Part shown: piece by piece, positions 1 through 64,000 of the stretch
Numbering within the stretch: the first letter of the stretch is position 1
Layout of the letters: the number at the start of each line of letters is the position of its first letter
Assembly (NCBI GenBank): GCA_963971535.1
Contig: OZ020592.1
Location: 56,796,836-56,860,835, forward strand
Source of the DNA: Notolepis coatsorum
Taxonomy: Eukaryota > Chordata > Actinopteri > Aulopiformes > Paralepididae
Direction of reading: 5' to 3'
Length of the DNA stretch: 64,000 bases
Notes under the pieces: generated by a model
The model's database searches: none
What the model was told of the DNA's origin: nothing
Seen by the model: the letters and a program-made list of their open reading frames with translations, nothing else
Program-made: the position numbers and the translations under genes

Positions 1-824
1 AGACTTTGTTAGTCGTTTTTTGTGCTTTCTTTCATGCTGAATGAGATGGGCTACTTCCTGACAAATGACGAGGACATCTCTTGTAAGCACTACATTTAAA
101 GATGTCTGTTTTTACAGATGTGCTGATTCAATTAACAAATTAGTTAACCTAGTCCCATGACTATAGTCAAGGACAGCCCAAGTATCCACTTAGGAATGAC
201 CCTGTAACATCTTTTGCCCAAAGAATTTGTTGCCCAGATACATTATTTGGTGCCAAGTTAAAAAAAAAAATATAATAATCTTGTGCTTCAAGTTGTTCAT
301 TTCATAAACAGATTCTTGGTTTTCATGATTATGATTTTTTTTGGCTTTGCTTTGTGTTTAACCCTTTCACTGCCACACGACAGAAGGTTAACCCTTTACT
401 ATCACACAACCGACGGCTGTCGTGTGGCAGTGAAAGGGATAACCTGTGTATTGTCGCAGTGAAAAGGGTTAACCGTTTTTGGTAGCGAGGCAGTGAAAAG
501 GTTAAGGATCTGTCAGTTTACACATGTGCCATTACCTTCTACAGCCATTCCCACCTAGAAACGGAAAACAATACCATCCATTTCATTAGCAAGAATTATG
601 AAAATGAAAGGGGCACTTAACAGATTTTTAGCCTGACATCATCCAGCAGTTTCTCAGGGGGTGATGTATCTGAGCTCTCGAGACACAGACCACATTGCTG
701 TTATGTCCGATGTCCTCCTCACCACAGAACAATAGGATTCAGGTTCAAAATCTGTAACATGCCCCTTTTGACAATAGCCAACTCCATCCAGACGCTTCAG
801 TAACACCCTGTCTCCTCCCTGCAG
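1..824 (+). other. Intron upstream of srcap exon 1
   Basis: No coding frame was found. The stretch ends in a pyrimidine-rich 3' splice site (acceptor AG 823-824). Its only notable content is the TTAA-bounded repeat cluster at 358-505. The exon that supplies the first base of the split codon is to the left of the window. Confidence 0.6.
358..505. repeat. Cluster of short TTAA-bounded palindromic repeats
   Basis: The motif TTAACCCTTTCACTGCCAC and variants occur several times in both orientations within about 150 bp, each bounded by TTAA. This looks like the terminal repeats of piggyBac-type elements with almost no interior. A related cluster lies at 23636-23797, and single ends occur near 29265 and 52366-52412. 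Confidence 0.65.
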
Positions 825-3800
825 GTGCCTTGTGTAGCCGGCGTAGCAAAGAGGGAGGAAGCTCCGGGGAGGAGGCGGTGCAGCGGCGCACCCCACCGGC
901 TGTGGATGTGCTGGGTGGCGACTCCCTGGCTGCACAGAATGTGGCTGGGTTGTCACCTCAGCATGCCCCGCAGCCGGTCGCAGCTGCCCCCCTCCCGGTC
1001 CCATCGCTCGCTAACATGTCCACCACACCCACACCGCCTGAGAGTGGCACAACACTTCACCGCACTGAGAAAACCACCTCACCCGAGACTCCGCCATGCA
1101 GCAGTGATGCTAAGGATAGTCTCCTGGCAGAAGGGTTCACACTGGAGAGGCCTGCCAAGGGATCTCTGCCAACGGCCTTCCTCGTTGAGGATGGCGGTCT
1201 CTCCGCCGAGCCGCAAAGGAGTCCGCCAGCTCCCTCAGATGGTACGCGGCGAGATCTGCATTACGGGTCACAAACTGATACAGGAAGAAGCCACTCCGAT
1301 AGTCCGGCAGACCAAACTGAGTGTGGCCAGGACCAGACTCTGCAGCAGCCGGGACAGACTGGTGGACTGGTGGTTTTCACTGGGGCAGAGGGGGGTCAGC
1401 CCCTTTCAGACAAACACTCATTGGAATATAAACCAGAGACTGGAAAGGAGGAAGTTATTGGAGGAGTGCACACAGTCAGAAATATCCTCCCACAACTCCT
1501 CTCTCAATCCGGCTCCACAGCCTCTTCCTCCTTTTTCCCCAACCCCTGTGTGGATAGTACAGTCAAAGACTACACAGAAGATGGAGGCACGGAGCAGTCC
1601 CAAACAGCCCCTCTTGCTCTGGCAAACCAAGGCAGCCACCTACCGCCGGATGCTGAGAAGCAAACGGGTGGTTGCCCAAACTCGGAACAGCCTCTGCTCT
1701 CTGTACTCATCTCCGACAGCAGTGCAAGCAAACAAACTGACCTCTCAACAGCGCCACTTAAAATGGCCAAGTGGCTCTCGAATGATGACGGAGCGATGCA
1801 GGGAGCAAATGCTGTTGAGGGAGCGGAAATTCTTCAAGAGCCTATGGAATCGAGCGAGCAACAAGAGTGCATTACGCAGCTTGTTGAAATCTCTCACGAA
1901 GAACCACAATTCCCACCTCCTCCCACACAAATTCTTGAGACCCCAATGCTGGGAGAAGGACACTATGATGTCTACATTTGCTCTGGCAATGGGGACTCCA
2001 ACAACACAGCCGATAGAGAGGAGACTGAACACCCAGCAGAGGGACAGATGGAGAGGAGCAAGACGGAGGAGAAGACTGATGCGGCCGCCTCCTTGTCCGG
2101 CATTGCAGTGCTGCAGAGTTCAACAGAAACCCCTCCTGCTCCCCTCCTCTTTGATACAGAGCTAGTAGACTTGAGGCAGACTGAGCCGTTAGATGAAGCA
2201 GATGCATATGCATGTAATCCTATTGTCCACTGCCCAAGGGTCGAGACTCCACTGATCTCTGAGCTTGTCGAGTCGGCCGGTGCCCAGCGAATCGTTATCG
2301 TTAGGGAGGAGGCGCATATCAGCGGAGACTGGTCCGAGGTACATGTGAACCAGGGATACATCCTACAGGAGGACGGCAGCGTATGTCAGGCGTCTGTCCT
2401 CAATGAGCTCGGCTCTGAACTTTACGCCGGAGAACCAAAACTGTATGGAGAGAGTATCCATTCGGACATTGAGATAGACTCGCAACCTGTAGAGGTGTAT
2501 GAGATCTGCGGCCTGGTGGAGGAGGTTGCAGAGGAGACGATCTGTATCAGTAGTGCTGGTCAGATGCCCTCCTCCCCGGGCTACGAAGTTAACCTATTCA
2601 ATGCACTGCTGGAGCACACAGATGATTACGTAGTCAAAGACGAACTAGACTCCCTTCACCAATCTCCCCTTCACACCATTGATGGCAGCGGCAATGTCAT
2701 ATTTTGCCAACAGGGCCACCCTTCGTCAGATTATACACATGAAATGGAGGTTTGCTCTAATGACATAACCCATAGCCTGTCACCACTGAATACAGCGGTT
2801 GCTGTAAGGGAGCATTTCGTTTTGGACACTACCCAAGCTGATGAATTTGAGGTGACTGACTCTGGTGAGGTTTGTTTACTACAAGCCGCTCCTACCCATG
2901 AACGGACGGACTCCAATGGACAAACTATGGCACCTTGTCTGCAGTCCTATACAAGTGTTTTGCACGTCACCCAGATTCTGCCTGAGAAACGTGAAGTGGA
3001 AATGACAGCAATTGCATCTTCTCTTGTTTCCCCATTGACAGTAGTCGCATATGAGGAGACGGTGGCGGTGGACTCGTCTCTCCCAGCTTCAGTGTCTGTT
3101 TCCCAGTTAGAAAACCAGCAGACTCTGAAAGAAACCACGGGAGTTACTGTTGTAAACGCCACAAAGCCTGAAGCCTGTGTTTCTTCGCATGAGGGGACCA
3201 AAGAAAATCCCGCTCGGACACAGAATATTCATAATGTTACTGTGACGACAAAGACCAAACCAGGGGCTTCCTACTCGACCTTCGCCACTGGTGTTATAGA
3301 CCCAAAGCACCACCTTATAAAACCGAGAGACACTCATCTCCTCAAACATCCACCCTCATTTTTAGCACAGATTCCCAAGCAACCGAACAAGGAGGATTTA
3401 TTGGCCAATGCCCACAGCTCTGGGCCCAAGACCGTGTCTGCAGAGTGCCTTTCCCAAACTATCTCAGTGGCCGATTCAGTGTCCAAGCATGTGGCTGTTA
3501 GCGGCCAGAAAGATCAAACACAGCCCTCTGTCAATAAAGCATCTGATACAGCACCTCCCACCAAGGCACAGCAGCCTATTACTACTACTATTAACACCCC
3601 GTCCCGGCTCCACCAGGCTGCAGCTGGCCCTCCCACACCGTTACAAAGTAAATCTGATAAAGAGGCCTTAACTAGGACTAAAACGTCCACGGGGAACACA
3701 CACCCTGTGTGCCTGCCTGCCAAGTCCCAGACCCCTAGCATGCCCCCAGCATCAGAGAAACCGGCAGGTAAAGCAACAGTTTCATCTGGTTCTAAACCCT

Positions 3801-4036
3801 CCGTCGGTCAGCCTGACGCCCTCCGTCAGAGTGAGGAGGAGGACGATGACGACGAGGACGAGGACGACGAGGATGGTGATGAGAGTGAGGAGACGGAGCA
3901 GGACGGCTCACTGGGAGCAGGGCCCCAGGAGTCTGCCCCGGGGCAGCCTAGTAGCCCAGAGGAGGGCAGCGATGGAGAGGCAGAGCCTGCTAAAACCGAC
4001 TGCAGTCTAACCATCCCCAGCCCAGCAGACAGCAAG
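825..4036 (+). CDS. srcap: srcap exon 1 in window: 1,070-codon N-terminal exon
   Basis: Seen: one open frame of 1,070 codons after an acceptor (AG 823-824), ending at a donor AAG|GTATGA. It is phase 1 in and phase 0 out. The product is Ser/Thr/Pro/Glu-rich without a recognisable folded domain, has an LxxLL-like motif at 1486-1500, and ends in an Asp/Glu run (about 3829-3906). It has no counterpart in the human SRCAP N-terminus as I remember it. It is assigned to srcap because exons 2 and 3 continue in phase and have no in-frame ATG before the conserved AKHEAEIE block, so translation must start upstream. An in-frame ATG with A at -3 lies at 1015. Alternative: it is the last exon of an upstream gene that reads on to the TGA at 4040-4042. 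Confidence 0.75.
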
Positions 4037-4715
4037 GTATGACCTAAATGGGTTGATGCTTTTTTATTTGGGGTTTAGAAACAGGTTGCTTCTAAAGCTT
4101 CATCAAATTAGAGGCCCAGCTAGTGGATGGCATACAAAAGCATTAAGGTTCACAGTACATACATAGCTCATGTCTGAGGATGTCTGTGTTGTAATAGGTT
4201 GTCTGCATGAAAGACAAAAAAAAGTTTTTGGTGGCAGATTTGGGTGAGAACTGATGCTGATTGTGATTGGCTCAGTAGTTTTTCTGTGCTTTCACAGAGT
4301 GCAGCTTCATTCTGTTTCACTTATTATTCTCAGTGGAGCCATTATCTGTTATTATGCTGTTGAAATCAGTGATAAATTGAATTCAGTAGAAGCTTAACTG
4401 AAATAGAGGCACATGGTAGCCTAGGCATTTGGTCTGGTCTCACTGTGCGTGCATGGGAAAGAGAATTTCAGAGCGGCTGCGTGGAGAGATTTTTGGAGGG
4501 AGAGAGTGCCCTGTGTAGACTGAGTTTGCTGTATAATTAATAGGCTATAGTAATGTAGCACAGCCTGTCTGTCCTGCAGTAATATAGCCTATGATTATAC
4601 CGTGTGGTGGCTCTTTTGAAATCCTTTGGAAAATAAGTAAAGCAACAGCAGAATTGGTCACTTATTCCCCCAGGCCATCCGAACACTGAACACTGATCTC
4701 TCCACACATGAACAC

Positions 4716-4787
<72 letters not shown>

Positions 4788-7700
4788 CAGGTCACTTTAA
4801 ACACAAAAAAAGTTACTTTTAGTATAGTTATATAGTATAACTGTGTATATTGTATAGTAGTGTATATAGGACTAATTACCTTTAATTTGTAAGCATAGCA
4901 TTGTATTGTATTTTATCTTAGTACTTTTTATCATGTCTATTTGTATTTTTTTGCACAATCAAGGCGGGCATGGCCACCTTCATTTCACTACATGTCTCAT
5001 GTATGTATGTGACGAATAAATCTCTTGAATCTTGAAGAGATTCATTTGTGTCATGATGATTTCATTTGGCTGTTAATCATGCTGGCATGTTTCCACTGTT
5101 TCCAAATGGTATTGTTCCTCCTTCAGCTCACGTTTGTTCCTTCAAAAAAGAAGAGGGAAAAAAGATTGCATGCAGTGCTCCTTTCAATTCCATAGATGTG
5201 TGAATGCACTATTTTTAATTATGTAGTGGTTTCTAAGTTGGCCGCATGTTAAGCCATGTGTGTTTTCCAGCATGGGCAGAGCAGGACAGAGAGAAAGGCA
5301 CTATTATCAAAGGTAAGTGGTGGTTGTCAGACACCCAGACAGGCTCACTCTCTATTGTGCCAGGCTATTCACTGGCACATCTTAAAAGGGGCAGTTCACC
5401 CAAAATAAAAAATAAAACGTATTTCCCCCTTTACCTAGGAGTGCCATCTATCCATCCAGATAGTTTCAGTGTGATTTGCCTAGTTTTGGAGATAATCTGC
5501 CGTAGAGATTTCAGCCGTCGAGATGTCTGCATTTCACTCCAATACAATGCTCTCAAAACATAGAAGAAATACATTTTAAAAACTCAAAAAGCAATGTCTC
5601 TTTCTAGAAATAAAGATATTCCACACATGTTGTCGCAAACAGTTTAATGTAGGAACTATTTTCTACCAAAGTATTATAATATTTTTTTTTGGGTGAACTG
5701 CCCCTTAACTTTCACGCTATGACACAAGGTGTACTGATCTCTGGCTGGCACTGTAAGATTGTATGGCTGCATGGGGGGGGGGGGGGGCACAGTTCAGAGG
5801 CGTTGGATATGGAACAATATTTGAAGCAGATTTGTAATGCTGTTGCATGTTCAGACATTTGCTTCCTTATGTAGGTTCCTTGCTCGGTTCTAACCTTGGC
5901 ATGCTTGCTTTTATCCTTTTTTAAGAACCTTGTTACCAGAATCTTGTTCAACATTTTTTATTTCCTCCTTGTCCCTTCCCCGTCGCCGCCAGGTACGGCA
6001 GTGGATAGCAGACAGGGTCACGGTGAGTTCATCTCCCGTCTCGCCCTGCGCCTCGTCCCCCTCCCCTGGCCCGTCCTCTGCCAGTGACTGGTCCACCCCT
6101 CGCCGGGACAAGGGCTCCCCGCTTCGAGGGCCCCAAGGGAAGTTCCTCTCTCCATCTATTGTGGGCCCATGCAGTTTCTCTTCTTCCCTGCTGGATCAAG
6201 CCACGCCCTATCGCCCCCGCGGGGAGAAACATACGGACCTGGCAGAGCTGGCCAAACATGTGAGTGGATGAATGTACGAGTCCCAGTCTCATCGGGATGA
6301 ATGTATGAGTCCCAGTCTCATCGGGATGAATGCACAAGTCCCAGTAGCCTTTCTCCAACGCATTCGTGTTACTTTCCGCGTCTCTGATTGGCCAGGTCAT
6401 GTGACATGTACGCCCAATCGTGGGACAGCAAGTTTCTACACTGGTTAAGCTTAGGAATAGGCGCTCTTTCGAAGTTGGTTAAGGTTAGAGTTTGCCTTAG
6501 AGCAGGGCGATAGAACACCTGCCCTGATTCCAAACTCTAACCTTAACCAACTTTGAAAGAGTCGCCTAAGCTTAACCAGTGATAAACTAGGTGTTAGGTA
6601 GTTTGCAGGCTGTTCGACCCGGAAATAGGCGCAGAACTTGCCGTCCCACGATTGGCGCACATGTCACATGACCTGGCCAATCGGAGCGCAAAACGGGAAC
6701 ACGGAAACACGGACGCGTTGGAGAAAAGCTACACGCGTCCCAGTCTCATCAGGATGAATGTATGAGTCCCAGTCTCATCAGGATGAATGTATGAGTCCCA
6801 GTCTTGTCAGGATGAATGTATGAGTCCCAGTCTCATCAGGATGAATGCACGAGTCCCAGTCTCATCAGGATGAATATATGAGTCCCAGTCTCATCAAGAT
6901 GAATATGAGTCCCAGTCTCGTCAGGATGAATGTACGAGTCCCAGTCTCATCAGGATGAATGCACGAGTCCCAGTCTCATCAGGATGAATGTATGAGTCCC
7001 AGTCTCATCAGGATGAATGTATGAGTCCCAGTCTCGTCAGGATGAATATATGAGTCCCAGTCTCGTCAGGATGAATGTACGAGTCCCAGTCTCATCAGGA
7101 TGAATGTATGAGTCCCAGTCTCATCAGGATGAATGCACGAGTCCCAGTCTCATCAGGATGAATGCACGAGTCCCAGTCTCATCAGGATGAATATGAGTCC
7201 CAGTCTCGTCAGGATGAATGTATGAGTCCCAGTCTCATCAGGATGAATGTATGAGTCCCAGTCTCATCAGGATGAATGCACGAGTCCCAGTCTCATCAGG
7301 ATGAATGCACGAGTCCCAGTCTCATCAGGATGAATATGAGTCCCAGTCTCGTCAGGATGAATGTATGAGTCCCAGTCTCGTCAGGATGAATGTATGAGTC
7401 CCAGTCTCGTCAGGATGAATGTATGAGTCCCAGTCTCATCAGGATGAATGTATGAGTCCCAGTCTCATCAGGATGAATATATGAGTCCCAGTCTCGTCAG
7501 GATAAATGTATGAGTGCCAGTCTCGTCAGGATGAATGTATGAGTCCCAGTCTCGTCAGGATGAATGCACAAGTCCCAGTCTCATCAGGATGAATATATGA
7601 GTCCCAGTCTTGTCAGGATGAATGTATGAGTCCCAGTCTCATCAGGATGAATGTATGAGTCCTAGGGGTGTAACGGTACACAAAAACCACGGTTTGGTAT

Positions 7701-10700
7701 GTACCTCGGGTTTGAAGTCACGGTTCGGTACAGGTTTTCGGTACAGTGGGGGAAAGTTTGGCTTTCCATGTTCCACTCAGGGGTGATGTATTGTACAGTA
7801 ACTAATTGTACTTGTAGGGCTGTCAACTAATATTCTATATTGAAATGAATAATCGAGTTTTGAATTCAATTCTGTACGCAAAAAAAAAGTGTGCGTTTGT
7901 TAGTGGTTAACGTACCATTGTATTTGTTCGGTACACAGCTGTACTGAACCTTAGGTCCAGTACTGAAACGGTTCGCAGTGTTTCCCACAGGATTTTGTGA
8001 GACTCTGTGGTGGTGGGTGAACCTCGGCCTCGGGCATGTCCCCCCGGAACTTTTTTTTGTTTTTTTTTTGTTTTAAAGTTAAATGCATCAATCTGGTGCA
8101 CTTCGAGAGCAAAATAAAGAGGCTAGATCTATGATGAACTTTGTGCTCAAAACACAAAATCGACTACTAGAGCATACATTTGAGCCATCAAAGAAATGAA
8201 GCAATCTGTTGAACTGGTTTATTTTTTAGAAAAAAAAAATATATATATACTGGATTACTATTACGACTACTACCACTGCCAATACTACTGATACATCCCT
8301 ATTGGCAAACTTTATAATTATATATTTTTTTTAATTAATTATAATTATTTTTTGGTTCATTATAAAACTGTGGCGGGACCAAGTCTAGGTAATTAATGGG
8401 AAACACTGGGTTCGGTACGGATATGTGTACCTTTACACCCCTAATGAGTCCTAGTCTCATCGGGAATGTCAAGTCTGCCGCCGCCTCTTGTGTATAAGCA
8501 GTTCTGTGGGTGTAAAGTAGTGGTCGGTTTTCAGTGGCTGATGATGCCTTTATTTATAGAGGCCGATTATATAATCCAGATGTTGATTTTTTTTGCATCT
8601 CATAAAAAAGGCTGTCAAAGTTAACGCGGTATTATTAACGCGTTATCGCCCGATTCTATTAACACTTTGATCGCCATGGGTTAAATTCATAATTTACCAT
8701 CCCTCACCAGCTCTATTTGTCTATGGAGAAGTTCCCCTTCTTTGCAGGGCTATAACTTTTTAAATTCTATTGCTACATTGCCATTATTATGGCCCATTCA
8801 ATGTCCTATATGTATCGTTCAGGGTGTAGCAACGTTAAACTTTTTCATTCACATATTCATACTAAAATATGGTCTAAAGTATAAGTATGTTTTTATTGTT
8901 TTCTGCAGCTTTCTTCAGAACGTGATTTATAGCCCTAAATGCATTATATTGATGATGAAATACAGTTTGGTAGCGATCGGCGCGAGATGAAAATTTTCAA
9001 CTGGACGTACTTCTAGAATGATCTACGTATGATCTGATGATGACCGGATGGGCGGGGGATCGTTTATAATTCCGTGGGCAACGTTAGATGATTCATCCAG
9101 AGTGGGTCATATGTTCATCATAGCAGTTTATATTGAACACGTTAGAATATAACGCTGAATCTTACCGTATGTTCCTCGCGCCGTTGGACGATCATCGTGG
9201 AGTAGACCGTTTTCGATTATGGGATGTAGAAATGCCCGATCCATTTCCAGGTTGTATAATAGTATATACGTCCAAATAACGTTGTTTATTGAGTTAGGGC
9301 GAGCAATCTATTATCCAGTTTCAAGATGGAGTCGCGGGAGCTATAGAGAGTGTTCGGACCACATTTGCATGAGTACTACTGGTTCAAAGGTTAATATCCG
9401 GTTGGCGATCTGCCAATCGGCCACCAGATGGCGCTCTTGAACCGCTAGAGAGTTGAGAGGAGATCACACTTGTGTCTCAGGGCCCCGGAAAGGAAATATG
9501 ATTTCGATGACAGATTTTTGAAATATTGACATCAAAGACAAGTTAAGGCGTCCTCGACGGAATGAGCATGGCGGGGAATGACGAGTTCCGGCGTTTTCTG
9601 CGGTTAAAGTGTTAACGCCACTATTTTTTTTAACTCACTATTTTTTTTTTTTTTTTTACTAGACTTCACTCGGTGTATTATTGATGCTCTCATTGATACT
9701 GTTGTGTGTGTGTGTGTGTGAGAGAGATATATATAGAGAGGGGGGTGAGAGATGAGGAAGGGGCAAGAGAGAAAGAGAGCTGGGAGAGTGTGTGAGAGAG
9801 AGGGGGGGGGGGGTGTGATGATTACTCAGCCCTTGTGTGGGTGAATGTAACAAGTTCCTAACGTTTTCTTTCCCCTATTATTTCATGCACACTTTATTCA
9901 TTGTTTTAAATTATTATTTTCTTAAGTTATTTTGTGCATCACTCTGTTTTGAATTTGATGCAAATTTGCAATGCATTAGGGTCATCCTTTTGTGTTAAAT
10001 GGCTGCATAAAGCAAGCATTTGTTGACTCATGTTGATGAGTATTAAAACTTGGAACTCGAAAAAGATCTGTTTAAAGGGGAACTCCAACATTTTGGGAAA
10101 TTAGCTTATTTAACATCTTCTCTGGAGTTAGACAAGAAGATACATACCTTTTTTGTCTCTGTGCGTGCATTTAGCTTTGGGAATAGACGCTCCGTTAGCA
10201 TAGCTTAGCTTCATCACTGGAAGTGAGGCAGATCCGTAGCCTTACAGTGCCTTACAGTGTATTGCAAGGTCTGACATTGACCAAACTTGATATGCATGAC
10301 CTTGGTGGGCTCTAGGTCAACTCCTGAAAAGGGGGTCAATGTCAGACTTTGCAATCAAAAGTTTGGGGGCTAATAACCCTTGCCATAATTTCAGTGCGCC
10401 CCCTAACTTTTGATTGCAAGGTCTGACATTGACCCCCTTTTCAGGAGTTGACCTAGAGCCCACCAAGGTCATGCATATCAAGTTTGGTCAATGTCAGACC
10501 TTGCAATACACTGTAAGGCTACGGATCTGCCTCACTTCCAGTGATGAAGCTAAGCTATGCTAACAGAGCGTCTATTCCCAAAGCTAAATGCACGCACAGA
10601 GACAAAAAAGGTATGTATCTTCTTGTCTAACTCCAGGGAAGATGTTAAATAAGCTAATTTCCCAAAATGTTGGAGTTCCCCTTTAAGGTAGATAAAAAAA

Positions 10701-13700
10701 AATGCGATTAATTTGTGATTAATCACGAGTTAACTATGGACAATCATGCGATTAAATATTTTAATCGATTGACAGCACTAGATAAAATATAACTATTTGA
10801 TAATAATAACAAATGAGACGCAACATTGCTGAACTTAAAGATTCAGTATAATGATGTTTTAATTCAGTCATACATTTCTTATTGTGGAATGTTTGTTATA
10901 AGTATAATTTCAGCTTCAGATATATCATTTGTTTTGTTAAGTGTTTTAGGTCATCCTCTGAGCATAGCAAACTAACAGTAGGCTGAGAGGGCGTGGCCTT
11001 CTGTTCACTAAACACTATTTAAGCATTACATCACGCGCAGGAGTGGTTTGTGAACAATAAACCATGCCTAGGGGTGGTCGTTAGACCCCCCTAGGCATGG
11101 TTTATTGTTCACAAATCACGACTGCAAGTGGTGTAAAGCTTTTATACAACTGCCAGATTCATCCAACCTTATTTCTATACAATATTAATTCATTAATCGA
11201 AGATTTATTGAAAAAACCATCCGCCAGAAAAAGTAGTTCCCACAACTACAAAAAAGACAAGTTGCCTCCATGTGGAAGCAGCTTGAAGTGCATCCAACCA
11301 AACTAACACATCCAACTGTGTATTATTGGAATGATTGAGAGAAGTTGCCTCATGTGGAAGCAGCTTGAAGTGCATCCAACCAACTAACACATCCAACTGT
11401 GTATTATTGGAATGATTGATTGAAAATGTTATTACCAGATGCAGAATGGGTACAATACAGTACGGCTCAATACACACAATTGTTAAGGGAATGCAGACCT
11501 ACTTTCCATAGAACTTCATTCTTAGATGCTTCTATATAAAGTAGGTAAAACAAATTAAAAAGTTTTCTTTGCCCTATAGGAAAAAAAAACGTTTTCTTCG
11601 CCCTATTTTTTTATTTATTTCTTTTAGCCTAAACTTAACCAGTTGGAAACCAGGGGTACAGTAATAAAATTAGCAATCAACCAATCAATCAATTCAATAG
11701 ACCATGCTCACTTAAAACAGCGCTGCTTCTCTCTCAGTCTGACTCCCCCGCTGTTGCAGACAGGAGTGTGTGTGTGTGTGTGTGTGCGTGTGTGTGTGTG
11801 TGTGTGTTTGTGGGTACGCCAGCGTCGGACAGTGTGAGAGTGAACGCTGCAGTCAGTGGGAAGGAAGTAGAAATTTAAATCAATCAATTAATCAATCAAT
11901 CAATCCGCGATTTTTCTTTTGTTCTAGATTGACTCAAGACCCATCAATTACATCATCCAACATTGTTTAAAGGACTAACACATTCCCCTTGACAGAATCG
12001 CTTCATATTTAGTCGTTATGGCGCTATCAACATTCTGGCGCTATCAACCTTCTCCCGGAGTGAGCCGGCGGAGTGATTATGTGATTCGGTTGTGGGCGGG
12101 TCTTGAGCCCAGGACCGTGGATTGTTGCCAATAAAGATGTGTAAATGGACTGTTTCAGCCAATCAGAATCGAGAAATTTGCATGCCGTTGTATAAAGATG
12201 CTTAATTCTCGGTATGTTGAGGGGGCGTGACCTTCTGTTCACTAAACACTATAGATGCTTAATTCTCGGTATGTTGAGGGGGCGTGACCTTCTGTTCACT
12301 AGACACTAGATGCTTAACTCTCGGTATGTTGAGGGAGCGTGGCCTTCTGTTCACTAAACACTATAGAAGCTTAACTCTATGTTGAGGGGGCGTGGCCTTC
12401 TGTTCACTAGACATGCTTAACTCTTGTATGTTGGGGGGCGTGGCCTTCTGTTCACTAGACACTAGATGCTTAACTCTCTGTATGTTGAGGGGGCGTGGCC
12501 TTCTGTTCACTAGATACTTAACTCTATATGTTGAGGGGGCGTGGCCTTCAGTTCACTAAACACTAGATCAGGGGTGGCCAACCCGCGGCTCGCGAGCCGC
12601 ATGCGGCTCTTTGCCCGTCAATGTGCGGCTCTTCCATCCATAAAAAAAAATAAAAAAAAAATATTTATTTTTATTTTTTTTTTACCTTTTTTTTTTTTTT
12701 TTACTTTTTTTTTTTTTTTATGTCACTCATTCCATAAGGACGTAGAATAAACATTTACAATTTTTTTTTAAATGGTCCATTTGCATGTTCTTGGTATCTG
12801 AATCTAGGGACATATATGGATCAGTGTCAGAAATAGTGTATCTGTTACTAGGCTTGAGTAAATTGTAATGAACCAAAGGAGAATATCAATTCTATTTAAA
12901 AAAAAAATTATCTTTGACTGTAAATAACACCATGCTAAAATTGACCAGACCTGAAAAATCTAAGCAAATGAATAAAGGGAAGATGATTAAACAGAGGGTT
13001 TTGTAGATACAGTACTGAATTCTGCCATCTTTTTTATAATGTAAATTTCTCCACCATTTTTCATCATATTGCAACACCGTTTTTTGCAAGACGTTCACAG
13101 AAAGGTAGAGAAACTAACTGCGTTCTGTTTTATGGCAATAACGTTCAGGTTTGTGGGAGATAATCCCAAAAAATAAGAGAAATTAAAAAGTAAATCCAGA
13201 AGTCAGATGATTGACAGGGGCTGGTGTGAGCTGGGTAGGGTAGTTTTTCGAAATTTGAAAGCCCTGAGTCTCTTCCTTCAAAAGACTACACTCACTTTTG
13301 GCTGTGCCACTTCCTCCTGTCAATATGCGCCGGTTTCCGACTCAATGCCCTGAGATTTCTATAATCTTATATTTCACTAATAACAGTTAAAATAATTGGT
13401 AAACAAACATAATGCTGAAAATATACACTTTTACTGTATATCTCGGGCTTAAGAGGTTAACCCTGTGAGGCCCAAATTAAAAAGAAATGAGCAACTTCAG
13501 AGGCCAGAGGGTGGGACATATAAACACATTTACTATCAAATAGCATTGTGAGGCTGAACAACAGGACCAATTGACTATACATGTGCTTAAAGGGGAACTA
13601 TCTTATAAATGGCTTTTTTCAGTGTTTACCATTGTTTCTTAGCTATGTGGACTTATATTAATAGGATATATGTCTCTAATTCTCATATTGGCGAATTCTT

Positions 13701-16700
13701 CCAATTCTCCTCTCACAATATTCACCCTCACTGAACTGAGTCATCTGAAAATGTGCATATCTGTGATGTCAGAGATTTCTCAGCTGCATAATAATGTGGC
13801 AGTTGATGTGGCAGTTGGCACCAGGCCACACAGTGGTTGGAGCCCAGCCTCAAAACGGCTTAAGATCTTGAGGTAGAAAAATGCGGGTTTTAGTACTTGA
13901 TTAGAAATACAAAACAATGCATTTTTTTTTGAAAAAAACCTAGGTGTTCCATAGACTCACAGGAATTGTGTAAAAGTGCCCAAATAGTGAAAGAAATAGT
14001 ACATTTTTTAAATAAACATTATTTTTTTTAAATGGCTAAAAGTGATTTTGTGATTTTGCAACCGTGGGTCTCACAGGGTACTTTTAACCCTGTGAGGCCC
14101 AAATAAAAAAGTGATTTTGTGATTTTGCAACCGTGGGTCTCACAGGGTACTTTTAACCCTGTGAGGCCCAAATAAAAAAGACATTAGCAACTTCAGAGGC
14201 CAGAGGGTGAGACCTATAAACACATGAAGGGTGCCGTGACTGAAAAAAAAGGTTGAGAAACGCTGGTATATGGTGTGGCTCTTTGTGGTACCACAGTAAT
14301 TTTTTTGTGGCTCTTAGTCTCTGACTGGTTGGCCACCCCTGCACTAGATGCTTAACTCTCGGTATGTTGAGGGGGCGTGGCCTTCTGTTCACTAGACACT
14401 ATAGATTCTTGAGTATGCTGATGCTGAGCACCACTCGGCTAGATGTAACTGATGGGACACACACAAGGGGAGAGAGAAAAGCAAGATGTGTCTGTAGACG
14501 TTCTTTTGTTCATCAGCCTCGTGAGCTCAGGAATCGGCCAATGCTGATTATCTCAAAATGTCAAATATTTATTGGCCGGCGTGTGAAGATTTAGAGCGCT
14601 TACTCAACTTTGATTTCCTTTTGCTTTTCCTTTTTATTATTTATTTATTTCCAATGCCTTTGGATGTTAACTCATTAGTCTTTTTTATACCTATATTGCA
14701 TGAAGCACCTTGAATTACAAGGTCTGTTTGAAATTCCCTTTTATAATACTGTATTCATTACCATGATTACATGAATTTTTCTATTTATCGGTTCCCCACA
14801 GGAAGCTGAAATAGAGAATCGTACGCAGTCTTTGAGGCGAGAGGGGTACTGGTCCACGAAGCGTCTGACCCGTCTGACGGAGCCGGTGCGGCCCAAGGTC
14901 CACTGGGACTACCTGTGTGAGGAGATGCAGTGGCTCTCCGCTGACTTTGCCCAAGAGAGGAGGTGGAAGAGAGGTGTGGCCAGGAAGGTAAGACAGACCA
15001 CTTAACAGCAGATTTGACTTGTTCTAAGGTTACAGAATGTAGCGATACCACAGGTGTGGTGTCGGTAGTTTTTGGGTGCCTGTTCAGTACTTAGTCGAGA
15101 TCACCTAAAGTGAGGACTGTTCCGCTGTGAGCTGCTCGGGTAGTTTAACTGTTTTGGGGCTAGCTTAGTTAGCAGCTAGTTTAGGTATTTTGCCGTGACT
15201 TGGGCATACAGGGATGGCGAGGATGCGAAGCATAAACACATTGGACCCGTTGGCATTGGATATCCGTCTTCAACAACCTCCTGGTAGGGCTGAGCCCGAA
15301 CGTTCGGACCTTCGTTCGTTACGTTGGCGCTCGAATCTTAATTAATGGGTTTTTGAACCTCTTTAAAATTTCTTTTTATTTTTCAATTTCCGTTTTAAAT
15401 TTTAAAATGTGAATGTGATATATATCAGAATATCACAGTACTATGTTGTGTTTACAATCATTTGAAAGTCAACAACAGTCTAGTCGGGATGAGGAGGGGT
15501 CCCCGTCATACATTATCAGGAAATGAATCAATCATGCAAAAAGAGAGTTGAGTGACTCACACTCACCAGTCTTATTTTTCATAATACAACGTTTCCGAAT
15601 GGATGTTTGGATTAAACCAAGTGTGTGCAGTGATGTTGAACTTCCCAGCGGAACACAAGTTACTTAACGTTACACAGGTATGCTATGCACGTTAATTAAG
15701 CTATGCAGAGCGCAGCCCTTTAGCTTGCTAATGTTAAGATAGCAGGAGCCGTCGGCCAACAAAGATGTTGTTTCAACAAATGTACTCACAAAATGGATTA
15801 CCATCCAAATGATATTTTTTTTTCTCTTTTTTTAAATGTTCTACTACTATGCTTTGTAAAAGAAGACGGAAATAAAATCATTCATTCATTCATTCAAGCC
15901 TCCCGTGACCAGTAACTAACCGCAGAATTATGCGCTACGTTATGCGTTAATGTGCGTTATGTGCCTAAAGTCAAGACTCGACAGTACTGAACCAGAAAAA
16001 TTATTTAGGAGCAAATTGTTTGCATGATTAAGAACGAAGGTTTGAATGTCCATTTGAAAAACCCTGGCGAAGTTCGAAGCCCAAAAACAGGCTTTGGGGA
16101 CAGCTCTACCTCCTGGTAATCTTTTTGAATATCCAAAATGGTCCCACACTATTGTTTATTTGTTCTATTTGGACTTTTCTCTGACCACAGGTGCTTGTTC
16201 TTATGTAGTGTTGTAGTACTTAAGCGATCTTGGACTCAAGACCACAGTCTTGGCTCGACTCTCCCCCCAATAATGGTGACCAACTTTTTTTTGTTTGACA
16301 GCTGGCAATATCTCTGCTAGGGATGCCCCGATCGATCGGCCAGCGATCGGTATCGGCCGATATTCAGTAGAAATATGAGACTGGTGAATTCCGATAATGC
16401 TTTAATTTCACCGATCGTGAAAACCGATCGATGACACGGAAAACATGATCCAATTCTCTGCGGAGTTCTCACTCGCTCACAGCCACACTCTGCTGCTGCA
16501 CGTCTTGCCCCTCCTCCTCCTCCTTCTCCCCCTCCCAGACCCATCTCATGTCAACAAACAAACCCTTCGACAAGAGTCGAGTGCATGAGCACCGCAGAAC
16601 TCCTCTTTCAACATAACTGAAGCATTAAACAAAATGGCCCAGTCATCTATTCACTTTTGTTTAATACATGAGGCATTGTCTAATGTTATCTAGCTACTGA

Positions 16701-19700
16701 TGGCTCCTGCTATCAACGTGACAGTTTGGCATTCGTTTTCGCAAGCGCTGGCTAGCGTTGGCTAACTAGCTATCGCTCGTGAGCTAACGTTAGCTACCGA
16801 GCTAGCGTTACTGTTTAAACAAAACTACACAGTCAACTATTCACTTTAGTTTAATACATGATGAGGCGTTGTCTAACTGGCTAGCTACTGATAGCTCCTG
16901 ATATCAACAAATGCGCATTTCAGTTTAAGAATGATAGGGATGCACCAGCATGAAACCTCCGTTAGCTAGGTAGCTCACATTAGTGAGCTAAATAGTTCAC
17001 TTTATTTTAATACATGATGCATTGTCTAACGTCATCTAGCCGGCTAGCAGTAGCTACAGATAGCTCCTGATATCAATGTCTTATAACATAATTGACATTA
17101 TTCGTTTTTGCAGCTGAACATTGGCTAATTAGCTATCATGCTTCATAACACGTTTCAGACCCTGTTGAACTATCGCTCTGACTCAATAGTATCCATCTGC
17201 AGAAAGTCAGCCCCAGCACTCTCAGGCCCCACGCTGAATGTGATTTGACCAAAGCAGAGTATACACACAGACAGTGGAGCGGTTTGCAGATAGCGAGCAT
17301 TTTGACTTGTTGCGTGGTGGCGATGTCTCGCAGACAATACAACTACAAGTATAATTATATAATATATATATTTTATAAAAAATAAAAAAAACATATAATT
17401 ATTTTTTATAAAACCAAAAACGATCGGTATCGGCCGATATGGCTCATAGACGATCGGTATCGGTGGCAAAAAACGTGATCGGGGCATCCCTAATCTCTGC
17501 CAATTTCCCCCTGCCAAAATAATGCAAACAACTTCAACAAAAATCTGCAATAATTTGATTTGCTCGATTTGGACGTTCATTGTTCTGACCTTGGTCCTGA
17601 CTTGGTCTAGTTCAGTGTGGGTCTATGGTCTAGTTCAGTGGGTCTATGGTCTAGTTCAGTGTGGCTCTATGGTCTAGTTCAGTGTGGCTCTATGGTCTAG
17701 TTCATTGGGTCTATGGTCTAGTTCAGTGTGGGTCTATGGTCTAGTTCAGTGGGGGTCTATGGTCTAGTTCAGTGGTTCTCAAACTTTTTACACCAAGTAC
17801 CACCTGAGAACGTAGCTGGCTCTCCAAGTACCACCATATGGCCGACGTTAAAATACAGTCTATTCAGCTATGCACAGTTCACGCAGGAGGCAAATGTATT
17901 CCTAATACCATTATTTATTGTTAACTTTTGTCAGACACAGCCACAATGTACAAAGGGGTAGCACTAGAACTAGCAAACTCTTCCACACAACTCATACAAT
18001 GCAAGGGGCATTGAGAACATAATAACTAACATTCTCATATAGCAAGTGAGACAATTAAGATCTCACTCACTCACTCACTCACTCACTCACTCACTCACTC
18101 ACTCACTCACTCACTCACTCACTCACTCTAGTGTTGTCACGATACTGGAATTTCGAACTTCGATACGATACCTTGAAAAGTATCGATATTCGATACCATT
18201 TTCGATACCACAGGGAAAAAGGTTCAATCTTAAAATGTAATTTTTTTTTTCTTAATACATTTAGCTTTTGTTGCTGGTTGATTTTCCTCAGCTTCTCTCT
18301 GGTACTATAAGAGAAGATAAATATAACACTTTTAAAACCCTTTGTTTATCTTTAGATCACACATTTAAAAATAACTGTTCATCTCACTTCAATCATTTTT
18401 ATTGCAGAACATGGTATTTTCTCAAGCAGACAGATGTAAACACTGTAATCTGTGTTGCATGTACCTGACAAACTGAACTGTTTGTATTCCAGTCATATTC
18501 CGATTTAACTGAATGCACGTGTGTGTGTGGACTACTGTACTATTACAGGTATTGAAATGAACAATGCAACTTCCTTATACACATTTTTTTTTATGAATAG
18601 ATATTTCGGGAAATGAGTATTGAAACTGTTTTAAATATTCAGAATCGATATGTATCGATTTTTCGATATTTTTTATGAATAGATATTTCGGGAAATGAGT
18701 ATTGAAACCGTTTTAAATATTCAGAATCGATATGTATCGATTTTTCGATATTTTTGACAACACTCACTCACTCACTCACTCACTCACTCACTCACAGCAA
18801 GCAATTGTCCTTCATTCTCTCTCTCTCTCACACACAGCATGTTGTTGTCCATTGACAACTCACATAAGCAGGGCCGGACTGGGGAAATAATTCAGGCTGG
18901 GAAATATAGTGTGAAATATAGCCCCAGTCAGGCCACTTTCTAAGTGGGAGTCCCCCACCAGGAATTATTTAGTTACAAAGACTTAATTTCCTGCATTCTG
19001 GTGCAGGATCTTTTTTATTTTTACCCTTTAAATGCCAGTTTGTGTGATGGCATCACAAATTATTGTTAAAAAAAACACAAAAAGTAAAATATTTTCAATA
19101 TATCAAATGCAAAGTACATTTTTCTGGGGGGGATTATTACAGGCTAGGCATGCGTCAATGATTAGCAACAACACAGATTTTTATGGATTTAATATATCAA
19201 ATGCAAAGTACATTTTTCTGGGGGGGATTATTACAGGCTAGGCATGCGTCAATGATTAGCAACAACACAGATTTGTATGGATTTTTTGTAATGTCAGATT
19301 TAACAACAACTCTTTTCAGAAAAGTGGGAGTATTTCATTTTTTATCTGTCATTACAAAAAAATCTAAAAATAAAACTGGTTATGATCAGGGCTGAAGTTG
19401 AATAAAATATTTATGACTGTTTAGACTGCATTACTCTGTCACAGTGATCTCCTGGTTGTTCCCCGATTAGGTTATCTAACTATCGCGCCACCGCAACTAT
19501 AAACACTGGCCTGGCCTGTTTCTAAGTTCAGTGGCCTGACTACAAAAAGAAATATTATAATATTTTTATTTTTTATTTTTTTTAATTACAATTTTTAAAG
19601 TACCACCAGTGGTACGCGTACCACAGTTTGAGAACCACTGGTCTAGTTGGGTCTGGTCTAGTTCAGTGTGGCTCTATGGTCTAGTTCAGTGGGTCTATGG

Positions 19701-22700
19701 TCTAGTTCAGTGTGGGTCTATGGTCTAGTTCAGTGTGGCTCTATGGTCTAGTTCAGTGTGGCTCTATGGTCTAGTTCAGTGGCTCTATGGTCTAGTTCAG
19801 TGTGGCTCTATGGTCTAGTTCAGTGTGGGTCTATGGTCTAGTTCAGTGTGGCTCTATGTAGGGATGTCCCGATCCGATCACGTGATCGGAATCGGCGTCG
19901 ATCACGTGCTTTTCAGAGTATCGGGGATCGGGAAAAAATAATAATAAAAATCTGCAGTCAAAAAAAGAAAAATTTTATTCAACAAACATGACCATGTCCA
20001 CGTCTTAAACTCATACGGAGGCCTTCGTTTTGGTTTTAAATTACATATAATATATCATCATTAATGTATTTATTGTCACACAGAGCAGAATAATTATCCA
20101 CAACAAACACATTCCCCTTTAATTTTCACCGTTGCAACAAACATTCCCTTTAATTTAGACGCTACACGCTACACGCGACCACATCACAACAACAACACGT
20201 CGCTCCCGAAACACGGTTAACACTTTGGTTGCCTAAGGTTAAATTAATGATATACCATAAATTGCCAGCGCTATTTGTCTATGGAGAAAGTCCCCTTCTT
20301 TGCAGGGCTATAACTTTTTAAATTCTATTGCTACATTGCCATTATTAGGGCCCATTCAAAGTCCTATATGTATTGTTCATTGTGTAGCAACGTTAAACTT
20401 TTTCATTCACATATTCATAGTAAAGTATGGTCTAATGTATAAGTATGTTTTCATCTCTTTCTGCAGCTTTCTCTAGAACGTGATATATAGCCCCAAATGC
20501 ATTATATTGATGATGAAATACAGTTTGATGGCAATCAGCGCGATATAAAAAATTCCAACTAGACGTACTTCTAGAAGTTACTACACGTCATCTGATGTTG
20601 ACCGGATGGGCGAGGGGGCGTTTATAATTCCGTGGGCAGCGTTATACCAATCATCTAATGTGGGTCAAATGTTGATAATATCAGTTATTATCGAAGACGG
20701 TAACGTTACACGCTGAAACTCACCCCAGTCTCCGCGCGCCGTTGGGCGATCATCGTCGAGTAGAAATTTTATCATTATGGGATATATTATTACCCGGTCC
20801 ATCTCCAGCTTGTATAATGGTATATACGTCCAAATCATGTTGTTTATCGAGTTATTGGCAATCGATCGCTATGTAGCGGGACGAGCCAGAGTCACGGGAC
20901 ATGTACCGAGTGCCCGGAAGCAATATGGCCGACCAGCAAAACCTCTACTGCGCTTCCTGTTAAGCGGTGGCGCCGATCGGCCACCAGATGGCGCTCCTGA
21001 ACCGCCAGAGAGCTCAGTGGGTCCTGCTGGTGGATCTCAGGCCAGCGGAGGGACATTATGAATCCGATCGCAGATTTTTGAAATATTGATATAAGGACGC
21101 TGTACAGCGTCCCCCGGCAACTTTAGCATGGCCAGCAAAGACGTGAGAAGACGTGTCCCGGCACTCAAAGTGTTAATATCCACTGACTTGAGCAGCTAGA
21201 CTTAATGTCAGAGGTTTGGAACTAAGCATTTTAAAATAGAAAGTCAAGCCAGTTGCAATGTTTGCAAGGAGGAGATTCCGCGTGGAGGAAAAACTCATGA
21301 AGCAGCAGGCTGGAGGCGAAGTTTTCAGACTAACTTTCACCTGGTGGATAACGTTACGTGACTGAGGATTATCGTCGGCGTTTCAGACCAGAATGGACCA
21401 TTACGTAAGTCGAACACTGAATGTATACTAATGTGCAAACATATATTGAAACTTTTAATATTTCTCATATGAAGCAGAAGCACATTTCTCAGGGTGAATG
21501 TAATAACAAAAGCCTCCGCTCTCGCGCCCCGGACTATTATAGGCAACAGATGGGCTTGTCTCGCTCTGCCAGTTTCTGACAAAAATGCGTCAAAATTGAT
21601 TACTAATGTGAAAGATCGGATCGGAAACTATCGGATCGATAGATATTTAAAATCACATGATCGGGATCGGATCGGAAGCAAAAAAAGGCGATCGGGACAT
21701 CCCTAGCTCTATGGTCTAGTTCAGTGTCGCTCTATGGTCTAGTTCAGTGGCTCTATGGTCTAGTTCAGTGTGGCAGGTCTAGTTCAGTGTGGCTCTATGG
21801 CAGACCTGGGCATTGTACGTATCCGGCCCGCGGGATGATTCTGACCGGCCCGCGAAAGATTACATGATTTTTTTTTTTTCATGTCAACGTTCACACGCAC
21901 AATATACGCTTACCTATGATTTGACTTGATTCAACAACAAAGCAGTCGGGGCAAGCCGAAAACGGTCGAAAGTGTGGTTATTTGAAGTTTGGATTTTTTT
22001 TTCACAACTGAGGTAGGTAGATAACATTTTTGGAGACTAAAGTACAGAAAAAGGGTACCGTTGGGTACCGGTATCGATTCACAGGTACCGGTACCGTATC
22101 GGTTCAAATGTGAACGGTACCCATCCCTACTGAACACACAACTGCAGGGCAAGGGCATTTTTGCTCATGAAATGCATAGCCATGTGAAAGCCTTCATGAC
22201 AAAGTTGCAATAAATTTCAAGGCAACTAGGCAGCAACAATCTCAAACACATGAAAACCCTGAAAGAAGTCAAACCATTAGCTGATCACCGGCACAGGTAC
22301 TCATCCATGTTGGGAGCACTGCATGATGAATTTTCAAGGCGTTTTCAAGATTTCAAAAAGGTTGAGGATGAAATGCAGCTGGTTTCCTCTCCCTTTACCT
22401 GCAGTGTTGATAGTGCACCCACTGATGTTCAGCTTGAACTCATTGACCTGCAGTCTGATTCACTACTGAAAGAGCACTTTAAGTCAGCATCACTGCTAGA
22501 GTTCTACTCTGCTCTCAAGGAGGAGAACTTTCCAAACATGAGAAGACATGCTCAGAAGATGTTGGTTCTCTTTGGATCCACCTATATGTGAACAGACATT
22601 CTCAGTCATGACGTTTACCAAGTCCAGGTACAGATCCTCTCTCACTGATGAACATCTGGCAGCTGTGCTTCGCATCTCCACCTCAGACATGCAACCTGAC

Positions 22701-25700
22701 TTTGATGGACTTGTTAAAGCTCAACAGAGACTGGATTTATCACACTGAATGAAAAAAAAAAAGAGCTGAAGAACACTAAAATGTGGAAATATAACAAGTG
22801 AAATGGGACACTTGATCTTTTTCTTCTTTTTTTTGCACAGTTCTGAAAACATTAAATGTTTAATATAGGCATGTAAAGTAAAAAAGCCTTACTGGGACAC
22901 TTTTCTTTACACAGTTCAGTGACATGTCTTGTTTATTTTGGCTATAAGATGATGTGATGTCTTTAGAAAGCTAAGAAAATCCTTGTTTCAATAGTATATG
23001 AAACTCAAAATAATAACTTTATTTGTATAGCACTTTTTCATACATGCCCTTTGTTATTAATGTTTCACACTTTGTTTATCATTTTGGAAATAAATTCTAT
23101 TTGAATAAATTGATATTTTTGAAAGCTAACCTCACCTTTTAATTGCCAAATAATAACATACACTCTTACCAGGGATCAAAACAATGCCATTTACTGCTTT
23201 TTATATAGAAATAAAATGTATATTATGCATAATTGAGTTTGGAATTTTGGCCCGGCCCTATTTTCATATTTTCAGTTGCTCATTCGGCCCCCCGGGAAAA
23301 ATAATTGCCCACCCCTGCTCTATGGTCTAGTTCAGTGTGGCTCTATGGTCTAGTTCAGTGTGGGTCTATGGTCTAGTTCAGTGTGGCTCTATGGTCTAGT
23401 TCAATGTGGCTCTATGGTCTAGTTCAGTGTGGCTCTATGGTCTAGTTCAGTGTGGCTCTATGGTCTAGTTCAGTGTGGCTCTATGGTCTTGGCTCAGTCT
23501 CACTTCAGGTGGTCTCGACTTTAACACTGCTTTCATGTAAGTACGGTAACCTGAATATGGCAAATTAGTAGCTGATGGCCCCCTGAACCAGAACCTTTGA
23601 GTAATGCTGATCTATCTTATGTTTCTATGTTATTATTAACCCTTTCACTGCCACTACCGAATGGTTAACCCTTTCACTGCGACAATACAGAAGGTTAACC
23701 CTTTCACTGCCGCACGGCAAAGGGTTGACCCTTTCACTGCCACACTACTGTGATAGTAAAGGGTTAACCTTCTGTAGTGTGGTAGTGAAAGGGTTAAGCT
23801 GATGATGTTGGTTTACTTGATGGGATACATCTGTTGTGCTTGTTTCAGGTGGTGCGAATGGTCATGCGACACCACGAGGATCTGAGGCAGAAGGAGGAGA
23901 AGGCGAAGAGAGACGAACACGCCAAGATCAGGAGAGTTGCCTCTTCCATCGCAAAGGAGGTCCGGGCCTTCTGGAGCAGTGTTGAGAAGGTACCGTTTAT
24001 TCAATCTGGAAACTGCGTTCACGACGAAACGCGCTTCCGTGATTTGACACGCTTCCAAATGCAACATACCTTTGGTTGGGGGGGGGGGTTGAAAAATCGA
24101 ATTGTATTGGACAATTATTTTGGCGTTTACCATCAAGTTGCAGAGTGACGCAACTCACAGATTCTGTACTTTCTCCAGGGAGAGAAAACAATGGATATTT
24201 TTTGTGAATTTGTATAAATAGCAGGCAAAAGGAGTGAAATGGAGGAAAAATACTTTTTTCACACATGGTTTGCAAAATCTCACTAGAAACCTGTTCAGAC
24301 TGTTTACTTGGCTTGGTTTACTGGATCTGGGACTGTTGTTGATCCCCTCCAAGATATTACTGTCAAGAAAATGTATTACATACTTATGTCCAAGTGAGAG
24401 GAAGTTAGATGGATAATCCATAACGGTGGATACAAAATTACTATAATAATACAATTCTATTATGAAATTCATTCTTCATCTGCATTAAAAATTAAGCTGT
24501 TGAAATGTTTTCTTAAAACAGGAAACTATTAAATGTGACTATTCTCTCACATTTAGGCTCATTATGTAAGCTATATAGATATAAAACTCTGTTATTGAAC
24601 CTTGGGCTTTTCCCCTCCATCCTTAAAGGTGGTGCAGTACAAACAGCAGTCCCGCCTGGAGGAGAAGAGGAAAAAGGCTCTGAACCTCCAGCTGGACTTC
24701 ATCGTGGGCCAGACGGAAAAGTACTCTGACCTCCTCAGCCAGTCCCTCGCACCCACTGGGCCGTCTGAAACCGCACCCTCGCCACCCAAAACATCTCTCC
24801 CATCCACCATGGACGACGATGGTGAGAACCTTCTTTTATTTTTTTTATTTTTTTATAAACTCACTGTATGGATTTATAAAATGACTCACAGTCTCCTTGT
24901 TGGATTGTCCGGTCCTGAATCTGTGGCTCAGCTAGGGATGTTGTCATGGCTACACTGTCTCCAGTAACTTCCATTGAGCTGAAAGCCTTGCACAAACCCA
25001 AGGACTATAGTTAGTTATCATCAAGGTCGCAGTGTCTTCCATCCACAAGCTCATTGAGACTTTGGTACCATTGTTCCCAGAGAGTTTTATCTCTGTTCCG
25101 GGCTCGATCTCTAACATGCATCTTAGTTTTATCTTTGGTCAGTTGTTAGTCTGTGGAACAATGATTTAATCTATATTAGGGCTGGGTATCTGCACTGATT
25201 ACCTGTTTTGATTGCAATTCACAAGGTCCTGATTTTATTTAGATTTGATATTGATTCAATTAGGCTCCATGACGCTCAGTTTCAGGTGTCCAGCACCTGC
25301 CATTAGTGATGCACGATATATCGGCCGATATGGCCGTTTTTTTACACATCGGTATCGGTCCGATATCAAGATGGGGCCAATAAAAAAATATATATATATA
25401 TATATATCTTTTTTTTCTTCTTCTTTTTACATGTTTTGGCCTTAAATAGTTTCAAAATATCAGTCATTTCTGAAAATAAGTTACAAAAGTACAAAAAAAA
25501 AGCGTTTTGGAAAATAGCTCTTTATTTGATTATCATAAAAAATTGTTTTCTATACAGAGATATCGACATCGGTAAATATCGGTATCGGCCAGAACAGCAA
25601 TATTAATATCGGTTATCGGTATCGGCCATAATATTCACATCGGTGCATCACTACCTGCCATTGTTATCAAAATATGTTATTTGGTCAATTGAGTTTCCAC

Positions 25701-28700
25701 TGTAGTTCAGAAACTATAGACCTCTGCACTGCAGGACAGGAGGCACAGTGGAAATAACATGGAGTGAAAATCTTCACACATCCATTGAAAAAAGGCACAG
25801 ATTACCTTTTGGATTTTGAAGGTGCTGTCTTATAAATAGCCTTTTCCAGTGTTTAGCATTGTTTTCTAGCAATGCGTGGTTGTATCAACAATGTCTGTGT
25901 CTCAGATTCTCATTTTGGCGGATTGCTCTAGTTCAGATATCACGAGATCCTCCCCCACTGAACTAAGCCATTCTGATTTGACTGTTTTGCTGATGTGAAT
26001 AAGCCACTGATCTGCATATCTCAGCCCCTGGTTGTAGTCACCGCCCACAATCAACAATTCGCTCAACAACGGAGCAGTGGGAATAATGCGGAAGCGGTTT
26101 CCCTGTCCCCGACTCTCCCTCTCTCTATCTCCAACCTGCATTTTACACACAATCGCAGCCGCTCACACAGTGCACACACACGCGCGCTCACGTCCCCGAC
26201 TCTCCCTCTCTCTATCTCTCCAACCTGCATTTTACACACAATTAGGGATGCTCGATATTGGCTTTTTTACCGATACCGATATTCCGATATTGTCCAACTC
26301 TTAATTTCCGATACCGATATCAACCGATACCGATATATGCAGGGTTTCCCCCCCCAAAAAACTGAATAATTTCAGGTAACTAATAATTTCACTGGATATA
26401 TATATATAACAAATATTGTTATTGTTATTTTTTTTTTTAAACCGATACCGATATTTTCCGATATCACATTTTACTGCCGATAATATCGGACATCCCTACA
26501 CACAATCTCAGCCGTTCACACAGTGCACACGCACATGCACGCTCACGTCCCAGACTCTCCCTCTCTCTATCTCTCCAACCTGCATTTTACAAACAACCAC
26601 GAGTCGAGCCGCTCACACATGCACACACGCGCACTCATGGAGCGATCTCTCTTTCTCTCTCGCTCGCTCGTTCTCTCTCTCGTATGTATCACGCTGTGTG
26701 GGTGACTGTCACTCAAAGCGCTTTGCAAGTATGGGCGGAGCCCAGCCCAAAACGGCTTGAATTCTTGAAGTGGAAAAATGCTGCTTTAGAGTACTTGATT
26801 AGAAATACAAAACAATGAATTTTTTTGAAAAAAACCTTACAGATGTGTTCCATAGACTCACAGGAATTGTGTAAAATTGCCCAAATAGTGAAAGGAATAG
26901 CAATACGGGACCTTTAAGAAGATTTGATTAGAATGAAACGGTTTTACATTTCCTTCTATATCGTTTCTCGGCCCTAACCCATTGATTTCAGGGAACACGG
27001 ACCTGTTTAGCGACCGCTGGGTGTCAGACTAGCCCAAGCCTGTCTGGTTAGCCCGTTGCCCACGTTACCAATAGCTTTTAGTTCAGATGGCCGTGGAGGT
27101 AAATAATTACTTTGGTGTCGAGGGCTTTACTCGGCCACAAGGAGCTGCTCGTTGGCAGCAGTTCACTGTTGTGTGCCAGGAGGAGCACGGTTGTGCGCTC
27201 GGTTTATTTTCTGGCAACATCGCGACGGTGCTGAAGTGCGCTCAGTTTCATTGACCTCTTAAGGCTCGGCTGTGTCATAGAAGTCGGACATGAGTTATTT
27301 GACTACAGATGTGCAGATGTGCTTTTAGCCAAAATGCCCCCAGCCACGCCGATAGGGATATAATTAAATTGTGATTGGCTCAAAAATAAGACTGCTGCTT
27401 GTGGCGCAAATTAAACTCATCAATCCAGAGTGCTGTTGTTTACGTGGGTAGCAGTCGCATGTCTGGTATCCCGAGTGAGAAGGCTTTCCACAGCTTTTAA
27501 CATTCCTTTCTGTCTTTCTTTCCCCCGCATAGACCGAGACTTTGAGCCTCCCTGCGAGGAGGAGGACGACGAGGAGACCATCGACGTGGAGGAGCAGCAG
27601 GAGGGGAACGACGCAGAGACACAGAGGAGGGAGATAGAGCTACTGAAGCAGGAGGGCACTCTGCCCCTGGACCAGCTGCTCAACACCCTCAAGCGCTCAC
27701 AGGTACCGTACCAGTGGACCGCTGCAGTGGCCGTCATAATTATCACCTGGAAGGTTGTTTATTAACCCTGTGCCTTACCTTGGCTTGTATTCGCTAACAT
27801 TTATCACATGTGAGAGAAGAGTTTGTCCTGCCCCCTAAATCTGTGATGCGACACCAGTGTTTTAGTTCCATAGAGAATGAGTTGGAAATGGATTATCTTG
27901 GAGAGTATCCAGGATAATCCCCAGGACTTTATGGGGGAGATATGGGTTACATTTGGAACCGATAGTAATACTGTAGTTATTCGTTGTTTCACTCATTGTT
28001 TTGTTTTCATTTCATAGACGTTGGAGCCGCCCCAGGCTGTACATTCATATGACATCAGAGATGAGAATCCTTGCTCTCTGGTTTCTAGCTTTAGGGCGAG
28101 TTGTTCATTTTCATAAATACTCTAATTAAACTATCCTATGTGTCATTAAACGATCCTGTACCGTGACAATACTGTATGTGAATCCTTTTAATTGTGCAGT
28201 AATTCCCCATAAAAGACATGTCATGTGTCTGGTTTTAAAGAGAACGGTGCACCGCAGTCATTTACTTACCGTACTCACTAGCCCCGCTTTTGGCGTAGGC
28301 CACCAACAGAGACCTGTGTCTGGCCAGCTCTGCCTCCAGGTCGCGGCCGACCAGGTGTTTTCTTGGTCTGCCTCTTTTCCTTTGCACTTGTGGATTCCAA
28401 GAGAGGGCATGTCGTGTGATGCTGGATGCAGGCTTGCATCGGTCCCAATCCCATCTGAAAGAGGAGGGAGGGGCCGGAGAAATAACCTCTCTGCGGAAAC
28501 GTGAACACGGCAGTCATTACCAGTGATGCCACAGATTACTTGTAAAAGTAATCTGATTACTGATTACTGATTACTCCTTTAAAAAGTAATCTAAGTTACT
28601 TTACTGATTACTTGATTATCAGAGTAACTTAGTTACTTTGAAAGTAACTAGGTTACGAAGTCGTCGTCGTTCCCCCAACAGTTTTTTTTTAACCGCTTTA

Positions 28701-31700
28701 TTGAAAGTGCATAAATTGTTTTTAACTTGTTTCTCTGCACATAACGTAAATTGTTAAACTAGTGCTTCAGCTTCTGTACCATCAAGTATGGTAAAGCAAC
28801 AGTCTATGATGCTCACAGCATTAGAGCAGCCAGCCAGTGGTTTTACAAAACCAGTGTATCACATCTAACAAATGCAGGCTGAACTATTCAATTATATCAA
28901 CTGTAACTATTAAATTGTTTTTATAAATGTCTCTCTATAAACATACAATCAGTCTCTCTTTAACATGTAGTAGTGACTGAGGCTACGTTTAGACGAGCGT
29001 TTTGGGGTGGAATTCTGAACAGAAACCGCAAAAGTCATCTTGCGGTTTCACTTTTAATTTTGCCAAGTGTTTTGGGGTGGAATTCTCCGACGACGGAGCC
29101 CTGCTGTCACACGATTGGCGCATATGTCACATGACGTGCTGTGAAGACCCGCCCTACTCTGCCTCTGATTCGCAGACTGTGGATGGGGAATGTGATTGGA
29201 CCAAAGCAGAGTCACTCACAGACAGAGGGTCCAGTCACGCCGCGGGACACATTCTTGTATTTAACCCTTTCACTGCCACACCACGTCACTCCCAAATAAG
29301 AAAAACAGCTCAAAATGTATTTTTGACTGTCGAAAACGAAATAAAAGACTGCATTCCGCCTGCATTATGAATTTATGATGAGATAGTAACGAAATAGTAA
29401 CGCACAGCCACTTGGACAAGTAACTGCAATCAGATTACTGGCTTTTAAAGATTAACGCGTTAGATTACTATTTTCGGGGAAAAGTAATCAGATTACAATA
29501 ACGCGTTACTTAGTAACGCGTTACTGGCATCACTGGTCATTACATATAGAATAGAAATACTTTTATTATCCCGAGGGACATTTTACACTGCAAATCGCTA
29601 GGGCTGTACCGAATGCTTCGAAGCTTCGATCATAATGTTGACTTCGAATTCTAAATCAACATGCAAATTTTTTATTTTTTATAATATTTTTTTTAAATTC
29701 TTTTAAATTTTTTATTCAATCTGTTTAAAGTACCAATGGGGGTTTTCTTCACAGTTGCAGTTAAAGATTAGGCTACACTAATATTATAATATTATACTAT
29801 AAGACGTCACCATCACTTTCATACCAACCGTGTTATTGGATTATTTATGTTGACGAAACTGATGAGTTATATTCATTAAAGAAAGTTGATTTAATAAAAG
29901 AAAAATACTAATTTAATCAGATTAATCACTTTATTCAAATTGAGGATTTACCGTAGTTAAAAAAAAACTATTTTAATTTTTTGTAAGTACTCTTTTTTTT
30001 TAATAGACATTCGAAACTTCGTTCGAATACTTCAATCGAAGCTGCGAATGTTAAAAAAAATGACATTCGGTACAGCCCTACAAATCGCTCAACATTAAAC
30101 ATTTAGACAGAACAGGTCACGAATAAACAATTAATATCATCTGATATAAAACAGTGAAGTTGCTACATACTACTTAGCAGCCATCTTTTAAAGCCATTAT
30201 GTTCCCTGAACAACCTCCTAACCCTTGATATGGTGGAGAGACCATGTTGACGTTCAATTCAGTTTGATGTTCTATAGGCAGAGTTGATGTTCACCCAAAA
30301 CTACAGTACCATGAAACATTAAACACGGAGTCCATTTTACTGGCTGGCTAATGCGGGTATATCTACACATTTTGACAAATAAACGCCAGGCTCGATAAGA
30401 CGCTTGGTCTAAATGAATTGTTTTCGTGGTTACCACAGGTGTAGTTTTAGTTTTTCATCATAATTTACAATCATAAGTCATAATTCGGGGAAACGCAGCA
30501 GCAATACCGTTCTCTCTCCCTCACCAGCTGATGTAGTGACGCACAACTGGCCACTTAGAGTAGCTCTATCTATCCCTCTATCTGTCTCTCAACAGGCACA
30601 CAATACAAAACAAATCCATCTACCGTGCAGTGCACAGTGATCATCTGATTTAACATTGCTCTTTGTCATCGCAACACAATGCTCGCTGGTGCATAATGCT
30701 ACAAACTACAACATAATAACTACAAACGCAGCACAACTGTCATTCATTCTACTCAAACCTTCTGAGAGCATCTATTCCTCCCGACTCTTTCTCTTTTTCC
30801 TGCATGAGGTTGGTGCTGCTCTGTCTCAAATGAACGATTCATAATCGATATGTAATTTGATAGCTTCACTCTTAATATACTCATGCAGGTTTGTGATTAT
30901 ACACAATTTGATAGTATTTCCCCATCTTTGCTGCGCTACAGATTTGTGCTAAAGGAATTAAAAGCCGGCCTCTTATAGACATCTGTCCCAATTATAGACT
31001 GTTTGTGTTCAATGATTGAAGCAAATAAAAGCCTGAGCTATTAATTGAAGAGTTATGGTATTCCTGTTGTTGTTTTTGCACACACCAGTTAATATAGAAA
31101 TAATAAAGCAAATAAATCACTGTAGAAACATAGCTTTTCCATGGTAACACCGCAGGAATACTATAGTAATTCTCCACACATTCTATAATATTCTACTCCA
31201 GAAATACTATGATGAATCACTACAGTATTTCTGTGGTGAATCTAGTGTGTACAAAAAACCCACAGCAATACCATTGTGATCTGGGTAGACATGTTGAGGT
31301 TCAGTTGAATGACTTTTGGTTGTTGTTCCTCAGGACTCAGGCTCAGGGGCAGAATGTTCTGATGATGCATCATCCACTTTGGTGGAGGAGGAAGATCGGG
31401 AGTTCTCTGCCAACGAAGAAGATGGTAAGCTTGGCCTCGAAAAGATGTTCTAGTTTGCATTTCTCTGGGAGTAATCATGCAGTAGGAGTTAACTTGAAGT
31501 AGACCTTGCTTCTAGAGCTTCCGCGGTTACCGCGGTATCCCTGTTACATCACGCCCACTGCAGAATTAAGCTGAATACCGCATCACCGCTGTTTTTTATA
31601 ATAATAATAATAATAAGAAGAAGAAAGGGTCGGGGGGGGGGGAACCGCCGGGCGCTACCACCTCTGTCCGCGACACAGAGTGAACGGCACACGACCAGAG

Positions 31701-34700
31701 GGGAGACTTCGAATCCCCCCCGCCTCTCCCCGTGAGGGAGAGGAGTTGGGAACCGCTGCGGCGCGCGAGGGGCTGGAGCCACAGCGCGCTCAGGTTTTAT
31801 GGTTCTCGTTAAGTCGGGCTCGCCCGGTCTTCCCCGGCCGCGGCTCACCCATCCTTTCGGGGGGGATCCGGACACCGGTCGGGACAGAGCCCTGGGTACT
31901 ACAGGTATTCACTCTTGGTCGACAGGAAGGGGAGAGAGGCGCACGCCTCAGCTCCTCAACAGACCCGTCTACCTCGAGTGAGCCTCACGTTGTACCTCAC
32001 TGCAAGCGTCAATAAACAGTGTTCACTGTTCAGTAGCCTATGTTGTCTGTGTTTCACTTTCAATAACGAATGCGTGCTTGCCGAATCCCAAACAATATTC
32101 ATGCTGCAAAGTCATCCTCTAAAGATAGACATTTAGACTAGAGGCAGACAGCAGGCTATATGCTATACAGAATAGACTACTAAAAAAATAAAAATAAATA
32201 GCTTCGCAAATTTGTGCGGTAAGGAAAAAATCAATACCGCGGCAGCCCTACTTGCTTCATACGTTTTGATTTAGATGTATTGTTTTTGCTCATTTATAAA
32301 TTAAAATCAGAAAAATAATTGGTAAAACATATGCAGGAAAAGTCCAGAGAGATCCTCCACAGGCTTGTTGGGGGCCTTCCCCTATACAACAGTTTATACT
32401 ATATGAAAACAAGCACTTCTCTTCATACAATATAAATGGCATACAATATACTTAAAGGAACATGCCTTCACATTACATTATGCGCTTATTGTGTTCTCCA
32501 GAGTCAGACAAGAAGATGGATAGCAATTTCCTCTATGCTTTCAGCAGAAAGCTATCCAGCTGCAAGTTAGCCTAGTTTAGCACAAATTAATGGAAGTGGA
32601 TATCAGGGTTCGCACAAGGTCCTTGACGTGCTAAAAAAGAATAAAAAATAAAAGTCAGGCCTGGAATTCCTTAAACAGCCCATTTTTTAACAAGGTGCTT
32701 AAAAAGTTCTTGAAATTCAAATCAACCATTCACATTGAATGTTTTGTTCATCCATGATCAAATATTTCTGAATCAAGAAATCGTTTATTTTTGTTCTGTT
32801 TGAATCAAATCTGACGAGTCGCTGTCTCGCTCGCTCCAACTGCTTTTCCTCATTTCTTTGCGTGTGATGCTCTAGCTTGCTCTAGCTGGCAAGCAGACCA
32901 AGAAGATGCTTAAAAAAACTGCATTTAAAAGGGAATTGTATCCTTCGAGTGACATCCTTGAAAATGAAAAATAGTGCTTGGAAAAGTACTTAAAAGTCCT
33001 TGAATTTTATTTTGCAATGTCTGTGGGAACCCTGGGATATGGACCAGCTAGCCTAGCTGTTGACCAAAAACACCCCTCCCGGAGTTTTAAGCTAGTGCCA
33101 GTGGTCCGTATCTGCTTCCATTCAGAGTGTACTGTGAATGATTGACTAATGAGCTTCTCTCTCTCTCCTGTGTTCAGCTGAGGACGAGGAGGACACCATC
33201 GCAGCGCAGGAGAAGGTGGAGGGGAGCGTGAATCATGCTGAGGAGCTGGATGACTTGGCCAAAGAAGGTAGAACATCTGCTCCAGGGCTGTTGTACCGAC
33301 TAGGACTGGGAACCACCGGAGGTCCCACAATGCAATCACAATACTAGAGTCACTGTATTGTAATATCGCCATATATTGCGATTTATTACCTTTTTTCAAC
33401 TGCAAATTATGTCCCCAACGGAAAGCTTTATCAACATTTGCAATAAATCTGCATCATCTGTTTTATCTAATAAGATAATGTGATAAGATAATGTGATGGT
33501 GTCGGTTCACCTCACTCTTTTTTGTTTCGTTTTTTGCAATTTCTATTGCAGCAAAATGTGATTGTCAAGCCAAAAAAAATGTCATATTAAATATTTTATA
33601 AATACTTGGCATCACTGTTCCCTAGTACTAAAACCAGATTAACTGTTTTAGTAAATGGAGTCATGTGCAACGAGTCAGAAATCAAAGCAGACACTTTCTG
33701 CAGTTTTGACGCATTGAATGTCTCTTAACACTTTCACGGCCAACCACGACTATTGTCGGGTTATCTCGCCAGCGGTTGACCGCCAAAACCAGAGTATAGT
33801 CGGGTTTTCGATAGTTTTCATCACTTTTTCTTTTATTCGATTTTTCTATTCTATACAGTCTCACGGACCTCTATGTTACCGTTGGAAGCCATACTGAGAC
33901 CCAGAGAGTGCAATACCGGCCAGATCCTGTTAGGTGGCAGTATCGCCTACCCTTTGAAACCCTGTTCCAGACTGTGTGTCACATCTAATGTCGTCAGGGC
34001 GGAGAATTTAGACCAAGCCAAGTCTAGCGGTTCATCCGAGCACTTTGAAACGCGTTCAGCACACTTGAGGCATATCTTGTGCCACTTCATGTCAGGGACC
34101 CGATGGACATCAATACTGGAAATCACGATCAGACAATTGGAATATTCTTCTTGGAATAACCACGATCAAGGCTAAGGACTATCTGACGTCAATTCCACCT
34201 GATTTCACATCGATCCAGCCGATCAGCGTATGTAGTATTCAAAACTAATGCCGTTGCTGGCGATCGGAGCATCGAAAACCGACCCCCCCCCCCCCTTTGA
34301 TGCATTCATGATGAAACATAATACCTATTATATACCTTTGATTTGGAAACGGTAGCGTGTCCAGGCGAGAAACGCGAACGACTTTAGCAAAATTCACATA
34401 TATACGCGAACGTATACATGAAAAAATTTACTCTTTTTTTACATGTTGATAGTTTCTGTCAAATGAGCCATAGTATTGTCTCCATAGCTATAATGTAGAA
34501 TATAGATATAGCAGGGAGCTCCCGTAGCTCACCGCATATCTCTGCGCTATTTCTGCGTCGGGGAAAACCGTGCTCGTCACGGATCTGGGGGACACGAGTT
34601 CGATTCCCGGACCCGCCGTCATTTCTCAGAATGTCTTCCCCTGCTCTACATCCCATTTCAACCTGTTTCTGTCGGTCATGCTTGACCAGAAAAGCGATAA

Positions 34701-36890
34701 ACGCTAAAAAATAAAGTTAAAAAAAAAGAATATAGATATAGCCCTGCAAACATTGTGACGCACAGTGAAAATCCCTATCTTTTAAAGCGTGGCCCATTGA
34801 CTACAAGGATGGATAAAACGGCTGGTGCTGAAAGTGTTAACACTTTGAGTGCCAAAAACGACTTTTTACGTTTCTGGGACATTTTTCCTTTTTTTCCCGA
34901 TATTTTTATTCATTATCCATCCAGGGAGCCTGTTGTTGCCATAGGGAATGAGTCTTGAGGTCGCCAAAGTGCAACACCGGCCGCATCCAGCTAGATGGCG
35001 GTATCGAGCACCCTTTGAAACCTTGTATCTTGGCTTGTGCGTCGATCTAATGTTTCCGGGTCATACATTTTTTTTTGCTCAGGCTGAGCGGTTATAACGG
35101 TCGGATTGAGAAGAATCAAATGCTCCCGATGCATGATGTGTAGTGGATTATGTTGGTGACACGATGGACATCAATACTTGGAATCGCGATCAGATAATTG
35201 TAATCTTCTTTTTGGGGTACATCCTAGTCAAGGTAAGGGCTATATGATATCAATCTTGTGTTGATCCAAGCATGTCTTCACCTCGATCCGAATGTGTGTG
35301 TGTAACGTTAGTCCACAACGTATGCCGTTGGTGGCGATCAAAGCATAGAAAAAACGCTTATAGTATAATACACTTATAAGGCTATTCCTCAGCACTTCAG
35401 GAATGACCCCACCCCAGACCGATCTAAAAACATACTTATATTCACCGCGGTATAACGCGCAAATTAATGCATCGGAAAATTATCTCTTTTTTGCATCTTG
35501 ACCGGAAGAAAGTCACTGTCAAATGACCATAGTATTGTATCCATAGCTATAAGGCCTAAAAGAAAAAATGGTTTGGTTCCGGTTGCCGACCGACCCTGCC
35601 GATTTAGGTGCGACCCAAATAATTTTATGGGTAAAAAAAAATAAAAAAAAAAACATTTTTTTTTTTTTTACAATAAAGTTTCATAAAAATCTTAGTCAAA
35701 CCTTTAGTATTATGGATATGAAACATGCTGGCAGAGTACATGCATCCATGTTGTCGTGAACATTTTAATTAAAGAAATTCCCTATCCATAGTCGCTGTGG
35801 GAAAAAATACAATAAAATAAATTCCCTACCTACCCATGGCCTTAACTGACAACCAACAGGAACCAAACAATTTTTTCTTTTATGCCTAATATAGAATATA
35901 GTTATAGCTCTACAAACAAGGTGACGGACTCCTATCTTTTAAAACGTGGCAGTGGGGCGGTCAGGTGGCGTAACGGAGATTGCGTTCGTCACCAAACCCC
36001 GGAGCGGCTAGATTCGCCTGTTCGAATCCAGCTCACAGCTCCGGGGTTGTCACCAGCTTGGCTGGCCGTTCACACTAATACAATTGGCAGTATTAGAGGG
36101 TGGGAGAAGCTGGCGGGGTGGGTCCGGGTCGTTGTAAACAGCGACTCCTACAGTTTGGTCGGGCGCCTGCTAAGCGAGGATAGGACTTGAGTGGGATAGT
36201 GTGATCCTTCCACACGCTACGCCCTCTCAATGAGAATCCGCGCTGCCAGGTGAAAAGAAGCAGTTGATTGGCTGGACGTGTGTCGGAGGAAGCACGTGAT
36301 AGCCTCCACTCTCCCAGACCGACTGTGGGGGGTAAGTGCGCAGCGACCAGGAAGGGGATTGGGAATTGGCATAACGACTAACATTGGGATGGGAGAAGAT
36401 CGGAGGAAAATAGAGGGGGAAAAAAGATTAATAAAAAAAAAAACGTGGCAGTGAATAGATGGGGCCCGAAAACAGCGCGGCACTCAACGTGTTAATAGAG
36501 ACAATTGATTATTTATATCTCACTAAGTTTGGAATGTTCTAAGGGCGCGTTCACACCTACCCTGTTTGGTCCACTTTAAGTGGACCATGGTCCCTTTAGA
36601 TCAATAGTCCGTTTCGTTTGTACAGGTGTGAGCACAAACCGAACTATTTTGAGGACCAAACAACCGAACCATGGTCCATGGTTAGTTTCAAAGTGGACCA
36701 TGGTGCGTTTGCTGTTGGTGTGAACGCGATTGTACTTTATATAGTACCTAATCTAGAGCAAATGAGTGACAGACGCCTAGTGACAGCTTGCACGCGACCC
36801 AACTCAAATGAATGACAGGCGCGCGGACAGTCTCTCTTCCTCTCTCTCTCTTCCTCTCTCTCTACTGATCTAGACTTGCGCCGCGTGCGG

Positions 36891-36956
<66 letters not shown>

Positions 36957-39900
36957 AGTCGACTTGCGCCGTGCTCGTAATAGTATCTCTCTCATTGCGC
37001 TGTCGGCAACTGTTTACGTTTGTGAGTGCTATAGTCCAATAGATGAACGACTTGGCGACTGTATGTCCTTTGTTTACAAATTAGATCCGCACCAAAAAGG
37101 GTAGTGTGAACGCAGACCAAAATCAAACAATGTATAATTTTCACATTTGGTCTACCAGAAAGTCCGGACTATCCGCGGACTTTCAGGTGTGAACACGCCC
37201 TAAGTCTACATCCTGCTCTGTAAAATGACTGGATGGGATTGTTCCTCTGTATTAGATGACACTTAAAGGTTTAGTGCAAGTTACAGCAGTGGCTCAGGAG
37301 GTAGAGCGGTCATCTGGTGATGTGAAGGTTCCTGGTTCGAGTCTGGCAGCGTGTTGGATGTGTCCATGTGCAAGGCACTAAACACCTAAGGCCAGGGACA
37401 AACAGGACGCTGAAGCACCGCAAAGTGTTTATTGTCAAGCAACTGCTCTGTTTCAATCACATGTAGAGGCGCTCGCGGCTTGTGGAGAAAACTATCGCTG
37501 AAGATCGCAAGTCTTTATTCAGTTGTTTCCGTTTGTATTTTTAAATGTTTTCAGAACAAACATACAAATAAAATGGTATAAACGGTCCAATTGTAACTTG
37601 TAATGTAAAGGAAACTGGCCGCTCTTCCCGATGCATCAGGGAGCTTTGGTGTCCGGTTGGTCTGGTGTAACTGTGTGTGTTCATAAATTATAAAAAGCAC
37701 TATTAATGCAGTCCATTTACCATCATGGGAAACACTGCAGTGCACTGTTGATGGATGTTTAACAAAACCCAAATCTAATGTACCCCCCCCCCCTCAGGCG
37801 ACATGAGCATGGAAGAGTTACTGGAGAAGTACAAGGGTGCGTACACCTCTGACTGTGAGGAGCCCTCTGTGTCCGGCTCCAGAGGCAGCTCAGAGTCTGA
37901 GGCGTCTGGAGATGAGGAGGTGGAGACAGAGGAAGACGAGAGCGATGTGGAAAGCAACTCTTCCTCCTCTGGTAAGGAAATAATTAACTTAAGCTTCTTG
38001 TTGGTAAGAAATATGGTTACCTGTCCCACGCAGTGAACCCTTGCACCGAGAACTGTTTTATCGAGAACGAGTAATATTTATTTTGACTTTGTGTCGAGGG
38101 CCTGTCCTTTTATTTATATTTGTAATACATCTTTGTCCTTTTATCTAAATCCTAATTTTTTACATGTGCATCAGATTCACCAGAGGAATCGGAAGAAGAA
38201 GAGGTGGAAGGCGAAGAAGATAGTGAGAAAGATGAAGAAGGGAGCGAGGAGGAAGAGGATGATAGCTGTGGAGATGAGGGCATGGAGATCCTGCTGAAGG
38301 AGGGAGACAACAGCCCTTCCTCGTCTGGCCCCCGGCCCAAGAAGGAGATCAGCCACATTGCCGCTACCGCAGAGAGCCTGCAGCCTAAAGGCTACACCCT
38401 GGCCACTGCCAAGGTATGGGGGTCTGTTGGAATCGGAATCGGAATCAGAATCAGAAAGGTCTTTATTGCTTAGTATACCTTTCACATACAAGGAATTTGC
38501 TTTGGACGTTACTGGTGCGACATTAGCGGACAGACATTAACAGACAGATAATACAATAAAGTGGTGGAGTAAAATAAAATGAAATATGAGCTAAGTTAAG
38601 CACAATAGAATAATATATTTATGAAATAAAATATAGGCCAGGGCTGTACGACTGTATATAAGAGGTTGAATAAAATTATATGGGATATAAACTAAATTAA
38701 ATAGAGCACAATATTCACTGACATATTCAACCTGTCCTTAGAACAGTCGGTCATCCCCACCTGTCTGAAACAGTCCACCATTAACCCTGTACCCAAAAAA
38801 TCCACGCCCGCTTGCTTTAACGACTATCGCCCTGTAGCTCTCACCTCTATAGCCATGAAGTGCTTTGAGAAGCTAGTGAAGGGCTACATCTGTTCCTCCC
38901 TCCCCAACACCCTGGACCCCCTGCAATTTGCATATCGCCCCAACAGGTCCACGGAGGACGCCATAGCCCATGTGCTGCATACAGCAGCATCACACCTGGA
39001 CAAGAGGCAGGGGAACTATGTGAGAATGCTGTTCATCGACTATAGCTCAGCATTCAATACCATAGTCTCCATCAAACTCGTAGCCAAGCTCAGGGACCTG
39101 GGCTTGAACTATGACCTCTGCCAGTGGGTCTTGGACTTCCTGACAGGAAGACCCCAGGTGGTGAGAGCAGGCAACTGCATCTCCTCATCCATCACTCTCA
39201 ACATAGGGGCCCCCCAGGGCTGTGTTCTGAGCCCCCTCCTCTACTCCCTGTACACACATGACTGTGTGGCACAGCGGAACAACAACACAATTATCAAGTT
39301 TGCTGACGACAGTCGTGGTGGGCCTGATCTCTGCAAACGACGAGAGGGCCTACCTGGAAGAGGTAGTGCACCTGGCGCGATGGTGTCAGGAGAACAGCCT
39401 CTCCCTGAACGTCAGCAAAACTAAAGAGATGATTGTGGACTTTAGGAGGTTGGGGGCCAGGGACTACAGCCCCCTCAGCATCGACGGGGCACCGGTCGAG
39501 AGAGTGAGCAGTTTTAAGTACCTTGGAGTCCACATATCCGAGGACTTGCCATGGACCCAGGCATTAAAGCATTCCGTCTTGAAACGGATTTCCGTCAATT
39601 TGATTCGGAGTCGTGACGGATAATATGATTTGTAGACGGAACAACATAAGCACCCGCCAAGCGCCAATGGCAGGCAGGTTTTAGGTTTGGCGAGTGACAT
39701 TTGCTGCGGTGTGTTTTGGTTTTACGACAGTCGCCTTCTTTTGCAGCCTCGCCCGTCCTTGTTTACCGACGTCACATCCACCACCTGCTTATGTACCTGC
39801 TTGCACTGTAACGTTACGCACGCCTGCTATACCGGAGACTGTACTTTAGGAGGGGGTGGGTGGGGCGGCTGGGTGGCGCAGTGGGCAAGGCGCTCGCCAC

Positions 39901-42900
39901 TAACGCAGGATATACTGGTATCGAGCCCAGCTCTCTGCGTTGCTTCCGGCTTGGCTGGCCGTCATACTAACACAATTGGCAGTGTTAGAGGGTGGGAAAG
40001 CCGGTGGGTGGGGATTGGACGTTGTGGACAGCGACTCCTACAGGTCGGTTGGGTGACGCCTGTACAGCAGAAACAGGAAGTATCGGGGGCAGTGTGAGCC
40101 TCCCACGCGTTACTCCTCGCCACTGAGAGTTCGAGCTGTCTGGTGAAAAGATGCGACAGGCTGCCTCGTGTACCGGAGGGGACACGTGATGCAAGGCTTC
40201 TATCCTCACTACAGCCGACCAGTGGGAGGGTAGTCAAAAATATATACATACGAATTTCAGCCTCCCGTAGGTGCTCTTTGAGAGCGGTTTTGAATGTGGG
40301 TAGGGAATAGGATTCAAAATCTTTTACGGCTGTGGGTAAGGCGTTCCACATTGTTGTGGCATAATTGCAAAACGTGTTTAGTCCCTTGCTTGTATGATAA
40401 CAAGCCTTTTAGTTCATGGTGCAAAAAACAAAAAAAAGCCAGGTGTGTGTTTTTGCAACGTATGCCACAGGAAATTACAGTGTGGCAGTAATGGGAAAAG
40501 GGTGCTAGCTCACCATCAATCAGAATCTAGCCACAAGACTTGCATTCACGCTCTCCAGCACACAGCCTCCCTGCCTGGTGCAACAACCACAACAATAGGG
40601 TCTATAGTCACAGTCAGGACAGTAGACTCTACAAGTAGGCTCCCTTAAAACGCTAACGATACTAAAAAATACAGTGGAGGTTAAAATAAGAATATGACTT
40701 GGCCTGAAAAAATAGTTCAGTCAGGAGATTCTTTTTTTGCTTTAATCCCTTTGGACCACACACATTGACTGTAAATGCCTAGTCTATATGCGAAGTCAGT
40801 CCCCGTTTGAATATTTCTTTTAAGATTTCCAGTTCCAGTGTTCTATTGTCCATTTTGCATGTATAACCAGTTATTATATAATTAATTAGAATGTTAGAAT
40901 TCATTTTAGAATGATGGAATCTGAAGTGGCTAATCCTTCATAAATTTCCATTTAGCCACTGGAGTTAGTTGCAGATTTGGCCGACGCGCATTCATCATAA
41001 AGCACTCAGAGATGATGTAAGTAGATTGACATTTATTAAACATAAACTCCGGTTGACTTTGCTAAACTAAATAAAATAATATCGAACAGGATCTTGACAA
41101 AGTAAATGATATAATTGGTCTGGCTTGATGCGGTCGAAAAACTATTGCACACCAAACGCCGCTGTCTAACTCAGCTGTCAGACAGTTCATTCACTGATTT
41201 GAAGCCTCCCCAAGGGGGGGGGGGGTGCATCTATGAGTGGATCTATGCCGCGCCCCCACAGTCATCAACAGATAAGTGTCCAGGTAATATCTATTTCAAG
41301 ATTAATTTAAATCATACAGGTAAATACAATTTCATATCAATTATTAATATAATCCATAAATCAAAATATATGTTATGTTACATGTTTCCCATTAAACTCA
41401 AATTGGGTCAATATGGCTCCAACAGAATCAGTGTGACTGTACTCCTGAAAAAGTATAGTATGGTTTATTTGTATTGGGAAAGATACAGACACATTAGCTG
41501 GTTGAACAACATCAATATGTGTGGTAATAATGCAGATATTGAGTGTATTTCTGTGAAAATGCGCATGGCACACGCCTCTGAATCCAACCAAAGCAATTAA
41601 ATTCGCTTCCCGCCAACGAGTCGCCCGCCTGCTCGCGGCCGGTGCGAACAGCAATGCCTATACCCACCCCGCCAGCTTCTCCCACCCTCTAATACAGCCA
41701 ATTGTATTAGTGTGAACGGCCAGCCAAGCTGGTGACAACCCCGGAGCTGTGAGCTGGATTCGAACAGGCGAATCCAGCTCACAGCTCCGGGGTTGGTGAC
41801 GAACGCAATCTCCGCTACGCCACCTAACCGACTGTCCTGGACACGTTTCAATGTGATCGAGTGCACCTCTAGGCTTCCCTGGACTAAAAATCTCCGCCCG
41901 ATGGGGTTTAAATGTAACACACGGTCTGGAACAGGGTTTACTGCACTCTTGATACTGCCACCTAGCAGGATCTGGCCCGTACTGCCCCCTCGGGGTCCCA
42001 GTATGCCTTTTAACGTCAACATACAAGTCTGTGACATTGAATAGAATATTAAAATCGAAGAAAAGCTAAAACGATCCAAAAATGTATATACGTGGATGGC
42101 GCACAAAGTGTTAACGTTACCAAGCTAAAGGGCTGCGCTCTGCATAGCTTAATTAACGTGCATAACATACCTGTGTAGCGTTAAGTAACTTGTGTTCCGC
42201 TGGGAAAGTTCTGCATCACTGCATACACTTGGTTTAATCCAAACGTCCAATCGGAAACGTTGTATTATGAAATAAGACTGGTGAGTGCGAGTCACTCAAC
42301 TCTCTTTTTTGCATGATTGATTAATTTCCTGATAATGTATGACAGTGACCCCTCCACATCTCGACTAGGCTGTTGTTGTCCTGTGTTCACGTGTGACTTT
42401 CGAATAATTGTAAACACAACATAGTACTGCGATATTCTGATATATATCACATTCTGATATATATTTTTCATATAAAATTAATTTTAAGAAATTAAACGGA
42501 AATTGAAAAATAAAAACAATGAAAAAGCGGAGGTTCGAACCCATTAATTAAGATTCGAATGCCAACGTAACGATGGCCAACGTACTATGTGTATGCCAAG
42601 AATGAGATTATTTTCCCTCACACATTGGCGTACTGCCATGATTTGCTCATGTATACATGTATAATTTATTTAGTTGAGGAACAGCCCTATTTAGTTTGAA
42701 AGCTAAATTGAGTCAGCAGGGAATGGCATGCTTTATCAGAAAACCAGTAATGGATCGTTTTACTCCTTAAATATCTATCTAAAAGATCCTATGTTGCGCT
42801 GCCCCATCCTGGCACCTTAAGTCCTATGTTGCTCTGGCCCTGCTCCATCCTGGCACCTTCAATCCTATGTTGCTCTGGCCCTCCTCCATCCTGGCACCTT

Positions 42901-45900
42901 CCATCCTATGTTGCTCTGGCCCTCCTCCATCCTGGCACCTTCAATCCTATGTTGCTCTGGCCCTCCAGCCTGGCACCTTGAAAGAGGATTCATTTTTAGT
43001 TTAACACTACTGAAATGCCTTCATTTGTTTAGCGCCTTTCCCTGTCGTTCATTTGCAAATTAGTAAATTAATGAACATACTAACTTAAATATGAGCAATT
43101 AAATTAGTAGGGAAACAACTAATCCCACAACTAAATATGAGGCATAATCATCCTATCTTTTGCTCAATAACAGGTGAAGACTCCCATCCCCTTCCTGCTC
43201 CACGGCACACTGCGAGAGTACCAGCACATCGGCCTGGACTGGCTGGTCACCATGTTTGAGAAGAAGCTGAATGGTATCCTGGCTGATGAGATGGGTCTGG
43301 GCAAGACCATCCAGACCATCGCTCTGCTGGCTCACCTCGCCTGTGAAAGAGGTGAGAGGTCGATTCATTACGCTTATTATGTGGAATAGTGTCATAAATA
43401 TCGATTGCGCCTCCATTTTTGGACAGTGACACACATATTCTAGGTGCTGGTGGTGGGTGCTACATTAACACACACACACACCACTTGCTGCAAGCCCATT
43501 TACAAGACATGCGACAGAGCAGTGCCAGGCGTGCTAGCGCAACAGATTTAGCAAAGCACCTAACATTAAAGGACCGACATGCCGAACTTTAGTCTATAAA
43601 AACTTTCAAGAGGTTGGTTTCATCATCAGTTCTTGTTTCAACATCACTGAAGCATTAAAACAAGATGTCCCAGAAACTCCGATCAGGCAGAAATCAGACA
43701 GCTGCGTTGCAATTGATAGGGGAAATACTTTGACTATGGTCAGTAATTAATTAATAGGGTAATTCCTGGGAGGCTGGTAATAGCCCGCAACGTGTATTAT
43801 ACTAAATGCATTGTGTAACTGAGGGGTACAATTCCCTGACTGTATTATATAAGTATGGTATCATTAAACCACTACTGTCTTATGTACATTACTACTGGCC
43901 ATACAGTACACAGGTATATTAGATGAACACTTCCCACAATGACACGGTTCCACACAAAACTGGGTTTAATAGTATTTATTAGCAGCAATGATAGTATATA
44001 ACAATACTTTACGTAGGGTTGCGCTTATAAGGCGAAAGAATGTGCGTGAGCAAATCAATAACGTAAGTCCATTCTCATATTACGCAGGAGATAATGAATA
44101 CAACCTGAATCTTAGGAATTATATCTATGGTACACTAGTAAGGTAGCGGGAGATACTGGTAGGGTCCCTCCGGTTGTAGGCCAGCAAGGGGAGAGGATTT
44201 GTCGGTAGTATAGTCTGGGTCAACGAAGAATAGAGAGACTCCAAGTACAGGAGACGGTGCAATAATCTCTTGATCCGCAGACGAATAACAGCTGTTCTCC
44301 GTGGCATGCAGCTCCGCATGGAAGAAAGCTAGCCAGCCTCAGGCTTCTGAGAGGCGGGCTCGACGTTGCTCCTCACAGGGTAAATCCCACACAATTGTGG
44401 GTGTAGACGATTCTCCGCTCCATCAATTACAGGACCAAAGCAAATATAATCCAGCCGAAAAGGGCTATGTAGTCGTCGGGTAGGTTATCCAGTGTACATG
44501 TCCACACGGTCCTCGTCTAGGGCTCCTCGGGTGAAGGCGCCAGGGTAAGCTGCCCAGCCTGGATAAGCACACTAGCTGGTACGAGGAAACGTTGGTGATG
44601 CTGGTCACTGTAGCCGCACGATACACTATACATAAATAGACTATTACTGAATTAATAGAATAGGTCGAACTCGACGGTACAGCGTTAAACTCTGATACTT
44701 CAGTTATTAGTTCGCACGCGGTCTCAATGCTCTATTTGGGGCCAAACAGGCCATACTTCACCGCACGTTGTATCGTGGGTGAGGCTTCAACTTATTGGGT
44801 AACATACTTCTGTATTCACCTGCGCCGTATTTATAAGTTAGGTGAACAAACTAGTACCAGCCCTATTCCTGTCTCGTATCCTTGCGCAGAGCCGTTCATG
44901 CCCAGGCATGTCTTTGACGGTGACTTTGAACTAGACCCTGGGGGTATGGCAATGGCGCCTAAGGGACCGCTGTCCAATAGGAGAACGAAATATTATGGTC
45001 TGTACTAGGTTAAAGGGATATTCCGTGTATATGTACAAGGAATACACAAGGGATATCAAACGATATACAAATATTATGCAATATATATCAATCAATAAAT
45101 ATATATATTCGGTTTAATCTGATCCTTCGTAACACATTGGCATTTCGTCCCTACACACACTACAATAAAAAAATCAAATGCATATGATAGGTATTATGTA
45201 CCATCATGAATTCATGAAAGGGTGGTACATGATGTACATGGTTTTTTGATGCTCTGATCGCCACCAACGGCATACGTTGTGGAGTAACGTTACAGTAACA
45301 CTTTCGGATCGCAATGAAGGCATGCTCGGATCAACGCAAGATTGATATCATATAGCCCTAACCTTGACTAGGATGTGCCCCAAAAAGAATATTCCAATTA
45401 TCTGATCGCCATTGTCCGTCGTGTCGCCAACATAATCCATCCCACAACACCCATCGGGAGTGTTTGATTCTTCTCAATCCGTGCGTTATAACCGCTCGTC
45501 ATGCCCGGAGAAAAAGAGCTGAGCCGGACCCATGTAACCGACGCACAGCCCAAGACACAACATTTCAAAGGGTGCTCGATACCGCCGATTGGTAGGATGC
45601 GGCCGGTACTGCACCTTCGGAGTCCCAGTATGCATTTTACAGGCAACATACAGCTCCCCGACATTGAAATCGAAAAAACATGTGATTGGCACTCAACGGT
45701 CGGGGCTCAGAAACGTGTTAACACGTGATTGGCACTGAAAGGGTTAATGTGTAATAATAATGACCAATAAAATGTGATTTTGTTTATTTTAGATAAAACT
45801 GTAGTAAGTGATACCGGCTCCTACCCCGTACGTGGGTCCAGACGACCACACGATGACTGTCTTATCGTAGCTTTTCTTGTGTTAAAAAATCAACATACAA

Positions 45901-48900
45901 TAATTGACCCATTTCCCGGTTGTGTTCAGGTAACTGGGGCCCCCACCTCATCATCGTTCCCACCAGTGTGATGTTAAACTGGGAGATGGAGCTGAAGCGC
46001 TGGTGTCCCAGCTTCAAGATCCTCACCTACTTCGGCAGCCAGAAGGAGAGGAAGCTGAAGAGACAGGTAACAACCCGGTGTTTTATACCGAGTAGGGGTG
46101 CGATGATCTCAATACATAGCGCTTTCAGACAGACACGGTTCTGGCTCTGACTCCGTTCTGGAGTCTCAGAACCTTGGTGTTTTCTGACTAACCAGCCGCG
46201 TTCACACCAATTCAAGCAGAACCAAAGTTCCTCCGTCATCAACGGGGGGCGGTACTCTGGCGGAAGTAAACACAACACTTGCAAAATGGCAAATCGCATT
46301 GATTATCTGCGAGCTAATTTATTAATTATTTGGTCTGACGTTCTAGTGAACCCAGCCTTGGCCATCTCTTCTACAAGTTCTGCATACAGCTTGCTCTTTC
46401 TGGTACTACTATGTAGGGGTGGACGGTATAAACGGTATACGGTATAAACTGTATGAATTTGCTCTACGGTATGGATTTTGACTATACCGTGTAACCGGTA
46501 GGGCAGCTCTAAAATAGCAATGACGTCATGTAACCACAGCGCGACAATTTCACTCGCATTTGCCCCTAAAAATAGATAGAATTAGTCATAGATAATAGAT
46601 ATGTGCGAACTGGAAAAAGTTATTTAGGAGGCTTCGCGCAGTGGGCGTGCCAGCCCCTACCGCACGCATGTAAACACGGGTCTAGTAGTCTAGTGGGACG
46701 GGACGTACACGGGAGGACGGCGGCGTCTCCCTGAGCTAACGTTAGCTTAGCTACCGTTACAAAATGACCCAGTCAACTATTCACTTTTAGTTTAATACAT
46801 GATGAGGCATTGTCTAACCGAACGGTATCTAGTCGGCCAGCTACCGATAGCTCCTGACATCAACAAACGCTCCACAAAGTCTAGTAGAGACGTGTATGCT
46901 ACCTGTTAGCTCACGTTAGCGCAAGTTAGTTCACCGTTCAAAACTAAATGTCCCATTGAACTAAATAATTCACTGAGGCGTTGTATTAACGTTATATATC
47001 CGGCTAGCAGTAGCTACAGATAGCTCCTGATATCAATGTCTTATAACACTGATTCGATGCGTATTCGAGCTGAGGGCTTGCTGAGCACAGTTAAGTAACT
47101 ATACCAATAGGGTCCAGGTGCAGCGCCGGAGAATCCTGGCCGTAGCTCTGCTCGAGGCTACTCGAGTATAGGTCCAGGTGCAGCTCCGGAGAATCCTGGC
47201 CGTAGCTGGAGGCTACTAGAGTACACACAGACAGTGGAGCTTGTTGCGTGGTGGCGATGTCTCGCAGATAATACAAGTACAAGTCTAATTATATAATATA
47301 TATATTTTATTAAAAAAAAAAAATTATATAAAAATAATTTTTTTTTATCAAAAACGATGATACCGTGATATATACCGTTACCGTCTATGCTTCAAATTAT
47401 ACCGTGATATACATTTTAGACCATACCGTCCACCCCTACTACTATGTAGCTTTTCCTGGAACTCTGTTGATGCCCAAATCGGCCAACAAGCATTTTGTTT
47501 CCACGGCAGACCACTGCAAATAATTTCTTTCCACTGACATTGTTGTCAGTCGCTGTCTCCTTCCTTCTGTCGCTTCCTGTTCTTTCGCTTGTCTTCACAG
47601 CCTAGAATATGACACGCCCACTGATGATGTTACTGTTTGCAAGGAAAAACCAAAATGTTTTTCGTTCCAGCTGAGAACAAACTTTTCAGGTTCCGAACCA
47701 ATGAATTTTCGGTCTGAACGCGCCGGCCGGTTCAAAATTAGGTTCGGGAACCGGAACCGGCACGGAGCCCTGCCGGGGTGAAAGGCTGACAGAATAAAAA
47801 ATTCGAAAGAAGAAAAAGCTTGCAGTACAGTACATCGGAATTCTCATTCTCTTGCCTAGGTCTCTCGTTTATTTTACTCTGTTTAACTGGTGGTATGGTG
47901 TGGCTACTGCTATTAGAATAATGTTTTAAGGGTCATTTTAATTTTTTCTTTTTTTATCTACTTTTTCTCATTATTTTCAATTTTTCTCCCATCCCAATTT
48001 CGTGTTTTTTCCAATTCTCCCCTCCCCTGTCTTGAACGTTGCTCGCATATGCCCCCCACTGGTCGTTGTAGGGAGGATAGAAGCCTTGCATCACGTGTCC
48101 CCTCCGGTACACGAGGAGGCAGCCTGTCGCATCTTTTCACCTGCCAGCGCGGACTCTCAGTGGCGAGGTGTAACGTGTGGGAGGCTCACACTACCCAAAC
48201 CATTTCCTGTCTCTGCTGTGCAGGCGTCCCCCAACCGACCTGTAGGAGTCGCTGTCCACAACGTCCAGATTACCACCCATCGACTTCCACCAGCTGACTC
48301 TGCCAATTGAGCCAGTATGACGACCGGTTTAAACCGGAGGCAATGCCGACACCCGGATTCGAGACCGGAGTCTCTTGCATTGGTGACGAGCGCAATCTCC
48401 GCTGCGCTACCTAGCCGCCCTGGGTCATTTTCATTGTTTATGATTTTGAGATAAAAAAAAAAAATTAATTATGAGCTAAACCAAGCGGTAATAGTATATA
48501 TAATCTATAATTAGAGCTGTGTAGTATAAATAAACGCATAAAGAATCGAATTGTGACATCAAACATTTTTTACTATCTACTATATTATACTAGTAAGATA
48601 AGTTACTATATAATAAAACACCAAGAAATACAGGAGTTATACAATACAAGTACAATTCTTATATCACCAACATAGCATGTGATCAAATAGCAGGTGATCA
48701 AAGCACTCAGGGCAAATCAGTCAAGTCAGTAGCATGAATGAGAGAAAAAATAAGACTAAGAGTAAAAAATTTGCAAGTACAAAGACGAGGAAGAACAACA
48801 TGTGAACCATGTCTCCTTGTGTTATTCCAGGGATGGACCAAGCCCAACGCTTTCCATGTGTGCATCACCTCCTACAAGCTGGTGTTGCAGGATCACCAGG

Positions 48901-51900
48901 CGTTCCGACGCAAGTCTTGGCGGTACCTGATCCTGGACGAGGCCCAGAACATCAAGAACTTTAAGTCCCAGCGCTGGCAGAGCCTCCTCAACTTCAACAG
49001 GTCCGTAGGGCAGGGTGGTCTTTTTTGGGAAACCAGAGTCCAAACAGCTGCTACAGGCAAGCTTTATGTGCACATGTAGCACCTAGTGTTGCTTTATAGA
49101 AGTGACCTACATCACAAGAGCAGCGCTCCAGGGCAGAGTGGGAAGACGTTTCACCTGTTGATGAGCTATTGGAGTAGTGATGTTGTCGGTTGTTGGCCAT
49201 GTTCATAAGTTAACTATTTATACCAGTTGGTTCACACCTCACATTCAGATTATTTTATTGTCACAGCTTTTTTATATGTGTACATAGTATACATTAAGAA
49301 AAACGTGAGATGCTTGTTTTTCTCTGTTCCTCAACCGTAGTAGATTTGTAGACAACAATATACAACGATCTATACAAACTATACAATACAAGGTAAAAAA
49401 AACAGTGGATTCGGTCATTGTTTCCCATGATTCCATTTCCAACATTGTTTTGGTGATCTAACAGGCTTGTTGTGGTGATCTAACAGGCTTGTTTTGGTGA
49501 TTTAACAGGCTTGTTGTGGTGATCTAACAGGGATCTACCAGGTTTGTTGTGGTGATCTAACAGGGATCTACCAGGCTTGTTGTGGTGATCTAACAGGCTT
49601 GCAATCGCAGTACACCGTGGCCAAAATCTGACAGTATAGAACTCCTTCTTATGTATTGTTGTTTCTTGGTGTTGTCTTGCTTGTGCTTATCTAAACACTG
49701 TTCCAACCTCTCTTTGTGTATCTCCAATCATAAGTTATCAGTCGATGTCATGGTCTTTATCTAAACACCGTTCCTACCTCTCTTTGTATCTCCAATCATA
49801 AGTTATCAGTGGATGTCATGGTCTTTATCAAAACACCGTTCCTACCTCTCTTTGTATCTCCAATCATAAGTTATCAGTGGTTGTCATGGTCTTTATCTAA
49901 ACACCGTTCCTGCCTCTGGTGGTTGCAGCCACAGGCGGCTGCTGCTGACGGGCACCCCTCTGCAGAACAGCCTGATGGAGCTGTGGTCCCTCATGCACTT
50001 CCTCATGCCCCACGTCTTCCAGTCCCACCGCGAGTTCAAGGAGTGGTTCTCCAACCCGCTGACGGGCATGATCGAGGGGAGCCAGGAGTACAACGAGGGC
50101 CTCATCAAGAGGCTCCACAAGGTGCTCCGGCCGTTCCTGCTGAGAAGGATCAAGATCGACGTGGAGAAGCAGATGCCCAAGAAATACGAGCACGTGGTGC
50201 GCTGCCGCCTGTCCAAGAGACAGCGCTTCCTCTACGACGACTTCATGGCTCAGGCCTCGTAAGCTTTTTCACTTGATTCACTTAACTATGAATGAATTTG
50301 TTTTGGGTCTTGTGTTATCAGACGCCCAGCCCACACAACATTAAATATAGATCGTAAAAATCATGGAAAATTGCATTATTTGTGGCAGGGTCGTTAGAGT
50401 TAGACCGTCCCGTAACTGGATGGCCGCAGGTTTGATCCCTGTGACGGCTAACATATCCTTGAGCAAGACACTGAAGCCGTAAACGCTCCAGGGTTCGTGG
50501 TAATTGGCTTGACCTTGAGCTCAGAGGGATGTACACTATACATACACATATATCATTTCCTTAATAAAGTACCGGTATCACAAATTCAAAGTTTTGTGCT
50601 TTCATTTGAAATGTAAGATTGTGATTGTATAGAATTGATGTGCTTAACATTTCACACCAATAGGATGATATATGTGTCCAATTGACTATCTTTAACCCTG
50701 CCCTCTTTTCTTGATCCTCCAATCACCACTGTTGCTTTCCTCTGAAGCAACCGTTGTGATTGGAGGACCAAGAAAAGAGGGCGAGCCTCAAGACGGGTCA
50801 ATTCCATATCGTCCCCAATGTGTCAACCTCCCATACCTCACTCTCTCCTACTTTTTTCTTTCATATCAGGACCCGGGAAACCTTGGCCAGCGGGCACTTC
50901 ATGTCCGTCATCAACATACTGATGCAGCTGCGAAAAGTGTGCAACCACCCCAACCTTTTTGACCCTCGGCCCATCCACTCCCCCTTCATCACCAAGCCCA
51001 TCGTGTTCCACACGGCCTCCCTGGTGCAGGACGCCTTGGAGGTCCAGCCGCTCAAGGTCGGCATTAAAGTGGAGTGGAAACCCTCACCCGGAATTAATTC
51101 ATGTTTTATTTCTTGCTCCACAGACGTCTTAAAGAGTAGGAATCAGGGTTGGAAATTAACAGGGGCTTGGGGCAAAGTGTCCACGGAAATGAGTTAATGG
51201 GGGTAAAAAACGGAGTGAGGTAGGAAGGGAGAGAGAGAAGGGGCAGGTGTGGGTTACAGGCAGGTCCGCTTCTGTGTGTAGCTATACTGTAATTCATTAG
51301 GTACTTCTGAAAATATATAGCCTAAAAATGTTTAATGGACTTTTTCAAATCAAGCTTTTAGAGTTGCAATATAAAACAAAATATCCCTGTGAAATCCTGG
51401 TTGGGTCTGGACTATGTATTTGTCGTAGCCGTTGTCTCGCTTGGTGGTCTGGACTTTACTCTCTGCCGCAGCCCTCACTCCCTTCACCAGAGAAAAAAAT
51501 AACGAGGCAGAATTTTACGAGGTTGAACGCGATATCATCAGTATGCAATGTGTGTCCAGCCCCTCCAGACTCCCCCCTCCTCTGTGCTTAGAAAATAAGA
51601 CCCAATAAAGACAGAATTTTACAAGGATCAACCCTAATTCATCAGTATGCGATGTCTGTGTCTGTCCTTAGCGTTGTGACCTGTCCATGTTTGACCTGAT
51701 TCGTCTGGAGGGCCGAGTGTCCCGGTACCAAGCTGACATCTTCCTGCCTCGCCAGAAGGTCGGCCGCCAGCTCATCCAGGAGATTATGGAGTCCCCCGAA
51801 CCTCCTCCACGACCCAAACCCGTCCGCATGAAGGTCAACAGGTAAATGGTTCAGGGAGAAACGAGAACAGAAAAAACCTGGAGTGAGTTTTAAAGAGTAA

Positions 51901-54900
51901 AGTAGTGGTTTGAAGGGGTTCTGTGTTCCCCACTGGTTTTTAGGTTATAATGGATAATATTATTATCTCAAACCCTGCCCTCTTTTAGATCAGATGGGAT
52001 TCTAATCTAAAAGAGGGCAGAGTTTGCTATAGGTCCAACTGTTGCGGAAAGCAACATTAGTGAATGGAGGATCAAGAAAAGAGAGTTTGAGAGGTCCATT
52101 GGTGCTGGCTGGCCCATGTGCATTAGGAACACATAGCCGACAGAAAAGACATAACCCACATGCGTAACCCACAAGAAGCACTGTTAACACATTCCCGGCC
52201 AACCACGTGTATATATACGTGTTTGGGAGCCGACGCTTGACGGCCAACCACGTATATATACTAGGGTCTAGGGATGCTCGATATTGGCTTTTTTACCGAT
52301 ACACCGATATTGTCCAACTCTTAATTTCCGATACCGATATATGCAGGGTTTCTCCCATTCCATTTTAACCCTTTCACTGCCACGCTACCAAACGGTTAAC
52401 CCTTTCACTGCGACGATCGCCCCGCTACGACGGTCATTTCATGTATGGACGAGGAGACGTACTAATGATAATCTAGCGTTGATTTCAGGATGATTAGATA
52501 ATCAGCCGAAAAATTACAACGTGATGATGACTGGATTACAGTCAAATGCCTTTTTCTCGCCTTTTTCCTGGAATTACTGAAAAACACCCAAACCATACTC
52601 TATTCAAAACGGTATAAAACGGAAATGTACGGATGAAAAAACAATCTGTCTCGGGCATGTTGACTAGAAGCAACTCGCTGAGACTCGACAGCGTTATTAG
52701 ACCCATAGATATAATATAAGATATATTTTAAGCACTCGCAAATGTCACAGTCTAAAACTATATCCATTGAATAAAGACCTGGCGATGAATGGGGTATCAG
52801 CGCCCCCTGCTGCTGGCGGTCAATGTGTTAATATCCCGGATGTTGTCACGGAGCTGCATATTGGGACTCCGAAAGTGCAGTACCGGCCAGATCCTGGTAT
52901 TGGTGCCGTCTCGAGAATGCAGTTTCCCCTGTTGCAGACCGGGTGTCACTTTTTTTTCGCTCCGGGTTAGCTTTGTTAGCCTAAAGCTATGGCTTCACCA
53001 GATTGCCTGGAATACTTTTTGCGACGCCGAATTCAGTATGCAGTAAAGGAATATAGCATCAGCCAATGGACATAACTGGGAAATAATTTTTGGAATCCAA
53101 CCGGCCACAGGTAAGAGCGATTTGATGCCAATTTCAGCCTGATCGGGCCTTGTTCTCATAGCCATCCACCCGGTCAGCGTATGATGTTGCAATAACAAAT
53201 GCCGTTATTGGGAATCAATAATCAGACTCCCCCCCCCCCCCCCCCCCCCCCCTTTCATGCATTCATGGTGGAAAATGATACCTTATCATATGCATTTAGA
53301 TTTTTAACTCTAGCTTGTGTAGGGCCGAAACGCCAATCGATTTAACGTTATTAGCTTAGCGCCCTATAACTAGCTTTGCAGGAATTACCCCAGACCATTC
53401 CGATATAACGTTCATATTCACGACGCTATAAAACGGGAACGTATTGATGAACATTTCTTTCTTTATGGCATATTGAAGGGAAGGTTTATACTGTCAATTG
53501 ACAATGGACACATAGCAATAATATAAAATATAGATTTAGCTCTACAAACAACCTCACGCACAGTGAAAACTTGTAATGAAAAGCTGGCCTCATAGAGTGG
53601 GGCCCGTCTAATCGCAATGGCCCCAAATGTGTTAATATGGTAACGAAAACAAAGGTAGTCTAGCAACTAAACAGTTCAAAGTAATTTTCTTTTTTAGTTA
53701 TGCTAAAAAAATACCTCCTTGAAATGACAATGAAACGAGTCTCATAGATTAGAACAAACAAAACTATTATGATTAAGTAAGGGATAATGTATAGCTACGA
53801 GGTCATTGTCGCAAAATAATTGACCGACACATAGTTTAAAATACAGAGCCGCCTCGGTGAGGTGTTTTAAACGCAGTGAAGGTCAATTATTTTGCGATGA
53901 TGACCGAGTAAAGCTATACATTATCCCGCTTATTACATGGCTAACTTACTAACAATATACCTAATTCATTTGACAAATCGCAGTTCTGTGGCTCTGTCAG
54001 CCCAAATAAAGTGATTATTATTATCGCCGGCAGCCCGGCAGGTGTGTCTGATTGGCTGCACTGAAACAGTGTGTGTCAGTGGGCTTGATTACTCCAGCTG
54101 CGAAAAACAATAATCACCGGTGGTTATCGAAAAATAATGACCGCTGTCGGGGGGCTATTGACCAATCACAAGCAAGCATTTCGGCGAATGTGAAAACGCC
54201 ATGTAATAATAATGTATAATTTGGGGGGCGGTCAGGTAGCGTAGCGGAGATTGTGCTCGTCACCAATGCAAGAGGCTGCGGTCTCGACTCCCGGAGAGTC
54301 AGCATTGCCTTGGCTTGGGCTGATCGCTATACTAACTTGTTTGGCTGAGTTAGGGGGAGGGAAGCCGTGGGTGGGTCCTGGGCGTTGTGGACAGCGACCC
54401 CTACAGTTCGGTCGGGGCGCCTGCACAGCAAGGGTAGGATCTGGAGAAAGGTAGTGTGACCTTCCACACGTTACACTCTCCCAGTGAGAATCTGCGCTGC
54501 CAGGCTGGCTGCCGGAGGAAAGCATGTGACAGTCTCCGGCCTCCCGGACCAACAGTAGGGGGGGGGGTGCGCAACAACCAGGAAGGGGGTTGGGAATTAG
54601 CATAACGACTAACAGTGGGATGGGAGAAAAAATCGGAAAAAAGGAGGGGGAAAAAGATTTTTTTTTTTTTAAATAAATAATAATAATAATGTATAATTTG
54701 TAAAGCAAGACTAGGCAAGCCTAATGAAGCTGGACCCGGCCAAGACACATGTGTATTTCAACAGTGGGGAGTCAGTCAGTCAGTCAGTCAGTTAGGGACA
54801 TTTGCTATTGTAGTCCGGCTATTCTTTTGTTTTTGACTAACCCGTTTCTGATTTCAGTTTGGTCTTCAGTTCTAATGCCGTAACTTTGATAACTTGATAA

Positions 54901-57900
54901 TATTCAGTCAATATAATGTTTGGTTCTTGGTGTGAAATGCTATATATGTATGTATGTGTCTCTTTCTGTGCGTCAGGATGTTCCAGCCTCCTCCTAAGAC
55001 CGACGGTCGAGTCTTGCTGATGAACAAGCCCACCTGCCCTGTGCCCCCTGCCACTCAGACCCCCAAACCCGCTCTGATAACCGACATCACGCCTACTCCA
55101 CTGGCCACACCCGTTGTCCAACAAGGTAAGAGACAGGGTTCCCACAAGGTCCTTGAAGTGCTTAAAGTGCTTGATATCTGGAATCTAATAATCTCTCTTA
55201 AGCGCAGACGATGGTGATCTGAGCTATTTTCCTGATGGTAGTTGGCAAGGGTGCGAATAGGCCTGTCATGATAACTACTTTTGTTGCACAATATATTGTC
55301 CCAGAAATAATTGCGATAAATGTAATTATTGTAATTTTAAGACGCTATCTGTGAGCGTGCACCATTTTGTGCTCTCGTGTTTTATATTTGCATTGTCGGT
55401 GACGGCATCCGTAACAGCCAACTGTTGGAAAACCGAATGGGATGGTTATGTTTAAGATGAACTTTTAATTTAGTTGCGTTGCCAAAGTCGACATACCGGC
55501 TTGTTCACGTTAATGGGCTCTCGTAGGCAGGCACATTTTTCTTAAAAGGAATGCGAGGAGCTGATTTGATTGGCCATATCGAAGCCAGCCCCAACTGCAC
55601 CTGCTAATAATGTATTCCTCCTCCTCGCCACACTCGCATGCACCAGCACTCTGAACTTGGACCTGCATTTGCACGTTGCACTACATTCACAGAAATAGAG
55701 CCTTCCGTCTCTCTCCACCCATGATCTATATATCTCTCTATGCTCTGACTCACTCTCTCTCTTTCCCTACTCTTTTGGACTCTCCCTTCCTCTCTCTCAG
55801 TGGTGTGTTCAGTCGCGCCCACGGCCCCTCCTCGCCTGCCCATGAACCCCGCTGCTCAGACCGCCGTGAGGTCCGGCGGCCCCAGGCCCGTCCTGACCGT
55901 ACGCCATCCCGGGGCCTCCTTCACCCCAGCTCTACCGGCCCATCTCGCCCCGCCGCCCAGCAGTGTCCTGCCCCAGAGGGTCCTGCTCAGCCCGGACATG
56001 CAGGCCAGACTGCCTTGTGAGTCAAAGAGTGCCTGGTTTCACCTCATCTCAAACCCTGCTTCCTCTTCTCTTGATCCTCTAATCACAGCTGTTTTTGTTG
56101 TTGCTGTTCCCTGCTTTCTGGGAACAAATGGGAAGCAATGGTTGTGATTGGAGTATCAAGATAAGAGGGCGGAGCTTGATATAGGGCAATCTGGTGTGTT
56201 GTATTCACTAGGGAAGTGTTATACTGCGGTTCAGTTGTTGTACAGCATTTATTGCAGACGACGTGTCACAATTGGAAGAAAGACATTCTTTGAGTGCTTC
56301 TATAACTGCAGTAATCATATTATTCTCATGACGTTTCATGGCAACTCAATGTGGCACAGCTCATTGGCCACGGTTGTCATTTAACGATAATCACCTGTTA
56401 TTTGATTACAATCACCTTGTTGTCTGGCGACCGAGACGTCTGCGATCGAATGCTATGAACCTTGTGACTGGTACCTCAGAACTTAAACTTGAATGGTGTC
56501 AGTGCGCCGCTGTTTAGATTTAATCATACAAGCCTTGAATGATTTATGAACTGTCACCAGGGGAGGAAACTAACTTTTTGTCTTACCAGCCAACTGGCGA
56601 GTAGCTGATTTTTTTTACCAGCCAAACAGATTTTTTACCAGCCAAAAATAAATCGCTAATTGTGATAATTACTTCTTTGTATGTCTTCGTCTAAATTGAT
56701 TTTCAATCATAGTAATAATCACACCGTGTCTCTACTCTTTAAAATATTTATTAGCATAAAACATTAATAACAGTGTCTCTACTCTTCACAATATTAGCAT
56801 AAAACATATTAACATGAAAGAGGGATCTATTCTGGACTGGGTTGGGCTGAACTGGGCAGTTAAAGATGCTGGGTTGGACTGGGTTGGGCAGTGAAAGAAA
56901 AAAACCGAAGTATGTTGTGAAGTGTATAGAGATAGATGTGAAATGTATAGATGTAGCAGTACTGTCTATCGTGTATTGTGTCGTGTATGTCATGTTATGA
57001 TGAATTGAAAATGGGGGACCCTGATGTAAACAAGACGAAAGTCTTTCTCTGGTCTGCATCCCCTTAACAATTGTGTGTATTGAGCTGTACTGTATTGTAC
57101 CCATTCTGCAATCTGTTAATAAAGTTTTCAATCAAGTTAACTTTGAACCTCGGTTGTCAAGCCGTGTCAATGTTGTGTATGCATCTGGGTAGGCATCACA
57201 ACGGTGTTCACTTTAAGACGGCATGGTGGTCTTACGACAGGGCTGTGAAATACCGTCAAGTGTTGTGGTATCGTCAGTTGGGTTGGTGTGCTGTTGTGCA
57301 CTGGTTGAGCATGAAATAAAACGTCTAACCTTACGTCGTAGTCCTGTGCGTTTTTGGAAACATAGTCAATGTAACGGATACACCTAGCTAACATGGGGCT
57401 GGCTGCTTTGAGCACACGTGCACACAGGGCTAACGTTAGCTAGCAAGCAGCTATAGCTAAAACGCTAACTAGAAGCTAACCACTGTATACAGTTCCAATA
57501 AACTAACATTACACCTCTGTGATTTAAATGTGTCCTTAGTAACTTATACTCGAGGGTTGTACTAGGGTTGGATGCAGTTCCCCGTTGGTCAGTCTGTCTG
57601 TTTTCAATCTTCTGCTGTGTTTAACGTTATCTGTTTGCGAGTGCTCCCTTGACTGGTGGCCAGTACTGCAGGAACTTTTATTAAACATTCTATATGTTTG
57701 TGGGTTAGTCAGTACTGCGGGAACTTTTATTAAACATTATATGTCCGCGGGTCTTGTGCAGTGCTCTCGTGGCACTGTCAACTAAAGCGAGCACTCAGAA
57801 GACGCGCACCGTTTGCCAGTGAGCGTGATTGCAGAATGTATTTTTTTGTTTTGTTTACTCGCCAGTGTGGCGAGTGGTCTTCATGAATCACTCGCCAAAC

Positions 57901-60900
57901 ATAAAAAATACTCTCATTTGGCAAGTCAAATGGCCTAATTTCCTCCCCTGACTGTCACTCGGATGTGAATGTTGGCCAGCAGGGACCTCATTTCTGTTGC
58001 CAGAGGAAACAAAAGTATCCAATTTGAAAACCCAAATCAAAAACCTTCCATCTTTGTTTTAATGTTTGCAGCAATTATTTAAAATGTTTTGTATAAAAGC
58101 AGACTATTCTGCCTGCTGAGGCATTGTTCTATGACTGCAACACATCGATGCCAATAACCACCACATAGTATGACCTCCACTGTTATTAGTTCAGTCATCC
58201 ATTCACTCTCTAGGGCGCCACCTAAACTACAGCAAACACACACATACACCACAGCCACACACCACACACACACACGCAAACCACTTTTTTCTTACCCTCT
58301 CTCTTTCTCTTACTCTCCTTATCTCCCTCTCTTTCTCTCATTTTTTCTCTCTCTCTCTCTCCCCCCTCTGTCTCTCCCTCCCTCTCTCTCAGCTGGTGAA
58401 GTAGTGAGTATTGCCCAGCTGGCCTCCTTGGCAGGCAGGCCGGTGTCATCATGCCAGGGAAGCAAACCTGTCACCTTCCAGCTTCAGGGCAACAAGCTGA
58501 CTCTGTCTGGAGCGCAGATCCACCAGGTCCCTGTCGCTCCTCCTCCGCGGCCAGTTCAAGGTCAGTACGAGGCTTCGCTACAGAGCGAGAGAACCTGGAG
58601 GCACTGCTCTCACCAAGAACACAGGGCAGTGATGGAACCAACCCCACAAGGGATGTTTTGGACAGCCCTGTGTATTTGCTGTTGTAAAGTCAATTATAAA
58701 TCAGTGTGTGAATGTGATATATCACCATTGACAAGACTCCCTGACTGATTTCTCTCTTTTAATACACAGGTAATGTGATGCACCTGGTGTCCAGTGGGGG
58801 GCAGCACCACCTGATCAGCCAGCCTGCCCAGGTGGCTGTCTTCAGCACGGCCAGCACACACCCCATTAACACCTCTTCAGCTCCCTCTGGGTCTCAGCTG
58901 CATCACAATGCCTCCTCGCAAGGTTTCTTCCTCTCCCTCTTTCTCGCTCTACGTCTCAATCAGACCTGGTCAGAATTGTAGTCGTACTGTTATTCAAAAG
59001 TATTCCCATGACGCCTCACGCCTTTCCTACGGATACGCCATGAACACAGCTCAATGGCCACGGCTTGGTCCCTGGAAGGGCTGCTTGCAGCGTTGCGTTC
59101 CAAGCGCGTCTGTGCCTAACGCGTGTCCGTTCTGAAACAGGCCAATTGCTTTTCCCTCAGAAGTGCTGCTTGCAAAAAAAAGGCGTCTGGGTGGCGCAGC
59201 GGAGATTGCGCTTGTCACCAATGCGAGAGACTCCGGTCTCGAATCCATGTGTCAGCATTGCCTCCGGCTTGGGCCAGCCGTCATACTAACTCGTTTGGCT
59301 GAGTTAGTGAGAGGGAAGTTGTGGGTGGTAATCTGGCATTGTGAAGTGCTGCTTGCGGTGTTCTCGGGAACCGCTCCTCCAATCAACTTCACATGCGATA
59401 CTGTACCTACTTGGGCCCTCGGCAACGCACCCACCAAATGTGATGTCGACCGGATGACCGTTTCCCGAGATGTGCAGACAGGACCATTATGGCTATTTAA
59501 ACTTGGGATGCTGCTACAGCACCACCTATTGGCCCAATTACACCAAATTTGTCATGGTCACTCAGACATCATATCTACACATATCTATGTCCACCAAAGG
59601 TGGTTTCAATAGCATTCAGGATATATGAATACTTTATTTGTAATATAAGCCCTTTTTATATAATATAATCTAGTTTGCTTATATACAATGAATACATGGA
59701 CAAAATTCAAAATAGCAGAAAATCTATCTAGATGCAAATGGTCGTGATTTAACTGGATAGATTCGTCTGGACCCACAGAATCCAGGAATAAAATAATTGT
59801 GTTACTGAGAGTTACGGTTCAAAGGTTACAGGCCAAAATATAATGTTAGTTGTAGCACCACCATCTGGCCAAATGGCAAAACCAAATTGGACACTGCACT
59901 CCCCTAGGTCTCAGCAAGACACCTGCCAAGCCTGAAGTCGATTGGATGGACAGTTGTCATAGATATGTGAAGGACAGGACCGACAGGCAGAGATTCCTTC
60001 CTTTATAGTTAGATGTTTTAAGGGGCCTCTCCGCATAACCAAACCATTAGAGCTTGGCTTATTTTAATTAATTTTAAAGTGATGACAGAATTGGAATACG
60101 TTGCACCCACAATTCACATCAGACTTGGGATGAACATATTTTAAGATGAGGGAGAATGGTTTTATTCTGAAAGAATAAATGAAAAGGGCCAGTGATTTGG
60201 CTGGTCTTCAGTGGCTTTTACTGATGTTCTCTCAGTGTAACTGCCCGCTGAAGGATGCAGCCCACAGTTTACAGTATGCACCCTTACAGTAAGCACCCAC
60301 AGTTTACAGTATGCACCCACAGTTTACAGTATGCACCCACAGTTTACAGTATGCACCCTTACAGTATGCACCCACAGTTTACAGTATGCACTTACAGTAT
60401 GCACACAGTTTACAGTATGCACTTACAGTTTACAGTATGCACCCACAGCTTACACTCAGTTTACAGTATGCACCCACAGCTTACACCCACAGTTTACAGT
60501 ATGCACCCACAGCTTACACTCAATTTACAGTATGCACCCACAGCTGCTCTCGTGCCTTTAACTCCAATCAGAAAGGCATTCATTTGAATGGGGGATATCT
60601 GTAAAAATACTTAATCAAGTGCATATACTGTATATAGAAAGATTGGCGATTAGTACATAAATACCCTATATGCCACACATAGATGCTCCTCAATTCACCT
60701 ATCTCCAAACCCTGCCCCCTTTTCTTGATCCTCCAATCACAACTGCTGCTTTCCTTGTCCTTGCAGCCGTTTCAATAGATTTTTGATCAGGTCTGCTTGC
60801 AGCACTTACTATCTACCTCTGGCTCGCTTGGTGTTCTTGCTTAAAGGGATGGGTCTGATTTTTGGAACCCCAGCTTTATTTCTTACTTACCGAATGTTGT

Positions 60901-63683: not shown

Positions 63684-64000
63684 GTAGCTGTTTGTGGATT
63701 GATTCATTGATTGATTAAGAAAAGTTTGCACACTAAGTACATCCCATTGCTACTTAAAAAAAAGATTGGGTGCCGTTATTTTTAATAATTTTATTGATTT
63801 TCTTTCCAGTTTATATTAAATTGGACAAACAAATAAATACAAAAACAAAACAAACAAATACAAACAAACTAAAATAAATAAGAATGTGTTAAGCCCCCAT
63901 ATTTTCAGAAAATGCACCTAAAAGTACATATGGTACCTAAGTAAATGGAGGATTGCTCCACTTCTACAAGGTCCATTTGCATGTTCTTGGTATCTAGGCA
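63684..64000 (+). other. Start of srcap intron 24
   Basis: AT-rich. The last 31 bases (from about 63970) match the interior of the hAT-like element 12569-14341, so a further copy starts at the window edge. Confidence 0.6.

Follow-up and report, generated by a model that had tools for sequence, protein, structure and literature searches.

Passages of PMC11995519 describe the pre-HSA region and part of the HSA of EP400 as binding DMAP1, actin and BAF53a, and assign the domain ahead of them to the TINTIN module, with MRG15/X, MRGBP and BRD8 as partners. Human SRCAP, a paralogue of EP400 with 3,230 residues (6igm chain H), has 102 residues before EAEIE, where a first reading of the present locus, made from the sequence only, had put about 120 before the HSA. 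We analysed a window of 64,000 nucleotides of the fish Notolepis coatsorum, in which a very long open frame precedes the srcap gene. We lean, with moderate confidence, towards this frame being a 5′ coding exon of srcap that adds a long N-terminal extension to the protein.

Judged by protein similarity, the gene downstream of position 5993 is srcap. Its first mapped exons, together with a small exon ahead of them, are the following.

5271 to 5312, plus strand: exon of 42 bp and 14 codons, in phase 0 on either side, donor AAG/GTAAGT
5993 to 6259, plus strand: srcap exon of 89 codons, starting and ending in phase 0, with ...LAELAKH as its last residues; counterpart of human SRCAP residues 18-102
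14802 to 14987, plus strand: srcap HSA exon, matching human SRCAP residues 103-160 (E 1.3e-25)

The HSA exon is closest to SRCAP, the EP400 chains reaching E 1.5e-17 at best. The first lobe of the Snf2 ATPase is also collinear with human SRCAP: five matches at 43171-51056, two of which extend past exon ends, cover human residues 606-940 with 65-98% identity. A tblastn search with human SRCAP (E 0.01, low-complexity filter and composition correction off) returned 22 matches. Most of them trace srcap in the human order along the plus strand, as far as about 58,855, which corresponds to about residue 1,265 of the query. Five of the 22 are not collinear. One (27556) hits an already mapped srcap exon a second time; the other four are low-complexity matches inside the large open frame (E 1e-4 to 3e-3), acidic or proline-rich and out of order. 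None of the five was given weight. A reverse-transcriptase-like open frame, which we take to be a fragment of a non-LTR retrotransposon, lies within srcap at 38705-39424 on the plus strand.

Exon 5993-6259 is absent from the 22 tblastn matches, so that its homology rests on an alignment test, the shared AKH/EAEIE junction and its position. The local alignment with human residues 18-102 starts at the third codon of the exon and scores 89, where the best of 500 shuffles reaches 57. With the last 19 residues removed the score is still 68, a value reached by one shuffle in 500. Human SRCAP begins 17 residues ahead of the aligned region. As the exon encodes the counterpart of human residues 18-102, srcap coding continues upstream of 5993. 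The donor of the 42-bp exon is the only one scoring at least 7 between 4060 and 5993. At 5271 the acceptor of this exon is of middling quality (top 8%). Both exons had been described as phase 0 and free of in-frame ATGs, which is correct inside the boundaries 5271-5312 and 5993-6259. The intron after exon 5993-6259 carries a minisatellite with a unit of about 27-30 bases (tgaatgtatgagtcccagtctcatcagga), which occupies 6260-7500 and beyond.

Upstream of these exons lies the large open frame, which ends at a donor-like site.

825 to 4036, plus strand: large coding exon; two codon-completing bases, then 1,070 codons in which S, E, P, T and A abound; the first ATG in frame is at 1016
4037 to 4042, plus strand: donor GTATGA, read in frame as V-stop; its TGA (4040-4042) is the stop codon if the exon is taken as a last exon

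The stretch 825-4036 is a genuine coding exon, on account of its open frame, its codon-position GC, its strong acceptor and its usable donor. All 1,070 codons are free of stops, as first reported; in 300 Markov-shuffled versions of the stretch, the longest frame reaches 282 codons at most and 134 on average. GC at codon positions 1, 2 and 3 is 0.62, 0.48 and 0.53, an uneven and coding-like pattern. Consensus matrices put the acceptor before 825 in the top 0.2% of the 3,840 AG sites of the window. The donor after 4036 (AAG/GTATGA, score 3.52) is in the top 1.65% of its 3,827 GT sites; the exon ends there in phase 0, as first proposed. At mapped srcap exons the acceptor beats 13 of 14 crude acceptor picks, and the donor beats 7 of 14 crude donor picks, each the best GT inside a short range near an exon end rather than a verified boundary. 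Beyond the donor the frame continues for one codon (GTA) before the TGA, as could happen by chance within intron sequence. The first in-frame ATG, given earlier as 1015, is at 1016; it has a purine at -3 and is preceded inside the exon by three out-of-frame ATGs (906, 939 and 963).

Tryptophan makes up 0.2% of the encoded protein, which carries a conspicuously charged segment close to its end.

3833 to 3907, plus strand: acidic run of 25 residues near the end of the large exon, from the translation; approximate coordinates, read by eye

A search of 177,635 distinct PDB chain sequences, EP400 chains included, gave no match to the large exon at E up to 10. A 284-residue piece of it gave one PDB match (E 1.7), discarded as chance. 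Pfam and NCBIfam searches each returned no match above the cut-off and one below it, and no relatives were confirmed among viral and prokaryote contigs, which might have carried stray fish DNA. Against residues 1-102 of human SRCAP the exon scores 47, equalled by 206 of 500 shuffles, in line with the earlier remark that the human protein starts with nothing like it. By the same measure, an SPQH stretch common to both was discarded as chance. Thus neither the human SRCAP alignment nor the PDB chains revealed homology joining the large exon to SRCAP or EP400. The extension is probably disordered.

Phases are compatible at every junction from 4036 to the HSA exon. We propose that transcription starts upstream of 825, in an exon around 46-82 or ahead of the window, and that the acceptor at 825 is used. 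The donor at 4036 would then join the 42-bp exon in phase 0, followed by exon 5993-6259 and the HSA exon, these being predicted junctions. Srcap would have 1,110 residues before EAEIE if translated from ATG 1016, and at least 1,173 if it starts before 825, versus 102 in human SRCAP. The first two bases of the large exon complete a codon; if the frame begins upstream, a phase-1 exon must therefore precede it.

46 to 82, plus strand: weak candidate preceding exon; ATG at 34 or 46; donor after 82 would leave phase 1, which fits the two bases 825-826

The candidate donor scores 1.7 (top 3.9%) and the acceptor for 46 is poor (rank 66%). The true start of the long form may lie before the window. Also ahead of the large exon, at 361-440, there is an inverted pair, ccctttcactgccacacgac and gtcgtgtggcagtgaaaggg, as in a small inverted-repeat element.

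The sequence-only reading had offered two explanations, an extension of srcap or the last exon of a neighbour. We favour the extension because the donor phase matches, no poly(A) signal is nearby, and the gap between the large exon and srcap (4043-5255) is CpG-poor, unlike a broad promoter. There is no AATAAA or ATTAAA in 4037-5014; the first signal after the TGA is the AATAAA at 5015, 973 bases on and about 240 bases before an ATG at 5256. This AATAAA belongs to a sequence at 4850-5040 that ends in gaataaatctcttgaatcttgaa, a tail found as a single copy in the window (up to 4 substitutions allowed) and resembling that of a fish retroposon. The observed/expected CpG ratio is 0.22 in the gap versus 0.68 in the whole window. 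Eight of 628 sliding windows of the same size are as low, some of them overlapping the gap itself. No CpG-rich stretch occurs in 4043-5311, the best 300-bp window having a ratio of 0.39. CpG-poor sequence is unusual for the promoter of a broadly expressed vertebrate gene, a rule weaker in fish than in mammals. The gap also contains a CA repeat.

Counted against the extension are the ATG at 5256, the lower GC3 of the large exon, the codon model, the lack of similarity of the large exon to the human SRCAP N-terminus or to any PDB chain, and the acceptor at 5271, which is mediocre and outscored by acceptor-like sites of the gap. The large exon has a GC3 of 0.53, versus 0.79 in the pooled srcap exons; nine srcap exons taken singly range from 0.58 to 0.95, each above the large exon, whose own thirds give 0.54, 0.51 and 0.52 from first to last. 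Trained on 742 codons of srcap, a codon model scores the open frame at -0.052, the neighbour frames at -0.049 and -0.245, and one antisense frame at -0.004. It places all of these above introns (-0.65 to -0.90), but the open frame does not stand out from its neighbours.

The ATG at 5256 also bears on where srcap begins.

5256 to 5312, plus strand: alternative first coding exon for srcap, opened by ATG 5256 (GCCATGT); 19 codons, in-frame stop at 5250-5252

This ATG precedes the presumed acceptor (5271) by 15 bases, is in frame and stays open through the 42-bp exon to the donor at 5313; the 42-bp exon could thus serve as the first coding exon. A scan for small 5′ exons in 4037-5992 found four donors scoring at least 1.7 (4037 included), a cut-off that would miss weak donors, since 5 of the 14 crude donor picks at mapped srcap exons fall below it. 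Two of the four have an in-frame ATG within 4037-5992, at 5246 (4 codons) and at 5256 (19 codons). ATG 5256 undoes the argument that srcap, lacking a usable ATG after the large exon, has to begin upstream of both small exons: a far upstream start is likely, not necessary.

The large exon could instead be the last exon of an upstream gene, ending at the TGA 4040-4042 and using the AATAAA at 5015, with the srcap promoter in the gap and translation from ATG 5256. The N-terminus of Srcap would then consist of MCVFQ, 14 residues and exon 5993-6259, and the 19 + 89 = 108 residues before EAEIE come close to the human 102. Such an arrangement has an in-frame start with a purine at -3, has no need of the mediocre acceptor at 5271, and accords with the difference in GC3 between the large exon and the srcap exons. 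It must, however, place a promoter in sequence without a CpG-rich stretch, treat a donor-like site of that rank right at the stop codon as coincidence, and leave about 240 bases between its distant poly(A) signal, which sits in the retroposon-like tail, and the srcap start. Altogether, we regard this arrangement as unlikely.

Alternative promoters would reconcile the two structures, one yielding a long form that includes the large exon and the other a short form begun at ATG 5256. Both are open and in phase, which speaks for such a pair, whereas no promoter-like composition precedes 5256; we consider it very unlikely that both forms exist. Finally, the donor at 4036 might be used by a neighbour gene, distinct from srcap, whose last exon lies in 4043-5255. 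Acceptor-like sites of the gap (4298, 4674 and 5127) each outscore 5271, but two more elements would be needed, the last exon itself and a promoter for srcap, within 1.2 kb that is CpG-poor and carries a CA repeat; we judge this arrangement highly improbable.

As a 5′ part of srcap, the large exon would encode a probably disordered arm with an acidic end, placed directly before the pre-HSA/HSA region. By analogy with the N-terminal domain of EP400, the extension may dock partner proteins or histones and leave the motor itself unchanged. Such a docking arm appears to us the likeliest function.

With such an extension, Srcap might be a form of a familiar protein that has not been described before. 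Among the literature matches listed (titles and abstract openings, most subscription journals being outside the scope), none reports a long N-terminus of fish Srcap, and the extension may already exist in databases as an automatic gene model. If it is real, fish SRCAP models differ from human SRCAP in an untested front end of a thousand residues. For annotators, the choice of the srcap start codon is open in such genomes.

The locus agrees with human SRCAP in its HSA exon, in exon 5993-6259 and in the order of its exons to about residue 1,265; it differs in its front end, the short human N-terminus being unlike the large exon. With human EP400 it shares the HSA exon, which matches 8qr1_A from residue 780 onwards (E 4.4e-17). 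EP400 thus has a long region before its HSA, and the large exon differs from the EP400 chains of the PDB in having no detectable sequence similarity to them. It is conceivable, and in our estimate quite unlikely, that the ancestor of the vertebrate SRCAP proteins had an EP400-like long N-terminal docking arm, kept here in one giant exon, and that mammals lost the arm and start beside the small exon, whose start-like ATG (5256) persists in this fish. Should the extension prove true, the layouts of SRCAP and EP400 may differ less than mammals suggest.
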